The position numbers and the translations under genes were made by a program. From assembly GCA_027484425.1 (NCBI GenBank), contig JAIXSZ010000056.1, forward strand, positions 1 to 64,000: DNA of 64,000 bases, in the 5' to 3' direction. The stretch is from Sphingobacteriales bacterium (GTDB taxonomy: Bacteria; Bacteroidota; Bacteroidia; Chitinophagales; Chitinophagaceae). This document shows, piece by piece, positions 1 to 64,000 of this stretch. The notes below the pieces were generated by a model. That model ran no database searches, was not told where the DNA came from, and saw nothing but the letters and a program-made list of their open reading frames with translations. Within the stretch, counting starts at the first letter, position 1. Every line of letters starts with the position of its first letter.

Positions 1-212
1 ACCCAACAACTGGCGCTATCAACCTCACTACGGATGTAGTAGGTAAAGTAGTGATCTACACAATAGATGGCAAGCAGCTACAGCAGTACGAAGCGAAAGC
101 AGGTACTACAAGTATCTCAATGCCAGCGGGTCTTGCAAGTGGTGTGTACATGCTGCGCTTTAACGGTGCAGATGGTAGCAGCAAAATGGTAAGACTGGTG
201 TACCAGCAGTAA
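1..212 (+). CDS. C-terminal end of a T9SS-exported protein (partial)
   Basis: This is the 3' end of a gene that begins before the window; the reading frame is open from base 3 to the TAA at 210-212. The visible 69 residues contain GKVVIYTIDGKQL, then PAGLASGVYMLRF and end KMVRLVYQQ. This is the usual pattern of a type A C-terminal sorting domain: beta strands around a DxxGK-like turn and a GxYxL strand. Such domains direct proteins through the outer membrane by the Bacteroidota type IX secretion system and are then cleaved. Nothing of the functional domain is in view, so the role of the protein is unknown. A hairpin follows at 239-275. Confidence 0.8.
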   Translation, partial: PTTGAINLTTDVVGKVVIYTIDGKQLQQYEAKAGTTSISMPAGLASGVYMLRFNGADGSSKMVRLVYQQ

Positions 213-238
213 GAGAAGTAATAGTAAAAATTCACCAT

Positions 239-275
239 GGGGGTAATGGCTTAGCGGCTGTTACCCCTACTTTTT
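239..275 (+). terminator. Probable terminator after the T9SS gene
   Basis: GGGGTAA (240-246) pairs with TTACCCC (261-267) around a 14-nt loop and is followed by a short T run (TACTTTTTG). It lies 28 bases after the stop codon of the plus-strand gene. Confidence 0.5.
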
Positions 276-353
276 GTGGGGGTATTTCTCGGCTTTGCTA
301 AGGAACGGTATGTTGTAATTTTGAATTAGCATATTCAAATCCCCTAATACAAA

Positions 354-384
354 AAAGCATACATCCCAGTAGGAAGTATGCTTT
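354..384 (-). terminator. Terminator of the ABC-F gene
   Basis: AAAGCATAC (354-362) pairs with GTATGCTTT (376-384). Read on the minus strand the stem is followed by a run of six T residues. It lies 23 bases beyond the stop codon of the minus-strand ABC-F gene. Confidence 0.75.
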
Positions 385-406
385 CTCAACAACTTTTGGA
401 TATATA

Positions 407-2038
407 TTATGCTGTTACACTGCCATACATTTCAGCTTTCAGTGCTTTGATACGGTCATTAGTAAAATACTCATCAAATGTCATTTCACGATCTATCAGT
501 CCACTTGGTGTTATTTCTAGGATTCTATCAGCTACAGTATTTGACAATTCATGGTCACGACTGGTAAAGAGTATCGTTCCTTTAAAGTCTTTCATACCAT
601 TGTTCAGTGCTGTGATACTTTCCAGGTCCAAGTGGTTGGTAGGTTCATCCAGCATCAGCACATTGCCTTTCAGCATCATCATTCTGCTAAGCATGCAACG
701 CATTTTTTCACCTCCACTCAGCACACTCGATTTTTTCAAAGTCTCCTCACCTGAGAACAACATTCTTCCCAAGAATCCACGAATAAACGTTTCATCTTTT
801 TCTTCTGAGTATTGGCGCAACCAGTCAATCAGATTGTCTTCATTATCCTTAAAATAACGAGTATTATCCGATGGCAGGTAAGTAGGTGTTACAGTAACAC
901 CCCATTTAAACATGCCATCAAATTCTTTGTCTTCTCCAGATAATATCTCGTAGAAAGCCTTGGTAGCCAATGAGTTAGAAGATAGTATCGCAACTTTCTG
1001 CCCACGCTTCAGATCAAAACTAATATCCTTAAATAGCATTTCACCATTCATAGATTTTGTCAATCCCTTCACTTCCAGTATCTGATCGCCCGCCTCACGC
1101 ACCTGATTATTAAACAATATAGCAGGATACTTACGGTTAGATGGACGCATCTCGTCCAGCTTTATCTTATCCAGCGCCTTCTTACGGCTCGTTGCCTGTT
1201 TAGATTTAGATGCATTGGCAGAGAATCGCGCAATGAACTCCTTCAACTCTGCAATCTTATCTTCAGCTTTTTTGTTCTGGTCGCCACGTTGCTTCAACAA
1301 CAACTGACTAGACTCATACCAGAACGAATAGTTACCAGTAAATATATTAATCTTACCGAAATCTATATCGGCTACGTGCGTACACACTGTATCCAAGAAG
1401 TGACGATCATGCGATACAACCAATACAATCTTATCATAATCTGCCAAGAAATCTTCCAACCAGTTGATTGTTTCCAGATCCAGATCATTGGTAGGTTCAT
1501 CTAGCAGCAATATGTCTGGATGTCCAAACAATGCCTGAGCCAATAGCACTCGCACTTTCTGATTACCATCCAGCTCTTTCAGCAACTTATAATGATGTTC
1601 TTCCTTTATACCAAGGTTACTCAGCATAGTCGCCGCATCACTCTCAGCATTCCAGCCATCCATCTCAGCAAACAATCCTTCCAACTCTCCTGCCTTTATA
1701 CCATCTTCTTCAGTAAAATCTTCCTTGGCATATATAGCATCCTTTGCCTTCATCACATCAAACAACACCGTGTTGCCACGTATCACCGTTTCCAATACAG
1801 AAATCTCATCAAACTCATAGTGATTCTGCTTCAGTACGCTCATACGCATACCCTTGGTTACGTCTACTCTACCAGTTGTAGGATCTATTTCGCCCGAAAT
1901 AATCTTCATAAACGTAGACTTTCCGGCACCATTAGCTCCTATTATACCATAACAGTTGCCTTCTGTAAACTTGATGTTTACATCCTCAAACAAAATGCGC
2001 TTACCGTAGCGCAGCGATAAATTATTTACTGAAATCAT
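407..2038 (-). CDS. ABC-F family ATPase, YbiT-like
   Basis: A soluble protein of two ABC ATPase domains without membrane segments, 543 aa. ABC-F proteins of this type act on the ribosome E site, and the order and linker resemble E. coli YbiT (linker near residues 258-292 with RFSANASKSKQATSR). Domain 1 has an intact Walker A (GANGAGKST, 34-42), Walker B (LLLDEP, with D180 and E181) and H-loop (H210), but its signature is LDGNQ (156-160) instead of LSGGQ. Domain 2 has a good signature (LSGGE, about 438) and Walker B (LDEPTNHLD, about 460), but its Walker A is LSSNSLATK (about 350) and its H-loop His is replaced by Arg (TSRDHE). One of the two composite ATP sites should therefore be dead. The reading frame is intact. 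Exact substrate or ribosome state is unknown. Confidence 0.9.
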   Translation of the reverse strand: MISVNNLSLRYGKRILFEDVNIKFTEGNCYGIIGANGAGKSTFMKIISGEIDPTTGRVDVTKGMRMSVLKQNHYEFDEISVLETVIRGNTVLFDVMKAKDAIYAKEDFTEEDGIKAGELEGLFAEMDGWNAESDAATMLSNLGIKEEHHYKLLKELDGNQKVRVLLAQALFGHPDILLLDEPTNDLDLETINWLEDFLADYDKIVLVVSHDRHFLDTVCTHVADIDFGKINIFTGNYSFWYESSQLLLKQRGDQNKKAEDKIAELKEFIARFSANASKSKQATSRKKALDKIKLDEMRPSNRKYPAILFNNQVREAGDQILEVKGLTKSMNGEMLFKDISFDLKRGQKVAILSSNSLATKAFYEILSGEDKEFDGMFKWGVTVTPTYLPSDNTRYFKDNEDNLIDWLRQYSEEKDETFIRGFLGRMLFSGEETLKKSSVLSGGEKMRCMLSRMMMLKGNVLMLDEPTNHLDLESITALNNGMKDFKGTILFTSRDHELSNTVADRILEITPSGLIDREMTFDEYFTNDRIKALKAEMYGSVTA

Positions 2039-2135
2039 GTGCTGTTGCTGTAGTTAGCTACAAAATAGTAAAGTAAAATGCACGCCAAAACGCACCCATA
2101 CATAACATTTCTTCACCAACCTTATTTTAGAGGTG

Positions 2136-2143
2136 CAAAGGTA
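2136..2143 (-). promoter_or_regulatory. -7 promoter element for the ABC-F gene
   Basis: The minus strand reads TACCTTTG, an exact match to the Bacteroidota -7 element TAnnTTTG, about 98 bases upstream of the ABC-F start codon. This implies a 5' leader of roughly 90 nt. Confidence 0.55.
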
Positions 2144-2234
2144 CACATTACAAACGTATATCGTAGTTTATTGTACTGGTATTTAACAATTGTCTATAAC
2201 ATACCCTACCACTACTTACAGTCATACCCATGGC

Positions 2235-2723
2235 TTACTTTTTCACATACCTACAGGTTCTCCCCTCAGCAATATCATTTATAGCAGTTGCCATCCGCTC
2301 CACTATAGCATCAGTTCCACTTACCTCAAATATCCATTGCACATACACCTGCTGCTCCTTCGCTACAAAAGACTGATAATTATTATATGCCACCGGGTCG
2401 TCTTTCAAGGCTTCTATAAAGTCTGCCTCTCCCACCCCTTCTGGTGGTTTGCAGCCATATAGCCTTACCCTCACGGTATCTCCTGCTTCCTTCCCTATCT
2501 GTTTTCTAATCTCCGTCTTAATTGCCAGAAACAATCTACCGCCCTTCAAAGGCATCAAGCTAGCATTATTCATGGGGTAGTCGTCTATAAGCGCATTTAG
2601 CTTAGTCCACCCAAATTTCTTCCTGCTACCATTCATCACATCAGGCAGTAGGGCATAAGTCCACCCACCCTTCATTTGCATTTTTTCTAATACTATTTCG
2701 GTGTCCAATAGCAGATCATCCAT
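2235..2723 (-). CDS. DUF1905 / YdeI-OmpD-associated domain protein
   Basis: 162 aa from the ATG at 2723. The N-terminal half (VLEKMQMKGGWTYALLPDV, then KFGWTKLNALIDDYP and GRLFLAIKTEIRKQIGKEAG) is a DUF1905 small beta-barrel domain; the C-terminal half (DFIEALKDDPVAYNNYQSF) resembles the YdeI/OmpD-associated domain. No catalytic residue or pathway is established for this family. The frame is open further upstream to 2831, but a TATATTTG promoter element lies at 2746-2753, inside that extension, so the start at 2723 is preferred. The 36 extra residues also look unlike the family. Confidence 0.75.
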   Translation of the reverse strand: MDDLLLDTEIVLEKMQMKGGWTYALLPDVMNGSRKKFGWTKLNALIDDYPMNNASLMPLKGGRLFLAIKTEIRKQIGKEAGDTVRVRLYGCKPPEGVGEADFIEALKDDPVAYNNYQSFVAKEQQVYVQWIFEVSGTDAIVERMATAINDIAEGRTCRYVKK

Positions 2724-2745
2724 TACTTTGAGATTTATAGCAGGG

Positions 2746-2753
2746 CAAATATA
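2746..2753 (-). promoter_or_regulatory. -7 promoter element for the DUF1905 gene
   Basis: Minus strand TATATTTG matches TAnnTTTG exactly, 22 bases upstream of the ATG at 2723. It decides the start choice for this gene. Confidence 0.65.
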
Positions 2754-2932
2754 AAAAAACAACACAAGGTCACTACTCACCTTACGCTTTACAGTTCTGC
2801 CAACTTGCAAATCATAACTTTTTCTTGTCACTCTATTCTTGCCGTTTCTTGTTTAACTTTATCTCACAGACATTATACCGCTAGGTTATTAGCGCAGCGG
2901 TGTTGTTTTCTCCTTTTTTATCAATCAACAAT

Positions 2933-4108
2933 ATGAAATCAGCCTATATAGTAGCCGGACTTCGCACCGCAGTTTGCAAATCTAAGCGTGGTGCCCTACG
3001 TTTTTATCGCCCCGATGACCTAGCTGTAGACGTAATCAAGGGTCTATTGGCATCCATACCCCAGCTCGACCCCGCACTGATAGATGATGTAATAGTAGGT
3101 AATGCAGTACCCGAAGCCGAACAAGGCCTGCAAGTAGGGCGCATAATCGCCAACAGAGCTGTGGGCGAATCTGCTCCAGGTTTCACCATCAACCGTTATT
3201 GCGGCTCCGGCCTCGAAGCTATTGCCATAGCCACTGCCAAAATTCAAAGCGGCATGGCACACTGCATCATAGCTGGCGGCACCGAAAGCATGAGCCTAGT
3301 TCCTACTGCAGGCTGGCGCACCATGCCCAATTACGAATATGCCAAAGAAAATGGCGACTACTACCTTAGCATGGGCCTTACCGCCGAGCAGGTAGCACAA
3401 GACTACAACGTATCTCGCACCGACCAAGATGCCTTTGCATTGCAGTCGCACCAGCGTGCCATCAATGCCATACAGCAGGGCTACTTCAAAGACGGCATCA
3501 TACCCATTACTGTAAAAGAAGTTTACCTCAACGACAACAACAAACGCACCGAACGCAGCCTAACAATAGACACCGACGAAGGCCCAAGGGCAGACACATC
3601 GGCAGAGGCTCTGGCTAAACTCCCAGCTGTTTTTGCCGAGGGTGGTAGTGTCACTGCTGGCAACTCTTCCCAAACTTCCGATGGTGCTGCGTTTACTATC
3701 GTGATGAGCGACGAACTAGCTAACAAACTTAATATCAATCCATTAGGTAGACTAGTATCATGTGCTAGTGCAGGTGTAGATCCAAGAGTCATGGGCATTG
3801 GCCCCATCAAAGCCGTACCCAAAGTACTGCAACAAGCAGGCATGACCCTCAGCGACATTGACCTCATAGAGCTCAACGAAGCCTTTGCCTCTCAGTCGCT
3901 GGCAGTCATTCGTACCCTCGGCTTAGACCCCGCCATCGTCAACATCAATGGTGGTGCCATAGCCCTCGGTCACCCATTAGGCTGCACGGGTGCCAAACTC
4001 ACCATACAGATACTCCACGACCTCAAACGCCTTCAAAAGAAATATGGCATCGTCACCGCCTGCATAGGCGGCGGCCAAGGTATAGCCGGCATTATAGAGC
4101 GTTTCTAA
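2933..4108 (+). CDS. Acetyl-CoA C-acyltransferase (thiolase)
   Basis: 391 aa from the ATG at 2933; an upstream GTG at 2900 would add 11 unlikely residues. A type II thiolase that cleaves 3-ketoacyl-CoA or condenses acyl-CoAs, as in the last step of fatty acid beta-oxidation. Visible hallmarks: nucleophile Cys90 in NRYCGSG, the GGAIALGHPLGCTGA loop with the catalytic His, and the second catalytic Cys in TACIGGGQGIA near the end. Length is typical. It stands without fadB-like or acyl-CoA dehydrogenase neighbours, so degradation versus biosynthetic thiolase cannot be settled. Codons are rich in C at the third position, as in the next two genes. Confidence 0.93.
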   Translation: MKSAYIVAGLRTAVCKSKRGALRFYRPDDLAVDVIKGLLASIPQLDPALIDDVIVGNAVPEAEQGLQVGRIIANRAVGESAPGFTINRYCGSGLEAIAIATAKIQSGMAHCIIAGGTESMSLVPTAGWRTMPNYEYAKENGDYYLSMGLTAEQVAQDYNVSRTDQDAFALQSHQRAINAIQQGYFKDGIIPITVKEVYLNDNNKRTERSLTIDTDEGPRADTSAEALAKLPAVFAEGGSVTAGNSSQTSDGAAFTIVMSDELANKLNINPLGRLVSCASAGVDPRVMGIGPIKAVPKVLQQAGMTLSDIDLIELNEAFASQSLAVIRTLGLDPAIVNINGGAIALGHPLGCTGAKLTIQILHDLKRLQKKYGIVTACIGGGQGIAGIIERF

Positions 4109-4146
4109 CGTCAATCCAAACCCAAAACAACTAACAATATTTATAA

Positions 4147-5652
4147 ATGACCAACAATCATCAATACAACCAATACACCTCCATACTCCAAAAAGCCGCC
4201 GACCTCAACAACGCCTCAGCCGTCCTCGGCTGGGACCAAGAAGTATACATGCCCGCAGGTGGTGCACACTTCAGGGGCAGACAGCTCGCTACCCTCGCCA
4301 CTATGGCGCACGAGCTGCTTACCAGCCCCGAGCTAGAGACACTACTCACCACCCTGCTTGCCGATGACACCCTCACCCCTACCCAGCGTGCCAACGTCAC
4401 CCGCAGCCACGAAGACTACACCAAAAACAAAAAACTACCCTCAGCCTTTGTAGAGCAGCTATCCACCCAAACCAGCGAATGTTTCAATGCTTGGATAGAC
4501 GCACGAGACAAAAACGATTTCTCAGTCTTTGCACCCTCGCTCACCAAGATGATAGCCCTCAAACGCCAGCAGGCAGACCTCTACGGCTACAGCGAACACC
4601 CCTACGATGCCCTGCTAGATGAGTACGAACCCGGTGCCACTGTCGCCATGCTCGATCGTATCTTCGATGGTGTAAAGGCGCAGCTACCACCCATACTCGC
4701 CAGCATACAGCAGGCACCTCAGGTCGACGATCTGTTTTTTCACCGCCACTACCCCAAAGCCCAGCAATGGGATTTTTCGGTAGATGTGCTCAAGGCTATG
4801 GGCTACGAACTCCACACCGGTAGGCAAGACTATTCCGTACACCCATTCACCACCTCATTTTCACCACAAGATGTCCGCATTACCACCCGGGTCGACGAGC
4901 ACAACTATGCCTCGCTACTCTGGAGCACCATACACGAGGGCGGCCATGCACTCTACGAGCAAGGCCTACCCGCTACCGAGTATGGCCTACCACTAGGCGC
5001 AGCAGCATCGCTAGGCATACACGAGTCGCAGTCGCGCCTCTGGGAAAACTGTGTGGGCAGAGGGCCACACTTCTGGCAGCAGTTCTACCACACCCTACAG
5101 TCTTACTTTCCGCAGCAGTTGGCAGATGTCTCTGCTCACGATTTCTTCAAAGCCTGCAACAAGGTCATTCCATCCCTCATTCGCACCGAGGCCGATGAAC
5201 TCACCTACCACTTTCACGTGCTCATCCGTTACGAGATCGAAAAAGCCCTTATAGATGGCTCGCTAGAAGTGCACGACCTACCTACCCGTTGGAACGAGCT
5301 ATACCAGCACTACCTCGGCATCACCCCGCCCGACCACCGCACCGGTGTGCTGCAAGACGTGCATTGGAGTCATGGCAGCCTCGGCTACTTCCCTACCTAC
5401 ACACTGGGCAGCTTCTATGCCGCACAGTTTTATGCTCAGGCAGTCACCGACATACCCGGGCTCGAGGACCAGATAGCTGCTGGCAACTTCCAGCACCTGC
5501 TCACCTGGCTGCGCACACACATTCATGCACATGGCCGCAGATATGTATCAGAGGAGCTCTGCGAGCTGGTCACTGGCAAGAAACTCGATACCCAGTGTTT
5601 CATCACCTACATCACCCACAAGTATCAGCAAGTCTATGGCATTACCCTATAG
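4147..5652 (+). CDS. M32 family metallocarboxypeptidase (Taq-type)
   Basis: 501 aa, the usual length of thermostable carboxypeptidase 1 (family M32). These cytoplasmic zinc enzymes remove C-terminal residues from peptides. The zinc motif HEGGH is at 263-267 (HExxH pattern), followed by IHESQSRLWEN with the third ligand region (H292, E293) and the family's C-terminal DVHWSHGSLGYFPTYTLG block. No signal peptide is visible. It begins 38 bases after the thiolase and shares its C-rich codon style; the two may be cotranscribed, though their functions are unrelated. Confidence 0.93.
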   Translation: MTNNHQYNQYTSILQKAADLNNASAVLGWDQEVYMPAGGAHFRGRQLATLATMAHELLTSPELETLLTTLLADDTLTPTQRANVTRSHEDYTKNKKLPSAFVEQLSTQTSECFNAWIDARDKNDFSVFAPSLTKMIALKRQQADLYGYSEHPYDALLDEYEPGATVAMLDRIFDGVKAQLPPILASIQQAPQVDDLFFHRHYPKAQQWDFSVDVLKAMGYELHTGRQDYSVHPFTTSFSPQDVRITTRVDEHNYASLLWSTIHEGGHALYEQGLPATEYGLPLGAAASLGIHESQSRLWENCVGRGPHFWQQFYHTLQSYFPQQLADVSAHDFFKACNKVIPSLIRTEADELTYHFHVLIRYEIEKALIDGSLEVHDLPTRWNELYQHYLGITPPDHRTGVLQDVHWSHGSLGYFPTYTLGSFYAAQFYAQAVTDIPGLEDQIAAGNFQHLLTWLRTHIHAHGRRYVSEELCELVTGKKLDTQCFITYITHKYQQVYGITL

Positions 5653-5743
5653 CTATCAACAACAGACGTAAGCCTTCGTATTTTGTTTTTTTGCCATTTA
5701 GATTTCTGATTTCCATTGCCCATTTCTTCATTATTTTGCGTCC

Positions 5744-7849
5744 ATGTACACTACAGCCCAACAAAAACAACTCTTCGATCAGGCAAAACACCTGCTTAGC
5801 ACACACGATACTTCTGCTCAGGCTATACCCCTCCTCAGAGAAGTCATCAACTATGCCGACTGGAAATACTATATCCAAAGCGAATCTGTCCTCTCAGATG
5901 CCGAGTACGATGGGCTGTACAAGCAACTCCGGCTGGCAGAAGACCAGCACCCGCACCTCATCACGCCCTCATCACCCACACAGCGGGTAGCCCATGGGCT
6001 CAGCGAGCGTTTCCCTGCCGTTAGTCACCTCGTGCCCATGCTCAGCCTCGACAATACTTACAATGCCGACGACCTCACCGACTGGGACCGCAAGTGCCGC
6101 GAACTGGCGCAGACCGATACCATCACCTATTGTGTAGAACCCAAGTACGATGGCGCCAGCATATCTATTGTCTACGATGCCGACCAGCTCACCCGTGGTG
6201 CCACCCGTGGCGACGGCGTTATGGGCGAAGACATCACCATCAATACCCGACAGATAAAGTCCATCCCACTCGCCGCACCCCTCAGCACCTATGGCATCAG
6301 CCAGCTCGAGGTCAGGGGCGAGGTAGTCATACACAAGCAGTTTTTCGAGGACTACAATAGGCAGCGCATTGCCGATGGACTGGCACCACTCGCCAATCCC
6401 CGCAACGCTGCCTCTGGCACCCTACGCATCCTCGACCCCTCCGAGATCCGCAAGCGTGGGCTCAATGCCATTCTCTATAGCATTAGCCACTACACCCTCG
6501 CACCCGATGCCCCACGCCCACAGGCACTCAGCACCCATTACGATTCGTTGCAGTGGCTCTACCAGCTCGGCTTCCCCGCTCCTGCACAGCAAATGAAGAT
6601 CTTCACCCATATAGACGAGGTCATACAATACTGTGCCGACTTCGAAGCCCAGCGCGATTCCCTGCCCTATGAGGTCGACGGACTGGTGATAAAAGTAAAC
6701 GACTACGCCCTCCAAGACAAAATGGGCATGACCTCGCACCACCCACGCTGGGCAGTGGCATACAAGTTCAAGGCTCGCCAGGCTACCAGCATCCTCCGCC
6801 GCGTCGATTTTCAGGTGGGCCGTGTAGGTGCCGTTACCCCCGTTGCCAAGATCGACCCTGTGCATATAGGTGGTGTCACCGTCAGCTCCGTATCCCTGTT
6901 CAATGAAGATGTGATCCGCGAAAAAGACCTCCGCATCGGCGACACAGTTATCGTAGAGCGCGCCGGCGACGTCATACCCTACATCGTTCGTTCCCTGCCC
7001 GATCTCCGCACCGGCACAGAGCTACCCATTGTCTTCCCTACCCACTGCCCTGCCTGTAGCAGCGCCCTCGAAAAAGTACAAGACGAAGCCGCTTGGCGCT
7101 GCATCAACATTAGCTGTCCGGTGCAGGTCGTAGAGCGCATCATACACTTTGCCAGCAAAGACGCCATGGATATCCGCAGCATGGGCAATGCCAATGTGCA
7201 AAAGTTTCACGACATGGGCCTCCTGCCCGATATACCCGGCATGTACCACATCCCTTGGCAGCAGGTAAAAGGTATGGATGGTTTTGGCGAAAAATCCATC
7301 ACCAACCTCATGCAGGCTATAGAGCAGTCTAAGACACAGCCACTCCACCGCCTCATATATGGGCTGGGCATAAGGCACGTAGGCGAAACCACCGCCAAAA
7401 CCCTCGCCTCAGCCGTAGCACACATCACCGATTTTTACAACTGGGACACCGAAAAACTAACCACCCTGCCCGATATAGGCCCCAAGGTAGCCACCGCAGT
7501 AGCCGACTTCTTTGCCCGCCCCCAAAACAGGCAGATGATAGACAAGCTCGATGCCGCCGGTGTCAACCTCATCAACGACCACCGCAGCCAGCCCACCACC
7601 GACGGAGCCCTTGCCGGTAAAACATTCCTATTCACCGGCACCCTCAGCCAGTTTAAGCGCTCCGATGCCGAGCAACTCGTAGAAGCCCGTGGCGGCACCC
7701 TGCTCAGTGGCGTCAGCTCCAAGCTCCACTACCTCGTAGTAGGCACCGATGCCGGCTCCAAACTCGAAAAAGCCAAAAAACTCGGTACAGTTAATATATT
7801 GACTGAGCAAGAATTTGTGGCATTGACGGGTATGATATCGGCCGAATAG
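5744..7849 (+). CDS. ligA: NAD+-dependent DNA ligase
   Basis: 701 aa. LigA seals nicks during replication and repair using NAD+. The N-terminal Ia domain is followed by the adenylation domain with nucleophile Lys134 in the KYDG motif (VEPKYDGAS). An OB fold, a Cys4 zinc finger (C435, C438, C453, C458), helix-hairpin-helix repeats (GLGIRHVGETTA) and a C-terminal BRCT domain (about 621-701, starting near GKTFLFTGTL) complete the standard architecture. The ATG at 5744 lies only 5 bases after TATTTTG, a near match to the -7 element, so the transcript may be almost leaderless. Nothing is missing. Confidence 0.97.
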   Translation: MYTTAQQKQLFDQAKHLLSTHDTSAQAIPLLREVINYADWKYYIQSESVLSDAEYDGLYKQLRLAEDQHPHLITPSSPTQRVAHGLSERFPAVSHLVPMLSLDNTYNADDLTDWDRKCRELAQTDTITYCVEPKYDGASISIVYDADQLTRGATRGDGVMGEDITINTRQIKSIPLAAPLSTYGISQLEVRGEVVIHKQFFEDYNRQRIADGLAPLANPRNAASGTLRILDPSEIRKRGLNAILYSISHYTLAPDAPRPQALSTHYDSLQWLYQLGFPAPAQQMKIFTHIDEVIQYCADFEAQRDSLPYEVDGLVIKVNDYALQDKMGMTSHHPRWAVAYKFKARQATSILRRVDFQVGRVGAVTPVAKIDPVHIGGVTVSSVSLFNEDVIREKDLRIGDTVIVERAGDVIPYIVRSLPDLRTGTELPIVFPTHCPACSSALEKVQDEAAWRCINISCPVQVVERIIHFASKDAMDIRSMGNANVQKFHDMGLLPDIPGMYHIPWQQVKGMDGFGEKSITNLMQAIEQSKTQPLHRLIYGLGIRHVGETTAKTLASAVAHITDFYNWDTEKLTTLPDIGPKVATAVADFFARPQNRQMIDKLDAAGVNLINDHRSQPTTDGALAGKTFLFTGTLSQFKRSDAEQLVEARGGTLLSGVSSKLHYLVVGTDAGSKLEKAKKLGTVNILTEQEFVALTGMISAE

Positions 7850-7870
7850 GTACTAAAAACTAAAAACCAA

Positions 7871-7950
7871 ATAACGCCTATCTACTAAATACTAACGACT
7901 ATATACTTAAATAACGACTATCTACTATATACTAACAACTATCTACTATT
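7871..7950. repeat. Two-copy 40-bp tandem repeat
   Basis: Two adjacent copies (7871-7910 and 7911-7950) match at 33 of 40 positions by direct comparison. Each unit contains CTATCTACTA and ATACTAAC and is itself internally repetitive at about 20 bp. It sits in the intergenic gap after ligA and does not encode a protein. Confidence 0.7.
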
Positions 7951-8061
7951 CGGTAGCCATCTGAGTAGCTACTTTCAGCGGGCTTTGTGTCACACTCTTG
8001 TACGGGCGGGGCAGTGAGGAGCTTTACCCACCAAACCCACGCCGCCCATAAGCAGATAATG

Positions 8062-8145
8062 AGTAAACTCCCCTCCTTTTTTTAAGGAGGGGACGCCACA
8101 AAAACATTGGCGAAGCCAGTTTTTGTGGCTGGGGTGGTAAACATG
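8062..8145. repeat. MITE-like double-hairpin element
   Basis: Two strong hairpins lie side by side: CCCCTCCTT (8070-8078) with AAGGAGGGG (8084-8092), and GCCACAAAAAC (8095-8105) with GTTTTTGTGGC (8119-8129), the latter enclosing TGGC-GAA-GCCA. The block ends GGGGTGGTAAAC. From memory this arrangement resembles short non-coding interspersed repeats of many Bacteroidota genomes. A third small hairpin GGGGTT/AACCCC follows at 8189-8207. No gene is seen in 7850-8220. Confidence 0.65.
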
Positions 8146-8220
8146 TGGGCGGTTGCGCTACACCGAAAATAAAACATCAACATAAATTAGGGGTTATTTT
8201 GAACCCCGTGCCTAGCACAT

Positions 8221-8820
8221 CTACATTATTGCTCCCTTCCTTTTTAGAAAACGACACTTCCTCTTATATTTATTTGATTCATACAGAAAAAAAGAAGCGA
8301 ACCCTAGAGCAGTTTTATTTTCAATATTGTCTCTCGAATTTACATCTATCCCATTTTTTATGAGTACTCTCATTACCCTTACCGTGCTAAATATCGTTGC
8401 TATCATTAAAGGAGTATAACCCTTTATCTGGTATTGGGGATTAACATCATATTCAAACAATAATTTTATTACCTTGACATTATTGTTTTCGCAAGCAATA
8501 AAGAGGGCATTATCATCGTATGTATCAAACAAATTTGGATCAGCATGATGTGTTAATAAAAATTTGACAGCTTTACGGTTTCCCTTTCGTGCGGCAATCA
8601 TCAACGCTGTTGTTCCTTCTTTGTTTTGTTCATTAATGTTGTTTTTAATCAACAATAATCTCATCCCTTTTACATCATCGTTATATGCAGCTACCATTAA
8701 AGGGCTCCAGTTTGATTTATCGGAGTCCCATTTTGCCTTTATGCCAAATACACAATTACTAGTAAGCAAATACAAGAATACCAATGCTACTGCCTTCATC
8801 TTTTTCCCAACTTTCTCCAT
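8221..8820 (-). CDS. Exported ankyrin-repeat protein
   Basis: 199 aa with an N-terminal signal sequence (VALVFLYLLTSNCVFG, about 11-26); a second Met at residue 8 (base 8799) is an equally good start. The rest is built of about four ankyrin repeats, seen as WSPLMVAAYNDDVKGMRLLL, TALMIAARKGNRKAVKFLL, NALFIACENNNVKVIKLLF and TPLMIATIFSTVRVMRVLI. Ankyrin repeats bind other proteins; the partner here is unknown. The sequence is very A+T-rich compared with ligA next door, suggesting acquisition. It ends in a basic tail (KYKRKCRFLKRKG). Confidence 0.8.
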   Translation of the reverse strand: MEKVGKKMKAVALVFLYLLTSNCVFGIKAKWDSDKSNWSPLMVAAYNDDVKGMRLLLIKNNINEQNKEGTTALMIAARKGNRKAVKFLLTHHADPNLFDTYDDNALFIACENNNVKVIKLLFEYDVNPQYQIKGYTPLMIATIFSTVRVMRVLIKNGIDVNSRDNIENKTALGFASFFLYESNKYKRKCRFLKRKGAIM

Positions 8821-8950
8821 CGTTTAATTACTATCAAGCATATATTTTTTTAATCACTTTAGTTTACACCTAAAAAAGTAAAGAATAGGTTATCACATTC
8901 AAAATAATGTAACGTTATTACCAAAATGCTTTTCATTTTGCCTACCCTAT

Positions 8951-9490
8951 CTATTTTATTCTCTCTCTAAACTTAGTGTCTAATACTATTTTGAAAACAT
9001 CACTTTGTTCTATTTCATGAATAGAGAATTTATATTTTAGGGAATCTGTGTGCATAACTAGGTTTTCTTTCTTAATCATATCATAAAGTGTTTGCAAATC
9101 TTCATAATACCCGCAACTACTATTAAGGTCGTTTTGTTGTATCAAAAAAGATACAATAAACTTGTTCCTATCCTTCCTAATAGTATCTGCATGTAGTTTT
9201 ATAATTTGTTCCTTTTTTTTAAAATAGAATTCAGTTTTACCAACTTTTATGTCGTTGAGAATTGTCGTGTCGAATATTGTTGAGTAGATTTTGACATAAA
9301 AGCTGCAATCAAAACAACGTTTATTTATATCAAAATCATCATAAAACAAAACCATTGAATCATACGTAATACTTTTATTGTCTTCTACATTGTTAGCTAC
9401 CTGTTGACTACAAGATGCAAGTGAAAATCCAATAATTAAAATACCACATGCTATTATTTTTAATTTTTGCTGAATATGTTGCATTTTCAT
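8951..9490 (-). CDS. Hypothetical lipoprotein
   Basis: 179 aa. The N-terminus (IIACGILIIGFSLASC) is a lipoprotein signal peptide with lipobox LASC, so the protein should be anchored to a membrane after cleavage. Met3 (base 9484) is an alternative start. The mature part contains CFDCSFYVKIYST and is not recognised. It lies upstream of the ankyrin gene on the same strand with a 130-base gap. A+T content is high. Function unknown. Confidence 0.65.
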   Translation of the reverse strand: MKMQHIQQKLKIIACGILIIGFSLASCSQQVANNVEDNKSITYDSMVLFYDDFDINKRCFDCSFYVKIYSTIFDTTILNDIKVGKTEFYFKKKEQIIKLHADTIRKDRNKFIVSFLIQQNDLNSSCGYYEDLQTLYDMIKKENLVMHTDSLKYKFSIHEIEQSDVFKIVLDTKFRERIK

Positions 9491-9511
9491 TCATTTAAAA
9501 TGTATTTACTC

Positions 9512-9569
9512 TCGTTGTTCTGAACGCCTTCACTTTTTTGCAGCTAAATGAATGCTTGATAAGCATATA
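9512..9569. repeat. Direct repeat, copy A
   Basis: The core 9522-9554 recurs at 11643-11675 with one mismatch in 33 bases; flanking bases are partly conserved too. It begins GAACGCCTTCAC and contains TTTTTTGCAGCTAAAT. The two copies are about 2.1 kb apart in the same orientation and bracket two orphan protein genes. Confidence 0.85.
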
Positions 9570-9681
9570 CTTGTTAATATCACTCCCAGCTAACAGTAGT
9601 ATAAATATGTACATTTAATACAGGCAATAGAACATATGTATATTACACTCCTAAGGCACACCCATTAACAAGTATCAACTA

Positions 9682-10503
9682 ATGAAAATTCAATACGTAT
9701 TTCTAATTATGCTGTTGTCAAGTTGTCACAATGCTATAGAATCTAATTCACTGATTAAAGATAGTTATTCCTTGAGGTACAGCAAAGAACAACTGTATAG
9801 GAAACTGGACACCATATCAACTGTAAATGCTAGTGCAGAAAAAATGAACATACTTACCGCTTTTTTAAAAGAATGGCATGTTACAGTTCCACCAAATTCA
9901 GATAGTTTCATTAATCAGAACGATACAATTAAAGCAGTTTACAGTGTCTTTAATTCAATTTTCAATACCGATAGCCTCTTCAAGCTGGGTGATTGGGAAA
10001 TTAAGAACACGAATAAAATGAAATTTCAGTACGTTGTTCTGCCTAATAAAATTATATATTCAGTCTCAAACAAAGACTCAATAAATTTAAATACCACTTT
10101 TCGGGTTGGTAAAAATATCACCGACTTTAGACCGTATCTAACTAATATTGACACTTCAAAAATTTTGTATTTACTACCAGAATATCACTATGCAATAGAA
10201 AACTTTTTAGGCATAGATACGCAGTCAGCTCAACGAAATTTCAATACCGACCCTATGCCGTCAAATGGTCCGATGTTTGAGCGTGCTGCATTGTTTAAAC
10301 CATATATCCAAATAGCACATGCTCATACTTTAGGTTTTTGGATACTGGAAACATTTCCTATCATTGAACACATAATGTTCAATAAAAACCTCACACAAGC
10401 CAAGGTAACCTATAGAGTAAGATATGAAGGCGGCCAAGCCCTACTTTCCAAATCTGGTAATTCTTGGGTCATTAAGAAAGCAGAAACTACTTTGATAGAA
10501 TAA
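9682..10503 (+). CDS. Hypothetical lipoprotein
   Basis: 273 aa. Short lipoprotein signal (IQYVFLIMLLSSC) with lipobox LSSC near residue 15. The body has no domain I recognise; it contains GPMFERAALFKPYIQIAHAHT and ends in a segment (VTYRVRYEGGQALLSKSGNSW) that looks like the beta strands of an NTF2-like or SnoaL-like fold, though this is only a resemblance. It lies between the two copies of a direct repeat and is A+T-rich. Function unknown. Confidence 0.65.
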   Translation: MKIQYVFLIMLLSSCHNAIESNSLIKDSYSLRYSKEQLYRKLDTISTVNASAEKMNILTAFLKEWHVTVPPNSDSFINQNDTIKAVYSVFNSIFNTDSLFKLGDWEIKNTNKMKFQYVVLPNKIIYSVSNKDSINLNTTFRVGKNITDFRPYLTNIDTSKILYLLPEYHYAIENFLGIDTQSAQRNFNTDPMPSNGPMFERAALFKPYIQIAHAHTLGFWILETFPIIEHIMFNKNLTQAKVTYRVRYEGGQALLSKSGNSWVIKKAETTLIE

Positions 10504-10532
10504 CTCGTTGTTAGGGATGCCCCCTTTTGGCG

Positions 10533-10580
10533 CAAGTCTTTTCGACTTGTGTCTTACTTTCGGCAAGTCTTTTCGACTTG
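10533..10580. repeat. Tandem pair of small hairpins
   Basis: CAAGTC-TTTTC-GACTTG occurs twice, at 10533-10549 and 10564-10580, with a 31-base period. Each copy folds into a 6-bp stem. The pair follows the stop codon of the preceding gene and could end transcription or belong to an interspersed repeat. The rest of 10504-10792 shows no gene. Confidence 0.75.
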
Positions 10581-10792
10581 CGAACGAAATATAATATACC
10601 CCTCTGGTCAGTATTGCCCACTCCGTCCTCATTTCTGCAACCGTCACACTTGCAAAGGCCATTTTTTGTATTTTGTCACGACTATAGAATTTGATGTACA
10701 GTGACAAGACCCTTCGGAACAACAGGACAAGCGAGACCTAAACCTGAGGAATGTAAAAGAGGAGATTAGACAATAACAAAACGAAATTTTAT

Positions 10793-11578
10793 ATGAAAAA
10801 CACAAGTATACTTCTGATCATACTAACACTTTTTATTGTAACAAGTTGCTCAAATAATAAACTTGAAGAAAAAGGTTTTCCTTTGAGCAATTCTCAGTCG
10901 GCAGACAATGGAACAATTAAAAAAGAGGATGGAATAAGTAAAGATTCCGTAGTTTTTGATACGCAACCAAGCAGTGTATTGATGACAGGTATTTCAAATG
11001 TGAGACTAACCACAATCTATAAAGTAAATTTCTCCAAAAAAGATGGAAGTTCTTTTATAGGCTCAAACAGTTTTTTATATAACGATGCAGAATATGGACA
11101 AGGAAATAATTGGAACGGAAATATAATTCCAGGTTTAGAAGGTGTTTATGGATATAATCTTGTGAATATTTCTTGTTACGACTCAAAAAGTAAAACAAAG
11201 AAAGAACTTTTTGACAAGCCAGTTTTAATAAAAACGCTTTACTACCCGGCATTTTCAAAAGATACCCTGAACAGCAAAGTTGTAGCTAGAGACTACTTGT
11301 TAGTTTCAGTTTATAATGACGACACAAACAATGATGGATTCATAAACCAAAAAGATTTGAGGCGATTTTTTTTATTCAACAGCAATGGGGAAAAACAAAA
11401 TGAACTTGTTCCTGAAAATTATTCTGTATTTAAATCAGAATATGATTCTGAAAACGATTTAATGTATGTTTTTGCGCGTCTTGATAAAAATGCAAATGGG
11501 CAAATAGACAACAATGAGCCAATTAGTATCTTTTGGGTAGACTTAAAAGACCCAACAAAAACAGGAAAACAATACTGA
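10793..11578 (+). CDS. Hypothetical lipoprotein with DxN/D-rich Ca2+-like motifs
   Basis: 261 aa. Lipoprotein signal (SILLIILTLFIVTSC) with the lipobox Cys at residue 19. The C-terminal half carries two EF-hand-like loops, DDTNNDGFINQKDL and DKNANGQIDNNEP, which resemble dockerin or EF-hand calcium sites. Between them is a beta-strand-rich part (FFLFNSNGEKQNEL). Calcium binding is an inference from these loops. The gene lies between the direct repeat copies and is A+T-rich. Function unknown. Confidence 0.7.
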   Translation: MKNTSILLIILTLFIVTSCSNNKLEEKGFPLSNSQSADNGTIKKEDGISKDSVVFDTQPSSVLMTGISNVRLTTIYKVNFSKKDGSSFIGSNSFLYNDAEYGQGNNWNGNIIPGLEGVYGYNLVNISCYDSKSKTKKELFDKPVLIKTLYYPAFSKDTLNSKVVARDYLLVSVYNDDTNNDGFINQKDLRRFFLFNSNGEKQNELVPENYSVFKSEYDSENDLMYVFARLDKNANGQIDNNEPISIFWVDLKDPTKTGKQY

Positions 11579-11632
11579 CAACCCTCATTGTGCCAGAATA
11601 TTCCGAAGGGCATCCGGCACTAATAATATAAA

Positions 11633-11690
11633 TCGTTCTCCCGAACGCCTTCACTTTTTTGCAGCTAAATAAATGTACTATCAGCATCTA
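11633..11690. repeat. Direct repeat, copy B
   Basis: Second copy of the repeat at 9512-9569; the core is 11643-11675, 32 of 33 bases identical. It lies about 150 bases upstream of the toxin-antitoxin operon. Confidence 0.85.
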
Positions 11691-11799
11691 TTCGCTAACG
11701 GTCCTTTTTTGCTACAGCCAGTCTCATTTTTTCAACAGCAAGGTTTGTACTCATCTATAAATTTCACATACCCTACTGTTATCTTATTTTGATCTTGCG

Positions 11800-11807
11800 T
11801 ATCTTTG
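11800..11807 (+). promoter_or_regulatory. -7 promoter element of the toxin-antitoxin operon
   Basis: TATCTTTG matches TAnnTTTG exactly and ends 15 bases before the ATG at 11823. Confidence 0.7.
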
Positions 11808-11822
11808 AAAAAACCATAGTTG

Positions 11823-12044
11823 ATGACACTAACAAAACTATATAAAGTAACCGATAATCAACTAATTATTACTTTACCTATTGGGTTTAAAGACAAGCAA
11901 GTTTTGGTTACTATTGACGACAAACCTTCACTTAATGACGACAAAATATCAATGATGAAATTAGCCGCAAAAGACCCACTATATCTTTCAGATTTGCAAG
12001 AAGTAAATGATGATTTTGAAGGTATAGAACAAGATACCCTATGA
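11823..12044 (+). CDS. Putative antitoxin
   Basis: 73 aa from the ATG at 11823. It overlaps the downstream PemK-type toxin by four bases (ATGA), the usual coupling of a type II antitoxin with its toxin. The N-terminal part (KVTDNQLIITLPIGFKDKQV) could form a small swapped-hairpin-like DNA-binding fold, and the C-terminal part (AAKDPLYLSDLQEVNDDFEG) is acidic and helical, as expected for a toxin-neutralising tail. I do not recognise the exact family, so the call rests mainly on position, size and the coupled start. Confidence 0.7.
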   Translation: MTLTKLYKVTDNQLIITLPIGFKDKQVLVTIDDKPSLNDDKISMMKLAAKDPLYLSDLQEVNDDFEGIEQDTL

Positions 12045-12412
12045 GTTTCAAAAGATGGAGTATTTATCGTGCGTCCCTTGATCCTGTTATAGGATCAGAG
12101 CAAGGAAAGTCAAGACCAGTTGTTATCATTAGTGATGATAATATAAATGACTTACTGAGTATTGTAAATGTTTTACCTATTACCACAAGAAAAGATGGAA
12201 GATTAATCTACCCTAATGAAACATTTATAGAACCAGAAAACTCTGGTTTACCTAAAGAATCAATAGTACTGTGTTACCAAATCAGAACTCTTGACAAAAA
12301 GAGGCTATCTACACCTTTAGGTGAAATCAAAAGTGAAGAGAAGAAAAAAGAAATATTAAATGCTTTATGTTTTCAGTTAGGAATTGATAATCACATGGAG
12401 CGGCATTTGTAA
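12041..12412 (+). CDS. PemK/MazF-family toxin
   Basis: 123 aa. MazF/PemK toxins are ribosome-independent or -associated mRNA endonucleases kept inactive by their antitoxin. The family signature is clear: an N-terminal strand with RWSIYRASLDPVIGSEQGK, then SRPVVIISDDNIN, then VLPITTR, and PKESIVLCYQIRTLDKKRL with the conserved Q-I-R-T-L-D-K region. The start overlaps the upstream putative antitoxin. Promoter TATCTTTG at 11800 should drive both. The pair lies in the A+T-rich accessory stretch. Confidence 0.88.
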   Translation: MSFKRWSIYRASLDPVIGSEQGKSRPVVIISDDNINDLLSIVNVLPITTRKDGRLIYPNETFIEPENSGLPKESIVLCYQIRTLDKKRLSTPLGEIKSEEKKKEILNALCFQLGIDNHMERHL

Positions 12413-12430
12413 CGCCCTATAAGAAAAGCC

Positions 12431-12883
12431 TCACCCCACCCTTTCCACCACAAATCGTTTTCCATTCAGCTCAAAGGTAGCACCCGCCTTTTGCCCCATC
12501 AGCAAGCCACCTATCGGCGATGCCGCAGATATGGCATAATACCGCACCCCATCTACCTGTAGCAGCCCAGCACCTATAGCTATATAGTAGTTACCATTAT
12601 TGGTGTAGGCTATCGTACCCGGCACCACAGTAGCACTTTTCTGGCTAGGCAGTATATGCTCCATGGTGTTTTTTAGTTTGTGCAGTTCATTTAGTCGGGT
12701 CAGGTTCAGGTCTATTTCCTGTTGCATCACCTCCCTACCCGTTTCGTATTTGTCACCCGCACTGCTTTTGGTTTCATTGCTCGCAGCCTCTTGCGCCTCA
12801 GCTATGTTTTTCTTTATGTCCGCCTCCTTAGCCCTCAGGTAGTCAGCACACAGCAAGTACAGTTGTTCCCTTAATTCAGTCAT
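12431..12883 (-). CDS. GreA/GreB C-terminal-like protein
   Basis: 150 aa from the ATG at 12883; the longer frame to 12973 adds an implausible Trp-rich leader. The N-terminal half is a long helix/coiled coil (EADIKKNIAEAQEAASNETK, then SAGDKYETGREVMQQEIDL). The C-terminal half ends SPIGGLLMGQKAGATFEL, which matches the FKBP-like domain of transcript cleavage factors GreA/GreB. Bacteroidota carry such paralogues beside true GreA, and databases sometimes mislabel them. An RNA polymerase secondary-channel role is plausible but unproven. It is convergent with the toxin gene, 18 bases away. Confidence 0.7.
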   Translation of the reverse strand: MTELREQLYLLCADYLRAKEADIKKNIAEAQEAASNETKSSAGDKYETGREVMQQEIDLNLTRLNELHKLKNTMEHILPSQKSATVVPGTIAYTNNGNYYIAIGAGLLQVDGVRYYAISAASPIGGLLMGQKAGATFELNGKRFVVERVG

Positions 12884-13104
12884 CATTATAGTTTGCAATA
12901 GCCAAGGTATAGTACATAAACCTATCATATTGTTAAAACCCCACCACACAGCTACCCAGATCCCCCACCTCAAAGATTGTGGATATCTTCTTCACTGCCA
13001 CACCCACATTGGCGCACTATTTGTGGCTGTATAGCGCTGCTAGGTGTGCCACACTTCCAAAGTGTAAAACACCCAACCGCAAAAACCACCAGAAAACGAA
13101 CAAA

Positions 13105-13215
13105 AACCGGAAAAACGAATAGTATTGATAATCAACGACTTACACCCAAAAACACATGAAAACACCGGCAAAACACCGGCAAAACAAGAAATGAACAATA
13201 AACTAAATATGACAA
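13105..13215. repeat. Palindromic repeat, copy 1 (degenerate)
   Basis: First and most diverged of four copies of one unit (others at 13541, 13723 and 13927). It contains CCGGAAAAACGAATAG, the palindrome TTGATAATCAA, a degraded form of CCACTTAAGTGG, CACATGAAAACACCGGC with a duplicated CACCGGCAAAA, and ends AATATGACAAC. Confidence 0.8.
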
Positions 13216-13313
13216 CATATTGCCACAAAACACCAGCCGATAGATATAAGAACGCCCAGCCCTTGATGGTGCCTTTTGATGCCGAAGAAGAAAGCTCAGC
13301 AGACAAATTTTAA
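13209..13313 (+). other. Possible short ORF in the repeat region
   Basis: A 34-codon frame starts at the ATG of repeat copy 1 and ends at 13311-13313; the peptide includes TPADRYKNAQPLMVPFDAEE. Its composition looks coding, but nothing else supports expression. A second, 24-codon frame follows at 13331-13405 (MTKRPIVVLPRQKTSTTQ). Both may be fragments of a lost gene. Confidence 0.25.
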
Positions 13314-13410
13314 ACCCAAAACCCTAGCCAATGACAAAAAGACCAATAGTAGTACTGCCCCGGCAGAAAACCAGCACCACGCAGCCGCCAGTAGCCGAAG
13401 GATAACAGCG

Positions 13411-13500
13411 TAGAGCTACTTTTTTGTCAGCGGAGCGATTGACAAAAAATTTCCTTTTCTTTTGTTACTTTTCTTTTTGAAATAAAAAGAAAAGTAAGAG
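13411..13500. repeat. MITE-like double inverted repeat
   Basis: Two perfect inverted repeats: TTTTTTGTCA (13420-13429) with TGACAAAAAA (13440-13449), and TTACTTTTCTTTTT (13465-13478) with AAAAAGAAAAGTAA (13484-13497). From memory, T-rich elements of this form are scattered in many Bacteroidota genomes. It interrupts the array between copies 1 and 2. Confidence 0.7.
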
Positions 13501-13524
13501 CCCACGGTCAGAATAACACCGAGC

Positions 13525-14003
13525 AGAAAACACCTACATACCGGAAAAATGAATAGTATTGATAATCAATAACTTAAGTGGCAAAACACATGAAAATACC
13601 GGAAACAAACCGGAAATTAAAACAAACCAAATATGACAACAAAACTACAGCACCTAATCAACCCACATCCTGTAAATCTAAAAATCCTGTAAATCCTGAT
13701 TCAGACAAAAACACCCTATATACCGGAAAAATGAATAGCATTGATAATCAACCACTTAAGTGGCTAAACACATGAAAACACCGGCAAATAACCGGCAAAA
13801 CAAGAAATAATTAATAAACCCAATATGACCCCAAAACTACTGCTCCCAGCCAACCCTCATCCTATAAATCCTCAAATCCTTCAATCGTGTTCAAAGAGAA
13901 ACACCCAACCAGAAAACACCTACATACCGGAAAAATGAATAGCATTGATAATCAACCACTTAAGTGGCAAAACACATGAAAACACCGGCAAATAACCGGC
14001 AAT
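13525..14003. repeat. Palindromic repeat array, copies 2-4
   Basis: Three near-tandem copies with the CCGGAAAAATGAATAG start at 13541, 13723 and 13927 (periods 182 and 204). Each has TTGATAATCAA, then CCACTTAAGTGG (exact in copies 3 and 4, one arm altered in copy 2), CACATGAAAA, and a CCGG-containing pair. Copies 2 and 3 continue into AATATGAC, ACAAAACTAC-like sequence and a tail with ATCCT-TAAATCCT runs; copy 4 stops early, 73 bases before the peptidase gene. Together with copy 1 this fills most of the 1.2 kb gene-free region 12884-14075. Confidence 0.85.
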
Positions 14004-14075
14004 TCTTACAACCACAATTAGTAGATTTCCCTTTCTGTTTCATTTATAGTAAGTTTGTTGATACAATCATATATC

Positions 14076-16244
14076 ATGCAACTTATTACCAAAACCATAT
14101 ACAGCGCCATACTGGCATCATGTTTGTTTGGCACACAACTCACAGCACAGAAAAAGAACTTTACTATCACAGAAGCCACCAATGGCATGGGCACCACCCT
14201 AGCCCCCAAAGGCATCAAACAAGCCTCATGGCAACCCGGCACAGCATGTTTGTGGCAGGTCATCAAGCAGTCAGGCACAGATGTTTGGCAAGTCACCGAC
14301 TTCAACCGCTCAGTAGCTACCGGCACCTACACCATACCCGTCGGCGATCTACCAGTCAAAGTATCAGGCCTACCCGCCATCAAGTGGCTCGACAACAACA
14401 AAGCCTACTTCACGTCTGGCAACGATGTAGTCACCGGCACATTGCTCGACAATGAAAAATGGGTATGGACAATCGCCGCCTCCCTACCCGAAGGTGCCAG
14501 CAACATCACCGTCGACAAAAGCGATAATATAGCTTACACCGTCGATAACAACCTGTACTTACAGCAAGCCACCACCAGAAGAAAAGTAGCTGTCACCAAC
14601 GAAAGTGACAAAAATATAATATGTGGAAAAGCCGTTCACCGCGATGAGTTCGGTATAGATAGAGGTATCTTCTTTTCTCCATCTGGCAATTATTTAGCAT
14701 ATTACCGCATGGACCAGACAATGGTCAAAGATTATCCGGTCATCAACTGGGGTACTACCCCCGCCACCGTCAACATCATCAAGTACCCCATGGCAGGTGG
14801 CACATCGCACGAGGTCACATTGTGTGTATACGACATTGCCAAAGGCACCACTACTACCATGCTCACAGGCACCCAAAACAAAGACCAATACCTCACAGCC
14901 GTTACCTGGAGCCCTAACGAAGCATTTATATACATAGCCCTCCTCAACCGCAACCAGAATCACCTATGGCTCAATAAGTACAATGCCACTAATGGCCAAC
15001 TATCCAAAACCCTGTTCGAAGAAACAAATTCTAAATACGTCCACCCTGCCCACCCGCTCACCTTCATACCCGGCCGCAACAATGACTTTGTATGGCACAG
15101 CGAGCGCAGCGGCTACAATCACCTATACCTCTACACATCCGATGGCAAACTAATACGTCAGCTCACCAGTGGCAACTGGGTAGTCAACGACATAGCCGGC
15201 ATCAACCCAGACAGTAGAGAGCTCATCATCACCACCGCCAAAGAATCGCCCATGGAGAAACATATTTACACCGTAAATATCGACAATGGCACCCTTAAGC
15301 GTATAGACAAAGATCCGGGCATGCACACCCCTATGTGTAGCAGCAATGGCAAGTATATACTAGATGTATACTCCTCCTCCGACATCCCCAAAAACACCTA
15401 CGTTTACGCTACAGACGGCAGCATACACAGATCATTACTCAAAGCCGAAAACACCCTCACAGACTACAACAGACCCGAAATCAAAAACATTACCCTCACT
15501 GCCAACGATGGCATCACCCCACTTTACGGCAAGCTGATCCTCCCCACCAACTTCGATAAATCTAAAAAATACCCCACCATTGTATACCTCTACAATGGTC
15601 CTAATGTGCAGTTACTACACAATTCCTTCCCCGAAAGTGGCAACCTTTGGTATGAATACATGGCACAGCGTGGCTATGTGGTTTTTACCATGGATGGCAG
15701 AGGCAGCTGGAATCGTGGCAGGAAATTTGAGCAAGCCACCTTCCGTAAGCTGGGCGACGTGGAAATCGAAGATCAGATAACAGGTGTCAACTACCTCAAA
15801 TCACTACCCTATGTAGATGCCAAACGTATGGGTGTACATGGCTGGAGTTATGGCGGCTTTATGACTACTTCATTGATGCTCAAACATCCCGATGTGTTTA
15901 AGTGCGCAGTAGCCGGCGGCCCGGTTATGGACTGGAAGTTATACGAAATCATGTACACCGAGCGCTACATGGATACCCCCGACGACAACCCAAAAGGCTA
16001 CGCCAATGCCAACCTGCTGGATAAAGTAAAGAACCTAAAAGGCAAACTGCTACTCATTCACGGCACCGATGACGATGTGGTAGTATGGCAGCACAGCCTC
16101 AATTTCGTTAAAAAGTGTGTAGACGAAGGCGTTCAGGTCGATTACTTTGCCTACCCAGGCCATGCCCACAATGTGCGTGGCAAAGACAGAGTGCACCTCA
16201 TGCAAAAAATCACAGACTATTTCGATATGTATCTCAATCCTTAA
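14076..16244 (+). CDS. S9 prolyl oligopeptidase family protein (DPP-IV type)
   Basis: 722 aa from the ATG at 14076, which starts a clear signal peptide (ITKTIYSAILASCLFGTQLTAQ); the frame is open from a TTG at 14055. An N-terminal beta-propeller (about 40-480) is followed by an alpha/beta-hydrolase domain. The catalytic triad is visible: Ser591 in GWSYGG, Asp665 in HGTDDDV, and His698 in GHAHNV. The fold and triad match dipeptidyl peptidase IV-like exopeptidases that cut Xaa-Pro from peptides in the periplasm. C-ending codons are strongly favoured, unlike the A+T-rich genes before it. Confidence 0.93.
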   Translation: MQLITKTIYSAILASCLFGTQLTAQKKNFTITEATNGMGTTLAPKGIKQASWQPGTACLWQVIKQSGTDVWQVTDFNRSVATGTYTIPVGDLPVKVSGLPAIKWLDNNKAYFTSGNDVVTGTLLDNEKWVWTIAASLPEGASNITVDKSDNIAYTVDNNLYLQQATTRRKVAVTNESDKNIICGKAVHRDEFGIDRGIFFSPSGNYLAYYRMDQTMVKDYPVINWGTTPATVNIIKYPMAGGTSHEVTLCVYDIAKGTTTTMLTGTQNKDQYLTAVTWSPNEAFIYIALLNRNQNHLWLNKYNATNGQLSKTLFEETNSKYVHPAHPLTFIPGRNNDFVWHSERSGYNHLYLYTSDGKLIRQLTSGNWVVNDIAGINPDSRELIITTAKESPMEKHIYTVNIDNGTLKRIDKDPGMHTPMCSSNGKYILDVYSSSDIPKNTYVYATDGSIHRSLLKAENTLTDYNRPEIKNITLTANDGITPLYGKLILPTNFDKSKKYPTIVYLYNGPNVQLLHNSFPESGNLWYEYMAQRGYVVFTMDGRGSWNRGRKFEQATFRKLGDVEIEDQITGVNYLKSLPYVDAKRMGVHGWSYGGFMTTSLMLKHPDVFKCAVAGGPVMDWKLYEIMYTERYMDTPDDNPKGYANANLLDKVKNLKGKLLLIHGTDDDVVVWQHSLNFVKKCVDEGVQVDYFAYPGHAHNVRGKDRVHLMQKITDYFDMYLNP

Positions 16245-16307
16245 ATACATATCTTACAGATAGACTCAGTTTTTTAAGTACATCACAGTTAGGGCAGTAC
16301 TTCTGCT

Positions 16308-16315
16308 TATCTTTG
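16308..16315 (+). promoter_or_regulatory. -7 promoter element of rimM
   Basis: TATCTTTG, an exact TAnnTTTG match, ends only 7 bases before the rimM ATG, so the transcript should have almost no leader. Confidence 0.75.
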
Positions 16316-16322
16316 CAAGCTA

Positions 16323-16829
16323 ATGATACGTATAGGAAAAATAGTAGCCACACACGGTCTCGCTGGTGCTGTAATAATGACGCATGTGGCAGGCAATGGT
16401 AATTGGCTTAAAAAAGGACATACCCTCATGGTAGAGATGCAAAAGGGCAGTTTTATACCATTTTTTGTAGCACAGTGCAAGGCCGCCACCCCAGCAGAGT
16501 ACCACCTCAATCTTGAAGACTTAGATACACAACTAGAAGCTAAACGATTGGTTACCAAGCACGTATATGTCGATGAATCGCTGCTAGCAGGTCTTGCACG
16601 TCAGTCGCCACTACTATGGATCGGCTTTACCGTAAACGACGCTCACTACGGCAACATAGGAGAAATAAAGGATGTAATGCAAACCGGAGCACAGTGGATA
16701 GGTAAAGTAATGTACAATAATAATGAAGCACTCATACCGTTGGTTGATGCCACCATTACTGCCATAGACATCAAGGCTCGCATACTCAAAACCACATTGC
16801 CAGAAGGTTTGTTGGAGTTATACCAATAA
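16323..16829 (+). CDS. rimM: Ribosome maturation factor RimM
   Basis: 168 aa. RimM assists assembly of the 30S head by binding S19 and acting on 16S rRNA. Visible family features: N-terminal [14 protein letters not shown], and a C-terminal PRC-barrel-like part with [16 protein letters not shown] and [15 protein letters not shown]. It precedes trmD by 55 bases, the order found in most bacteria, but the usual rpsP upstream and rplS downstream are absent; instead it has its own promoter at 16308. Confidence 0.92.
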
Positions 16830-16884
16830 CCGCATTGCTAACGTTATTGTTTTACCCCAGCTACACACAACCGATACTTATAAA

Positions 16885-17562
16885 ATGAGAATAGACATTA
16901 TTACCGTACTGCCAGAACTACTAGTTAGCCCATTCAGTCATTCCATGATGAAAAGGGCTAAAGACCGTGGACTGTTAGAAATTCATACTCACAACCTCCG
17001 CGATCACACCCCCTACAAGCAGGGTCAGGTCGACGATTATCAGTTTGGAGGTGGAGCAGGTATGGTAATGATGCCCGAACCACTAGCCATACTCATAGAC
17101 AAACTAAAGGCGGAGCGCACCTACGATGAAATCATATATATGACTCCCGACGGTACACTCTTCGACCAAAAAACGGCTAATACACTATCACTCAGAGAGA
17201 ATGTGATCATAATTTGTGGTCACTACAAGGGTATAGACGACCGAATAAGGCAACTATACGTGACCATGGAAATATCTATAGGCGACTATGTACTAAGCGG
17301 TGGCGAGCTAGCTGCCGCAGTAGTGGTAGATGCTGTTGGTAGACTACTACCTGGCGTGCTCAACGACGAAACATCCGCCCTTTTCGACTCCTTTCAGGAC
17401 GGATTGCTGGCACCACCCGTATACACCCGCCCAGCCGACTTTAGAGGCATAACCATACCAGATATTCTACTTTGCGGCGACCCCAAAAAAGTAGACGAAT
17501 GGAGGTATGAGCAATCTATTATTCGGACCAAGGAGCGCAGACCAGGCCTACTTAATGATTAA
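16885..17562 (+). CDS. trmD: tRNA (guanine37-N1)-methyltransferase
   Basis: 225 aa. TrmD is a SPOUT-class enzyme that methylates G37 of tRNAs with S-adenosylmethionine, preventing frameshifting. The deep-trefoil-knot sequence is present: [17 protein letters not shown], then [14 protein letters not shown], and [14 protein letters not shown]. The [16 protein letters not shown] end is typical. Probably cotranscribed with rimM. Confidence 0.96.
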
Positions 17563-17590
17563 TGTCAAAACCATTAACCCTGATACCAAA

Positions 17591-18028
17591 ATGAAAAAGC
17601 TGTTACTCCCTTTAATACTAATGATAATTGCAGTCAGTGCCTGCAAAAAAAAGTCCGACCCACTACCTACCACTATTACTATGGTAGTAAACAATGACAC
17701 CCTCTGGACATCTACAAGAGTTACTACTGACAATAAGAATACTGGCACTGTCTATATCAAGGGTACATCACCCGACGGCAACGAAACGCTGGATTTGGCA
17801 ATATCTGGCTTTGCCAACAAAAAAAATACCTTTGTAGTAGACTACAGAGGTACCGGTGGCAACATCAACGGAAATACTGGTATGTACCGCAAAGGCAGCG
17901 AAGCCATAATGGCCAGAGCTGGTAGAATAATAGTTACAGAAGTAACAGATAAACTTATTACTGGCACCTACGACTTGTACTATCTACAAACAAACTTTAA
18001 AGGTTCATTTGTAGCACCTTTACAATAA
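17591..18028 (+). CDS. Hypothetical lipoprotein
   Basis: 145 aa from the ATG at 17591; the frame opens earlier at 17507 but would overlap trmD and lose the signal peptide. N-terminus MKKLLLPLILMIIAVSAC is a lipoprotein signal with the lipobox Cys at residue 18, followed by KKKSDP. The mature part is strand-rich (TITMVVNNDTLWTSTRVTTD and VTDKLITGTYDLYYL) and resembles small DUF6252-like lipoproteins of Bacteroidota, though I cannot assign it firmly. It lies 28 bases after trmD. Function unknown. Confidence 0.7.
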   Translation: MKKLLLPLILMIIAVSACKKKSDPLPTTITMVVNNDTLWTSTRVTTDNKNTGTVYIKGTSPDGNETLDLAISGFANKKNTFVVDYRGTGGNINGNTGMYRKGSEAIMARAGRIIVTEVTDKLITGTYDLYYLQTNFKGSFVAPLQ

Positions 18029-18032
18029 TACA

Positions 18033-18644
18033 TTACCGTATATCTGTATCTAGCACTTTGGTGCCCATTAGGTAGCCCTCTAGTTTATCACCTATAGCTA
18101 CCGGCCCCACACCAGCAGGCGTACCCGTAAATATGAGATCGCCTATATTGAAAGTAAAGAACCTAGAAGCATATGCAATAATACTATTCACTGAGAATAT
18201 CAGATCTTTAGTATCACCATTTTGCACTACTTCACCGTTCTTCTCCAGCCTGAATTGTAAGTTTGTCATATCTGTATCTTCAGTCACCTTAGCGAAATCA
18301 CCTACCACTGCCGACCCATCAAATGCCTTAGCAATCTCCCATGGCAAACCCTTTTTTTGCTGTTCTCTCTGCACATCTCTGGCAGTGTAGTCTATACCCA
18401 ACGTTATAGCATCATAATACTTATGAGCAAATTTCTCTTGTATAAACTTACCATTACTACTAATGCGCACTACCAGTTCACACTCATAGTGCAAATCTTT
18501 AGTAAACTCAGGATAATACAAAGGTTTACCGGGTAGCAAAATGGCCGTTTTAGGCTTCATAAAAAGTACTGGCTCAGTGGGCAAGTCATTTTTTAGTTCT
18601 TTGGCATGATCAGCGTAATTTCGCCCTACACAGATAATTTTCAT
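18033..18644 (-). CDS. Fumarylacetoacetate hydrolase family protein
   Basis: 203 aa, the single-domain size of FAHD1-like acylpyruvate hydrolases or oxaloacetate decarboxylases. The start CVGRNYADHAKEL, the metal ligands in YECELVV (ExE) and the downstream DYTARDVQ, AFDGSAVVGD and IFTGTPAGVGP blocks are family hallmarks. The metal is probably Mg2+. Substrate cannot be read from sequence. Transcribed divergently from the thioesterase gene, 17 bases away, and convergent with the preceding lipoprotein gene, 4 bases away. Confidence 0.9.
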   Translation of the reverse strand: MKIICVGRNYADHAKELKNDLPTEPVLFMKPKTAILLPGKPLYYPEFTKDLHYECELVVRISSNGKFIQEKFAHKYYDAITLGIDYTARDVQREQQKKGLPWEIAKAFDGSAVVGDFAKVTEDTDMTNLQFRLEKNGEVVQNGDTKDLIFSVNSIIAYASRFFTFNIGDLIFTGTPAGVGPVAIGDKLEGYLMGTKVLDTDIR

Positions 18645-18661
18645 ACTTTGGCAGTTTTATT

Positions 18662-19102
18662 ATGAGCCGTGTAAAAATAGTATTTCCTGATTACAAACCA
18701 TTACATATTGCCGCTATTCAGGTGCGTATTGGCGACATCAATTATGGCAATCATGTGGGTAATGATGCCATACTTTCTATCATACATGAGGCCAGAATGC
18801 AAATGCTGGCTACCCACAACTTCACAGAGATGAACGCTGGAGGCAATAGCATGATAATGGCCGATGTAATGATAGCTTACAAAGGCGAATCATTTTATGG
18901 AGACATGCTGCAGGTAGCTGTTTATGCTGAAGAAGTTAGCACTTCTACTTTTAGCCTATTGTACCGAATTACCACGCTAAGAAATGGTATGGAAAAAGAA
19001 ATAGCTCATGCCAAAACTGGTATGGTTTGTTTTGATTATTCCACCAAGCGCATAGCAACGATGACTGGTGCTCTCAAATCTTTCCTAAATACCCCACTCT
19101 AA
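18662..19102 (+). CDS. Acyl-CoA thioesterase (4HBT hotdog family)
   Basis: 146 aa single hotdog domain. The N-terminal part (VRIGDINYGNHVGNDAILSI) has the family's D-x-N-x-H-V-x-N active-site helix motif, and the strand pattern FYGDMLQVAVYAEEV follows. These enzymes hydrolyse acyl-CoA or acyl-ACP thioesters; the chain preferred is not evident. It lies 7 bases before the YigZ-like gene, so the two are probably cotranscribed. Confidence 0.82.
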   Translation: MSRVKIVFPDYKPLHIAAIQVRIGDINYGNHVGNDAILSIIHEARMQMLATHNFTEMNAGGNSMIMADVMIAYKGESFYGDMLQVAVYAEEVSTSTFSLLYRITTLRNGMEKEIAHAKTGMVCFDYSTKRIATMTGALKSFLNTPL

Positions 19103-19109
19103 TCCACCT

Positions 19110-19715
19110 ATGGACATTCATAAGTTTAGTACCATCGCCGCTTCCGGACTTGGGGACTTCAGAGATAGGGGTAGTAAGTTTTTTGCCTACTCTTATCCTA
19201 TTAATTCTGTACAGGATGTAAAAGACCGCGTGAGCGCCCTCAAAAAAGAACACCCTAAAGCTGTGCACCATTGCTATGCCTACAGAATAGGCACCGATGG
19301 CACCCAATACCGTACTAATGATGATGGAGAGCCTGCAGGCAGTGCTGGCAAACCTATATTAGGACAAATAGACAGTATAGGGATAACCAATGTTTTAGTG
19401 GTAGTGGTGAGGTACTTTGGCGGCTCATTGCTGGGGGTGCCAGGGCTGATCAATGCATATAAAACAGCTACTGCCCTATCACTAGACGCACTTCCTAAAA
19501 CTGAAAAATGGATAGAGCAACGATACATGATATCATTTGACTACCCTGTGATGGGAGAGGTGCTGTATTTGCTAAAACAATCCGAAGCAACTCTATATAA
19601 ACAAGATTTACAATTATTTTGTGAGATTGACGCAGGTATACCAATACCTATGTGTAATACCTGCATACAAAAGTTAAATGAAATACGAGGAGTAACCCTG
19701 AAGGCTATTCAGTAG
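19110..19715 (+). CDS. YigZ/IMPACT family protein
   Basis: 201 aa, the usual two-domain UPF0029 protein: N-terminal IMPACT domain with SKFFAYSYPINSVQDVKDRV, HHCYAYRIG and the highly conserved DDGEPAGSAGKPIL, then GITNVLVVVVRYFGGSLLGV, and a small EF-G domain V-like C-terminus (about 135-200). Related YIH1/IMPACT proteins modulate translation stress signalling in eukaryotes; the bacterial role is not settled. Its end overlaps the convergent membrane-protein gene by 11 bases. Confidence 0.92.
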   Translation: MDIHKFSTIAASGLGDFRDRGSKFFAYSYPINSVQDVKDRVSALKKEHPKAVHHCYAYRIGTDGTQYRTNDDGEPAGSAGKPILGQIDSIGITNVLVVVVRYFGGSLLGVPGLINAYKTATALSLDALPKTEKWIEQRYMISFDYPVMGEVLYLLKQSEATLYKQDLQLFCEIDAGIPIPMCNTCIQKLNEIRGVTLKAIQ

Positions 19716-21222
19716 TATTTGCTTCTACACGCTGCACAGCATCTTTTCTGAATAGTATGTATCCACCTCCTACTACATCTGTATCTCTTTTGTATAAAGG
19801 GTGAACGTCTGGGACATTAGAAGATGCAATAAAATAATAGTCGTAAGTGGTGTCTTTTATTACTTCAGAATGATGTTCATCTATTGGGAAAAAGTTGTCT
19901 TTATAGTGCTTAGAGATATTGTATTTGAATGATGGCAAATGAGACCAGTCTACCCAAATTTTCACTTTTTTACCTTTATTAATGGGATCGTTTGTTATGT
20001 GTTTTAATACAGCCATATCGTCGGCACAATACCACCATAGACGTGTGTGGTGTGTGTTGAATTCTGATTTATAAAAATTGTCGACGGCAGGCAGTAGTAA
20101 CACCCACATCACTGAAGCAGCAATTATAGCTTTGTTTATGCTGATATGATACACCCAATATAAAAAATGCAACACAAACAAGATCACAAAGAAGATTGCG
20201 GCCCTATCTATGAGATAGTTTATGCCAAATAAATTAAATTGCAATACTACAGATACTACAGGAGTAGCAAGAAGCAAGTAAAATGTAATACCAATTCTTA
20301 AGGATTCAGATGATTCCCCACCTTTTTTTAATATTCTTAAATATGCTGCTAACCAGTATATCCCAGCAACCCAAAACACTACAACAATAGCATAGATCAG
20401 AAAGTTTATAGTGTTTGGGTCTCTTGAGTTGAGCAATATACCATCTTTGATAAGTGATGTAACAGTGTCTGCTACAAAACCAGCATTACCCAAATATGCC
20501 AATTCTCCATTGCCCAATACATTAGTTAGAGGCACGATAATTAGAGCAGCTAGTAGTGTGCTACCGAGAATCAATGCTAGAGCTTCCTTTAGAAATGTAC
20601 TTTTTCCGGTCTGGCTAAGATGAAAAAGTAATCTATAAGCTAATACTACATTTATCAGCGTAACAAAAAAGTTGATACAAGAAAAGTTGCTGTAAACAGC
20701 TAAAATAGCTACCAACAATGAGTATAGGAGATACTTGATATGGTGCCGAGTAATATAGGCATGTAGGTAATATATGCTAGTAATGGTAAAAGCAATAGCC
20801 AATGCATAACCGCGACTAAGCCCCCAAAACTCAAAATTGAGTGGGCAGGCAGTGTTAACTAACACAAAAGCAGGAATAACTAACCACCATTTCTGGAACA
20901 AACGCTCAACAAGCTTGTAAGAAACAAACAAAAAAAGCGCCTGTGCGAGCAGGCTATCCAATCGCAAGAAGAATAGATTCTCGGTAAATGTTTCAACAAA
21001 AAACTTGCGTAGTAGCGAATGAAAGATATGATTATTTGCACTTGCAAACTCATTCTTCATTAGATCCATGTATCCATCAGTAATACGGTAACCAGTTTCG
21101 TCGTGAGTGATACTAATGCAGAGAATACGATATATGTTCAGCGTTATTAGCGTTAGGCTAATAGCCAAGGCAAAACATCGTTGTAACAAAAGTTTTTTTG
21201 TTTGTGACGGGGATACAATCAT
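19705..21222 (-). CDS. Polytopic membrane protein, GT-C glycosyltransferase-like
   Basis: 505 aa with about ten hydrophobic segments between residues 15 and 380 and a soluble C-terminal part of about 125 residues. In the first extracytoplasmic loop it has THDETGYR, an acidic DE pair placed like the catalytic Asp of PMT/ArnT-type (GT-C) enzymes that use polyprenyl-phosphate sugars. A further loop follows with ANNHIFHSLL. A polyprenol-phosphate mannose synthase is encoded at 45.3 kb and could supply such a donor, but this link is speculative. No exact family is recognised. Confidence 0.65.
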   Translation of the reverse strand: MIVSPSQTKKLLLQRCFALAISLTLITLNIYRILCISITHDETGYRITDGYMDLMKNEFASANNHIFHSLLRKFFVETFTENLFFLRLDSLLAQALFLFVSYKLVERLFQKWWLVIPAFVLVNTACPLNFEFWGLSRGYALAIAFTITSIYYLHAYITRHHIKYLLYSLLVAILAVYSNFSCINFFVTLINVVLAYRLLFHLSQTGKSTFLKEALALILGSTLLAALIIVPLTNVLGNGELAYLGNAGFVADTVTSLIKDGILLNSRDPNTINFLIYAIVVVFWVAGIYWLAAYLRILKKGGESSESLRIGITFYLLLATPVVSVVLQFNLFGINYLIDRAAIFFVILFVLHFLYWVYHISINKAIIAASVMWVLLLPAVDNFYKSEFNTHHTRLWWYCADDMAVLKHITNDPINKGKKVKIWVDWSHLPSFKYNISKHYKDNFFPIDEHHSEVIKDTTYDYYFIASSNVPDVHPLYKRDTDVVGGGYILFRKDAVQRVEANTTE

Positions 21223-21540
21223 GACTTCAAAAATAATAAAGGCATGTAGATAAAGCTATCGATTTTTTTAAGTCGGCAAATATTAAATTTTACTACTAAT
21301 TGATAATTCTTCTAAGCAAATCTCGAAATAGACAAACCCACTGCAGTAAATATTTAAAGTTCAACTTTTGAGACACTACGGAGTAAATACAAACAATGTA
21401 CAGTATACTGTCGTACAAATTGCCCAACACAATTTGATGATCACATATATATTCGACAAAATACTAGGTTTGGACATTACACAAAAAACGGGACTGAACA
21501 ACTTTAATGTTCAGTCCCATTTTGACAAATTATATGGTAT
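21223..21540. other. Intergenic region with a 12-bp palindrome
   Basis: No gene is seen. It holds the perfect palindrome ACAGTATACTGT at 21400-21411, of unknown meaning, and the terminator of the following minus-strand gene at 21490-21518. Confidence 0.5.
21490..21518 (-). terminator. Terminator of the SDR gene
   Basis: GGGACTGAACA (21490-21500) pairs perfectly with TGTTCAGTCCC (21508-21518). On the minus strand the stem is followed by GTTTTTTG. It lies just beyond the SDR stop codon. Confidence 0.88.
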
Positions 21541-22404
21541 CTAGTTCAACATATCTTTCATACCGAATGCAGTAAGGAAATTGACATATTCTTCTTTTAC
21601 CTTGGCGTTTGCACTTTCTATAAATTGTCCAGTCATGCCATCTACCACGGTGCGTATTGGTCTATGACCTTTAGGTGTTGCTATAAGTTTCAAAATAGCG
21701 TCTGGAATCATTTGGGGGTCTGGTTTCATAGTTTCAAACATTTGTCCCATTCCTTGTCCTATTTGCGCTGGCACATTGGCAAGTGCTCCGTATCCTGGTG
21801 CAACAGTAGCTGCATCAGAACCATACACCGATTTGCCGAAAATTTCTGTTGGGAATGCACCGGGTTGAATTAGTACAACATCTACGCCAAGTGGTCTAAC
21901 TTCATAATGCAACCCTTCTGTAAGACCTTCTACAGCGAATTTTGTGCTGTTATACACTGTCATAAATGGAGCAGAGAAACGACCTAATCCGCTAGATGTG
22001 TTAATTATTAATCCCTCTCCTTGTGCTCTCATATGTGGTAGGGCAGCTTTTATTACTCTCCAAGTTCCTTTTACATTAACATCAAACATGTTTTCGAAAT
22101 CGCTTTCGGAATATGCTTCTGCCAGACCACCACCAAAGTAACCAGCATTATTAACCACTACATCTATCCTTTGCTCTTTGGCTACAATGCTATTTACAAC
22201 CTCAGTTACTTGGGTTCCATTCGTTACGTCTAGCTCTACTACATTGATGTTTTCGATGCCAGATAGTTCTTTCGCTTTGTTAGCATTTCTTCCGTTAATG
22301 TCACGCATTGTAGCATAGACAGTGTAACCATTTGCTGCACAGCTTTTTGCTGTAAGGTAACCGAAGCCACTATTTGTGCCGGTCACTAGTACTATTTTTT
22401 TCAT
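21541..22404 (-). CDS. Short-chain dehydrogenase/reductase (SDR)
   Basis: 287 aa classical SDR oxidoreductase. Cofactor motif TGTNSGFG at 8-15, NNAGYFGG, the catalytic Ser in INTSSGLGR and the Tyr/Lys pair in VYNSTKFAVEG are all present. An Arg after the second strand (ATMRDINGR) suggests NADP(H). Substrate is unknown. It is divergent from an HxlR regulator with a palindromic operator between them, so it is probably the regulated target, a common arrangement for stress-induced reductases. A TAACTTTG -7 element lies at 22431-22438 on its strand. Confidence 0.9.
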   Translation of the reverse strand: MKKIVLVTGTNSGFGYLTAKSCAANGYTVYATMRDINGRNANKAKELSGIENINVVELDVTNGTQVTEVVNSIVAKEQRIDVVVNNAGYFGGGLAEAYSESDFENMFDVNVKGTWRVIKAALPHMRAQGEGLIINTSSGLGRFSAPFMTVYNSTKFAVEGLTEGLHYEVRPLGVDVVLIQPGAFPTEIFGKSVYGSDAATVAPGYGALANVPAQIGQGMGQMFETMKPDPQMIPDAILKLIATPKGHRPIRTVVDGMTGQFIESANAKVKEEYVNFLTAFGMKDMLN

Positions 22405-22430
22405 TTTTTTGTGTGTTTTAAATTGTTACA

Positions 22431-22500
22431 CAAAGTTACTATCATTAGTTACATAATGTAACTATTAATGCAGTTTTAACAATAAAATATTGTTACTTTG
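22431..22500. promoter_or_regulatory. Divergent promoter and operator region of SDR/hxlR
   Basis: A perfect 19-bp palindrome TAGTTACATAATGTAACTA lies at 22446-22464. Minus-strand TAACTTTG (22431-22438) and plus-strand TTACTTTG (22493-22500, one mismatch to TAnnTTTG) flank it as -7 elements. Further GTTAC/GTAAC half-sites overlap both. The layout suggests that the HxlR protein binds the palindrome and controls both genes. Confidence 0.75.
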
Positions 22501-22521
22501 TGGTAACTAATGAGGTGAAGA

Positions 22522-22842
22522 ATGAACAAAGGCAATTGCAAATGTCCGTTGACACAAGCCTTAGGGGTAATAGGTGGTAAATGGAAACCGCTTATCATTT
22601 ACCAATTGGAAAAATCCAAAAAGAGGTTTGGTGAGATTGATACAAATATTCCTGGAATTTCTCGTAAGGTGCTCACATCGCAATTGAATGAACTAGTAGA
22701 AGATAAACTAGTAGAAAGAACAGCATATGCAGAAACACCACCCAGAGTTGAATATTCGCTGACCGAAAAGGGTAAAGAATTGATACCAATTTTGAGGTCT
22801 ATTGCTAAATGGGGTAACTATCTAGTACAACAGGCAGGCTAA
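22522..22842 (+). CDS. HxlR-family transcriptional regulator
   Basis: 106 aa winged-helix protein. The family pattern is complete: CPLTQALGVIGGKWKPLIIY, RFGEIDTNIPGISRKVLTSQ, then VERTAYAETPPRVEYSLTEKG. Two Cys (C6 and C8 in NCKCPL) precede the domain; in HxlR proteins such as YodB and HypR an N-terminal Cys senses electrophiles or oxidants. Control of the divergent SDR gene through the palindrome at 22446 is inferred from position. Confidence 0.93.
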   Translation: MNKGNCKCPLTQALGVIGGKWKPLIIYQLEKSKKRFGEIDTNIPGISRKVLTSQLNELVEDKLVERTAYAETPPRVEYSLTEKGKELIPILRSIAKWGNYLVQQAG

Positions 22843-23004
22843 GAAATAATTAATTAAAGGCAGATGGTTTACAATGCAATGATTTCTTACTGGTCATTTC
22901 ACGAAAGATTGAATTAAAATCTAACACGGTATCAATATCTATCCTAAACTGCAGTTCTGAATGTACTACCTAAGCAACCAATACGATTTGTAGGTTGTAG
23001 TAGT

Positions 23005-23012
23005 TATATTTG
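23005..23012 (+). promoter_or_regulatory. -7 promoter element of trpS
   Basis: TATATTTG, exact TAnnTTTG match, ending 7 bases before the trpS ATG; an almost leaderless transcript is expected. Confidence 0.75.
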
Positions 23013-23019
23013 CACCATT

Positions 23020-24024
23020 ATGAAAAAGGAAATTGTAGTAAGCGGCATACGCTCTACGGGATATCTGCATTTGGGCAATTATTTTGGCGCCATACAGAAC
23101 TATGTAAAGATGCAAGATGCACACGAATGTTATTTTTTTGTGGCAGACTATCACTCACTTACCACTCACCCAGACCCAAAAGACCTAAAAAAGAATGTAT
23201 ACAGAGTAGTGGCAGAAAACATAGCAAGTGGTCTGGATCCAGAAAAAGTTGCACTATACGCACAAAGTGACTTGCCAGAAATACCAGAGCTATACCTGAT
23301 GCTGAACATGCTTGCATACATGGGGGAACTGGAAAAAGTGCCGACCTTCAAAGATAAAGTACGATTGCAGCCTGATAATGTAAACGCAGGATTGCTAACC
23401 TACCCAGTATTGATGGCTGCAGACATACTAATACACAGAGCCGTAAAAGTACCAGTAGGTAAGGACCAAGAACAACATCTGGAAATGGCTAGAAACTTTG
23501 CGAACAGATTTAATGGCAGGTATGGTACAGATTTCTTCCCAGAGCCTCAAGTATACCGATTCAACAATGACACTGTGAAAATAATGAGTCTGGATGGTAA
23601 CGGAAAAATGAGCAAAAGCGAAAATGTAAATGCAACTATATACCTGAGCGATGATGACGACACAATAAGAAAGAAGATAATGAAAGCGAAAACAGATCAG
23701 GGCCCAACTGTGCCCAACGCAGAAATGCCTGATTATATATCAAATCTTTTTTTGCTATTGCAATTGACGGCATCACCAGATGTCACTGCACACTACATTA
23801 GCGCCTACAACAACTGCAACATAAGATATGGTGACATGAAAAAACAATTGGCAGAAGATATGGCTACTTTCGTGAAACCTATCAGAGAACATGCAGCTGC
23901 ATTGCAGCAGGATGAGCAAACCATAAAAAGAATATTGAAAGATGGTGCCGAGAAAGCTAGAATAAGTAGCCGTGCCACAATTGAAGAAGCTCGCAAACTG
24001 ATAGGAATCAATTATTATCAGTAA
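23020..24024 (+). CDS. trpS: Tryptophanyl-tRNA synthetase
   Basis: 334 aa class Ic aminoacyl-tRNA synthetase that charges tRNA-Trp. The HIGH-like motif is STGYLHLGNY (12-21) and the KMSKS loop is exact at 196-200. The middle shows the conserved TYPVLMAADILIHRAVKVPV and GKDQEQHLEMARNFANRFN blocks of TrpRS. Length is normal. Followed by a strong two-way terminator. Confidence 0.96.
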   Translation: MKKEIVVSGIRSTGYLHLGNYFGAIQNYVKMQDAHECYFFVADYHSLTTHPDPKDLKKNVYRVVAENIASGLDPEKVALYAQSDLPEIPELYLMLNMLAYMGELEKVPTFKDKVRLQPDNVNAGLLTYPVLMAADILIHRAVKVPVGKDQEQHLEMARNFANRFNGRYGTDFFPEPQVYRFNNDTVKIMSLDGNGKMSKSENVNATIYLSDDDDTIRKKIMKAKTDQGPTVPNAEMPDYISNLFLLLQLTASPDVTAHYISAYNNCNIRYGDMKKQLAEDMATFVKPIREHAAALQQDEQTIKRILKDGAEKARISSRATIEEARKLIGINYYQ

Positions 24025-24050
24025 AAGCTAGAAAATACATGAAAACCAAA

Positions 24051-24096
24051 AGTCAGTTTCATAACAGCAAAATGCTGTATCTGAAACTGACTTTTT
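24051..24096. terminator. Bidirectional terminator between trpS and the phosphomutase
   Basis: AGTCAGTTTCA (24051-24061) pairs with TGAAACTGACT (24082-24092), enclosing a second stem ACAGCA/TGCTGT (24064-24078). It is flanked by AAAA before and TTTTT after, serving both convergent genes. Confidence 0.9.
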
Positions 24097-24127
24097 AGTG
24101 TGTTTAATATTCTATTTTTCTCCCTAT

Positions 24128-25531
24128 TTACAGGATAGTTGCTTTTACATCTGTAAGTATATCCAATGTTTCTTCTTTGCTATTACCTTCAGCATAGACT
24201 CTGAGCAATGGTTCTGTGCCAGAAGCACGCAACATTACCCAACCACCATTATCAAGGTGATATTTTATGCCGTCAATAGATTCTGTTCTATTGAATCCAT
24301 ATTTACCAAAACGTGTATAACCACCAGCAGCAGCTTTTGCTATTATGGCATTTTTCTTGTCATTGTCTATATGCAAATCATGACGATCATACACGAACGT
24401 GCCAACGATATCATAGATCTCTTGGCATAATTCCTTCAATGTTCTACCCGATTTAGTCATGAATTCATACAAAACTAGACCATCGTAAATACCATCACGT
24501 TCAGGTATGTGTCCTTTCACTGCAATACCCCCACTCTCTTCACCACCTACAAGTACATCGTCGTGTACCATGATTTCGCTGATGTATTTGAAACCTATCT
24601 GGGTTACCTCAACAGGTATACCATAATGCTCGCACAGTTTTTTTACACGGTCGGTAACAGAGAAAGCTATAACCACCTTGCCATTCATGCCCTGATATTT
24701 GTGTAAATAGTTGACAAGCAGAAGAAGGATGTTATGAGCATCAACAAAGTTGCCATCTTCATCGTACAGACCAATACGGTCTGCGTCGCCATCTGTTGCC
24801 AAACCAATTTTAATTTCGGGGGATGTAGCAACCGTTGTAGCTAACTCTTGTAGATTTTTATGGAGAGGTTCTGGTGCTTGACCTTTAAAACCTGGATTGT
24901 CTTCGCAATGAATGAGCACTGCGTCAGGCAACAATCGGCGAATAACATTCTGACCAGCACCATACATTGCATCGTAAGCTAGTTTAAATGGCGATTTTGC
25001 GAGCGCTTCAAAATCAAACTTTTCTTTAAGGTATTCAACGTATAAGTCTTCTAAGGCAATATATTGTAGCAAACCAGCATCTTGCCAATGCTGCATAGCA
25101 TACTCAGGCATTTCCACCTCATCAGGAATTAATGCTTCTACAGCAGCTATGACTTTGGGGCTAGAGGGTCCACCATGAGCACCCTTAAGTTTATAGCCAT
25201 TATAAGTAGGAGGATTGTGTGAAGCAGTTATTACTACACCTTGGTGCGCATTCAACTTTAATACACCTAACGATATCATTGGAGTACTGATAAAACCATC
25301 AGCCAATAATACCTTTACACCATTGGCGCATAAAACTCCGGCAGCCGTCTCTGCAAACAACTTGCCACCAAAACGACAATCATGACCAACCACTACCGAT
25401 GGGTTTTGATGGTTTGCATGTAGCCAATCGGCCAGTGCCTTGCTTACACGCGCTACATTATAAACCGTAAATTCTTTAGCGATTATAGCTCGCCAGCCAT
25501 CTGTACCAAACTTGATTTTTTCTGTTATCAT
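24128..25531 (-). CDS. Phosphoglucomutase/phosphomannomutase family protein
   Basis: 467 aa from the ATG at 25531; the frame extends 14 codons further but the family starts with KIKFGTDGWR. An alpha-D-phosphohexomutase that moves phosphate between C1 and C6 of a hexose. The phosphoserine is Ser104 in TASHNP; the Mg2+ loop is DGDADRIG; the sugar-binding loop is GGEESGGIAV; and the C-terminal phosphate loop is RASGTEPLLRVY. Glucose versus mannose or glucosamine substrate is not decided by sequence alone. Confidence 0.93.
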   Translation of the reverse strand: MITEKIKFGTDGWRAIIAKEFTVYNVARVSKALADWLHANHQNPSVVVGHDCRFGGKLFAETAAGVLCANGVKVLLADGFISTPMISLGVLKLNAHQGVVITASHNPPTYNGYKLKGAHGGPSSPKVIAAVEALIPDEVEMPEYAMQHWQDAGLLQYIALEDLYVEYLKEKFDFEALAKSPFKLAYDAMYGAGQNVIRRLLPDAVLIHCEDNPGFKGQAPEPLHKNLQELATTVATSPEIKIGLATDGDADRIGLYDEDGNFVDAHNILLLLVNYLHKYQGMNGKVVIAFSVTDRVKKLCEHYGIPVEVTQIGFKYISEIMVHDDVLVGGEESGGIAVKGHIPERDGIYDGLVLYEFMTKSGRTLKELCQEIYDIVGTFVYDRHDLHIDNDKKNAIIAKAAAGGYTRFGKYGFNRTESIDGIKYHLDNGGWVMLRASGTEPLLRVYAEGNSKEETLDILTDVKATIL

Positions 25532-25631
25532 ACTATATAGAAATGAGTTATCGCTAAATATTAAGGAACACAAAAGTATAAAACGTTTTTTACGGATAAG
25601 CTATATAATTTTACATACTGAAACGATAGAC

Positions 25632-27005
25632 ATGCAGACGAAACTAAAATCAATTGACCCGGCAACAGGAAAATTATTGGCACAATACGATCAACATACT
25701 GACAAAAATATAGAGTCGGCTCTTAGCCAATCAGTAGATACATTTGAAGTTTGGAGGAAAATGAGTTTTGCTAAAAGAGCAGCAATCCTCAAAAAGATAG
25801 CAAAAGAAATAAGAAAAGAAAAAAACAACCTTATTGCATTGGCAGCCTCAGAAATGGGTAAACCTGTGCTGCAAGGTCAATATGAAGTTGAGAAATGTGC
25901 ATCAACACTGGAGTTTTATGCTGAAAGGGGTGCAGAATTTCTCAAAGATGAACTAGTGAAAACTGACGCGATTAAGAGTTACGTGTCTTTTCAACCATTA
26001 GGGACGGTGTTAGCAGTAATGCCTTGGAATTTTCCATACTGGCAGGTTTTCAGAGCGTTTGCGCCAACCGCAATGGCGGGTAATGTTATGATACTAAAAC
26101 ATGCATCTAACGTAAGTGGGTGCGCGTTGGCTATAGAAAAACTCATTGTCAAAGCTGGCGCACCCGTTGGTTTGTTGCAAACGCTACTCATAAGTGCCGA
26201 CCGAGTAGAAGGGCTAATTGACGATAGTAGGATAGCTGCAGTAACACTGACCGGAAGCACTGCTGCTGGCAGAAAAGTAGCTGAGGCGGCAGGTAGAAAC
26301 CTAAAAAAAGCCGTGCTGGAGCTAGGTGGAAGTGACCCCTATGTTATACTGGCAGATGCTGATATGGACAAAGCGGTAGAGATAGCCCTTAGGGGAAGAC
26401 TAGTAAATACTGGGCAAAGTTGCATAGCTGCCAAACGATTTGTGGTGGATAAGAAGGTAAGGAAGGAGTTTGAAAAGAGATTTACCGAGGAAATGAAAAA
26501 AGTAACCTACGGCAACCCAATGGATGAAAACAATAGGATGGGCCCGATGGCAAGAGTTGACCTGAGAGACGAACTGCACAAACAAGTATTAGAAAGCATA
26601 GCAAAAGGAGCTAAACTGCTATGTGGTGGATTTATACCAGATATGGATGGTGCTTTTTACCCAGCAACAGTTCTTACCAACGTAAAAAAAGGTATGCCAG
26701 CCTATGACGAAGAACTTTTTGGACCAGTAGCCGCCATTATAGAAGTAAAAAATGATGAGGAAGCTTTAAAAATTGCTAATGATACTATCTACGGATTGGG
26801 TGGTGGAATTATTTCTAAAAACAGAAAACTTGCTGAACGTTTGGCAAAAGACGAACTACAGGCTGGTAATTGTTACGTGAACGACTTTGTGCATTCGGAC
26901 CCATTTTTACCCTTTGGTGGTATTAAACAAAGTGGTTATGGAAGAGAGCTCGGTACATTTGGAATTAGAGAGTTTGTGAACGTTAAAAGTGTGTACATCA
27001 AGTAA
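25632..27005 (+). CDS. NAD(P)-dependent succinate-semialdehyde-type dehydrogenase
   Basis: 457 aa from the ATG at 25632; the open frame from 25512 would run back through the divergent phosphomutase gene's start. Aldehyde dehydrogenase superfamily, oxidising an aldehyde to an acid. Catalytic Cys264 is in NTGQSCIAAKRF and the general base Glu230 in LELGGSDPYV; the cofactor motif TGSTAAGR precedes them. The short length and the motifs agree with the succinate-semialdehyde dehydrogenase subgroup common in Bacteroidota. A TATAATTTTAC segment about 25 bases upstream may be a weak -7 element. Confidence 0.88.
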   Translation: MQTKLKSIDPATGKLLAQYDQHTDKNIESALSQSVDTFEVWRKMSFAKRAAILKKIAKEIRKEKNNLIALAASEMGKPVLQGQYEVEKCASTLEFYAERGAEFLKDELVKTDAIKSYVSFQPLGTVLAVMPWNFPYWQVFRAFAPTAMAGNVMILKHASNVSGCALAIEKLIVKAGAPVGLLQTLLISADRVEGLIDDSRIAAVTLTGSTAAGRKVAEAAGRNLKKAVLELGGSDPYVILADADMDKAVEIALRGRLVNTGQSCIAAKRFVVDKKVRKEFEKRFTEEMKKVTYGNPMDENNRMGPMARVDLRDELHKQVLESIAKGAKLLCGGFIPDMDGAFYPATVLTNVKKGMPAYDEELFGPVAAIIEVKNDEEALKIANDTIYGLGGGIISKNRKLAERLAKDELQAGNCYVNDFVHSDPFLPFGGIKQSGYGRELGTFGIREFVNVKSVYIK

Positions 27006-27111
27006 ATCAAAGTGGCAATTAAGAATGACAAAAATGAATAATTGACTGATATTTGTGTGTTTAGTCAGGTTTTTCATGTACGTTTGCTATTGCCAATATC
27101 TTAAATAGAAG

Positions 27112-28302
27112 ATGCAGTTAGCTAATAGATTACAGTCATTCTCAGAACCGCAGACAATAAAAATGGCCAAATTAGGCCGGGAACTGAAAGCCAAGGGTAT
27201 AAATATCATTGACCTAAGCCTTGGAGAACCAGACTTCAAAACTCCAGAACACATTTGTAACGCAGCAATAGCCGCTATGAACGAAGGATACACCAAGTAT
27301 ACTCCGGTAGCAGGTATGCCCGACCTTCTGGAAGCAATAAGTATCAAGCTGAAAAGAGATAACAACCTTGATTATTCACCAAGTGAGATAATTGTTTCAT
27401 CTGGTGCTAAACAGTCTTTGGTGAATGCTATACTATGTTTGGTTGACCCAGGTGATGAGGTATTGATACCTACTCCATTCTGGGTAACCTATGCCGCACA
27501 GGTGCAACTAGCTGGTGGAATAGTAAAATATCTGAATTGCTTTATTGATACTGATTTCAAACTCAGACCAGAACAGCTAGAGGAGGCGATAAGCCCTAAT
27601 ACTAAGCTATTTATTTTTTCATCTCCGTGCAACCCTACTGGTAGTGTTTATACACGTGAAGAACTTGCAGCACTGGTAGAGGTGTTTAAAAGACACCCAC
27701 AAGTAACCATCATAAGCGATGAGATTTATGAATACATCAACTTCATTGGTGGTCATGAAAGTATAGGTCAGTTTGAAGAAATAAAAGACCGCGTTGTGAT
27801 CATCAATGGTATGTCGAAAGGATTTGCAATGACTGGTTGGAGATTAGGTTATATGGCAGGTCCTAAACATCTGGTACAAGCATGCGATAAATTGCAGGCA
27901 CAGTTCACCTCTGGTGCCAACTCCATTACTCAGAGAGCATCGATAGTAGCATTGCTTAGCGACCTGAAGCCTACACATGATATGGTAGCTGCTTACAAGG
28001 AAAGAAGAGACTTTGTAATTGACGCTTTGCAAAATATGCCAGGTGTGAAATCTAACAGCCCTGGTGGTGCATTTTATGCTTTCCCCCACATCAAGCCGTT
28101 CTTTGGAAAAAGCTACGGTGAATATACCATAAACAATGATGTAGATATGAGTATGTATTTGCTGAATGAAGGCCATGTGTCTACTGTGGCGGGAAGTGCT
28201 TTTGGTAATCCAAATTGTATTCGCTTGTCATTTGCCACATCAATGGACAACCTGAAAGAGGCAATGACTAGAATAGCTGCTGCGCTAGCAAAACTATCTT
28301 AA
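27112..28302 (+). CDS. Class I/II pyridoxal-phosphate aminotransferase
   Basis: 396 aa fold-type I aminotransferase of the aspartate/aromatic (AspC-like subgroup I-gamma) type. The PLP Lys236 lies in GMSKGFAMTGWRLGY; the PLP-ring Asp is in ISDEIYEY; the N-terminal SLGEPDFKTP and the substrate Arg in NCIRLSFA are present. Aspartate or a related amino acid is the probable donor. Followed by a clear terminator at 28328. Independent of its neighbours. Confidence 0.92.
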   Translation: MQLANRLQSFSEPQTIKMAKLGRELKAKGINIIDLSLGEPDFKTPEHICNAAIAAMNEGYTKYTPVAGMPDLLEAISIKLKRDNNLDYSPSEIIVSSGAKQSLVNAILCLVDPGDEVLIPTPFWVTYAAQVQLAGGIVKYLNCFIDTDFKLRPEQLEEAISPNTKLFIFSSPCNPTGSVYTREELAALVEVFKRHPQVTIISDEIYEYINFIGGHESIGQFEEIKDRVVIINGMSKGFAMTGWRLGYMAGPKHLVQACDKLQAQFTSGANSITQRASIVALLSDLKPTHDMVAAYKERRDFVIDALQNMPGVKSNSPGGAFYAFPHIKPFFGKSYGEYTINNDVDMSMYLLNEGHVSTVAGSAFGNPNCIRLSFATSMDNLKEAMTRIAAALAKLS

Positions 28303-28327
28303 TATCAAACAAAACAACCGATTTATT

Positions 28328-28362
28328 AAGAGTGCCAGATGAAAATCCGGCACTCTTTTTTT
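28328..28362 (+). terminator. Terminator of the aminotransferase gene
   Basis: AAGAGTGCC (28328-28336) pairs with GGCACTCTT (28349-28357), followed by a run of T residues, 26 bases after the stop codon. Confidence 0.92.
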
Positions 28363-28510
28363 ATTGAAATCGTGTAGAAGGTCAAATACATATTTGAATA
28401 CTCTATAAACTAGTTGTTGTTCAATAAGTCACAGTGTATAATAATTAGTTTTTTTATCATCCACTGCAATAGCTTAATTTTCCCATTTAATAGGCGCCGA
28501 TAAGATTTTG

Positions 28511-31372
28511 ATGAAGAAGATATTTCTAATTGTTTTCGTATTTATTGTTTTGTGTGTTCCTGCATTTGCGCAGGTTTATAACCTATCAGGCGTTGTAAAT
28601 GATAAAAAAGACAACTCCCCCATTGTAGGTATAAGTATCACTGTATCTAAAACAGATGACAAAGGAGCGAAAACAGGAACAATTACCGACCTAAATGGCA
28701 ATTTTATAGTAACTGGATTGACAAATGGTTCCTACTTAGTAGAACTGGAGTACGTAGGTTATAGAAAACTAAAAAGGAGTATAACTATTTCCAACGAATC
28801 AATATCAATGGGAACACTGAATTTAGAAACTGAGGCGAAACAACTCAATGAAGTAAAGGTAGCTGGCAAACAAATACGAGCTGAACAGAAAGGAGACACC
28901 AGCCAGTTTAGGGCAGATGCCTACAAAACTAATCCTGACGCTACCACAGAAGATTTGGTGACCAAAATGCCTGGTGTGACTTCTGATAACACTGGATTGA
29001 AAGTAAATGGTGAAAATGTGCAGCAAATATTAGTGGATGGGAAACCATTTTTTGGGAACGACCCTTCGGTTGCCCTAAAGAATATGCCAGCGGAAGTGAT
29101 AGATAAAATTCAAATATTCGATAGACTAAGCGATCAATCTGGTTTTACGGGGTTTGATGACGGTAATGCTCAAAAAACTATGAATATCATTACTAAGCGG
29201 AACAAAAGCGAGGGTGTATTTGGTAAAGTGTATGCTGGATATGGTACAGACGAAAGATATCTGGCTGGTGGCAATCTCAATTTTTTCAAGGGTAACAGAC
29301 GCATTTCTGTGCTAGGATTGTCAAACAATATCAATCAACAGAATTTTAGTGCTGAAGATATATTGGGGGCTACTGGAGGCGCACAAGGTGGCGGTAGAGG
29401 TGGCAGAAGAGGTGGCGGAGGCAATGGTGGCAATAATAATTTTATGGTAGGTCAGCAAGGAGGCATAGCAGCTACCAATGCACTAGGATTGAACTATAGC
29501 GACAATTGGGGCAAAAAAATAAAAGTAAGTGGCAGTTATTTCTTTAATAACACTGATAACACAAACAATTCTGGCATTACCAGAAACTACTTCAATAATC
29601 CTGATAGTGTTGTGTTATATACAGATGACAATACGTCAAAAACACTCAATACAAATCATAGGTTTAATGCGAGGATCGAGTATACAATAGACTCTTCTAA
29701 CTCTATTACATTTACTCCATCATTAAGTTTGCAAGAAAACAACTCATCTACCATTGGCATAGCCAATAACAGTGCAGGCGATGTACTACAAAGCCTTACC
29801 AACAACAAAACAAGTGCTTATAACAACGGATACAACTCAACAGGAAATTTGCTCTATCAGCATAAATTCAAAAAAGCACGCAGAACAATATCATTAAACT
29901 TAAGTGGCGGGTTGAATGAAAAAGTAGGAAATGGCACTAACTATTCTACAAATGAGTTTTATAATATTGATACTCTGATTGACAGAAGAGACCAACGATA
30001 TGAATTGTATAGTAACGGTAGTAACCTATCAGCCAATTTATCTTACACAGAGCCGATTGGGAAATTGGGCCAGTTAATGTTGTCCTATAACCCATCAATT
30101 AGCAATAATGTCTCTGACAAGGATACGCGCTCGTTAAACACTATCACCAACGAGTACAGCGAAAAAGATACACTCTTCTCCAATAATTACAATAACAGCT
30201 ACAATACACAAAGAGCAGGTATCAGCTACAGGATCAACAACAAAAATTCGAATTTCAATATCGGCACTAATGTGCAACAAGCTACCTTGACTGGGGTGCA
30301 GGTTTTCCCAAAAAATTTCAATACAGAGAGATTATTCAATAATGTTTTACCAAACTTGTTTTATAACCATAAGTATGACGATGGTAGGAACTTAAGAATA
30401 ATGTATCGTACCAGCACAGATGTACCTTCATTAACCCAACTTCAAAATGTGATAGACATATCTAACCCTATCTTATTGAGAACAGGAAACGTATCATTAA
30501 ACCAAACATTTGAACAAAGATTGATAGTGCGTTATGGACTTACAAAATCACAGTCAGGTAGAAATTTCTTTCTGAATATGTTCGTTAGTAACACCAATGA
30601 CTACATAGCAACTGCTACTTACATACCCACTCGAGATTCTATGTTTTCAGACCCAGTCACCAATACCTCTATATTGATTAACAGAGGTAGTCAATTATCG
30701 CAACCCGTAAATCTTGATGGATATTGGAACACCAGACTTTTTGCTACTTATGGTCTTCCGGTTGGATTTATTAAGAGTAATGTAAACTTTATTGGCGGGC
30801 TAAATTATGTGCGTACCCCTGGTATCATCAATACATTGCTGAACTACTCTGACAATTACGTGCCGTCTTTAGGAATGGTAGTGAGTAGTAATGTCAGTGA
30901 AAACATAGACTTCACACTTTCATACACCAGTTATTACAATGTTGTGAACAATAGTATTCAACGCAGTGCAAACAATAACTTTTACAACCACAATGCGTCG
31001 TTAAGATTCACTTGGATATTTCTGAAAAATTTTGTTCTCAACACAAATATTACCAACAATTACTATACTGCATTTAGCGGCACTGGAACCCAAAACTATT
31101 ACTTGTGGGGAGCGTTTCTTGGTTACAAGTTTATGAAAAAAACTATGGAAGCACGCATAAGTGTATATGATGTTTTGAATCAGAATACCAGCATAAACAG
31201 GTCTGTTACTGAAACATATATTGAAAACACCAACACGCAGGTACTAAAACAGTACTTCATGTTTCAGCTTACCTACAACATACGCAAATTCAAAGGGTTT
31301 CCCCCACCCGAGCCAGAGAAACTGGATAATAATCAAATGCAAATACCTGGATTACCTGATTACAGGAAATAG
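28511..31372 (+). CDS. TonB-dependent receptor-like outer-membrane protein
   Basis: 953 aa from the ATG at 28511. A signal peptide (IFLIVFVFIVLCVPAFAQ) leads into a carboxypeptidase-regulatory-like domain (about 22-110: YNLSGVVNDKKDNSPIVGIS, then DLNGNFIVTGLTNGSYLVEL), a plug (DLVTKMPGVTSDN, then QILVDGKPFFGNDP) and a long beta barrel ending in a family-typical proline-rich tail. This is the family of outer-membrane beta-barrel proteins related to SusC-type receptors but without an SusD partner nearby. A Gly/Arg-rich run lies around residues 288-309. The ligand is unknown. Confidence 0.88.
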   Translation: MKKIFLIVFVFIVLCVPAFAQVYNLSGVVNDKKDNSPIVGISITVSKTDDKGAKTGTITDLNGNFIVTGLTNGSYLVELEYVGYRKLKRSITISNESISMGTLNLETEAKQLNEVKVAGKQIRAEQKGDTSQFRADAYKTNPDATTEDLVTKMPGVTSDNTGLKVNGENVQQILVDGKPFFGNDPSVALKNMPAEVIDKIQIFDRLSDQSGFTGFDDGNAQKTMNIITKRNKSEGVFGKVYAGYGTDERYLAGGNLNFFKGNRRISVLGLSNNINQQNFSAEDILGATGGAQGGGRGGRRGGGGNGGNNNFMVGQQGGIAATNALGLNYSDNWGKKIKVSGSYFFNNTDNTNNSGITRNYFNNPDSVVLYTDDNTSKTLNTNHRFNARIEYTIDSSNSITFTPSLSLQENNSSTIGIANNSAGDVLQSLTNNKTSAYNNGYNSTGNLLYQHKFKKARRTISLNLSGGLNEKVGNGTNYSTNEFYNIDTLIDRRDQRYELYSNGSNLSANLSYTEPIGKLGQLMLSYNPSISNNVSDKDTRSLNTITNEYSEKDTLFSNNYNNSYNTQRAGISYRINNKNSNFNIGTNVQQATLTGVQVFPKNFNTERLFNNVLPNLFYNHKYDDGRNLRIMYRTSTDVPSLTQLQNVIDISNPILLRTGNVSLNQTFEQRLIVRYGLTKSQSGRNFFLNMFVSNTNDYIATATYIPTRDSMFSDPVTNTSILINRGSQLSQPVNLDGYWNTRLFATYGLPVGFIKSNVNFIGGLNYVRTPGIINTLLNYSDNYVPSLGMVVSSNVSENIDFTLSYTSYYNVVNNSIQRSANNNFYNHNASLRFTWIFLKNFVLNTNITNNYYTAFSGTGTQNYYLWGAFLGYKFMKKTMEARISVYDVLNQNTSINRSVTETYIENTNTQVLKQYFMFQLTYNIRKFKGFPPPEPEKLDNNQMQIPGLPDYRK

Positions 31373-31377
31373 CTGAC

Positions 31378-31385
31378 TATCTTTG
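31378..31385 (+). promoter_or_regulatory. -7 promoter element of ruvX
   Basis: TATCTTTG, exact TAnnTTTG match, ends 13 bases before the ruvX ATG and only 6 bases beyond the preceding gene's stop codon. Confidence 0.72.
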
Positions 31386-31398
31386 CCCAAATAAAAAA

Positions 31399-31815
31399 AT
31401 GGCGCGAATTATAGCTTTAGACATCGGGAAAAAACGAACAGGCATTGCTGTCACAGATCCATTGCAGATAATAGCTACTGCGCTCAACACTGTGGAAACA
31501 AGTGAGCTAATAGGCTACCTGAAAAAGTATATTGCTGCTGAACCAGTTGAGAAAATAATAGTAGGCTATCCTTTAAATATGGACGAAACACCCACAGATG
31601 CCACCCCTATTGTAGACAAGTTTATATCAAAGTTCAAAAATGTATTCCCGAATATGCCTGTAGAAAAAACTGATGAGCGAATGACATCGCGCATAGCATC
31701 GCAGCAAATATCAGGCATGGGGCTAAAAAAGAAAACCCGAGAACAAAAAGAACTGATCGATGCTGTAAGTGCAGTGATGATGCTACAGGAAGTACTGGAA
31801 AACAAAATCATTTAA
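31399..31815 (+). CDS. ruvX: Holliday junction resolvase-like protein RuvX/YqgF
   Basis: 138 aa RNase H-like protein. RuvX/YqgF is a nuclease of the RuvC fold, tied to 16S rRNA 5' processing or Holliday-junction resolution. The acidic N-terminal strand IIALDIGKKRTGIAVTDP, then VEKIIVGYPLNMDET and the C-terminal LIDAVSAVMMLQ with its catalytic Asp are all visible. Length is normal. Confidence 0.92.
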   Translation: MARIIALDIGKKRTGIAVTDPLQIIATALNTVETSELIGYLKKYIAAEPVEKIIVGYPLNMDETPTDATPIVDKFISKFKNVFPNMPVEKTDERMTSRIASQQISGMGLKKKTREQKELIDAVSAVMMLQEVLENKII

Positions 31816-31887
31816 AATAGATTTTAAAATACTTAAAACGGCAACTATTTATAATTTTACATTGTTGTTCCACTTCAAATAGACATT

Positions 31888-33138
31888 TTGATACTGTACC
31901 AGATATTTTTGTGGCTTTTCAGATTGGGCGTCGGCATCAATTCCCTGTATACCCATAAATCTAAATTATGGATAGCTGGTAGAAAAAACTGGCGACTCCA
32001 GGTAGCTCAAAAACTAGCTGCAAACGAAAAAAGAATATGGATTCATTGTTCCTCATTAGGAGAGTTTGAGCAAGGACGACCATTGATAGAGTCGATAAAG
32101 AAAAAATACCCTGATTACAAAATAGTACTTACGTTTTTTTCACCTTCGGGATACGAACATTGTAAAAACTATACTACAGCCGATTACATTTTCTATCTAC
32201 CATTGGATGGCAAAAATGCTGCGAAAGACTTTGTGGCATTAATAAATCCCTCGCTGGTGTTGTTTGTGAAATATGAGTTTTGGCATTTTTATTTATCTGA
32301 AGTTAGTAGTAGAAATATCCCTTTGTTGTTGGTTTCTGCAGCTTTCCGCGATTCCCAAGCATTTTTTAAATGGCATGGTGGTTTTTTCAGGAATATGCTA
32401 GGCTACTTCACACAAATACATGTGCAGGACGATAAGTCTGCAAAGCTGCTTGACGGAATAGGGCTGAAGGAAAATGTCTTTGTGACTGGCGATACCAGGT
32501 ATGATAGGGTAACTGAGATAGCTACAAAACTGAGGTCATTACCAGAAATAGAACGATTTAAAGCAAACAATAAGATCATAATAGCAGGAAGCACATGGGC
32601 GACCGATGAACAAATCCTACATAACTTCTTGCCATCATTGCCCATAGGTTGGAAAATGATCATAGCGCCTCACGAAATTGACTCAACCCATATCAATCAA
32701 CTGGTAACATTGTTTGGCATTGACGCTGTTTTGTACTCAAGTTTTGTTGACAACAAAAACACAGGCGCAAAAGTGTTAGTTGTAGACAATATTGGTATGC
32801 TTTCTAGCTTGTATGCTTATGGCCATGTAGCCTATGTGGGTGGTGGATTTCTGAAAGGAGGCATTCACAACACTTTAGAGCCAGCTATTTTTGGATTGCC
32901 AATTGTTTTTGGACCTGTTTATAAAAAATTCACTGAAGCAGTATCAATGGTTGCTGAAGAAGTAGCATTTGCTGCAAATAATGAAACAGAGGCAATAACA
33001 ATTCTTAATAGTTTGGTCAATGATGAGCCAATGAGACATGTGATACAGCAGAAACTGAAGCATTTTATGGCTAGTAATACTGGTGCAGCAGACAGAATAC
33101 TTGCTAACGTTGAGAAGAATAGATGGCTTTCTCAATAA
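31888..33138 (+). CDS. waaA: 3-deoxy-D-manno-octulosonic acid (Kdo) transferase
   Basis: 416 aa GT-B glycosyltransferase that adds Kdo from CMP-Kdo to lipid IVA at the inner face of the cytoplasmic membrane. Family features: N-terminal membrane anchor (LYQIFLWLFRLGVGINSLY), WIHCSSLGEFEQGRPLI, the VLFVKYEFWHFYL block, and C-terminal YVGGGFLKGGIHNTLEPAI with PIVFGPVYKKF. No in-frame ATG is near the expected N-terminus, so the TTG at 31888 is the probable start. It stands 78 bases before kdnA, whose product modifies the same sugar. Confidence 0.94.
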   Translation: MILYQIFLWLFRLGVGINSLYTHKSKLWIAGRKNWRLQVAQKLAANEKRIWIHCSSLGEFEQGRPLIESIKKKYPDYKIVLTFFSPSGYEHCKNYTTADYIFYLPLDGKNAAKDFVALINPSLVLFVKYEFWHFYLSEVSSRNIPLLLVSAAFRDSQAFFKWHGGFFRNMLGYFTQIHVQDDKSAKLLDGIGLKENVFVTGDTRYDRVTEIATKLRSLPEIERFKANNKIIIAGSTWATDEQILHNFLPSLPIGWKMIIAPHEIDSTHINQLVTLFGIDAVLYSSFVDNKNTGAKVLVVDNIGMLSSLYAYGHVAYVGGGFLKGGIHNTLEPAIFGLPIVFGPVYKKFTEAVSMVAEEVAFAANNETEAITILNSLVNDEPMRHVIQQKLKHFMASNTGAADRILANVEKNRWLSQ

Positions 33139-33186
33139 TATACTCAGTAACGACTGTTATAACAATAGTTTATGCTACCCTATTAT

Positions 33187-33194
33187 TATCTTTG
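33187..33194 (+). promoter_or_regulatory. -7 promoter element of the kdnA-kdnB-kdsA group
   Basis: TATCTTTG, exact TAnnTTTG match, ends 21 bases before the kdnA ATG. The three following genes have gaps of 38 and 49 bases and no other clear -7 element, so they may be one operon. Confidence 0.7.
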
Positions 33195-33215
33195 CAGTCT
33201 TAAAATAATAATCTC

Positions 33216-34430
33216 ATGCCCGGAACAGAACTATTCGGAAACGAAGAACGTAAGGAAATAAATGACGTACTGGAAACAGGTATTCTGTTTCGCTATAACC
33301 ACGACCAGCAGCGTAATGGCATATGGAAAGCTAAGGACTTTGAAGCTGAAGTGTGTAAAATAACTGGTGCTAAATATGCACATGCTATGTCTAGTGGGTC
33401 TACGGCTATAGCTACTGCTCTTGCAGCTTCGGGCATAGGCACGGGCGACGAGGTTATAGTACCCCCATTTACCTACATTGCTACTGTAGAAGCAGTATTG
33501 TTTGTAGGCGCTATACCAGTTTTTGCAGAAATAGACGAAACACTTTGTTTAAGTGCAGCTGGCATCAAAAATGCAATCACCCCCAATACAAAAGCTATAT
33601 GCTTAGTGCACATGTGCGGTGGCATGGCAGATATGGACGGCATAATGGCCGTAGTAAAAGAACACAACCTGATATTGGTAGAAGATGCTGGTCAAGCATT
33701 TGCTGCTAGTTACAAGGGTACTGCAACAGGTTTGTTTGGTACCGCTGGTAGTTATTCGTTCGACTTTTTTAAGATAGCAACTGCTGGTGAAGGTGGAGTG
33801 CTGGTGACTAATGATGAAGCTGTTTACAAGCTAGCAGATTCTTACAGCGATCATGGTCATGACCATGTTGGTAGCAACCGTGGCATGGAACAGCATCCTA
33901 TATTGGGCTTCAACTACCGTATTAGCGAACTACATGCTGCTGTGGGTGTAGCTCAGACGCGTAAAGTGCCACACATACGCGAGGTGAACCGCAAACACAA
34001 ACAAATGATGGTAGACATACTCTCGCAAACCGAAGGGATATCTTTTGCGCATTTATGCGACCCTGCAGGCGACTCTGCTACTTTCCTAAATATACTGATG
34101 CCCGATACTGAAACCGCTGCACGTACGGTAGCAGAAATGAATAAAGCTGGCATTGGAGGTTTCAACTACTGGTATACTAACATGTACCATTTCATCAACC
34201 AATGGGATCATATCAAACACCTGAGGACAGCTTCAAAACTGCCAGTACAGGTTTTAGGCCATTCACAGGATTATACCAATCTTCATTTGCCCAAATCGCA
34301 GGAAGTAATAGGCAGACTCATTTCGTTTGGAGTACGATGCACATGGACAGAGGAAGAAGTAGCAACCCTGGCTGGCAGAATAGCTACATGTGCCAAAGCC
34401 GCCATGAGTGTGGAGCAAGCGACGGCATAA
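33216..34430 (+). CDS. kdnA: 8-amino-3,8-dideoxy-Kdo transaminase (KdnA)
   Basis: 404 aa DegT/DnrJ/EryC1/StrS-type PLP aminotransferase. The sequence aligns by eye along its length with Shewanella KdnA as I remember it: start MPGTELFG, then RYNHDQQRNG, GDEVIVPPFTYIATVEA, AEIDETLCLS, CLVHMCGGMADMD, SDHGHDHVGSNRG and the GFNYWYTNMYHF region. The PLP Lys186 is in SFDFFKIATAGEGG. KdnA transfers an amino group from glutamate to the C8 aldehyde made by KdnB, forming Kdo8N. The adjacent kdnB gene makes the assignment strong. Confidence 0.9.
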   Translation: MPGTELFGNEERKEINDVLETGILFRYNHDQQRNGIWKAKDFEAEVCKITGAKYAHAMSSGSTAIATALAASGIGTGDEVIVPPFTYIATVEAVLFVGAIPVFAEIDETLCLSAAGIKNAITPNTKAICLVHMCGGMADMDGIMAVVKEHNLILVEDAGQAFAASYKGTATGLFGTAGSYSFDFFKIATAGEGGVLVTNDEAVYKLADSYSDHGHDHVGSNRGMEQHPILGFNYRISELHAAVGVAQTRKVPHIREVNRKHKQMMVDILSQTEGISFAHLCDPAGDSATFLNILMPDTETAARTVAEMNKAGIGGFNYWYTNMYHFINQWDHIKHLRTASKLPVQVLGHSQDYTNLHLPKSQEVIGRLISFGVRCTWTEEEVATLAGRIATCAKAAMSVEQATA

Positions 34431-34468
34431 ATTTAAAAAAATATTAAGGCATTATAATCATCCATTGC

Positions 34469-35548
34469 ATGCACAAGAATTTCAAGAATATAGATAAAGT
34501 AGTTTTCGGCAGAGGGAGTTTTTCGATGCTGGAAAGCATACTGGAAGATAAACGCAATGAAAACGATCACTTCTTTCTGTATGTGGTAGACAACTACTTT
34601 AAAGGTAAAGATCTGGAACAGCGACTACCTGCTAAAAGTAATGACGTAGTGAGGTTTATAGATGTGGACCCACACGAACCTACGACTGACCAAATAGACA
34701 ACCTTAGAGATGAGGTGCTGAAAAATCATGGATTACCGGCAGGTGTAGTGGGTATAGGTGGTGGCAGCATAATGGATATCGCAAAGGCGGTATCACTTAT
34801 GTTTACAAATGAAGGTTCATCAACGTTATACCAAGGTCTGAACCTAATCAAAAAGCCAGGAATATATCACTTGGGCATACCTACAATATCTGGCACTGGT
34901 GCAGAGGTGTCTATGACAGCAGTACTGACAGGGCCAGAGAAAAAATTAGGACTCAAATGCGATTGGACAGTTTTCAACCAAGTGATACTTGATGCTGAAC
35001 TAACTAGTACTGTGCCTGTAGACAAATGGCTGTATACCGGTATGGATACTTATATTCATTGTATAGAATCTGAACAGGGCACACTTAATAATGCATACAG
35101 CCACGCTTATGCTGAGCAGGCACTAAAACTGTGTCGTGAAATTTATTTGGGCGAAAATGCTGGTCAATCACCCGAAAATGATGACAAACTTATGGTAGCC
35201 AGCATGATGGGTGGTCTCAGCCTTACTTACTCAGAGGTGGGTGTGTGCCATGCGCTATCTTACGGCCTGTCAAAAATACTAGGCGAAAAACATTGTTATG
35301 CCAATTGCCTAGCATTTCAGCATCTGGAGGACTATTATGGTGAAGGCGTAAGTGAACTAAAACAAATGCTCACCCGTCACAATGTAACATTACCCACTGG
35401 GCTGAGTAGAAGCTGGAGCAACGAACAAATAACAGCGATGGCTCATGTAGCCTACAATTTGCCACACATGTGGAACCATGCAATAGGTGCCGACTGGAAA
35501 GAAAAAATAACTATTGAGACTATAGAAGCATTGTACAGAAGAATGTAA
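34469..35548 (+). CDS. kdnB: Kdo 8-oxidase (KdnB), iron-containing alcohol dehydrogenase family
   Basis: 359 aa. KdnB oxidises the C8 hydroxyl of Kdo to an aldehyde for KdnA. The family fold is clear: start KNIDKVVFGRGSF, nucleotide loop GIGGGSIMDIAKAVS, TISGTGAEVSMTAVLTGPEK and metal ligands in the pattern DTYIH (Asp then His four later) and H-x13-H (CHALSYGL to EKHCYAN). The overall text resembles Shewanella KdnB strongly from memory. It follows kdnA by 38 bases and precedes kdsA by 49. Confidence 0.9.
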   Translation: MHKNFKNIDKVVFGRGSFSMLESILEDKRNENDHFFLYVVDNYFKGKDLEQRLPAKSNDVVRFIDVDPHEPTTDQIDNLRDEVLKNHGLPAGVVGIGGGSIMDIAKAVSLMFTNEGSSTLYQGLNLIKKPGIYHLGIPTISGTGAEVSMTAVLTGPEKKLGLKCDWTVFNQVILDAELTSTVPVDKWLYTGMDTYIHCIESEQGTLNNAYSHAYAEQALKLCREIYLGENAGQSPENDDKLMVASMMGGLSLTYSEVGVCHALSYGLSKILGEKHCYANCLAFQHLEDYYGEGVSELKQMLTRHNVTLPTGLSRSWSNEQITAMAHVAYNLPHMWNHAIGADWKEKITIETIEALYRRM

Positions 35549-35597
35549 AATGCTATTGTCATCAATACTCTAATTAGAAAAATAAAAAAATCATACA

Positions 35598-36431
35598 ATG
35601 AGCGTAAAAAAAGTAAATGTCGGCAATATAGTATGTGGTGCAGATGAGTTGTTTCTCATATCTGGTCCTTGTGTGATAGAGGACGAAATTATCATGATGA
35701 AAACTGCCGAAAAACTGAAAGAAGTAAGTGAGCGGCTGAATATTCCTATCATTTACAAATCTTCGTTTCTGAAAGACAATCGGAGTAGCCTAAGTTATTA
35801 TGATGGGCCTGGACTGGATAAAGGCTTGAAAATACTGGCTAAAGTAAAAGAGCAATTTGGCTTCACTTTACTTACAGACATTCATTACCCCGACCATGCA
35901 GCCCCTACTGCTGAAGTGTGTGATGTATTGCAGATACCTGCATACCTATGCATGCAGTCTGGTCTGATGGTTGCAGCCGCAAAAACTGGCAAAGTAGTGA
36001 ACATAAAACACGGGCAGTTTTTGGCACCAGACAATATGAAACACCCAGTTGCAAAGTGTGTAGCAGCCGGCAATAATAATATAATACTTACAGAGCGTGG
36101 ATACACTATGGGCTACAACGACCTGGTGGTAGACCCTCGTAGTTTTTATCATCTGAACCAGATTGGGTATCCAGTAGTATTTGATATCACCCACGCAATA
36201 CGTAAATATGGCATTCCTAGTGCCGATGCAAAAGGCGGTGCTAGAGAGTTCCTGCCCGTCCTTAGCAGATCTGGTGTGGCTGCTGGTGTAGATGGTATAT
36301 TTATAGAAACTCACCCCGACCCTGAAAAAGCACTTTGTGATGCAGCTAGCCAGCTTAGTGTATATGCATTGGAGGAGTTCTTGAAACCACTGATAGAATT
36401 ACACGCTATAGAAGTAAAATACAGAAACTAA
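35598..36431 (+). CDS. kdsA: 3-deoxy-8-phosphooctulonate synthase (KdsA), divergent
   Basis: 277 aa. KdsA condenses arabinose-5-phosphate with phosphoenolpyruvate to give Kdo-8-P. Cys in SGPCVIED marks the metal-dependent class (Asn in E. coli). KDNRSS, TDIHYPDHAAP, NIKHGQFLAP, TERGYTMGYNDLVVD and FIETHPDPEKAL are recognisable. It departs from the usual LCRQTD (here LCMQSG) and NVKKGQF (here NIKHGQF), so it is a divergent subtype. The position after kdnAB supports a role in Kdo supply. Confidence 0.88.
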   Translation: MSVKKVNVGNIVCGADELFLISGPCVIEDEIIMMKTAEKLKEVSERLNIPIIYKSSFLKDNRSSLSYYDGPGLDKGLKILAKVKEQFGFTLLTDIHYPDHAAPTAEVCDVLQIPAYLCMQSGLMVAAAKTGKVVNIKHGQFLAPDNMKHPVAKCVAAGNNNIILTERGYTMGYNDLVVDPRSFYHLNQIGYPVVFDITHAIRKYGIPSADAKGGAREFLPVLSRSGVAAGVDGIFIETHPDPEKALCDAASQLSVYALEEFLKPLIELHAIEVKYRN

Positions 36432-36507
36432 ATTCCTATAATCAAAAACCCTACAAGAGTTCTTTATACATTTAATAATTATTTAAAAATTCTTGCAAAA
36501 CATCTCT

Positions 36508-37731
36508 ATGAAAAAATTATTAGTAGTAGCCTCGTTGTTTTTAGCCACTCAAACTCAGGCTCAGAAGAAAACAACCTATTTCGAAAATGGGAAGAAGTCA
36601 TTTGAAGGAGATTTCTCATTTGGTTTATTGAATCAAAGCGTTCGGGATTTTTACAATTTTGATACAGCGTCAGATACCAGAAGGGCAAATAGTTTGAACA
36701 TGTCTTCTAGAGGTATGGACCGAGAAGCCCAACCTCAGAAGATTTATAATGGAAAATGCACGTTTTACTATGACAACGGGAAAGTGTCTTACAGTGGTGA
36801 ATACAGGCAAGGCATAAAAACCGGTTTATTCATTTACAACTATTATGATGGTAATAAAGAAGCAGAACTGAATTTTGAGAATGGAATGGCCGATGGTAAA
36901 TGGCAAGCCTGGCATAAAAACGGAAAAACAAGATTCGAGCAACAATATGTAGCTATTTCTGAAGCAGAGATAGATACCATGCTAGCTAAAAAAATGAGAG
37001 CCACTACCCCGCTAGCTGGATACTCATTGATGCAAACTCGAGGCAACATTCGAAATTTTGGCAATGATTCATTGCGTAAATTGCCAAATGGAGTTTTCAG
37101 CAAATTTATAGAGCTGGAAAACTCATTTTTCAAAAACTCACATTGGAATGGCGAGTTCACTTCCTATTATGAAAATGGCAAAAAATGTACCGAAATGCGC
37201 TATGCAAATGACGTGCGCACCGGTACATGGAAATATTGGAGTGCCGATGGTGAATTGTACGTGTCTTTAACTTTTACCGATGGTAAAATCACAGATGCAG
37301 TCAACAAGTTGCCAGCAGATATGCAACAAAACACACCAATGAGACCAGTAGATCGCCAACTACCAGGCTTCAAGGACAGACTAAATGATTCTACAAGAGG
37401 TAAATTGAGTGCTAACTCAGCAGCCAGACCTGACCAGCAGCCAACACCTGGTGTAGATGCAAGAAAACACATAGATGAGAACCTAAAATATCCTGAAGCA
37501 GCTCTTGCCAATAAAGTAATGGGCCCTGTACTTGTAAAGTTTACTGTGAATGAAGATGGCACAACAGCCGATCATGAAGTAGTAAAAGGGCTGGGATATG
37601 GCTGTGACGAAGAAGCTATAAGGGTGATAAAAAGTATGCCAGCATGGAAACCTGCAATGAAGGACGGCAAACCAACAAAAGGTTCTGCAAGTCTCCCAGT
37701 GTTTTTCAGACCGGCACCACCCAAAAAATAG
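36508..37731 (+). CDS. MORN-repeat protein with TonB C-terminal domain
   Basis: 407 aa from the ATG at 36508 (signal MKKLLVVASLFLATQTQAQ). The middle has MORN/YwqK-like repeats: KTTYFENGKKSFEGDF, CTFYYDNGKVSYSGEYRQG, AELNFENGMADGKWQAW and FTSYYENGKKCTEMRYANDV. Residues about 320-407 form a TonB C-terminal domain (KYPEAALANKVMGPVLVKF, then GCDEEAIRVIKSMPAWKPA). There is no N-terminal TonB membrane anchor and no Pro-rich spacer, so a classical energy-transducing role is doubtful; a periplasmic adaptor is more likely. Function is inferred only. Confidence 0.82.
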   Translation: MKKLLVVASLFLATQTQAQKKTTYFENGKKSFEGDFSFGLLNQSVRDFYNFDTASDTRRANSLNMSSRGMDREAQPQKIYNGKCTFYYDNGKVSYSGEYRQGIKTGLFIYNYYDGNKEAELNFENGMADGKWQAWHKNGKTRFEQQYVAISEAEIDTMLAKKMRATTPLAGYSLMQTRGNIRNFGNDSLRKLPNGVFSKFIELENSFFKNSHWNGEFTSYYENGKKCTEMRYANDVRTGTWKYWSADGELYVSLTFTDGKITDAVNKLPADMQQNTPMRPVDRQLPGFKDRLNDSTRGKLSANSAARPDQQPTPGVDARKHIDENLKYPEAALANKVMGPVLVKFTVNEDGTTADHEVVKGLGYGCDEEAIRVIKSMPAWKPAMKDGKPTKGSASLPVFFRPAPPKK

Positions 37732-37770
37732 CTTGTAGTCTGTGTAAATAAATACAAACATGCAGACAGT

Positions 37771-38568
37771 ATGAGTTATAGCGGTCCAGATTTGCGAACA
37801 GTAAACGTTACTAGATATATCACCCCACTTAGGGAGGGTGGCTCTATGCCCGCTATCGCTGCTGCTGACGATGACTTCATGTATGTGCTTAAGTTCAGAG
37901 GTGCAGGTCAGGGAAGAAAAGCATTGATAGCAGAGCTCATAGGAGGCGAAATAGCTCGTGCTTTAGGTTTGCGCATGCCTGAAATAGTATTTGCAACACT
38001 CGACGAGGCATTTGGGCGCACCGAACCCGATGAAGAAATACAAGACTTACTAAAGGCGAGCGTGGGTCTAAACCTAGCTATTCACTACTTATCCGGTGCC
38101 ATTACATTCGACCCAACAGTAACTAAGGTAGATGCCATAGAAGCATCAAAAATTGTTTGGCTAGATTGTTTGTTGATGAATGTAGACCGAACTTGTCGTA
38201 ATACAAATATGTTGCTGTGGAACAAAGAATTGTGGCTAATAGATCACGGTGCCTCTCTCTACTTTCATCACTTATGGCAAAACTGGGCTGAAAAAGCATC
38301 GTTGCCTTTTTCGCATATAAAGGACCATGTATTGTTGCCACAAGCATCTGAACTTTCTTCGATAGATAAAGATTTTTCTGTAATCTTAACAAACGAACTA
38401 ATTCTTAAGATTGTGATGCTCATACCAGATGATTGGTTATCAGACGATTCGCCATTCGCATCTGTAGAAGAGCACCGACAAGCATACTATCAGTTTCTCA
38501 CTACAAGAGTAGCGCATTCTCCAACCTTTGTAAAAGCTGCACAAGATGCCAGAACTGCACTTATTTGA
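37771..38568 (+). CDS. HipA-like kinase-fold protein
   Basis: 265 aa. A small member of the HipA/PI3-4-kinase-like fold. A beta-3 Lys lies in YVLKFRG (K41) followed by a helix with Glu (ALIAELIGGEIARALGL). The catalytic loop is MNVDRTCRNTNML (D139, N144) and the metal-binding motif is LIDHGASLYF (D158), all as in HipA-like kinases. The HipA N-subdomain and a HipB partner are absent. Its last 23 bases overlap the DUF3037 gene, a pairing that suggests a common function. Substrate unknown. Confidence 0.8.
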   Translation: MSYSGPDLRTVNVTRYITPLREGGSMPAIAAADDDFMYVLKFRGAGQGRKALIAELIGGEIARALGLRMPEIVFATLDEAFGRTEPDEEIQDLLKASVGLNLAIHYLSGAITFDPTVTKVDAIEASKIVWLDCLLMNVDRTCRNTNMLLWNKELWLIDHGASLYFHHLWQNWAEKASLPFSHIKDHVLLPQASELSSIDKDFSVILTNELILKIVMLIPDDWLSDDSPFASVEEHRQAYYQFLTTRVAHSPTFVKAAQDARTALI

Positions 38569-38929
38569 GTATGCCGTGCTTCGCATTGTACCTAGGGTGG
38601 AACGTGAAGAATTTCTCAATGTCGGGGTTGTGTTGTATTGTAGGCAAGGGCGTTTTCTGAAAGTAAAATACTTACTAGATGCCAACAAAATAACCGCATT
38701 TGCGCCTCAACTAGACTTAGCCGAGATCACTGCATATCTCCATGCTTTTGATCGTATCTGTCAGGCAAAACCAGATAGTGGGCCTATTGGCAAACTACCT
38801 GTAGCTGAGCGTTTCCGCTGGCTTACCGCTACGCGTAGTACTGTCGTACAGTCCTCGAAGGTACACCCTGGATTGTGTAATACGCCCGACGATACGCTGG
38901 AAAAAATCTATACGCAAATGGTGCTTTAG
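38546..38929 (+). CDS. DUF3037 family protein
   Basis: 127 aa. Start ELHLFEYAVLRIVPRVEREE with the following FLNVGVVLYC is the hallmark of DUF3037, a family with no assigned activity. The C-terminal part has FRWLTATRSTVVQSSKVHPG and ends with CNTPDDTLEKIYTQMV, also typical. It begins 23 bases inside the HipA-like kinase gene, so the two are translationally coupled. A strong hairpin terminator follows at 38974. Confidence 0.85.
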   Translation: MPELHLFEYAVLRIVPRVEREEFLNVGVVLYCRQGRFLKVKYLLDANKITAFAPQLDLAEITAYLHAFDRICQAKPDSGPIGKLPVAERFRWLTATRSTVVQSSKVHPGLCNTPDDTLEKIYTQMVL

Positions 38930-38973
38930 GATTCTACTGCCAATACACAACATTAATTTTCATTGCAAAAAAC

Positions 38974-39017
38974 AATGCAATGTTGACCATAATTCAATTG
39001 ATTGTCAACATTGCATT
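38974..39017. terminator. Bidirectional terminator
   Basis: AATGCAATGTTGAC (38974-38987) pairs perfectly with GTCAACATTGCATT (39004-39017). It separates the convergent DUF3037 and malic enzyme genes; an A6 run precedes it, giving T6 on the minus strand. Confidence 0.85.
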
Positions 39018-39055
39018 ATATTAGAACCAAACTCAAAAGTAGTTTACTATATCTT

Positions 39056-41335
39056 CTAACTGTATTGCTCTTTTACCTGTGCTTCTACTACCGCTAGCGA
39101 TATCATATTAACTATTTGTCGTACGGTGCTTCCCAACTGCAACACATAAACTGGCTTGCGCAAACCCAGCAATATTGGGCCTACAGCCTCAGCACCACCT
39201 ACTTCTTGCAACAAATGATAGGCAATATTGCCTGCTGCCAGATTGGGGAAAATCAACACATTGGGCGATTCATTAACCAGATCAGAAAAAGGATAATTTT
39301 CTTTTAATAGATCTTTATTGAATGCCACACCTGCCTGAACTTCTCCGTCTATAACTAGATCTGGATTGTCATATTTTATTCGGGCTACTGCATTACGAAC
39401 AATAGTTGCCTCTGCCGATGGACTACTACCAAAATTGGAATACGAAAGCATAGCAATTCTCGGTTTGATATTGAAGCTGCTAACCATGTCTGCTGTAAGC
39501 ATAGTAATATCTATCAGCTCATCTTCAGATGGAAAGAAGTTGAGTGTAGTGTCTGCAAAAAACAGAGGACCTTTTTTCGTTAGCATTATATACATGCCCG
39601 CTACACGTTTCACACCTTCTTCCATGCCTATTATTTCCAGTGCAGGTTTTATAGTATCAGGGTATTTGCGTGTGAGACCAGATAACATAGCATCAGCATC
39701 GCCATTGTGCACCATCATACACCCAAAATAGGTACGCTCTCTCATTGTTTTTTTGGCCTCATAGAGATTAACACCTCTCCGCTGACGCATACCAAAGTAC
39801 AGTTCACCATACTCATTGCGCATATCTTCGGCGTCCTCACCCTTCGGGTCTATGATTTTCACACCATCCAAATGCAATCCATACTGCTCTATCATCGCGG
39901 CTATCTTCTCTTTATTACCTAGCAGTATAGGTATGGCAATACCCTCATCGTTCGCAATTTGTGCGGCTTTTAATACTTTAATGTTTTCAGCCTCGGTAAA
40001 CACTACCCTCTTTGGATTCTGTTTTGCTTTGTTGTTGATGTATTTAAGCAGATTGTCGTAAGATCCTGAGCGACGATACAATTCCATTTCATATTCTGTC
40101 CAGTCAGCTATTGGTCTACGAGCTACACCACTTTCCATTGCTGCTCTAGCAACTGCTGTAGATACGCTTACAAGCAAGCGTGGATCCATTGGCTTAGGAA
40201 TGATATAGGTAGGGCTAAACACTAAATGATTATTGTTGTAGGCCACATTTACAATATCTGGCACAGGCTCTTTAGCTAGTGCTGCCAAAGCATACACTGC
40301 CGCCAATTTCATTTCTTCGTTTATAGTACTTGCCCTCACATCTAGAGCACCTCTAAAAATGTAAGGAAAGCCCAATACATTGTTTACTTGGTTGGGGTAG
40401 TCGCTTCTGCCGGTAGCCATTATCACGTCGGGACGAGCTTCGAGAGCGTCATCATAAGTGATTTCAGGATTAGGGTTAGCCAGTGCAAAAACTATGGGTT
40501 TTTCTGCCATTCCCTTCACCATGTCTTTAGAAACTATATTACCCTTCGATAGTCCAATGAATACATCTGCCCCCACCATAGCCTCAGCAAGGCTTATAGC
40601 TTCCATGTTTTGGGCAAATGGACGTTTATTATCATCTAGATCATTACGGCCAGCTACAATAAGTCCTTTAGTATCATACATGAACATATTTTCTTGTAAC
40701 ACACCCAACTTCTGATATATTTTGCAACAAGAAATTGCTGATGCGCCTGCACCGCTGATAACCATCTTTATTTTGTTGATGGGTTTTTCCACTAACTCCA
40801 GCGCATTAAGCAATGCAGCACCAGATATGATAGCGGTACCATGCTGGTCATCGTGCATGATAGGGATACTCAGCTCTTCCTTAAGTCTTCGCTCGATCTC
40901 AAAACACTCAGGAGCTTTAATGTCTTCTAGGTTTATTCCACCAAAAGTAGGCTCCAATGCCTTCACCACTTTTACAAATTCATCTATTTCTTTTACATTC
41001 AATTCTATGTCAAACACATCTATGTCAGCATAAATCTTGAACAACAACCCTTTTCCCTCCATTACTGGTTTAGACGCTTCTGGACCTATATCCCCCAAAC
41101 CCAATACAGCAGTACCGTTACTTATCACAGCTACCAGATTCCCTTTGGCTGTGTACTTATATACGTCATCAGGATTGGCATGTATTTCCATACATGGATC
41201 AGCCACACCTGGCGAATATGCTAATGCAAGATCTCTTTGTGTTTTTGTTTCCTTGGTAGGTACTACTTCTATTTTTCCAGGCCTACCTTTAGCGTGATAC
41301 TCAAGTGCGTCTTCCTTTCTTATTAGCTGTGCCAT
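39056..41335 (-). CDS. maeB: NADP-dependent malic enzyme with phosphotransacetylase domain
   Basis: 759 aa from the ATG at 41335; the frame opens 15 codons further back. The N-terminal half is a malic enzyme ([20 protein letters not shown], then [18 protein letters not shown] and [10 protein letters not shown], and [16 protein letters not shown] for the cofactor), converting malate to pyruvate and CO2 with NADP+. The C-terminal part (about 430-759) is phosphotransacetylase-like ([34 protein letters not shown]), thought to be regulatory in the MaeB family. Standard two-domain length. Confidence 0.94.
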
Positions 41336-41564
41336 CAAATAACTATTTATGTCGTCCAAATTACACAATAGGCACCACATTTGGTATCTAAAAAAGAATA
41401 TAAAAAATCATCAAAAACCATTGACAATAGTCCGCGTTCAACAAACATTTTACATTATGTCTATTTTCCCAATTTAACATCAATAACATTGCTTTAGATA
41501 CAAGTCATATTTCATGTAGGTCGGTTGTTTATCTTATATTTACACCTTCAATACGGTTAAAACT

Positions 41565-42908
41565 ATGAAGGCTAAAAAAATATGGTTGATAATAATTGTT
41601 CTGGCAATTGTAGCTACAGTGTTGGTTGTTATTTCCAAAACTACAGGAAACAAAGGAACCAAGGTGGCCATAGAAAAAGTATCAAGACACACTATAACAG
41701 AAACAGTATCGGCTAGTGGCAAAATTTACCCTGAAACGGAGGTAAAAATTGCACCTGAGGTGAGTGGCGAGATTACTATGCTAAATGTAGAAGAAGGTGA
41801 TAGTGTGCACAAAGGTGATGTATTAGTAAAAATTAATGCTGCGATATACAGTTCATTGGTTAATCAAGCTTCTGCATCAGTAGAACAAACAAAAGCTAGT
41901 GCCAATAACACGCGCGAAATGATGGCTCAAGCAGAATCGCAATACAGATTGGCATCAAAGACACACGAGAGAAACAAAAAGCTATTTGAACAAAAGGTAA
42001 TATCCCAACTAGAATTTGAACAAGGAGAAGCTTCTTATCTTTCGGCCAAAGCAGCACTTGATGCTGCAAAAGCTTCCACTTCGGGTGGTGGATACGTAGT
42101 ACAAGGTGCACTAGCGAGTTTATCACAAGCACGCGAAAACCTTCAGCGTACTACTATCATAGCTCCCACCGATGGTATCATATCTCAGCTAAGCGTAAAA
42201 AAAGGAGAACGAGTAGTAGGAACAGCACAAATGGCAGGTACACAGATGCTTACAATAGCAGATATGAGCCGAATAGAAGTAAGAGTAGACGTAAGTGAAA
42301 CCGATATTTCAAAGGTGAAAATAGGTGATACTTGTATCATTGACGCAGATGCTTATCGCAATAGGAAGTTTAAAGGATTAGTATCAAAAGTAGCAGTAAG
42401 TAGCACTACTGGTAGTATAGCTTCTGCTGGCAACAGTACAGATCAGGTTACCAACTATACGGTTCACATTTTGATTCTGCCATCTACCTATGCCGATATT
42501 GCTGAAAAACTAGGCAAGGGCAAATTCCCATTCAAACCCGGCATGTCAGCATCAGTGGAAATTCTAACCAACAAACAAGAAAATATCTTATCGGTTCCAG
42601 TTAACGCTGTTACTACTCGCGACTGGCCTGATAGTATGAAAAACAAAGAAGAACTTGCCAGTATTACCAATGAAATAAGACAAGTAGTTTTTGTTTATAA
42701 TCAGTCAGATAAAACTGTACTCATTAGAGATGTAAAAACTGGTCTACAAGACAATAAATTTCTGGAAATTACTAGCGGCATTACCGAAAATGACGAAATT
42801 GTTGTAGCCCCTTACGGTGCTATAGCACGATTACTCTCCGATAAATCAAAGGTAGAAGTAGTAGACAAAAAGATTCTGTTCGAATCGAAAAATAAAGAGA
42901 AGGAATAG
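41565..42908 (+). CDS. HlyD-type periplasmic adaptor (MacA/RND efflux family)
   Basis: 447 aa membrane fusion protein. One N-terminal transmembrane segment (IWLIIIVLAIVATVLVVISK) anchors it; then a lipoyl half (VEEGDSVHKGDVLVKINAA), an alpha hairpin with a coiled coil (NTREMMAQAESQYRLASKTH), the second lipoyl half (TIIAPTDGIISQLSVKKGE) and beta-barrel/C-terminal domains follow. These proteins bridge an inner-membrane pump to a TolC-type channel. Neither partner lies beside it, which is unusual for MacA-like adaptors. Confidence 0.88.
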   Translation: MKAKKIWLIIIVLAIVATVLVVISKTTGNKGTKVAIEKVSRHTITETVSASGKIYPETEVKIAPEVSGEITMLNVEEGDSVHKGDVLVKINAAIYSSLVNQASASVEQTKASANNTREMMAQAESQYRLASKTHERNKKLFEQKVISQLEFEQGEASYLSAKAALDAAKASTSGGGYVVQGALASLSQARENLQRTTIIAPTDGIISQLSVKKGERVVGTAQMAGTQMLTIADMSRIEVRVDVSETDISKVKIGDTCIIDADAYRNRKFKGLVSKVAVSSTTGSIASAGNSTDQVTNYTVHILILPSTYADIAEKLGKGKFPFKPGMSASVEILTNKQENILSVPVNAVTTRDWPDSMKNKEELASITNEIRQVVFVYNQSDKTVLIRDVKTGLQDNKFLEITSGITENDEIVVAPYGAIARLLSDKSKVEVVDKKILFESKNKEKE

Positions 42909-43017
42909 CAGAGACCTATTTGCCAGTGTGGTACTACCAGTAATCACCCTACAAATACATTAGAAAGAACATCAAAATGATCTGATTTTATTTATCATAA
43001 AACATACGAAAAACACT

Positions 43018-44088
43018 ATGAGAAAAATACTTTGTACTATCGCCTTACTTTCTACCTTTTCTGCTTTTGCTCAACCTGCTGGCTATTATGATCCTGCAAT
43101 AGGTCTTAATGGTCAGTCTCTAAGAGCTGCACTTAGTGGTATTATAAGACCACATACCGAACTATCGTACACACCAGGTCTGTGGAATGCCTACTACACT
43201 ACTGATAAAAAACCTAATGGCAAGGTTTGGGACATGTACTCTGACCGACCAGGCGGCGCGCCCGCTTATGAGTATACATTGGGTGCCGACCAATGTGGTA
43301 GCGTGAGTCCGTCTACTGAAAACAACTGTTATAACAGAGAGCATACATGGCCTCAAAGTAAGTTTTCGAGCGAGCCTCCTATGCAAACTGATCTGTTTAT
43401 TGTCTATCCGTCAGACTATTTTGTAAACTTCTCTAGGGGCGACAAACCTTACGGTAAAGTAGGCACTGCTACACAAACATTTACTAATGGCGGCAAGATA
43501 GGCAATAACGTATACCCAGGTGCACCTTCCGCTTCATGCTATGAGCCTATCGATTCGTTCAAGGGCGATTTGGCCCGCACTTATTTTTATGTGTCTACTT
43601 GCTACAGAAATGATAGTATGAAATTCATCACATGGGAAATAGCAACATTGGCAAGTTTGAAAAACTGGTCAGCACAAATGTTATTGGAATGGCATCATTT
43701 AGACCCTGTTAGCAAAAAAGAAATCGATAGGAATAATGCTGTTTATGCACTTCAAGGTAACAGGAATCCATTTATTGACAGACCTCTTTATGCAGATTGT
43801 ATTTGGGGTACTGGCGATTGTAGTGCTACTTCTGTTGCAGGTACCGACGAGGAACCTGAAGTAACTATTTATCCTAATCCCGTTTCTGATTATTTGACTG
43901 TAACTACTTCAGATAAAACTGAAGAGCAAATCATTAGCATAAGCGACATTACAGGAAGGATAGTTTACAACAATAGTTTTTACAAGACAACTAATGTTAG
44001 CACCTCAGATTTTACAACAGGTTTATACTTGCTAAATATAAAAACTGTGAACGCTAATTATACCTTTAAAGTATCCATAACGCATTAA
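43018..44088 (+). CDS. Secreted endonuclease I with T9SS sorting domain
   Basis: 356 aa. Signal peptide (KILCTIALLSTFSAFAQ), then an endonuclease I/NucM domain with the His-metal motif NCYNREHTWPQSKF (His109) and WEIATLASLKNWSAQML, and a C-terminal type A sorting domain (about 285-356: VTIYPNPVSDYLTV, SISDITGRIVYN, FTTGLYLLNIKTV). The His-Me finger nuclease degrades DNA non-specifically and is predicted to be released or surface-attached by T9SS, probably for nutrient DNA or biofilm use. Confidence 0.92.
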   Translation: MRKILCTIALLSTFSAFAQPAGYYDPAIGLNGQSLRAALSGIIRPHTELSYTPGLWNAYYTTDKKPNGKVWDMYSDRPGGAPAYEYTLGADQCGSVSPSTENNCYNREHTWPQSKFSSEPPMQTDLFIVYPSDYFVNFSRGDKPYGKVGTATQTFTNGGKIGNNVYPGAPSASCYEPIDSFKGDLARTYFYVSTCYRNDSMKFITWEIATLASLKNWSAQMLLEWHHLDPVSKKEIDRNNAVYALQGNRNPFIDRPLYADCIWGTGDCSATSVAGTDEEPEVTIYPNPVSDYLTVTTSDKTEEQIISISDITGRIVYNNSFYKTTNVSTSDFTTGLYLLNIKTVNANYTFKVSITH

Positions 44089-44120
44089 TATAATTCAATC
44101 CACTTATCGCAATAAAAATT

Positions 44121-44143
44121 AAAGGAGCTAAATCAGCTCCTTT
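44121..44143. terminator. Terminator overlapping the cysteine desulfurase stop codon
   Basis: AAAGGAGCT (44121-44129) pairs with AGCTCCTTT (44135-44143), with A/T tracts on both sides. The last codons of the minus-strand gene form one arm. It can serve both convergent genes. Confidence 0.75.
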
Positions 44144-45261
44144 AATTTTTGTATCACTATATCCACTTCTTCTTTAGTATTGTGCTTACTAAATGAAAAC
44201 CGAATAGGTACTACCTCTGTTGAATTACCTTCATTTATTGCTTTTATCACATGACTTACTGAGTTCGCACCGCTGGTACAAGCACTACCTCCACTTACAC
44301 ATATACCCGCCATATCTAGGTTAAACAAAAGCATTTCTGCCATTTCAGATAATGGGAACGAAACATTTAATACTGTATACAAGCTGTCGCCAAAAGTATC
44401 TCCATTAAAAGTTATATCCTTAAAGTTATCTCGAAGTTGTTCGGCCATATATAACTTTAATCCTCGCACATGCTCACTATCTTTTTCATAGCCAACACTA
44501 GCAATATCTAATGCTTTTGCAAAACCTACTATACCATACAGATTTTCAGTGCCAGCCCTTAAGTTTCTTTCCTGCGACCCTCCATTCAAGTAGGGTTTTA
44601 TGGTCACGTCATGATTTACGTACAAGATACCCACTCCCTTAGGCCCATGAAATTTATGTGCAGCTCCATTAATAAAATGTACATGCATATTCTTAAGGTC
44701 TATAGGGTAATGCCCTACTGTTTGCACAGTATCACTATGAAATATTGCGTCATATTTCTTACATATTTCACCTACTGCTTTAATATCTAGCAAGTTGCCA
44801 ATTTCATTATTGGCATGCATTAAGGTTACAATTGTGCGCTCCTTGCTGGTCGCTATTAGTTCTTCAAGATGATTAAGGTCTATGTGACCTTTGTCAGTAA
44901 GCTTTACAAAGCTTAAACGAGCTTGACCTGAATGTGCCAGATATTCTACAGTATGTAGCGTAGCATGATGCTCGATTGGGGATGTTATAATATGCCCACA
45001 TCCCAAATCTCTAATAGCTGCATTTATAGCAGTGTTTGTGCTTTCTGTACCTCCTGAAGTAAAGAATATTTCACCAGGTGTAACATTAAGAGTTTTTGCT
45101 ACAGACTTTCTAGCATTCTCTATAGCCATTTTTGTTTCACGACCATATGAATAAACCGAAGAGGGATTACCAAATTTTTCGGTCAAATATGGCATCATTG
45201 CCTGCAATACTTCTGGATCTAGAGAGGTAGTTGCAGCATTGTCGAAATAAATACGGCTCAT
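44128..45261 (-). CDS. Cysteine desulfurase (NifS/IscS family)
   Basis: 377 aa from the ATG at 45261. PLP enzyme that removes sulfur from cysteine for iron-sulfur clusters or tRNA thiolation. PLP Lys203 is in AAHKFHGPKG, and the active Cys328 in GGSACTSGA; SGGTESTNTAIN and HHATLHTVE are family markers. The frame is open to 45285, but the -7 element TATTTTTG at 45283-45290 sits there, so the ATG at 45261 is right. No iscU or mnmA neighbours. Confidence 0.94.
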   Translation of the reverse strand: MSRIYFDNAATTSLDPEVLQAMMPYLTEKFGNPSSVYSYGRETKMAIENARKSVAKTLNVTPGEIFFTSGGTESTNTAINAAIRDLGCGHIITSPIEHHATLHTVEYLAHSGQARLSFVKLTDKGHIDLNHLEELIATSKERTIVTLMHANNEIGNLLDIKAVGEICKKYDAIFHSDTVQTVGHYPIDLKNMHVHFINGAAHKFHGPKGVGILYVNHDVTIKPYLNGGSQERNLRAGTENLYGIVGFAKALDIASVGYEKDSEHVRGLKLYMAEQLRDNFKDITFNGDTFGDSLYTVLNVSFPLSEMAEMLLFNLDMAGICVSGGSACTSGANSVSHVIKAINEGNSTEVVPIRFSFSKHNTKEEVDIVIQKLKELI

Positions 45262-45282
45262 TAATTTTAGTAATTTGGAGTG

Positions 45283-45290
45283 CAAAAATA
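45283..45290 (-). promoter_or_regulatory. -7 promoter element of the desulfurase gene
   Basis: Minus strand TATTTTTG, exact TAnnTTTG match, 21 bases upstream of the ATG at 45261; it settles the start choice. Confidence 0.65.
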
Positions 45291-45339
45291 ACCGAATAAA
45301 TCAGTTTTGCTGCTAAATGATAATAATTGGCACATAAAA

Positions 45340-46041
45340 TCAGAACCCTCTCATCTTCCAAACACCATACATGGCCTCTTTGATGATGTTGCCCGACATT
45401 TTTGACACACCTTCTTTACGGTCACGAAAGGTGATTGGCACTTCTCCTATTTTGAAACCTAATTTCCAAGCTCTGTATTTCATTTCTATCTGAAATGCAT
45501 AACCTACAAAATGCACATTATCTAGTGGGATAGTACTGAGTACTTTGCGACTATAACACACAAAACCAGCGGTTGGGTCTTCTACAGGCATCCATGTTAT
45601 CATTTTGGTATAAAGAGCCCCACCCTTCGATATGAATATTCTGTCCCAAGGCCAGTTTACTACTTTACCGCCCTTGGTATATCTAGACCCTACTACCATA
45701 TCTGAGCCTTTCTGACAGGCATCGTACAATCTGCTCAAGTCTTCAGGATCATGAGAAAAATCTGCATCCATCTCAAAAATAAATTCGTAGTCTCTTTCAA
45801 GAGCCCATTTAAATCCAGCTATGTATGCAGTGCCCAATCCAAGTTTCCCTTTACGCTCTAGGATGAATAAACGATTTGTAAATTCGTTTTGTAGTTGCTT
45901 CACTATTGCAGCGGTACCGTCGGGCGAACCATCATCTACAATCAATACATGATATTGCCCAGACAATGACATCACCTTGCGAATGATATTTTCAATATTC
46001 TCCTTCTCGTTATAGGTCGGTATAATAACTAACTTCTTCAA
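45340..46041 (-). CDS. Polyprenol monophosphomannose synthase (GT2)
   Basis: 233 aa GT-A glycosyltransferase of the dolichol-phosphate mannosyltransferase type, without the membrane helices of larger forms. It moves mannose from GDP-mannose to a polyprenyl phosphate. Features: VIIPTYNEKENIENII, VDDGSPDGTAAIV, the DxD in EMDADFSHDPEDL, and RDRKEGVSKMSGN. Product could feed membrane-embedded GT-C transferases. It lies 62 bases after the exonuclease gene, possibly in one operon with mpl. Confidence 0.92.
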   Translation of the reverse strand: MKKLVIIPTYNEKENIENIIRKVMSLSGQYHVLIVDDGSPDGTAAIVKQLQNEFTNRLFILERKGKLGLGTAYIAGFKWALERDYEFIFEMDADFSHDPEDLSRLYDACQKGSDMVVGSRYTKGGKVVNWPWDRIFISKGGALYTKMITWMPVEDPTAGFVCYSRKVLSTIPLDNVHFVGYAFQIEMKYRAWKLGFKIGEVPITFRDRKEGVSKMSGNIIKEAMYGVWKMRGF

Positions 46042-46103
46042 TCAAGCGTTCAGATTAGATGGCAAAATAATGATTTAGTTACTAATTAGGTCTAAAATAA
46101 ATG

Positions 46104-46889
46104 CTAAACTTTTAAACCAGATTTTTTCAACTTCATTCTATTCAGAATTTCAGATATTTTCTGCTTCGTATGCAATGCAAAATCAGCTTGCATCATCCAA
46201 TCGTAGTATTGTGGTTCTGCATTGAAAATATCTTCTACTCTCCTCCCCTTGTGTTTTCCAAAATTAAAAACAGGATGCCCATCTTTTATAACAATCCTGC
46301 GGGCATAGTCTACATATTCATCAGTATGGGTAAACTGGTGCAACGCTGCCACATCAGTACCTATTGTTTCATACCTATTCAGTTGTGCTTCTAGCACTTC
46401 TATTGTAGCATCTATATCAGCTTCAGCACTATGAGCATTGGTCAATTCTTTCTTACAATAAAAACTATAAGCTGCACTCAGTGTGCGTGCTTCCATTTTA
46501 AAGAATATCTGTTGCACATCTATCATGTGTCGCTCAGTAAAATCTACATTGATACCAACCCTAAGAAACTCTTCTGCTAGCAATGGCAAATCAAACTTGC
46601 TGGAATTATACCCACCTAAGTCACATCCCTTCATCCAGTCATATAGTTGGTGGGCAATATGTTTGAAAGTTGGACAGTTTTTTACATCTTCATCAGAAAT
46701 ACCATGAATAGCTGTAACCTCTGGAGGTATCGGTATTCCTGGGTTTATTCGCTTTACGTATTTATCTCTCTTTCCTTCTGGTAATATTTTCACAAACGCC
46801 AGTTCCACTATACGGTCCTTCACATTATCTGTACCAGTGGTTTCAAGATCAAAAAATACTATGGGTCGCTTCAGTGCTAGTGCTGGCAT
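46104..46889 (-). CDS. DEDDh 3'-5' exonuclease (DNA polymerase III epsilon-like)
   Basis: 261 aa. Exonuclease fold with the first motif IVFFDLETTG (D and E ligands), then RIVELAFVKI and the third motif AHSAEADIDATIEV carrying the His/Asp of a DEDDh nuclease. The last 60 residues (HPVFNFGKHKGRRVEDIFN) form the extra domain often seen in Bacteroidota members. It degrades DNA or RNA ends; whether it proofreads is unknown. It starts only 2 bases after the mpl stop codon, so the two are cotranscribed. Confidence 0.9.
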   Translation of the reverse strand: MPALALKRPIVFFDLETTGTDNVKDRIVELAFVKILPEGKRDKYVKRINPGIPIPPEVTAIHGISDEDVKNCPTFKHIAHQLYDWMKGCDLGGYNSSKFDLPLLAEEFLRVGINVDFTERHMIDVQQIFFKMEARTLSAAYSFYCKKELTNAHSAEADIDATIEVLEAQLNRYETIGTDVAALHQFTHTDEYVDYARRIVIKDGHPVFNFGKHKGRRVEDIFNAEPQYYDWMMQADFALHTKQKISEILNRMKLKKSGLKV

Positions 46890-46891
46890 GA

Positions 46892-48262
46892 TTAGTGTAT
46901 ATTCTTTTGCGAACTTACGTTATTCCAATCAATTCCATCGTATGTACCTGAACTCATTAGCAACAAAAAAACAGGTTGCACAGCGGTACTTATCTTTTCA
47001 GTCACAAGTTTTTCCAACTGATTGCGATTGTCACATACTATAAGGTCTTCCTTTTTAAAGTATTGTTTTACTGTATCAGTAGAAATAGCAGGTAATCCTT
47101 TCAATTGAAGTGCATGATGACTGAAGAAAACAATTGCATCATCAGCACTATTCATGCTACCAGTATACTCTGTCAAAAACTTTTCATTCAAACTACTATA
47201 GGTATGCAACTCAAAGACTGCCACAAGGCGATGTTCAGGATAGGCCTCTCTCACCGCATTTAGAGTCGCTTTTAACTTACTGGGGGCATGCGCAAAATCG
47301 CGGTATACCAGCAACCCCGGCTCTTCCTTTACCTTTTCTAATCTACGGGCTGCACCCGTAAAACTTGCGATTGCGGTATAGCACGCCTGCTCTGTTACCC
47401 CCAATTCCATGCATACATCAATAGCCGCTTGCATATTCAGCAAGTTGTGTCTGCCAAATACCGATACACTTACTGGCCCATTTGCGGTATCCATTACCGG
47501 GTAGCCATTTTGGTAATGAAAAGGTGGTGTTTGGTAAGGCATTGCGGCAACTTCTTTACCCGCAGTAGTTATTACTCTACATACTTCATCATCTTCACTG
47601 TTGTAAAATACCTTAGTACCTTTTTCCATTCCTTGCAGATACTGTTCAAACTGATTAAAGTATATCTCGTAAGTGGGAAACACATTGATATGATCCCAAG
47701 CTATACCGCTCAAAACACTAATATGTGGGTGGTAGAAAAATATTTTGGGTCTCTTCTCCTCTGCCGACGCGGGATATTCGTCACCCTCTAACACTATAAT
47801 TGGAGCATCGGATAGCTTCACTGATTGATCGAAACCAGCTACACGTGCCCCTACCAGATAATCAAAATCTATGCCTTCATGTTTAAGTATATGCATTATC
47901 ATGGAGGTTATTGTGGTTTTACCATGACTACCCGCTACTACTACCCTTTTCTTATTTTTACTCACTTCATATACATACTCGGGAAACGAGAAAACAGGAA
48001 TACCCGCATTTTTTGCAGCAATAAGTTCAGGATTATCTGCCTTAGCATGCATTCCCAGCACTACTGCATCTAACTGATTAGTTATTTTCTCAGGAAACCA
48101 ACCATAACTGCTCGGTAATAAACCTTCGTTTTCAAGATTACTTTTAGCTGGATCTGTTATATCATCATCACTTCCAGTAATGGTATATCCTTTACGGTGA
48201 AGAGCCAAAGCCAATTGATGCATAATAGCACCACCAATAGCAATAAAATGTATGTTCTGCAT
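46892..48262 (-). CDS. mpl: UDP-MurNAc:L-Ala-gamma-D-Glu-meso-DAP ligase
   Basis: 456 aa Mur ligase that reattaches recycled tripeptide to UDP-MurNAc during peptidoglycan recycling. The start IHFIAIGGAIMHQLALALH, the ATP loop GSHGKTTITSM and DFAHAPSKLKATLNAVREAY identify Mpl rather than MurC. It has its own promoter (48295-48302) and is followed at once by the exonuclease gene. Confidence 0.94.
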   Translation of the reverse strand: MQNIHFIAIGGAIMHQLALALHRKGYTITGSDDDITDPAKSNLENEGLLPSSYGWFPEKITNQLDAVVLGMHAKADNPELIAAKNAGIPVFSFPEYVYEVSKNKKRVVVAGSHGKTTITSMIMHILKHEGIDFDYLVGARVAGFDQSVKLSDAPIIVLEGDEYPASAEEKRPKIFFYHPHISVLSGIAWDHINVFPTYEIYFNQFEQYLQGMEKGTKVFYNSEDDEVCRVITTAGKEVAAMPYQTPPFHYQNGYPVMDTANGPVSVSVFGRHNLLNMQAAIDVCMELGVTEQACYTAIASFTGAARRLEKVKEEPGLLVYRDFAHAPSKLKATLNAVREAYPEHRLVAVFELHTYSSLNEKFLTEYTGSMNSADDAIVFFSHHALQLKGLPAISTDTVKQYFKKEDLIVCDNRNQLEKLVTEKISTAVQPVFLLLMSSGTYDGIDWNNVSSQKNIH

Positions 48263-48294
48263 GTTTTGTTTTTGTCTTTTTATGTATCTTCGTA

Positions 48295-48302
48295 CAAAGT
48301 TA
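48295..48302 (-). promoter_or_regulatory. -7 promoter element of mpl
   Basis: Minus strand TAACTTTG matches TAnnTTTG, 32 bases upstream of the mpl ATG. Confidence 0.6.
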
Positions 48303-48336
48303 ATCGAGCTTTTTACTATTCATAATCTAATTAATC

Positions 48337-48471
48337 ATGCAGTTTTTAACTCAAGTAAAACGTTTTGTGCCGCTAATAGCTGTTGTAGCGCTTGTTATGT
48401 TTGCGTCATGTGGTACTAAGAAATACGGATGCCCAGGGCATATGTTTACACCTCCTACATTGTTAAAGTAA
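48337..48471 (+). CDS. Tiny lipoprotein, 44 residues
   Basis: A complete 44-aa frame with a lipoprotein signal peptide (RFVPLIAVVALVMFASC) and lipobox FASC, then GTKKYGCPGHMFTPPTLLK. The mature peptide would have only 20 residues, with two Cys. It is too short for usual gene-length cut-offs. The good signal sequence and the terminator directly after it (48527) support a real gene. It is divergent from mpl. Small lipoproteins of this shape are known to me from other Bacteroidota, with no function assigned. Confidence 0.75.
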   Translation: MQFLTQVKRFVPLIAVVALVMFASCGTKKYGCPGHMFTPPTLLK

Positions 48472-48526
48472 CTAGTAATTTTAGTTTTATTACTAAAAAT
48501 GCTGTTGCTTCCAAAATTACTGAATT

Positions 48527-48556
48527 AAAAGAGTATGCTAAACCGTACTCTTTTTT
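48527..48556 (+). terminator. Terminator of the tiny lipoprotein gene
   Basis: AAAAGAGTA (48527-48535) pairs with TACTCTTTT (48546-48554) followed by TT, 56 bases after the stop codon. Confidence 0.88.
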
Positions 48557-48627
48557 CGTGTTGATTAACTAAACTTTCTTTTGAAAGTTTAACCCTCTAC
48601 TTCTACACTGAGCAAGCATCACATTCA

Positions 48628-49407
48628 TTATTCCTTGCCCATGGCAGCCATCTTCATAGAGGTAGCCGTCTCGTTACCCAAATAATTGTCTATTGTACGT
48701 TCTACCAAATATATGAGCGGAGTTAGTACTAGCGCCATTGTAAATTTATAAGAATAGTTCACCAAACAAATGGCTATCACTCGCTGATAACTCCAGTCTT
48801 TCCCAATTTTAAATGCAATAAAAAGAACTATAAAACTGTCTACCAGTTGCGACACAACAGTAGAACCTGTAGCTCTTAACCATACTTTTTTATCTCCTGT
48901 TTGCTTTTTTATTTTATGAAACACCCATACATCAACAAACTGACTTACCAAAAAGGCTGCAATACTGCCTGCTATTATCCATAGCCCTTGTCCAAAAACC
49001 CCATCAAATGCTGCTTGCATATCTGGAACACCATTGGCTTTCTGGCTACCCGTCCAAAATGAGGTATCTGGTGGAATGCTAATTGAGACATAAAACATGA
49101 GAAAAGCGTAGCATATCAAACCAACAGCAATATAAGAAATACGCCGCACAGCTTTAGGTCCATAATACTCGTTTACAATATCTGTTACTATAAACTCCAG
49201 TGGCCAAAGTAATACACCACAAGTAAGTGTAAAGGTCAGACCAGACTCTCCCAACAACGAAAATGGCTTTGGTGTTAGCCCAAATACACGCTCCAACGAA
49301 AACAATTTACCCCCTATGCACTCAGCTATTAGTGCATTGGCTACAAAAAAAGAAGCTATTATTAAGAAAAGTTTTGTGGGCTTGTCATTTAGAATTTTTT
49401 GTATCAT
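48628..49407 (-). CDS. Queuosine precursor transporter (YhhQ/VUT family)
   Basis: 259 aa integral membrane protein with about six transmembrane segments. The conserved FIVTDIVNEYYGPKAVR block and the final KFTMALVLTPLIYLVE region identify the VUT/YhhQ family, which imports queuosine precursors (preQ0, preQ1 or queuine). Other queuosine genes are not in the window. No riboswitch-like structure is evident in the 83 bases before it. Confidence 0.92.
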   Translation of the reverse strand: MIQKILNDKPTKLFLIIASFFVANALIAECIGGKLFSLERVFGLTPKPFSLLGESGLTFTLTCGVLLWPLEFIVTDIVNEYYGPKAVRRISYIAVGLICYAFLMFYVSISIPPDTSFWTGSQKANGVPDMQAAFDGVFGQGLWIIAGSIAAFLVSQFVDVWVFHKIKKQTGDKKVWLRATGSTVVSQLVDSFIVLFIAFKIGKDWSYQRVIAICLVNYSYKFTMALVLTPLIYLVERTIDNYLGNETATSMKMAAMGKE

Positions 49408-49490
49408 ACAATATCTGCAAACATTATCAATATAGTTTAGAATAAAGCCACATCAAACACAATATACTCGCCTAGTACCCTGGGTACTGT

Positions 49491-50576
49491 TTAAGCTTTG
49501 GTTTTCATGCTTATACCTACAGTATAAGCCCTCCATTTGTCAATTACAGCTGCCATATCATCAGGTAGTTCAGAATTGAAATGTGCCGTTTCTTTCGTGT
49601 CAGGATGTACAAAACCCAATTCTTTTGCATGCAATGCATGCCTTTGAAGTACACTAAAGCAATTATCTATAAACTGTTTATACTTACTAAAAACAGTTCC
49701 TTTTACTATTCTATCGCCACCATACGTCATATCATTAAACAACGGGTGTCCAATATATTTCATATGAACCCTTATCTGATGTGTTCTACCTGTCTCAAGT
49801 CTGAGCTCTACTAATGTAACGTAGTTAAATCGCTCTAATACCTTATAGTGAGTAGTGGCATCCTTGCCATAGTCCCCGTCAGGAAAAGCGTCCATTATTT
49901 TTCTGAATCTGAGATTCCTACCAATGTTTGCATGAATAGTACCTTCATCCTCTGGTAAATCACCCCAAACCAATGCAATATAACGCCTGTATACAGTATG
50001 TTTTTTGAACTGAGCAGCAAGGTGCTGCATAGCTTGTTCTGTCTTACCTATCACCACCAACCCTGTAGTATCTTTGTCTATTCTATGTACAAGCCCTACC
50101 CTATGTAAATTACTAATCTCAACATTTCCTTGCTGCAAATAATAAGATAACCCATTTATTAGAGTGCCACTATAATTGCCACAACCGGGATGAACCACCA
50201 TACCTGCTGGTTTGTTAATAATCATCAGGCTATCATCTTCGTAAGTAATGTTAAGTGGAATATTCTCAGGTACAATCTCCTGACTTTCGGGCCTTCGAGT
50301 TTCAAATACAACGATTACGTCATTAGGTTTTACCTTATAGTTGGCTTTTATAACTTCATCGTTTACTAATATAAAACCTTCATCAATGGCTTGCTGCACT
50401 TTATTACGTGTAGCTCCTTCCAACCTGTGCATCATAAATTTGTCAATGCGCAGTGGTTCTTGTCGTTTTTCTATTACTATTCGTAACCTTACTACTGGCT
50501 CATCACCTGACTCGTTACTATCCAATTCGGGGTCTTCTTCATCCCAAATGTCCTCAATATCATTTTCATTAGACAT
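49491..50576 (-). CDS. rluD: RluD-like 23S rRNA pseudouridine synthase
   Basis: 361 aa. Isomerises uridines in 23S rRNA helix 69 or a related site. N-terminal acidic tail (1-30), then an S4 domain (about 41-95: LRIDKFMMHRLEGATRNKV), and the catalytic domain with Asp167 in HRIDKDTTG, and LETGRTHQIRVHM. It is the family's most likely member of the RluA group; exact target sites cannot be told from sequence. Promoter TATCTTTG lies 4 bases before the ATG. Confidence 0.92.
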   Translation of the reverse strand: MSNENDIEDIWDEEDPELDSNESGDEPVVRLRIVIEKRQEPLRIDKFMMHRLEGATRNKVQQAIDEGFILVNDEVIKANYKVKPNDVIVVFETRRPESQEIVPENIPLNITYEDDSLMIINKPAGMVVHPGCGNYSGTLINGLSYYLQQGNVEISNLHRVGLVHRIDKDTTGLVVIGKTEQAMQHLAAQFKKHTVYRRYIALVWGDLPEDEGTIHANIGRNLRFRKIMDAFPDGDYGKDATTHYKVLERFNYVTLVELRLETGRTHQIRVHMKYIGHPLFNDMTYGGDRIVKGTVFSKYKQFIDNCFSVLQRHALHAKELGFVHPDTKETAHFNSELPDDMAAVIDKWRAYTVGISMKTKA

Positions 50577-50580
50577 CCTG

Positions 50581-50588
50581 CAAAGATA
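50581..50588 (-). promoter_or_regulatory. -7 promoter element of rluD
   Basis: Minus strand TATCTTTG, exact TAnnTTTG match, ending 4 bases from the ATG, so the mRNA should be leaderless or nearly so. Confidence 0.75.
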
Positions 50589-50699
50589 TAGTGTAATAAC
50601 CTTTTTAGCTGCACGAGTATTTCTTGAAAAATTATTTATATTGCGTATTATTAAATACAGCTATTCACGATAATTGCTTAGACTTTTTCAATCTCCCTG

Positions 50700-51284
50700 A
50701 TGAAAAAAATTAGAATTTACCCACCCATTCAGCTAAAAAAACCTAAAGCAGGCCATTTGCTTATTGCCGAGCCATTGCTTAATGATGATCATTTTACCAG
50801 AGCAGTGATACTACTGTGTGAACACAGTAACGAAGGATCTGTTGGTTTTATATTGAACCAACCATCAGATTTCGAATTGCAAGACTTATTAAAAGACATC
50901 ACAGGAAAAGCTCATGTCGTTTTTAAAGGAGGTCCTGTGCAAAACAACACGCTACACATGTTGCATAGGATTCCAAATATCCTTGGTGCTGGACTAAAAA
51001 TCGCTAATGGTATATACTGGGGTGGTTCCTTTGATGAAATTGGAGATAATGAATCAATTGGGGTTAAAGGTAGAAATGATCTACGTTTGTTTCTTGGTTA
51101 CTCTGGTTGGGCACCTGGACAACTCGAAAATGAAGTAAAGGAAGGAACTTGGCTGATAGCTACCGCCACTGACGAAATAGTTTTCGATACAAAACATGAA
51201 GATGTATGGAAAAAATCGATCAGTTTACTTGGTGAAAAATATTCATACCTAGCACACATACCAACAGACCCCCAACTAAACTAG
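50700..51284 (+). CDS. YqgE/AlgH family protein (DUF179)
   Basis: 194 aa. A conserved cytoplasmic family seen next to ruvX in many bacteria but here far away from it. Features: KAGHLLIAEPLLNDDHFTRA, LLCEHSNEGSVGFILNQPSD, VFKGGPVQNNTLHMLH and RLFLGYSGWAPGQLENE. No activity has been established; AlgH affects alginate regulation in Pseudomonas. Divergent from rluD across 123 bases. Confidence 0.93.
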   Translation: MKKIRIYPPIQLKKPKAGHLLIAEPLLNDDHFTRAVILLCEHSNEGSVGFILNQPSDFELQDLLKDITGKAHVVFKGGPVQNNTLHMLHRIPNILGAGLKIANGIYWGGSFDEIGDNESIGVKGRNDLRLFLGYSGWAPGQLENEVKEGTWLIATATDEIVFDTKHEDVWKKSISLLGEKYSYLAHIPTDPQLN

Positions 51285-51296
51285 CTGAGGGTCTGT
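51264..51296. terminator. Possible hairpin at the algH end
   Basis: ACAGACCC (51264-51271) pairs with GGGTCTGT (51289-51296), spanning the algH stop codon. The T run is poor (ATTTCTTG), so a terminator role is uncertain. Confidence 0.4.
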
Positions 51297-51315
51297 ATTT
51301 CTTGAGTTTATATTT

Positions 51316-52731
51316 TTACTTAATGTATCCTAGTATTTTCAGCATACTCTGAGGAGTCTGCTCGCGAGCATACAACCAATCTTCTAGATTTCCTTCTTTA
51401 TCATACTCTACAACAATATGTTTGGGTGATGGTATCATACAGTGTTTAATACCACCATATCCAGCCAACTGATCTTGATAAGCACCAGTGTGGAAGAAAC
51501 CAATATAAAGAGGTTCTGTAGTTTTTTCTTTGTCCAGTTTAGGGAGAAACACAGCATTTATGTGTTCCTCAGATGTATAAAAATCATGGCTATCGCAGGT
51601 CAGTCCACCCAAGTGTACTTCCTGATATTCTTTGTCCCATTTATTAATCGGTAACATCAAGAACTTTTCACCAATACCCCATGTGTCAGGTAGTGTAGTA
51701 ATGAAAGAACTATCTATCATATACCAAATTTCTCTGTCGTTCTGCATCTTCTCATCCAGAACGCTGTACACTACAGCACCAGCTTCACCTACTGTAAAAG
51801 AGCCGAACTCAGTATAAATGTCTGGTACAGGAACTTTATTCTTTTTGCAAACAGTTTTAATAGTAGACACTATCTCATTAACCATATAGTTATAGTCATA
51901 ATCGAAATTCAGTGAGTGTTTGATAGGCAATCCTCCACCAATATTCAGCCCTTCTAATTCTGGACAAACTTTTTTCAGTTGGCAATAAAGATTCAATACC
52001 TTATTCAGTTCACTCCAATAATACACATCGTCTTTTATGCCTTTGTTCATAAAGAAATGTAGCATTTTGAGTCTGAACTTGTCATTACCTTTTACCTTGT
52101 CCACATAAAACTCAAGCACATCTCTACTTCTAATGCCCAACCTAGAAGTATAAAAATCGAAAGTAGGCTCTTCTTCAGCAGCTATTCTAATTCCAATATT
52201 TACTGGCTCTTTGGCACGTATAGACTTTTTGTAATCCTCGAATTCGTTTTTGTTGTCAATAATAGGTATTACGTTTTTAAAACCTTCATTGATCAATCTT
52301 GAAATATTACGGGTATACTGCTTGGTTTTAAAACCATTACAGATAATAAAAATATCTTTGGTAATCTTTTTCTTCTTATAAAGCTGCCATATGATGTCGA
52401 TGTCATAAGCAAAAGAAGTTTCAAGATTCACACCATGCTTAAGAGTTTCCTCAACAATAAATGAAAAATGAGAACTCTTCGTACAATAGCAATACATGTA
52501 ATTTCCCTCATACTTATTCTTTCTGATCGCATCAGCAAACATTTTTTTTGCCTTATTGATCTGCATGCCAATTTTTGGCAGAAAAGTTAGTTTGAAGGGA
52601 GTACCATATTTATCAATTAACGATTTGATATCAACCCCATTGAACACAAGGTTTTCATTGTCGTTTACATCAAAACCCTCTTGAGGAAAATGGAAAGTCT
52701 GGTGTACGAGGTCAGTATATGTATTGTTCAT
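51316..52731 (-). CDS. Arginine decarboxylase-like PLP enzyme (alanine racemase fold)
   Basis: 471 aa. Fold-type III PLP enzyme, the short form annotated as arginine decarboxylase (SpeA-like) in Bacteroidota; it should start polyamine synthesis. PLP Lys85 is in YCTKSSHFSF; GLNIGGGLPIKH provides the phosphate loop and YTEFGSFTVGEAG the Glu that binds the pyridine N; CDSHDFYT has the second-subunit Cys/Asp. Substrate (arginine, or another diamino acid such as carboxynorspermidine) is not settled by sequence. Confidence 0.88.
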   Translation of the reverse strand: MNNTYTDLVHQTFHFPQEGFDVNDNENLVFNGVDIKSLIDKYGTPFKLTFLPKIGMQINKAKKMFADAIRKNKYEGNYMYCYCTKSSHFSFIVEETLKHGVNLETSFAYDIDIIWQLYKKKKITKDIFIICNGFKTKQYTRNISRLINEGFKNVIPIIDNKNEFEDYKKSIRAKEPVNIGIRIAAEEEPTFDFYTSRLGIRSRDVLEFYVDKVKGNDKFRLKMLHFFMNKGIKDDVYYWSELNKVLNLYCQLKKVCPELEGLNIGGGLPIKHSLNFDYDYNYMVNEIVSTIKTVCKKNKVPVPDIYTEFGSFTVGEAGAVVYSVLDEKMQNDREIWYMIDSSFITTLPDTWGIGEKFLMLPINKWDKEYQEVHLGGLTCDSHDFYTSEEHINAVFLPKLDKEKTTEPLYIGFFHTGAYQDQLAGYGGIKHCMIPSPKHIVVEYDKEGNLEDWLYAREQTPQSMLKILGYIK

Positions 52732-52780
52732 TTATTATCAACTAGATAATGGTTGTGAGCAGAAAGTCTTTATTACCCTA

Positions 52781-52788
52781 CAAAAATA
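52781..52788 (-). promoter_or_regulatory. -7 promoter element of the decarboxylase gene
   Basis: Minus strand TATTTTTG matches TAnnTTTG, about 50 bases upstream of the ATG. Confidence 0.5.
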
Positions 52789-52890
52789 ACTATTTGGAAG
52801 TATCAAAACAGATTTTTTTAGAAAATAATACTGGAATGATAAAATCCATTTTTTCGTTAGTCTAATTCACATTCAATCAGTACTACAACA

Positions 52891-52924
52891 AAAAAAGCCT
52901 GCGTATATAACGTAGGCTTTTTTT
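52891..52924 (-). terminator. Terminator of the tRNA-Arg gene
   Basis: AAAAAAGCCTGCGT (52891-52904) pairs with ACGTAGGCTTTTTT (52910-52923), one G-T pair. On the minus strand it lies directly downstream of the tRNA and ends in T residues. Confidence 0.9.
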
Positions 52925-52930
52925 ATTCTG

Positions 52931-53004
52931 TGATCCGGATTGGATTCGAACCAATGACCCCCAGCTTAGAAGGCTGATGCTCTATCCAGCTGAGCTACCG
53001 GACC
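52931..53004 (-). tRNA. tRNA-Arg (anticodon UCU)
   Basis: A 74-base cloverleaf on the minus strand. Acceptor arm GGTCCGG with CCGGATC (one G-U), D arm GCTC/GAGC, anticodon stem TCAGC/GCTGG around the loop CTTCTAA, giving anticodon TCT, and T arm ATTGG-TTCGAAT-CCAAT. Discriminator base A; CCA is not encoded and must be added. It has its own promoter and terminator. Confidence 0.96.
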
Positions 53005-53030
53005 AGCTGCTGGAATTTTTTTATGAGGTG

Positions 53031-53038
53031 CAAAGGTA
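53031..53038 (-). promoter_or_regulatory. -7 promoter element of tRNA-Arg
   Basis: Minus strand TACCTTTG, exact TAnnTTTG match, 26 bases upstream of the mature tRNA 5' end. Confidence 0.75.
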
Positions 53039-53052
53039 GTAAAAAAATCTTA

Positions 53053-53940
53053 TCATTCTAAGGGAACCTCACCGTCTTGCAAAATTTTTATACTCACTAT
53101 ATCATGCTGATAATTCCATAGTCCGTTTTCCCAAATGAATCCATCATATTGACCACTAGGTACATAAGTATACTTACGTGCTGGATCGTTTGACACAGAT
53201 GTTAGTTTATCAAAAATAATCAGCTGTTTTTCTGCATCCCAGTTCATGGATGCCGCAACACTTTTTTTATACTCCAACACAAACCTGTTAATGCGTTTTT
53301 TAGGGTCAGATGTAGATACTACACCAAAAATCGAAGCACCAAATGTTACCCCTCGCCCATCGAAATACATAGGATCTAATACCTTGCGGTTGCTCAGCGC
53401 ATGACCATTATTAAGACCAAATAGTGTGTAAACTATTTGACCATCTACCCGCTGCGACATAATTCGATAGTACAGCGCTCCAAACCATCTGCCACCTGTG
53501 AAAATACTGTCCTCCAAACCCTTGTCGACCTGAGCGCTACAATCATTCAAGCCGATGAGCTTTAATTGTGGCTGAGGCATTTGTATAGCTCCATAATAAC
53601 GTTTTGGAATATTACCGGGCTCTACTGCCCAATTAAATATTCGAAATGCATTATCATCGGCATATATAATGTTAATCAGTTTACTTAGGGTATCGAATTT
53701 ATAGAGGTACGAGTTGTTTATCTTAAGTGTACGTACCAATTGGCGGGCGAAACGTTCTGAATACATTATTCTAGTGTCAGGAATAAATGCTTCATACATC
53801 GAATCCGCAGTTACGACAAGAGAATCCTCCATTTTCTTGAACTTCTCCATGTCCTGCGGCGCTATTTCTTGTGAAAATGCAGAATTTGCACACATCAACA
53901 ATGAAAACGATAATGCAAGTGTAGAAACGGTTCGATTCAT
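53053..53940 (-). CDS. Conserved exported protein of unknown function
   Basis: 295 aa. Signal peptide (TLALSFSLLMCANSAFSQ), then a Lys/Glu-rich helix (DMEKFKKMEDSLVVTADSMY) and a beta-rich part: FRIFNWAVEPGNIPKRYYGA, GALYYRIMSQRVDGQIVYTL, FGLNNGHALSNRKVLDPMYF and QYDGFIWENGLWNYQHDIV. I know similar proteins in other Bacteroidota, always unnamed. Probably periplasmic. No catalytic pattern is visible. Confidence 0.75.
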   Translation of the reverse strand: MNRTVSTLALSFSLLMCANSAFSQEIAPQDMEKFKKMEDSLVVTADSMYEAFIPDTRIMYSERFARQLVRTLKINNSYLYKFDTLSKLINIIYADDNAFRIFNWAVEPGNIPKRYYGAIQMPQPQLKLIGLNDCSAQVDKGLEDSIFTGGRWFGALYYRIMSQRVDGQIVYTLFGLNNGHALSNRKVLDPMYFDGRGVTFGASIFGVVSTSDPKKRINRFVLEYKKSVAASMNWDAEKQLIIFDKLTSVSNDPARKYTYVPSGQYDGFIWENGLWNYQHDIVSIKILQDGEVPLE

Positions 53941-54037
53941 TTATTTTATAATTTTATTGACAGCCTCAAACGTAAGTGTTCTTTTGTTAAAAATAAGTTG
54001 ATAATACTATTACATAGATGGATTATCTATAACAAAT

Positions 54038-54358
54038 TTACGCTCTGTAACCTGTACGGTCTCCTTTGTCATTTCCAGATATAATATTCACTAGTAACGT
54101 AAGTATTAATGCACCAGCAGTTGCGCAAATAATAATATTGATAAGCGGAGAACTCGTAAAAGATAGTAAACTCTTGAATAATATCTTACCTAGCCATCCA
54201 CCTAAAATACCCAAAACTATAGTAGCTAGTGTACCATACCCTCTGCCTGGTGTGAGTACTTGAGCCAGAAAACCTGCTATTCCACCTATAACAATGGTAA
54301 TCAACAAACCATTAAAATCTTGAAGTTCGTGAGCTAGTGAAAAAAGAAGAATTTGCAT
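54038..54358 (-). CDS. GlsB/YeaQ/YmgE family membrane protein
   Basis: 106 aa from the ATG at 54358. Three hydrophobic segments and the family's glycine pattern (TIVIGGIAGFLAQVLTPGRG, then TIVLGILGGWLGKIL) are clear. These transglycosylase-associated proteins are stress-linked inner-membrane proteins with no defined activity. The frame runs 16 codons further upstream, but those residues include FLSFPFLLLSTKN, unlike the family. Confidence 0.85.
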   Translation of the reverse strand: MQILLFSLAHELQDFNGLLITIVIGGIAGFLAQVLTPGRGYGTLATIVLGILGGWLGKILFKSLLSFTSSPLINIIICATAGALILTLLVNIISGNDKGDRTGYRA

Positions 54359-54676
54359 ATGGAAATTTTTTGTTGATAAAAGTAAAAAAGGAAAGGATAG
54401 AAACAAACCCTAAATTTACAAAAAACGAAGTATTAACATTATTGGCATTGTATGTTACAATGTCTATTTTCAGTAATTGTCAATTTATAAGCCCAACTTA
54501 TTAAATGCAATCACATATAGGAACTTCCTATTTTCCTAGTCGATTAATGAAAATCGTCACTTTTTATCCACGTTCATTTTTGTAAAGCTTGTTTATTAAA
54601 TTATATTCTCATTATTTTATGCATTGTCTTAATTTTCTTATAAGTTTGTAATCCCCTTCTCAATATACAATGAGTT
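54359..54676. other. Intergenic region with a 15-bp palindrome
   Basis: No gene seen. It holds the odd-centred perfect palindrome ATAGGAACTTCCTAT at 54517-54531, which could be an operator, and a -7 element at 54641. Confidence 0.45.
54641..54648 (+). promoter_or_regulatory. -7 promoter element of the 78-aa gene
   Basis: TAAGTTTG matches TAnnTTTG and ends 28 bases before the ATG at 54677. Confidence 0.55.
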
Positions 54677-54913
54677 ATGATTCGAAAAGAATATCAAGTA
54701 GAGAGCACAAACGCAGCAATCACAAACGCAGCTCTTCGCGACAATAGTGTAAAAGAAGAAATATTAAAAGTACTAGATATAGCTTTTAAACAAGGTGCTA
54801 TTGTAGAATTGAAAATTCTAGAAGGTGTAGATTTGGTGAACGATGGAAAAAGATTCAGTAAAATACGAATGGATATTGTTTCCAACACTGACTTCGATAA
54901 ATACGAACTTTAA
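54677..54913 (+). CDS. Small hypothetical protein
   Basis: 78 aa soluble protein: a first half that looks helical (STNAAITNAALRDNSVKEEI, LKVLDIAFKQGAIVEL) and a C-terminal strand region (KRFSKIRMDIVSN). No signal or membrane segment and no family recognised. A good -7 element stands upstream, which supports expression. It is convergent with feoA, 9 bases away. Confidence 0.65.
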   Translation: MIRKEYQVESTNAAITNAALRDNSVKEEILKVLDIAFKQGAIVELKILEGVDLVNDGKRFSKIRMDIVSNTDFDKYEL

Positions 54914-54922
54914 CCTTGTCAA

Positions 54923-55168
54923 CTAGTTGTACTCAACCCAGATCTTATCTGCTTCTTTTTTCCTGATGCTTAAATAGTATCCTGCAATGTTTATTGCCAT
55001 CGGGTCACCCATAGGGGCTATCATCTCTACCCACACCGGCTCGCCTGGTACACAACCCATCTCCATTAGCGTGAGCTGAAACTCACTTTCATCGTGACTT
55101 TTAATAACTGCTTTGGTGCCCGCTGGCAGTTCTGATAGTCGCACTATTTGTTCATCCTTCACATTCAT
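54923..55168 (-). CDS. feoA: FeoA-domain protein
   Basis: 81 aa from the ATG at 55168; the frame runs two codons further (GTG GTG). Single SH3-like FeoA domain: VRLSELPAGTKAVIKSH, LTLMEMGCVPGEPVWVEM, PMGDPMAINIAGYYLSIRK. FeoA assists ferrous-iron import by FeoB. No feoB lies next to it, so either it acts at a distance or it has another role. A TACATTTG -7 element ends 5 bases before the ATG. Confidence 0.88.
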   Translation of the reverse strand: MNVKDEQIVRLSELPAGTKAVIKSHDESEFQLTLMEMGCVPGEPVWVEMIAPMGDPMAINIAGYYLSIRKKEADKIWVEYN

Positions 55169-55173
55169 CACCA

Positions 55174-55181
55174 CAAATGTA
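55174..55181 (-). promoter_or_regulatory. -7 promoter element of feoA
   Basis: Minus strand TACATTTG, exact TAnnTTTG match, 5 bases from the ATG at 55168, so almost leaderless. Confidence 0.7.
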
Positions 55182-55266
55182 CACCCATACCTATAGATGT
55201 GTGCTAATCCGAAACTAATTTTTACAGACTATTGTACTAATTTACACTTCTTTCTTAATTCCCTGT

Positions 55267-56961
55267 ATGAGTTATATCGACTGGATAGTGCTGATTGGTA
55301 CACTTGCAGCCATGATAGGTTATGGTATGCATAAGGGTAAAGGACAAACTGGCGCAAGTTCTTACCTGCTTGCCGATAGGCAAATGCCATGGTATGTTGT
55401 CCTGCTCGGTGTAATGGCTACTCAAGCCAGTGCCATTACTTTCTTATCTGCACCAGGATTGGCTTATACAGATGGCATGCGCTTTCTTCAAAACTATTTT
55501 GGACTGCCATTAGCAATGGTTGTCATTTGTGTGACTTTTATTCCAGTTTTCAGCAGACTCAAGGTATATACTGCGTATGAATATCTCGAACAACGATTCG
55601 ACCGCCGCACCAGACTCCTGACTTCATTTCTATTTTTGCTGTCCAGAGGATTATCTACTGGTGTAAGTATATATGCACCTGCCATAATACTATCTTCAGT
55701 TCTGGGTTGGAATATATACATTACTAACGTTTTCATGGGTGGTTTACTCATGCTTTATACTTATTCTGGTGGCGCAAAGGCAGTAGCCCATACCCAAAAA
55801 CTACAGTTTATTATCATATTGGGGGCTATGGCGCTAGCTGGATATCTGGTAGTGCACCGTTTACCTGATGGCATTGGTATGAGCGACGCACTATACATTG
55901 CTGGCAAATCAGGTAGGCTAAATGTGATAACTACTGACTTTAGCTGGCACGATAAGTATAATATCTGGAGCGGACTAATAGGTGGATTTTTTCTTTCACT
56001 ATCTTATTTTGGTACAGACAATAGTCAGGTGGCCAGGTATATCAATGCACGCGACACAAAGCAAAGCCGTATGGGTTTATTGCTCAATGGGCTTGTAAAA
56101 ATACCTATGCAGTTTTTCATACTACTTATTGGTGCGCTAGTTTTCGTTTTCTACAGTTTCCAGTCTGCCCCACTCTACTTCAATACTACTGCCTTTAATG
56201 CATATGCCCATCACGAACCCCAAAATGCTAGTGCCACTTCCTCCCTTCACCAACAACTTCACCAACAACAACAATTACAGGCTGTTGCCATTACCCAGCA
56301 ACGTAAAGAAAATAAATCATCTGAGTTGGCAAATACGATTTACAGCTTTAAGGAAACTCAATATCAAATCCAACAATTGCGTGATAGTGTGGCTCGGCAT
56401 ATAGCACGCAAGCACTATGCACCTGATACCAGCGACACTAATTATATTTTCCTATATTTCGTCAAAAACTCATTACCCATTGGTATAGTGGGTCTGCTAT
56501 TTGCTGTTATTATTTTAGCATCTTGGGGGTCTATCTCTGCTGCATTAAACTCTCTAGCAGCTTCTTCGCTAATAGATATTCATTTGCTTAATGTACGTAA
56601 AGACGAAAAAACCGAACTAAGGCTGGGCCGGTTACATACGCTTGCGTGGGGTGTCTTTTGTATTGGGGTAGCTATGTTTGCAGCACGCATGGGCTCATTA
56701 ATAGAAGCTGTCAATATATTAGGCTCACTATTTTATGGCACCATTTTAGGGATATTTTTAGTAGCATTTTATATGAAGTCTGTATCCGGCAAAACTGTTT
56801 TTGTTGCCGCTATAATCACAGAGATAGTGATAGTAGGCATTTACATCGCTGATATAGTGTCGTTTTTGTGGCTCAATGTAATCGGCGCTCTTCTGCTCAT
56901 GCTTATTTGTTTCATAGCACATTTCAGAAAAATTGTTTCTACTTCCCTACAGCATAACTAA
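55267..56961 (+). CDS. Sodium:solute symporter family protein
   Basis: 564 aa with about 13 transmembrane segments (LeuT fold, SSS family). Features: SSYLLADRQMPWYVVLLGVM, TFLSAPGLAYTDGMRFLQN, and SLSYFGTDNSQVARYINARD. A long loop at about 318-391 is rich in Gln and His and then in helix-forming residues (SFKETQYQIQQLRDSVARHI), bigger than in typical family members I recall. Transported substrate is unknown. Tail-to-tail with the M14 peptidase gene. Confidence 0.88.
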   Translation: MSYIDWIVLIGTLAAMIGYGMHKGKGQTGASSYLLADRQMPWYVVLLGVMATQASAITFLSAPGLAYTDGMRFLQNYFGLPLAMVVICVTFIPVFSRLKVYTAYEYLEQRFDRRTRLLTSFLFLLSRGLSTGVSIYAPAIILSSVLGWNIYITNVFMGGLLMLYTYSGGAKAVAHTQKLQFIIILGAMALAGYLVVHRLPDGIGMSDALYIAGKSGRLNVITTDFSWHDKYNIWSGLIGGFFLSLSYFGTDNSQVARYINARDTKQSRMGLLLNGLVKIPMQFFILLIGALVFVFYSFQSAPLYFNTTAFNAYAHHEPQNASATSSLHQQLHQQQQLQAVAITQQRKENKSSELANTIYSFKETQYQIQQLRDSVARHIARKHYAPDTSDTNYIFLYFVKNSLPIGIVGLLFAVIILASWGSISAALNSLAASSLIDIHLLNVRKDEKTELRLGRLHTLAWGVFCIGVAMFAARMGSLIEAVNILGSLFYGTILGIFLVAFYMKSVSGKTVFVAAIITEIVIVGIYIADIVSFLWLNVIGALLLMLICFIAHFRKIVSTSLQHN

Positions 56962-56975
56962 TGAATACCTTTGCT

Positions 56976-58718
56976 TTATTCCTCCAACCGAAACACTGGA
57001 TACCTCATATACTCCTGCTCAAAATAGATAGAGTTCCTGTAAACAAAGTCTAGCTGAGCATGTCCATTTTTGGCAAATTCAGCGTCGTTTTTTCGCTTTT
57101 CTTCTAGTTTCTTTTTTAACTCTGGATCTTTCTTCAAAATATCAGCTGCCAAATCTTCAAATACATAAGAACTAAAATATTCCTTTTGTTGCAGTATCCC
57201 ATCAAAAAAGTTCCATGCCAGGAAACCATCTGGTCCATTAGGTTCTAGTGTCTCTACTAGATATCGTTTAGTATGCTGTGCCAGCCATATTATGTAGTCT
57301 CCTTGGGTTACTCTTACTTTTGTCTTGTACGGTGTCACTTTTATGTTTTTGTGCAGGTAGTGACGTTCATAGGGCTTGGAAGTAGTTTCATAATCGTCTA
57401 TGTGGTAAGCAGTTACTTCCATTGAGCTGTCATAGTTGATACGCTGCATACGCACTCCACTGGCCCTCAGGCATATTATTACATTTGTCCATGCCTTGGG
57501 TATTATGTATGCTTTAGGGGCATTCACAGTTTTTGTGGGCAGGTAGTGGTTATAAAATGGTACCGTTTTGGTAAATGGTTTTTTGCGGTCGTAAAATAGT
57601 CTTGGTTGTCCGCTTACTTCACTTGGTTTATAGCCTGCTTCGTATCCCTTGTATACAATGCTATCGCATTGTGTAGTGTCTACTGTCCAGTCTATTGCAA
57701 ATTTCTTCTGTGCAAGTATGTTTTTTCTATCATTTGCTCTGGCAGATTTTATGGCTGCTATGTTATCGCTTCCAGCTTTAATAATGGTTTGCATCAATGT
57801 GTAGGTCGCTTTTACTCTGTCTGCAAAAGGCTTCAGCATATGTGTCTCGGGCACATAAGCCATCGTCTGAAACAAGGCTGCATAACCACTCAAGAACCTT
57901 GGTGACTCATAAAATTCCTGCCAACCTTTATCTGGTGTAGCACCAAAATGGTTTACGTAAGGCGCCAAATCATACCCTCTTGCTTTCATCTCCTTGTATA
58001 TAAGTGGCGTTAGGGTATTATACATATAGGCGCCACATTCACCGCCTAGCTTGTCGTGCTGTGTGGCTAGCAATGTCATTATATGCTGATAGTCGGCTCC
58101 ATTACTTACATGATTGTCAATAAGTATGTCAGGGTTCATTCTTGCTATCAGATCACACATGCCTATTGTTTCTGCAGCATCACACTTCACAAAATCTCTG
58201 TTCAAGTCTAGGTTTCTGGCGTTTCCTCTAAAACCATAACTCTCAGGTCCATTTTGATTTACCCTACTTGTATTATTACGGTTCAGTGCCCCTCCTATAT
58301 TAAACACTGGCACTACCACCAGCAGCACATTGTCAGGTATTTGTATCTTACCTATGGCGGCATCGCGCAGCAACATCATACTAGCATCTACCCCATCTGG
58401 TTCACCTGCATGTATTGCATTATTAACCAGTATCACTAATTTCCCACCAGTTCTTATTTCGTCCTTATCAAAGTTGCCATCATTTGTATAGGCCACATAG
58501 CGCAGCGGATAGCCATTATCTGCTGGCCCCATATCGCCTATGCTAATAGTAGTGTAAGAAGTTTTAAGCCGCTTGAAAAAATCATTCACTTCATCGTACG
58601 TCGCTGTTTGTTTACCCTTACTTCTCTCAAATGGAGTAATAAACGTTGTATCAGTCGCAGCGGCTAGGACATTAAAGCCCAGAATTGCTAGATATATACT
58701 AAGTGCTATTTTTTTCAT
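56976..58718 (-). CDS. Exported M14-family zinc carboxypeptidase
   Basis: 580 aa with a signal peptide (KKIALSIYLAILGFNVLAA). The metallocarboxypeptidase M14 domain has zinc ligands H103 and E106 in HAGEPDGVDASM, the NLDLNRDF block and the DNHVSNGADYQ segment with the third His. A long C-terminal part (about 340-580) is of unknown fold. Predicted to act on peptides, or possibly murein tails, in the periplasm. Stop codons of this gene and the symporter are 14 bases apart. Confidence 0.85.
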   Translation of the reverse strand: MKKIALSIYLAILGFNVLAAATDTTFITPFERSKGKQTATYDEVNDFFKRLKTSYTTISIGDMGPADNGYPLRYVAYTNDGNFDKDEIRTGGKLVILVNNAIHAGEPDGVDASMMLLRDAAIGKIQIPDNVLLVVVPVFNIGGALNRNNTSRVNQNGPESYGFRGNARNLDLNRDFVKCDAAETIGMCDLIARMNPDILIDNHVSNGADYQHIMTLLATQHDKLGGECGAYMYNTLTPLIYKEMKARGYDLAPYVNHFGATPDKGWQEFYESPRFLSGYAALFQTMAYVPETHMLKPFADRVKATYTLMQTIIKAGSDNIAAIKSARANDRKNILAQKKFAIDWTVDTTQCDSIVYKGYEAGYKPSEVSGQPRLFYDRKKPFTKTVPFYNHYLPTKTVNAPKAYIIPKAWTNVIICLRASGVRMQRINYDSSMEVTAYHIDDYETTSKPYERHYLHKNIKVTPYKTKVRVTQGDYIIWLAQHTKRYLVETLEPNGPDGFLAWNFFDGILQQKEYFSSYVFEDLAADILKKDPELKKKLEEKRKNDAEFAKNGHAQLDFVYRNSIYFEQEYMRYPVFRLEE

Positions 58719-58865
58719 TTGGTTGTAAATATAGCAAGCTTACACCAAACTAATTTTGTGCTGTAATATGAAGATATAAAATGAAAAAAGTAAGAGGCAT
58801 GCCACTCAGACTTTCTATCTGTACATCCAAACTGTTGCCAAGACGGGTAAATACCCAAGAGAAAA

Positions 58866-59762
58866 TTACTCAATAATCAGTTTACCATAGTATCTGTTGC
58901 CATTTTCCGAAACTATAGAGTAAATATATACACCAGAAGCTACCAAGGAGGGAAAAATCCGTAAGGGTTCTCTATTGTTCATCATGCTGTTATGCATCAG
59001 CTTACCCTGCACATCATAAATGCTTACTCTAGCTCTGTCCACACCCTGCAGCGTTACAAAAGAGGCTGAAGACTGCACAGGATTGGGATATAACTGAACA
59101 TCAGTGTATGCTGTAATTGTATGCTCCACACCTGCAAGAACTGGCAAGCATAGGTACGTAGCATAAGCAGGATTATGATATATATCGGTATCTCCTGCCG
59201 AAAAGCAAAGTGTATTAATACCACAATCACAAGTAGGTTGCGTCATAGGATTGGCTAGCAAACCTCCTAACCCAGTATTACCTATCCCTTCCACCCAAGC
59301 ACCTAAAGTCCAACGACTAGTAGCTGTCAGTTGACGAAAATTGATTCTTTTGCGAGCTATACTTCCAATCGTAACTGTGTCTATGCTATGAACAATACCT
59401 ATAGGCATTTCAGTACTTCCCCACGTTTTGAGAGTGTCGCCTAAAACCATCGAAAAATCGTAAACTTTACGTTCGGCACCTAGTGTTACATCATAATAGT
59501 ATATACGGTGTGCGCTATCCTCTCTCATTCCACCTATTAAGATAGGTATGGAAGGAAACTGAGCACTATACAATTTTTTATAGCTATTCCCTATTGCTGA
59601 CAGAACTTCATTACGCTGTTCCATTACTTGCCATACATGAGGTGCTTCACCTTGACCTCTGCGCTCTGTCCAGATGGCAGCGCCTGTTGGGAATGAAATT
59701 TGAGCAATTGAGCAAAAGGACGATAAAAGTGTTAAGACGAAAAGAATAGCGTTTTTAATCAT
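58866..59762 (-). CDS. T9SS-exported protein, function unknown
   Basis: 298 aa. Signal peptide (ILFVLTLLSSFCSIAQ) and a C-terminal sorting domain (about 220-298: VQLYPNPVQSSASFVTL, then VSIYDVQGKLMHNSMM and VASGVYIYSIVSENGNRYYG). The middle has GAIWTERRGQGEAPHVWQVM, GSTEMPIGIVHSIDTVTIG and CDCGINTLCFSAG. No enzymatic motif is recognised. Similar modules often occur in repeated families of Bacteroidota surface proteins. Confidence 0.8.
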   Translation of the reverse strand: MIKNAILFVLTLLSSFCSIAQISFPTGAAIWTERRGQGEAPHVWQVMEQRNEVLSAIGNSYKKLYSAQFPSIPILIGGMREDSAHRIYYYDVTLGAERKVYDFSMVLGDTLKTWGSTEMPIGIVHSIDTVTIGSIARKRINFRQLTATSRWTLGAWVEGIGNTGLGGLLANPMTQPTCDCGINTLCFSAGDTDIYHNPAYATYLCLPVLAGVEHTITAYTDVQLYPNPVQSSASFVTLQGVDRARVSIYDVQGKLMHNSMMNNREPLRIFPSLVASGVYIYSIVSENGNRYYGKLIIE

Positions 59763-59852
59763 TGTTATATTATGATAGAGTGAAGTGAAAAATTTTCTGT
59801 TGTATCAGCTATTGCGGCTCAAATATAAAATAATATCCAATATTGAATAAAG

Positions 59853-59891
59853 AACAAAGCACAAACAGCATAAAACTGTCTGTGCTTTGTT
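59853..59891 (-). terminator. Terminator of valS
   Basis: AACAAAGCACA (59853-59863) pairs with TGTGCTTTGTT (59881-59891), enclosing ACAG/CTGT (59865-59879). It lies just beyond the valS stop codon. Confidence 0.9.
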
Positions 59892-59908
59892 AAGTAAAAA
59901 TGTTGCTT

Positions 59909-62545
59909 TTACCCTAGGTTAGCCAAACTTTCTTCGAGAGTTTTGATTTTAGCGAGGGCGTCGTTTTTCTTTTTTTGTTCGCTTTCTATTACATCTGGTT
60001 TGGCATTTGCCATAAACCGTTCATTGCCCAGCTTTTTATCTACCGATATCAGGAAACCTTGCAGGTAAGCTATTTCTTTTACCATTTCGGCTTTCTGGGC
60101 TTCGGTATCTATGGTAGCTGCTGCTGCTTCAATATACAGTTTGTCGGTGCCCACTACTATAGATATGGCTCCGGGTATAGCTTCGCCTGTGAAGTTTGTT
60201 TGCTCAGCATTTACCTGCCTGCTCAGTATGGCCAGTACCTGTGTGTAATATGCCTCTTCAGATGTTTGTATCCACAGTTTTATGGTATCCTTAGGTTTCA
60301 GTCGGTTTTTGTTGCGGGTATCGCGGATGGCGGTAATCAGCTCCTGCAGCTGTGTACCACCCATTAGCAACGTCACATCAGGTGTACTGTAAGCAGGCAT
60401 TTGCAATACCATAAGGTCATCACCAGTTGCTCTTGTGCGCAAAAGATGATAAATCTCCTCTGTAATAAACGGCAAAAACGGATGGAGAAGTTGTAGCAAA
60501 CGCTCGTAAACGGTTACAGTATGCTGATAAACGGCAGTAGCTATGGGTTGTTCCATGCCAGGTTTTACCCACTCTAGGTACCACGAGCAGAAATCGTTCC
60601 AGATCAGTGAATAAATGGTTTTCAGCGCCTCGCTAAGTCTGAATTCCTTCATCAGTTCTTCTACCTCAGCCGATACCTGCCCTAGGCGTGCGTCTATCCA
60701 CTGCATAGCAAAGTTTACATCTGTTGTGGTTACATCATCGGCACATCTTGTTTCCCAGCCTTTTACCAGCTTCATGGCATTCCACAACTTGTTGCAGAAG
60801 AAGCTACCCTGCTCTAGTTGGCTTTCATCAAACAGTAAATCGTTACCGGCTGGAGAAGATATCATAACGCTAAAGCGCACTGCATCAGCACCATTCTTCT
60901 CTATTAGTTCTAATAAGTCGGGCGAGTTACCGAGCGACTTACTCATTTTACGTCCTTGTTTATCACGCACTATACCAGTATAGTATACCTTCTCAAATGG
61001 TTTCTGACCCAGAAACTCATAACCTGCCATAGCCATACGTGCCACCCAGAAAAAGATGATTTCAGGAGCGGTAACTAATGTGCTTGTAGGATAGTAGTAT
61101 TGCAGATCTCTATTATCTGGCTGTTTGTTCCACCCAAAAACCTCCATCGGCCACAACCAGCTACTAAACCAAGTGTCTAGCACATCATCGTCTTGTCTCA
61201 GGTCTGGTTTGGCTGCTGCTAGTTCAGGCTTGGCTGCTTTATATTTTTCAGTAGCTTCTGCCTCATTGTTGGCTACATACAGCGTCCCGTCTGCATCGTA
61301 CCAAGCAGGTATGCGTTGTCCCCACCACAACTGACGACTGATACACCAATCTTTGATGTTTGCCATCCAGTGGCGGTAGGTATTCTTGAACTTGGCGGGG
61401 TGAAAGCTAATGTCATCATTCATCACTGCTTCTAGCGCAGGTTGCGACAAGTCTTGCATGTTGCACCACCATTGCATGCTGAGGCGTGGCTCTATCACTA
61501 CGTCAGTACGCTCACTGAAGCCTACCTGATTGCTATATTCTTCTTCTTTTACCAGATTGCCAGCTATACGGAGGTCTTCGGCTATTTGTTTTCTTACTAC
61601 AAATCTATCTAGTCCTACATACAACTGAGCAGCATCGCTCATAGTACCGTCTTCATTAAGGGTATCTATCACCTGAAGGTTATGTTTCAGACCCAGATTG
61701 TAGTCATTGATATCATGCGCTGGTGTAACTTTGAGTGCGCCGGTACCAAATTCTTTGTCAATATATTCATCGAATATGATAGGTATCCGCCTATTGATAA
61801 GAGGCACAAAACAGTACTTTCCTTTTAGGTGTGCATACCGTTCGTCCTCCGGATGAACGCATACTGCAGTGTCACCCAGTATTGTTTCAGGGCGAACAGT
61901 CGCAATAGTTATATACTCATCTCCTTCTATGTCCAGCTTGTATCGAACATAGTAGAGCTTAGAGTTGGTTTGTTTGTGGTTTACTTCTTCGTCGCTTAAG
62001 GCAGTTTTAGCCTTAGGGTCCCAATTGATCATTTTTACGCCACGGTAAATGAGCCCTTTTTCATAAAGCTCTACGAATACCCTTATAACTGCGGCATAAT
62101 AATCCTCGTCCATTGTAAAAGTAGTACGAGACCAATCCAATGAGCAACCTAGTTTTTCTAACTGCTTTAAGATGATACCACCATATTTCTCTTTCCATTC
62201 CCAAGCGTATTTGAGAAACTCATCGCGTGGCATTTTCTTTTTGTCTATGCCCATATCACGGAGCATATTTACCACTTTGGCTTCCGTAGCTATAGATGCA
62301 TGATCGGTACCAGGCACCCAGCATGTATTAAAGCCCATCATTTTGGCACGACGAATAAGGATATCCTGTACGCTATTGTTGAGCGCATGACCCATATGCA
62401 ACACTCCAGTTACATTAGGCGGAGGCATAACTATGGTATACGGAGGGCGATCGTCGGGTGTGCTGGTAAAATAACCTGCGGAGTTCCAATGGTTGTACCA
62501 CTTTATTTCCGCTTCTGTATGCTGAAAATTCTTACTGAGTTCCAT
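59909..62545 (-). CDS. valS: Valyl-tRNA synthetase
   Basis: 878 aa from the ATG at 62545; eight more codons are open upstream. Class Ia synthetase charging tRNA-Val, with a CP1 editing domain. HIGH-type motif PPPNVTGVLHMGHALNN with HMGH at 50-53, KMSKS loop GRKMSKSLGNSPD, and a C-terminal coiled coil (about 810-878: EKDKKLG-like, VESEQKKKNDALAKIKTLEES). Length matches the family. Promoter TACTTTTG at 62607. Confidence 0.96.
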   Translation of the reverse strand: MELSKNFQHTEAEIKWYNHWNSAGYFTSTPDDRPPYTIVMPPPNVTGVLHMGHALNNSVQDILIRRAKMMGFNTCWVPGTDHASIATEAKVVNMLRDMGIDKKKMPRDEFLKYAWEWKEKYGGIILKQLEKLGCSLDWSRTTFTMDEDYYAAVIRVFVELYEKGLIYRGVKMINWDPKAKTALSDEEVNHKQTNSKLYYVRYKLDIEGDEYITIATVRPETILGDTAVCVHPEDERYAHLKGKYCFVPLINRRIPIIFDEYIDKEFGTGALKVTPAHDINDYNLGLKHNLQVIDTLNEDGTMSDAAQLYVGLDRFVVRKQIAEDLRIAGNLVKEEEYSNQVGFSERTDVVIEPRLSMQWWCNMQDLSQPALEAVMNDDISFHPAKFKNTYRHWMANIKDWCISRQLWWGQRIPAWYDADGTLYVANNEAEATEKYKAAKPELAAAKPDLRQDDDVLDTWFSSWLWPMEVFGWNKQPDNRDLQYYYPTSTLVTAPEIIFFWVARMAMAGYEFLGQKPFEKVYYTGIVRDKQGRKMSKSLGNSPDLLELIEKNGADAVRFSVMISSPAGNDLLFDESQLEQGSFFCNKLWNAMKLVKGWETRCADDVTTTDVNFAMQWIDARLGQVSAEVEELMKEFRLSEALKTIYSLIWNDFCSWYLEWVKPGMEQPIATAVYQHTVTVYERLLQLLHPFLPFITEEIYHLLRTRATGDDLMVLQMPAYSTPDVTLLMGGTQLQELITAIRDTRNKNRLKPKDTIKLWIQTSEEAYYTQVLAILSRQVNAEQTNFTGEAIPGAISIVVGTDKLYIEAAAATIDTEAQKAEMVKEIAYLQGFLISVDKKLGNERFMANAKPDVIESEQKKKNDALAKIKTLEESLANLG

Positions 62546-62606
62546 AAAATATAAAACGTCAAATGTCAATGACGAAATTTGAAGATTGAAAATTGATAAT
62601 AATTGT

Positions 62607-62614
62607 CAAAAGTA
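62607..62614 (-). promoter_or_regulatory. -7 promoter element of valS
   Basis: Minus strand TACTTTTG matches TAnnTTTG, about 61 bases upstream of the ATG. Confidence 0.5.
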
Positions 62615-62673
62615 ATGACTGTGGTGGTAATTGATGTAGGTGTAATGCAAATAATGCCTGATGGTAATAAAAA

Positions 62674-62705
62674 GAGCAGTATACCTGCAAACAAGTATGC
62701 TGCTC
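62674..62705 (-). terminator. Terminator of the NHL-repeat gene
   Basis: GAGCAGTATAC (62674-62684) pairs with GTATGCTGCTC (62695-62705), with one G-T pair. It lies 38 bases beyond the stop codon; the minus strand continues into TTTTTATTA. Confidence 0.8.
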
Positions 62706-62742
62706 AAATATGTTAATAGCAATAAAGCACTAATTGCGTAGG

Positions 62743-64000
62743 CTATTGCTTTGCCACCTTGACGACAGATACTACTACACCATCGGCTCCAGTGACTTTA
62801 AGTATGTACAACCCTGTACACAAATCCGAAAGACTTAAAGTAACGGTGGTTGAGTTTACAACAGTAACCATTGCATTAACAACTCTACCCGTGATATCTG
62901 TAATTGTAATGTTGTCATCCAACGCCAATCCAGTAACACTTAAGTTATCATTGGTCGGATTAGGATACACAGATACAACATCACGTACCACATCATTTAC
63001 ACTCACGGGTGTGTATGTTTTGCGAATACGTTGGTTATTGGCGTCAGCAATATATAAATCTCCGTTAGCAGCTACTGCAACACCAAATGGTGTATGTAGG
63101 TTGCAACCATTCACTGCACCCATATCACCACCAAAACCTGGTGTACCATTACCTACAACTGTTGTGATGATACCAGACGTATCTACTTTTCTAATTACGT
63201 CATTGTCAGCATCTGCTATGAAAAGATTGCCCAATGTATCAACAGCTATCCCAGCCGGACGATTAAGTAATGCGGCATTTGCAGGTCCACCATCACCAGT
63301 ATGTCCAAAAGTACTAGCTATACCAGCATAAGTAGAAATAACCCCTGATGGGTTTACTTTTCTAATCACATTGTTTTTAATATCAGATATATAAACATTG
63401 CCCTTTCTGTCGGCTGCTACAGCATACGGTGAATCTAAACGCGCCAATATCGCAAAGTCGCCATCGCCCGAATAGCCAGCTGTGTCATTTCCAGCAAACT
63501 TAGTGATGATACCTGCGGCACTCACCTTACGAATAATGTGATGCTTGGCATCAGCAAAATACAGGTTATTGGCAGTGTCAAAGGTCATTCCATAAGGGCT
63601 ACCAATCTTCGCTGCAGATGCAGGACCACCATCACCTGTGTTGCCATACATACCTATGCCTACTACAGTAGAAATGATGCCTAGTGAATTTACCTTACGT
63701 ATCACATTCCAGCTTGCATCAGATATAAATAACTCATTATTTCTATTTACAGCTATACCATAAGGATAGATCTCCGCCGATGTTGCTACAGAACCGTCTC
63801 CCGTAAAACCAGTACCACCGTTACCCGCAATTGTAACTATATTGCCCGATGCATTTATCTTACGTATTCTGTGATTCAGAAAATCAAGAATGTATATATT
63901 ATTAGTTTTATCAAGGATAACAGACTGAGGGTTGTGCAATTGAGCACCTGTAGAAACAAAACCATCGCCACTGAAACCACCTACACCTGTACCAGATATA
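62743..64000 (-). CDS. NHL-repeat T9SS protein (5' end off the window)
   Basis: The frame is open to the end of the window, so the gene is partial at its start. At least seven NHL-like beta-propeller repeats are visible, each with FSGDG/YSGDG/FTGDG followed by a PYGIAVNRNNELFISDA-type strand and IRKV(N/D); the next repeat at the edge reads GVGGFSGDGFVSTGAQLHNP. A C-terminal sorting domain (SVYPNPTNDNLSVTGL, then ITDITGRVVNAMV) sends it through T9SS. The propeller probably binds protein or carbohydrate. Confidence 0.88.
   Translation of the reverse strand, partial: ISGTGVGGFSGDGFVSTGAQLHNPQSVILDKTNNIYILDFLNHRIRKINASGNIVTIAGNGGTGFTGDGSVATSAEIYPYGIAVNRNNELFISDASWNVIRKVNSLGIISTVVGIGMYGNTGDGGPASAAKIGSPYGMTFDTANNLYFADAKHHIIRKVSAAGIITKFAGNDTAGYSGDGDFAILARLDSPYAVAADRKGNVYISDIKNNVIRKVNPSGVISTYAGIASTFGHTGDGGPANAALLNRPAGIAVDTLGNLFIADADNDVIRKVDTSGIITTVVGNGTPGFGGDMGAVNGCNLHTPFGVAVAANGDLYIADANNQRIRKTYTPVSVNDVVRDVVSVYPNPTNDNLSVTGLALDDNITITDITGRVVNAMVTVVNSTTVTLSLSDLCTGLYILKVTGADGVVVSVVKVAKQ

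Follow-up and report, generated by a model that had tools for sequence, protein, structure and literature searches.

A predicted 8-amino-Kdo gene module in a probable Chitinophagaceae bacterium and a candidate replacement for KdsD

The genes waaA, kdnA, kdnB and kdsA, which lie side by side in the 64,000-nucleotide stretch of DNA analysed here (the window), very probably belong to the lipid A–Kdo pathway of a bacterium that is probably a member of the Chitinophagaceae; judging from their sequences, they would allow it to make 8-amino-Kdo (Kdo8N). Kdo is the sugar between lipid A and the remaining LPS, and few parts of the molecule are as conserved as this link. The Kdo8N pathway of Shewanella oneidensis, with its enzymes KdnA and KdnB, was reportedly described by Gattis in 2013 and Zachman-Brockmeyer in 2016. 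Our reading is supported by orthology to these enzymes, by invariant catalytic residues, by the finding that kdnA and kdnB occur together also in genomes where they are unlinked and by their linkage to Kdo genes, and on these grounds the original prediction of an amino-Kdo module stands as a prediction. It had also stated that amino-Kdo decorates lipid A; the amino-Kdo part holds as a prediction, but "decorates" does not, since Kdo8N would replace the linking Kdo. The apparently unusual Kdo supply of this organism, with a transaldolase-family/CBS fusion and no recognisable KdsD, is more novel than the kdnAB module itself.

Results

The four genes are open frames on the plus strand, in the order originally given (Table 1), with gaps of 77, 38 and 49 bp between them in the open-frame listing. 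The product of waaA is predicted from its sequence to be a Kdo transferase which would place Kdo or Kdo8N onto the lipid A precursor; no second PF04413 match turned up in the genome. WaaA lies under the NCBIfam equivalog cut-offs (best 187 vs 438 bits). The kdsA product is a Kdo-8-phosphate synthase (NF003543, 340 bits against a cut-off of 242; TIGR01362, 328 against 314). That kdsB would lie outside the window was borne out, as the one kdsB found in the genome sits on a different contig, G000:C72, of this assembly. A promoter and terminator scan gave no terminator-like site between the four genes, and its promoter-like sites numbered 28, compared with 17.2 (sd 4.1) for shuffled sequence; it uses sigma-70 patterns, a poor fit to Bacteroidota, and was for this reason set aside as evidence.

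Table 1. Positions of the four module genes in the window and of the fusion gene elsewhere in the assembly
Feature	Position	Strand	Details
waaA	31888..33138	+	416 aa; PF04413, 154.5 bits (cut-off 23.9)
kdnA	33216..34430	+	404 aa; 5k8b, E 2.1e-132
kdnB	34469..35548	+	359 aa; 5k8c, E 1.6e-124
kdsA	35598..36431	+	277 aa; above NF003543 and TIGR01362 cut-offs
transaldolase-family/CBS fusion	G000:C72:40019-41029		adjoins kdsC-like and kdsB genes

From their sequences, KdnA is predicted to be a PLP-dependent aminotransferase converting 8-oxo-Kdo to Kdo8N, and KdnB a metal-dependent Kdo 8-oxidase. The matches were said to be long and specific, and indeed the S. oneidensis structures are nearest, with other family members far lower. 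The best solved structure for KdnA is S. oneidensis KdnA (5k8b), with 445 bits, and the next family member reaches 163 bits (E 9e-47), a gap of about 280 bits; for KdnB, 5k8c (S. oneidensis KdnB) is followed by 3rf7 (E 6.1e-121) and then only at E 1.6e-22, and the score of 419 bits stands about 335 bits above the 83 of the next non-KdnB protein. Because of these large gaps the matches exceed what generic DegT or Fe-ADH membership would give. Comparison with the Shewanella proteins gave 49% and 53% identity (48.9% over 395 aa for KdnA, 52.5% over 358 aa for KdnB) with invariant catalytic residues. The PLP lysine, Lys186, is shared by S. oneidensis KdnA and all 99 unique sequences of the KdnA clade, and D193, H197, H261 and H275 of KdnB, which we take to be the metal ligands from what is known of the Fe-ADH family, are kept in every one of the 121 unique sequences of the KdnB clade, the window's included in both cases (the residue check drew on 126 unique KdnB strings, two of which may be one gene). 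Both motifs cited earlier are present, SDHGHDHVGSNRG at residues 211-223 of KdnA and H261-x13-H275 in KdnB.

The module is not an oddity of one genome. At a threshold of E 1e-40, KdnB matches were found in 31 of 392 genomes of the phylum; in the family to which the window belongs they are common, with 190 of 294 genomes. At E 1e-60, a KdnA match accompanied KdnB in 30 of the 31 phylum genomes, and none was found in the 20 genomes without KdnB among those listed. G118, the one KdnB-bearing genome in which KdnA was not matched, has also lost two metal ligands, through the changes H197Q and H261R. In our trees, 28 of the 31 genomes fall into the KdnA and KdnB clades; left out are G118 and two others, G145 and G169, whose KdnA matches, like the G169 KdnB, are long-branch outgroups, while the G145 KdnB, 39% identical and from the same genus as G169, is in no tree. 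KdnA is present in all 28 sampled Bacteroidota genomes with a genuine KdnB, lying at most 1.7 kb from kdnB in 10 of them and at least 25 kb away or on a separate contig in 18. There was no KdnB match among plasmids at E 1e-30; viral contigs held three distant relatives (36-37% identity), and of these L251, the one included in the tree, branches outside the KdnB group. Close relatives suggest that many Bacteroidota carry the ability to make amino-Kdo.

KdnAB falls into two lineages, B, which is Shewanella-like, and A, which includes the window (support for clade A is 100/100 in the KdnA tree and 100/99 in the KdnB tree). Identity to S. oneidensis KdnB is 46-55% in clade A and 54-59% in clade B. 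Species with type-A kdnAB include Runella defluvii DSM 17976, Spirosoma validum and Chryseolinea serpens. Lineage A is often accompanied by other Kdo genes: in 79 named type-A loci (one further locus, L125, was dropped as no kdnB frame was called), the fetched DNA, to which these counts refer and which includes many short contigs, held KdnA in 56, KdsA in 37, KdsC-like in 21, KdsB in 17 and WaaA in 10, with no KdnA in the fetched DNA of the remaining 23. The comparison of gene neighbourhoods therefore agrees with the original prediction in that waaA, kdsA, kdsC-like and kdsB genes are linked to kdn genes in relatives. Of 12 type-B loci, 10 have KdsB no more than four genes away from kdnB, with direct adjacency in 3, and the 22 type-B genomes included in the trees each carry both kdnA and kdnB.

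Shewanella KdsB prefers Kdo8N, and among the KdsB rows compared we found no residue change that tracks KdnAB. Cys, Ala or Pro replaces the Gln of the LEQLR motif in all 21 type-B genomes represented by a KdsB row, in 10 of 31 rows from genomes without KdnAB and in none of the 22 primary KdsB of type-A genomes. For the rows of type B and those without KdnAB, the tree requires two changes, and four independent phylogenetic pairs gave no support for tracking. As the change also occurs in KdnAB-less rows and is absent from type A, it was rejected as a marker of Kdo8N use.

No KdsD (arabinose-5-phosphate isomerase) was recognisable in the window's genome, with no match over the cut-off. The fusion gene, which in relatives lies between kdsA and a kdsC-like gene, encodes a protein that matches TIGR00393 (KdsD) at profile positions 136-267 only (68 bits, cut-off 203.7), and the SIS isomerase domain of the KdsD family was not found in it. 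Sixty fusion frames were counted, some of them second or partial readings, and these were reduced to 50 genes for residue counts. Among distinct genes with a letter at the position, the Schiff-base lysine K86 is kept in 48/48 and the phosphate-site residues R135 and R169 in 50/50; equally constant are Thr28 (47/47), His110 (50/50) and Leu132 (50/50), where all 15 stand-alone relatives and 3r8r have Asn28, Thr110 and Phe132 instead (position 132 is Tyr in FSA). In a hand-picked, non-random set of 79 genomes, the fusion was found in 21 of the 22 without KdsD and in 3 of the 57 with it (both in G465, G506 and G616, neither in G041; Fisher p 5.7e-15, kinship ignored). Nine kin-controlled contrasts gave seven swaps, two cases of both and no reversal, one partner, G501, being 85% complete. 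Outside the window's class it is common for a genome to have neither, KdsD being missing from 110 of 385 fusion-less genomes of the phylum. The fusion was rejected as part of the Kdo8N pathway proper: in G292, G388 and G411 there is no KdnB match and the fusion lies beside kdsA and a kdsC-like gene, and in G249 the reverse holds, kdnAB being present, the fusion absent and KdsD kept.

Discussion

We infer the following reactions, in the order known for Shewanella and by analogy with it, with Kdo8N in place of Kdo at the lipid A linkage. KdsA would form Kdo-8-phosphate from arabinose-5-phosphate and PEP, and a divergent KdsC-like phosphatase encoded on the other contig would release free Kdo. 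KdnB would oxidise the C8 hydroxyl of Kdo to an aldehyde, which KdnA would transaminate to give Kdo8N. KdsB, also from another contig, would convert this to CMP-Kdo8N, and WaaA would transfer Kdo8N to the lipid A precursor; the sole waaA and sole kdsB found in the genome would both need to accept Kdo8N. The altered antibiotic or phage sensitivity that was also predicted is an extrapolation from Shewanella and may apply here by analogy.

How could Kdo synthesis start without KdsD? We lean slightly towards the fusion being a non-orthologous replacement that would make D-arabinose-5-phosphate by Schiff-base chemistry and feed it to KdsA. It might do so by aldol addition of glycolaldehyde to glyceraldehyde-3-phosphate, for which the supply of glycolaldehyde is doubtful, or perhaps by epimerising ribose-5-phosphate at C2 via an enamine, in which case His110 would serve as the acid/base. 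The fusion would move within Bacteroidota, often with the amino-Kdo cassette.

Could kdnA and kdnB instead be ordinary paralogues from the DegT aminotransferase and Fe-ADH families that do something unrelated? Both families are large and have many functions, neither protein reaches an NCBIfam cut-off and there was no Kdn model among the matches. However, the score gaps given above, the co-occurrence of the two genes and their Kdo-gene context make this a very improbable reading. It is improbable too, though a little less so, that their substrate is another ulosonic acid (a nonulosonic acid, or the Kdo of capsule or O-antigen) and not lipid A-linked Kdo. Distant KdnB-like genes in G169 (41% protein identity) and G145 (39%) lie within four genes of a NeuB-family gene, and a table in one Leptospira paper has "kdnB" beside neuA genes (PMC8510873). 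However, G169 contributes its KdnB, and both genomes their KdnA matches, to the outgroups mentioned above, whereas the window's KdnA and KdnB group with the Shewanella-containing set, their neighbours are waaA and kdsA, and the searches of the genome found a single kdsB and a single waaA.

It may also be, with a modest chance, that Kdo8N occupies only part of the LPS, or that its amine is modified, for example acylated, so that the net charge effect is unlike that in Shewanella. This overlaps with the lipid A-linked Kdo8N reading that we prefer, and the two are not exclusive. The window's KdsB keeps LEQLR, as KdsB from genomes without KdnAB mostly does, and so plain Kdo may be activated too; against modification, none of the eight genes that span 31399 to 38929 was recognisable as encoding an N-modifying enzyme.

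Two earlier papers treat Kdo8N as a hallmark of Shewanella (PMC6357163, PMC3210612), and the first gives 44.8 ppm for the amine-type C8 signal of a Shewanella in 13C NMR. If most genomes of the window's family make Kdo8N, a large environmental group would have a positive charge at the link sugar, which would matter for the stability of the outer membrane, for cationic peptides and for how lipid A is recognised. Replacement of KdsD, if true, would mean that the first Kdo precursor can be reached by another route and that a new enzyme type acts in a pathway studied as an antibiotic target.

Compared with known systems, the module shares with the S. oneidensis Kdo8N pathway two orthologous enzymes with their catalytic residues kept, but it belongs to a Bacteroidota host and a sister lineage (clade A), Kdo pathway genes (waaA and kdsA) adjoin kdnAB here, and KdsD over the cut-off is missing. 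Type-B Bacteroidota likewise have both genes together, whereas their kdnA is often remote from kdnB, their KdsB motif is of the IECLR type (21/21) and KdsD is above the cut-off in 21 of 21 tested. The fusion has the Schiff-base and phosphate residues of transaldolase and FSA, but not Asn28, Thr110 and Phe132. With KdsD and GutQ (TIGR00393) it has the C-terminal CBS pair in common (67 bits), and it sits among Kdo genes, but in place of the SIS domain it carries a barrel of the transaldolase family whose active site is altered.

Results

The four-gene block and its surroundings

The waaA-kdnA-kdnB-kdsA block is real: all four reading frames lie on the same strand where the original prediction had placed them, with intergenic gaps of 77, 38 and 49 bp. 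WaaA matches PF04413 yet remains under the NCBIfam equivalog cut-offs, and KdsA is canonical in the NCBIfam profile search. Among solved structures, KdnA is closest to S. oneidensis KdnA (5k8b; E 2.1e-132, next family member 9e-47) and KdnB to S. oneidensis KdnB (5k8c; E 1.6e-124, next 1.6e-22), and the respective identities are 48.9% (395 aa) and 52.5% (358 aa). The PLP lysine of KdnA, K186, is kept in S. oneidensis and in 99/99 unique clade sequences, and the KdnB metal ligands D193, H197, H261 and H275 in S. oneidensis and in 121/121, the window being included in both sets. The proposed comparison with the Shewanella proteins thus showed orthologues with retained catalytic residues.

The flanking genes, as far as annotated (28 of the called window frames were searched), are mostly housekeeping, and one tRNA makes up the Rfam matches in the window. 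Directly 3' of kdsA lies a gene for a protein with MORN-type repeats, followed by what appears to be a two-gene unit (Table). The GC content of one 4-kb block is 0.54 vs 0.34-0.44 in the others; after this GC-rich stretch and a tandem repeat comes an AT-rich block.

Table. Coordinates of the genes and sequence features discussed (G000, the window's own genome; C72, another contig of G000; L256, a fetched locus)
Feature	Location	Size	Remarks
waaA	window 31888..33138 (+)
kdnA	window 33216..34430 (+)
kdnB	window 34469..35548 (+)
kdsA	window 35598..36431 (+)
MORN-repeat protein gene	window 36493-37731		TonB C-terminal domain
HipA_2-like kinase gene and overlapping DUF3037 gene	window 37771-38929		23-bp overlap between the two
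GC-rich block	window 4001-8000		M32 carboxypeptidase and DNA ligase genes
Tandem repeat	window 7851-7947		40-bp repeat
Transaldolase-family/CBS fusion	G000:C72:40019-41029 = L256:2020-3033, outside the window	337 aa	transaldolase/FSA domain and CBS pair
KdsC-like phosphatase	L256:3143-3865		very divergent; no Pfam match at E 0.001; 62 bits vs KdsC equivalog cut-off of 208

Distribution of KdnA and KdnB

At E 1e-40, KdnB was found in 31/392 genomes (27/179 genera) across the phylum sample and in 190/294 genomes (74/101 genera) of the window's family, only part of these 190 being placed in a tree. In the family, 26 matches are at least 75% identical to the window protein and the others among the matches listed at most 52%. 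KdnA (E 1e-60) was present in 30 of the 31 KdnB-positive genomes and in none of the 20 KdnB-negative genomes tested. The window's lineage, clade A, is supported by 100/99 in the KdnB tree (51 rows) and 100/100 in the KdnA tree (42 rows). S. oneidensis groups with clade B of other Bacteroidota in the former (95/81); in the latter, their grouping has no resolved support. When three KdnB-positive genomes (G169, G145 and G118) were set aside, each of the remaining 28 carried both genes, at most 1.7 kb apart in 10 and unlinked in 18. This co-occurrence even where the genes are unlinked argues that KdnA and KdnB serve one shared pathway. As far as our literature searches show, the spread of KdnAB through a Bacteroidota family is undescribed.

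Both KdnA matches of G169 and its genus mate G145, and the KdnB of G169, were remote outgroups in the trees. Their loci L031, L047 and L051 carry distant KdnB-like oxidases (39-41% identity) near a NeuB-family gene, which perhaps act in nonulosonic acid oxidation. In G118 (L030/L046), a KdnB homologue one gene from kdsB has lost metal ligands (H197Q, H261R) and the genome gave no KdnA match; this is a decayed or repurposed copy. Three IMG/VR viral contigs of up to 99 kb (L251-L253) also carry a gene for a KdnB-like Fe-ADH that is only distantly related (36-37% identity).

Kdo genes near kdnB and the relationships of KdsB

The suggested comparison of neighbourhoods in relatives showed that Kdo genes recur near both type-A and type-B kdnB. 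The type-A sample comprised 80 relatives, the best of 549; by record title they are all Bacteroidota except L177 ('bacterium'). In the fetched DNA of the 79 loci with a kdnB frame, several on short contigs, we found KdnA in 56, KdsA in 37, a KdsC-like gene in 21, KdsB in 17 and WaaA in 10. At type-B loci KdsB lies at most four genes from kdnB in 10/12, and adjacent in 3. In a KdsB tree of 79 rows (quick method, SH-aLRT support alone), 19 sequences from type-A genomes, including two (G190, G249) that belong to a different family, form one clade (96) free of type-B and KdnAB-less rows. KdsB of G146 and G366 falls outside this clade; G616 and G643 have a clade-type KdsB plus their family's usual one, and G465 the usual one alone. 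From this pattern it appears that the type-A genes have moved between Bacteroidota as a cassette. A preference of type-A KdsB for Kdo8N is not demonstrable from the KdsB alignment and tree. The Gln of the KdsB motif LEQLR is replaced by Cys, Ala or Pro in 21/21 type-B KdnAB genomes tested and in 10/31 KdnAB-less rows, in few events on the tree.

A transaldolase-family/CBS fusion as a candidate replacement for KdsD

In the window's own genome (4.58 Mb, 95 contigs), for which named relatives point to Chitinophagaceae, we found one kdsB and one waaA. This kdsB lies downstream of a KdsC-like gene and a gene for the fusion, in which the CBS part is similar to the one in KdsD. The KdsC-like product is by far the best KdsC candidate in the genome, judged by profile scores (50.7 bits genome-wide vs a cut-off of 106.95; sole other match 22 bits). 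The genome gave no KdsD over cut-off, the two TIGR00393 matches spanning CBS positions only.

Among 79 genomes hand-chosen from the phylum and family KdnB surveys, KdsD over cut-off was present in 57 and a full-length fusion in 24: 54 had KdsD only, 21 the fusion without KdsD, three both (G465, G506, G616) and one neither (G041). In nine contrasts between kin (seven genera, two families), one gene is exchanged for the other in seven, the fusion holder has both in two, and none is reversed. Across the phylum sample the fusion occurs in 7/392 genomes, none with KdsD at E 1e-40. Within the window's class, none of the 98 genomes with KdsD at this threshold has the fusion, and six of the seven without KdsD do; outside it, absence of both genes is frequent, and overall 110/385 fusion-less genomes lack KdsD.

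In 38 fusion loci (90 loci scanned), KdsA lies no more than four frames away and on the same strand in 35, a KdsC-like gene in 29 and KdsB in 18; KdnB is near in 29, a biased count, since kdnB was the centre of the fetched DNA at 80 of the scanned loci. The fusion is independent of kdnAB, since G292, G388 and G411 have the order kdsA-fusion-kdsC-like and no KdnB match. Likewise, kdnAB is independent of the fusion, by G249, where kdnA-kdnB-kdsA-kdsC-kdsB occurs without it and KdsD is present.

Residues were counted over those of 50 distinct fusion genes having a letter at the position. The barrel keeps the Schiff-base lysine K86 (48/48), D6 and E57 (47/47 each) and R135, S167 and R169 (50/50 each). 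Three positions are altered: T28 (47/47), H110 and L132 (50/50 each) stand in place of the Asn, Thr and Phe seen in the 15 stand-alone relatives and in B. subtilis 3r8r. PDB titles name K86, E60 and F132 as studied sites of T. acidophilum transaldolase. An AlphaFold2 model of the fusion (12 sequences) had pLDDT 85.3 and pTM 0.58, with uncertain relative domain placement; its barrel matched transaldolases among solved structures (best E 1.5e-20), all 50 matches listed being of that family.

Discussion

Identities, residues, co-occurrence and linkage to Kdo genes make the original reading of the block as a Kdo8N module a well-supported prediction. The genes of such a pathway are identified here and, going by orthology, KdsA would make Kdo-8-phosphate, a phosphatase would release Kdo, KdnB would oxidise its C8, KdnA would aminate it, KdsB would activate the product and WaaA would transfer it. 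KdnA and KdnB themselves are already known enzymes; Gattis 2013 reportedly covered their expression in E. coli, the sensitivity of a deletion strain to polymyxin and bile, and the preference of KdsB. Kdo8N is described as a hallmark of Shewanella (PMC6357163) and as a linking unit in Shewanella LPS (PMC3210612), and in a table of Fe-ADH groups S. oneidensis KdnB is the member of its group that has been characterised (PMC5125639). The open-access matches listed for Kdo8N names and for Flavobacterium-type core structures contained no report of Kdo8N in Bacteroidota, and no paper turned up for Chitinophagaceae combined with LPS and Kdo.

The fusion is a candidate replacement for arabinose-5-phosphate isomerase. 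Its distribution, complementary to that of KdsD, its linkage to Kdo genes, its domains and its residues suggest a putative re-tooled transaldolase that could provide the substrate of KdsA, either through an aldol reaction or by epimerising ribose-5-phosphate at C2. The literature matches listed name no such transaldolase/CBS fusion. E. coli FsaA joins glycolaldehyde and glyceraldehyde-3-phosphate to give arabinose-5-phosphate; TalB F178Y can serve instead and yields ribose-5-phosphate as well (PMC9947464). Since these enzymes form arabinose-5-phosphate, a re-tooled transaldolase could feed KdsA. Compared with the known enzymes and their spread, this putative KdsD-less supply of Kdo is the most novel element here.
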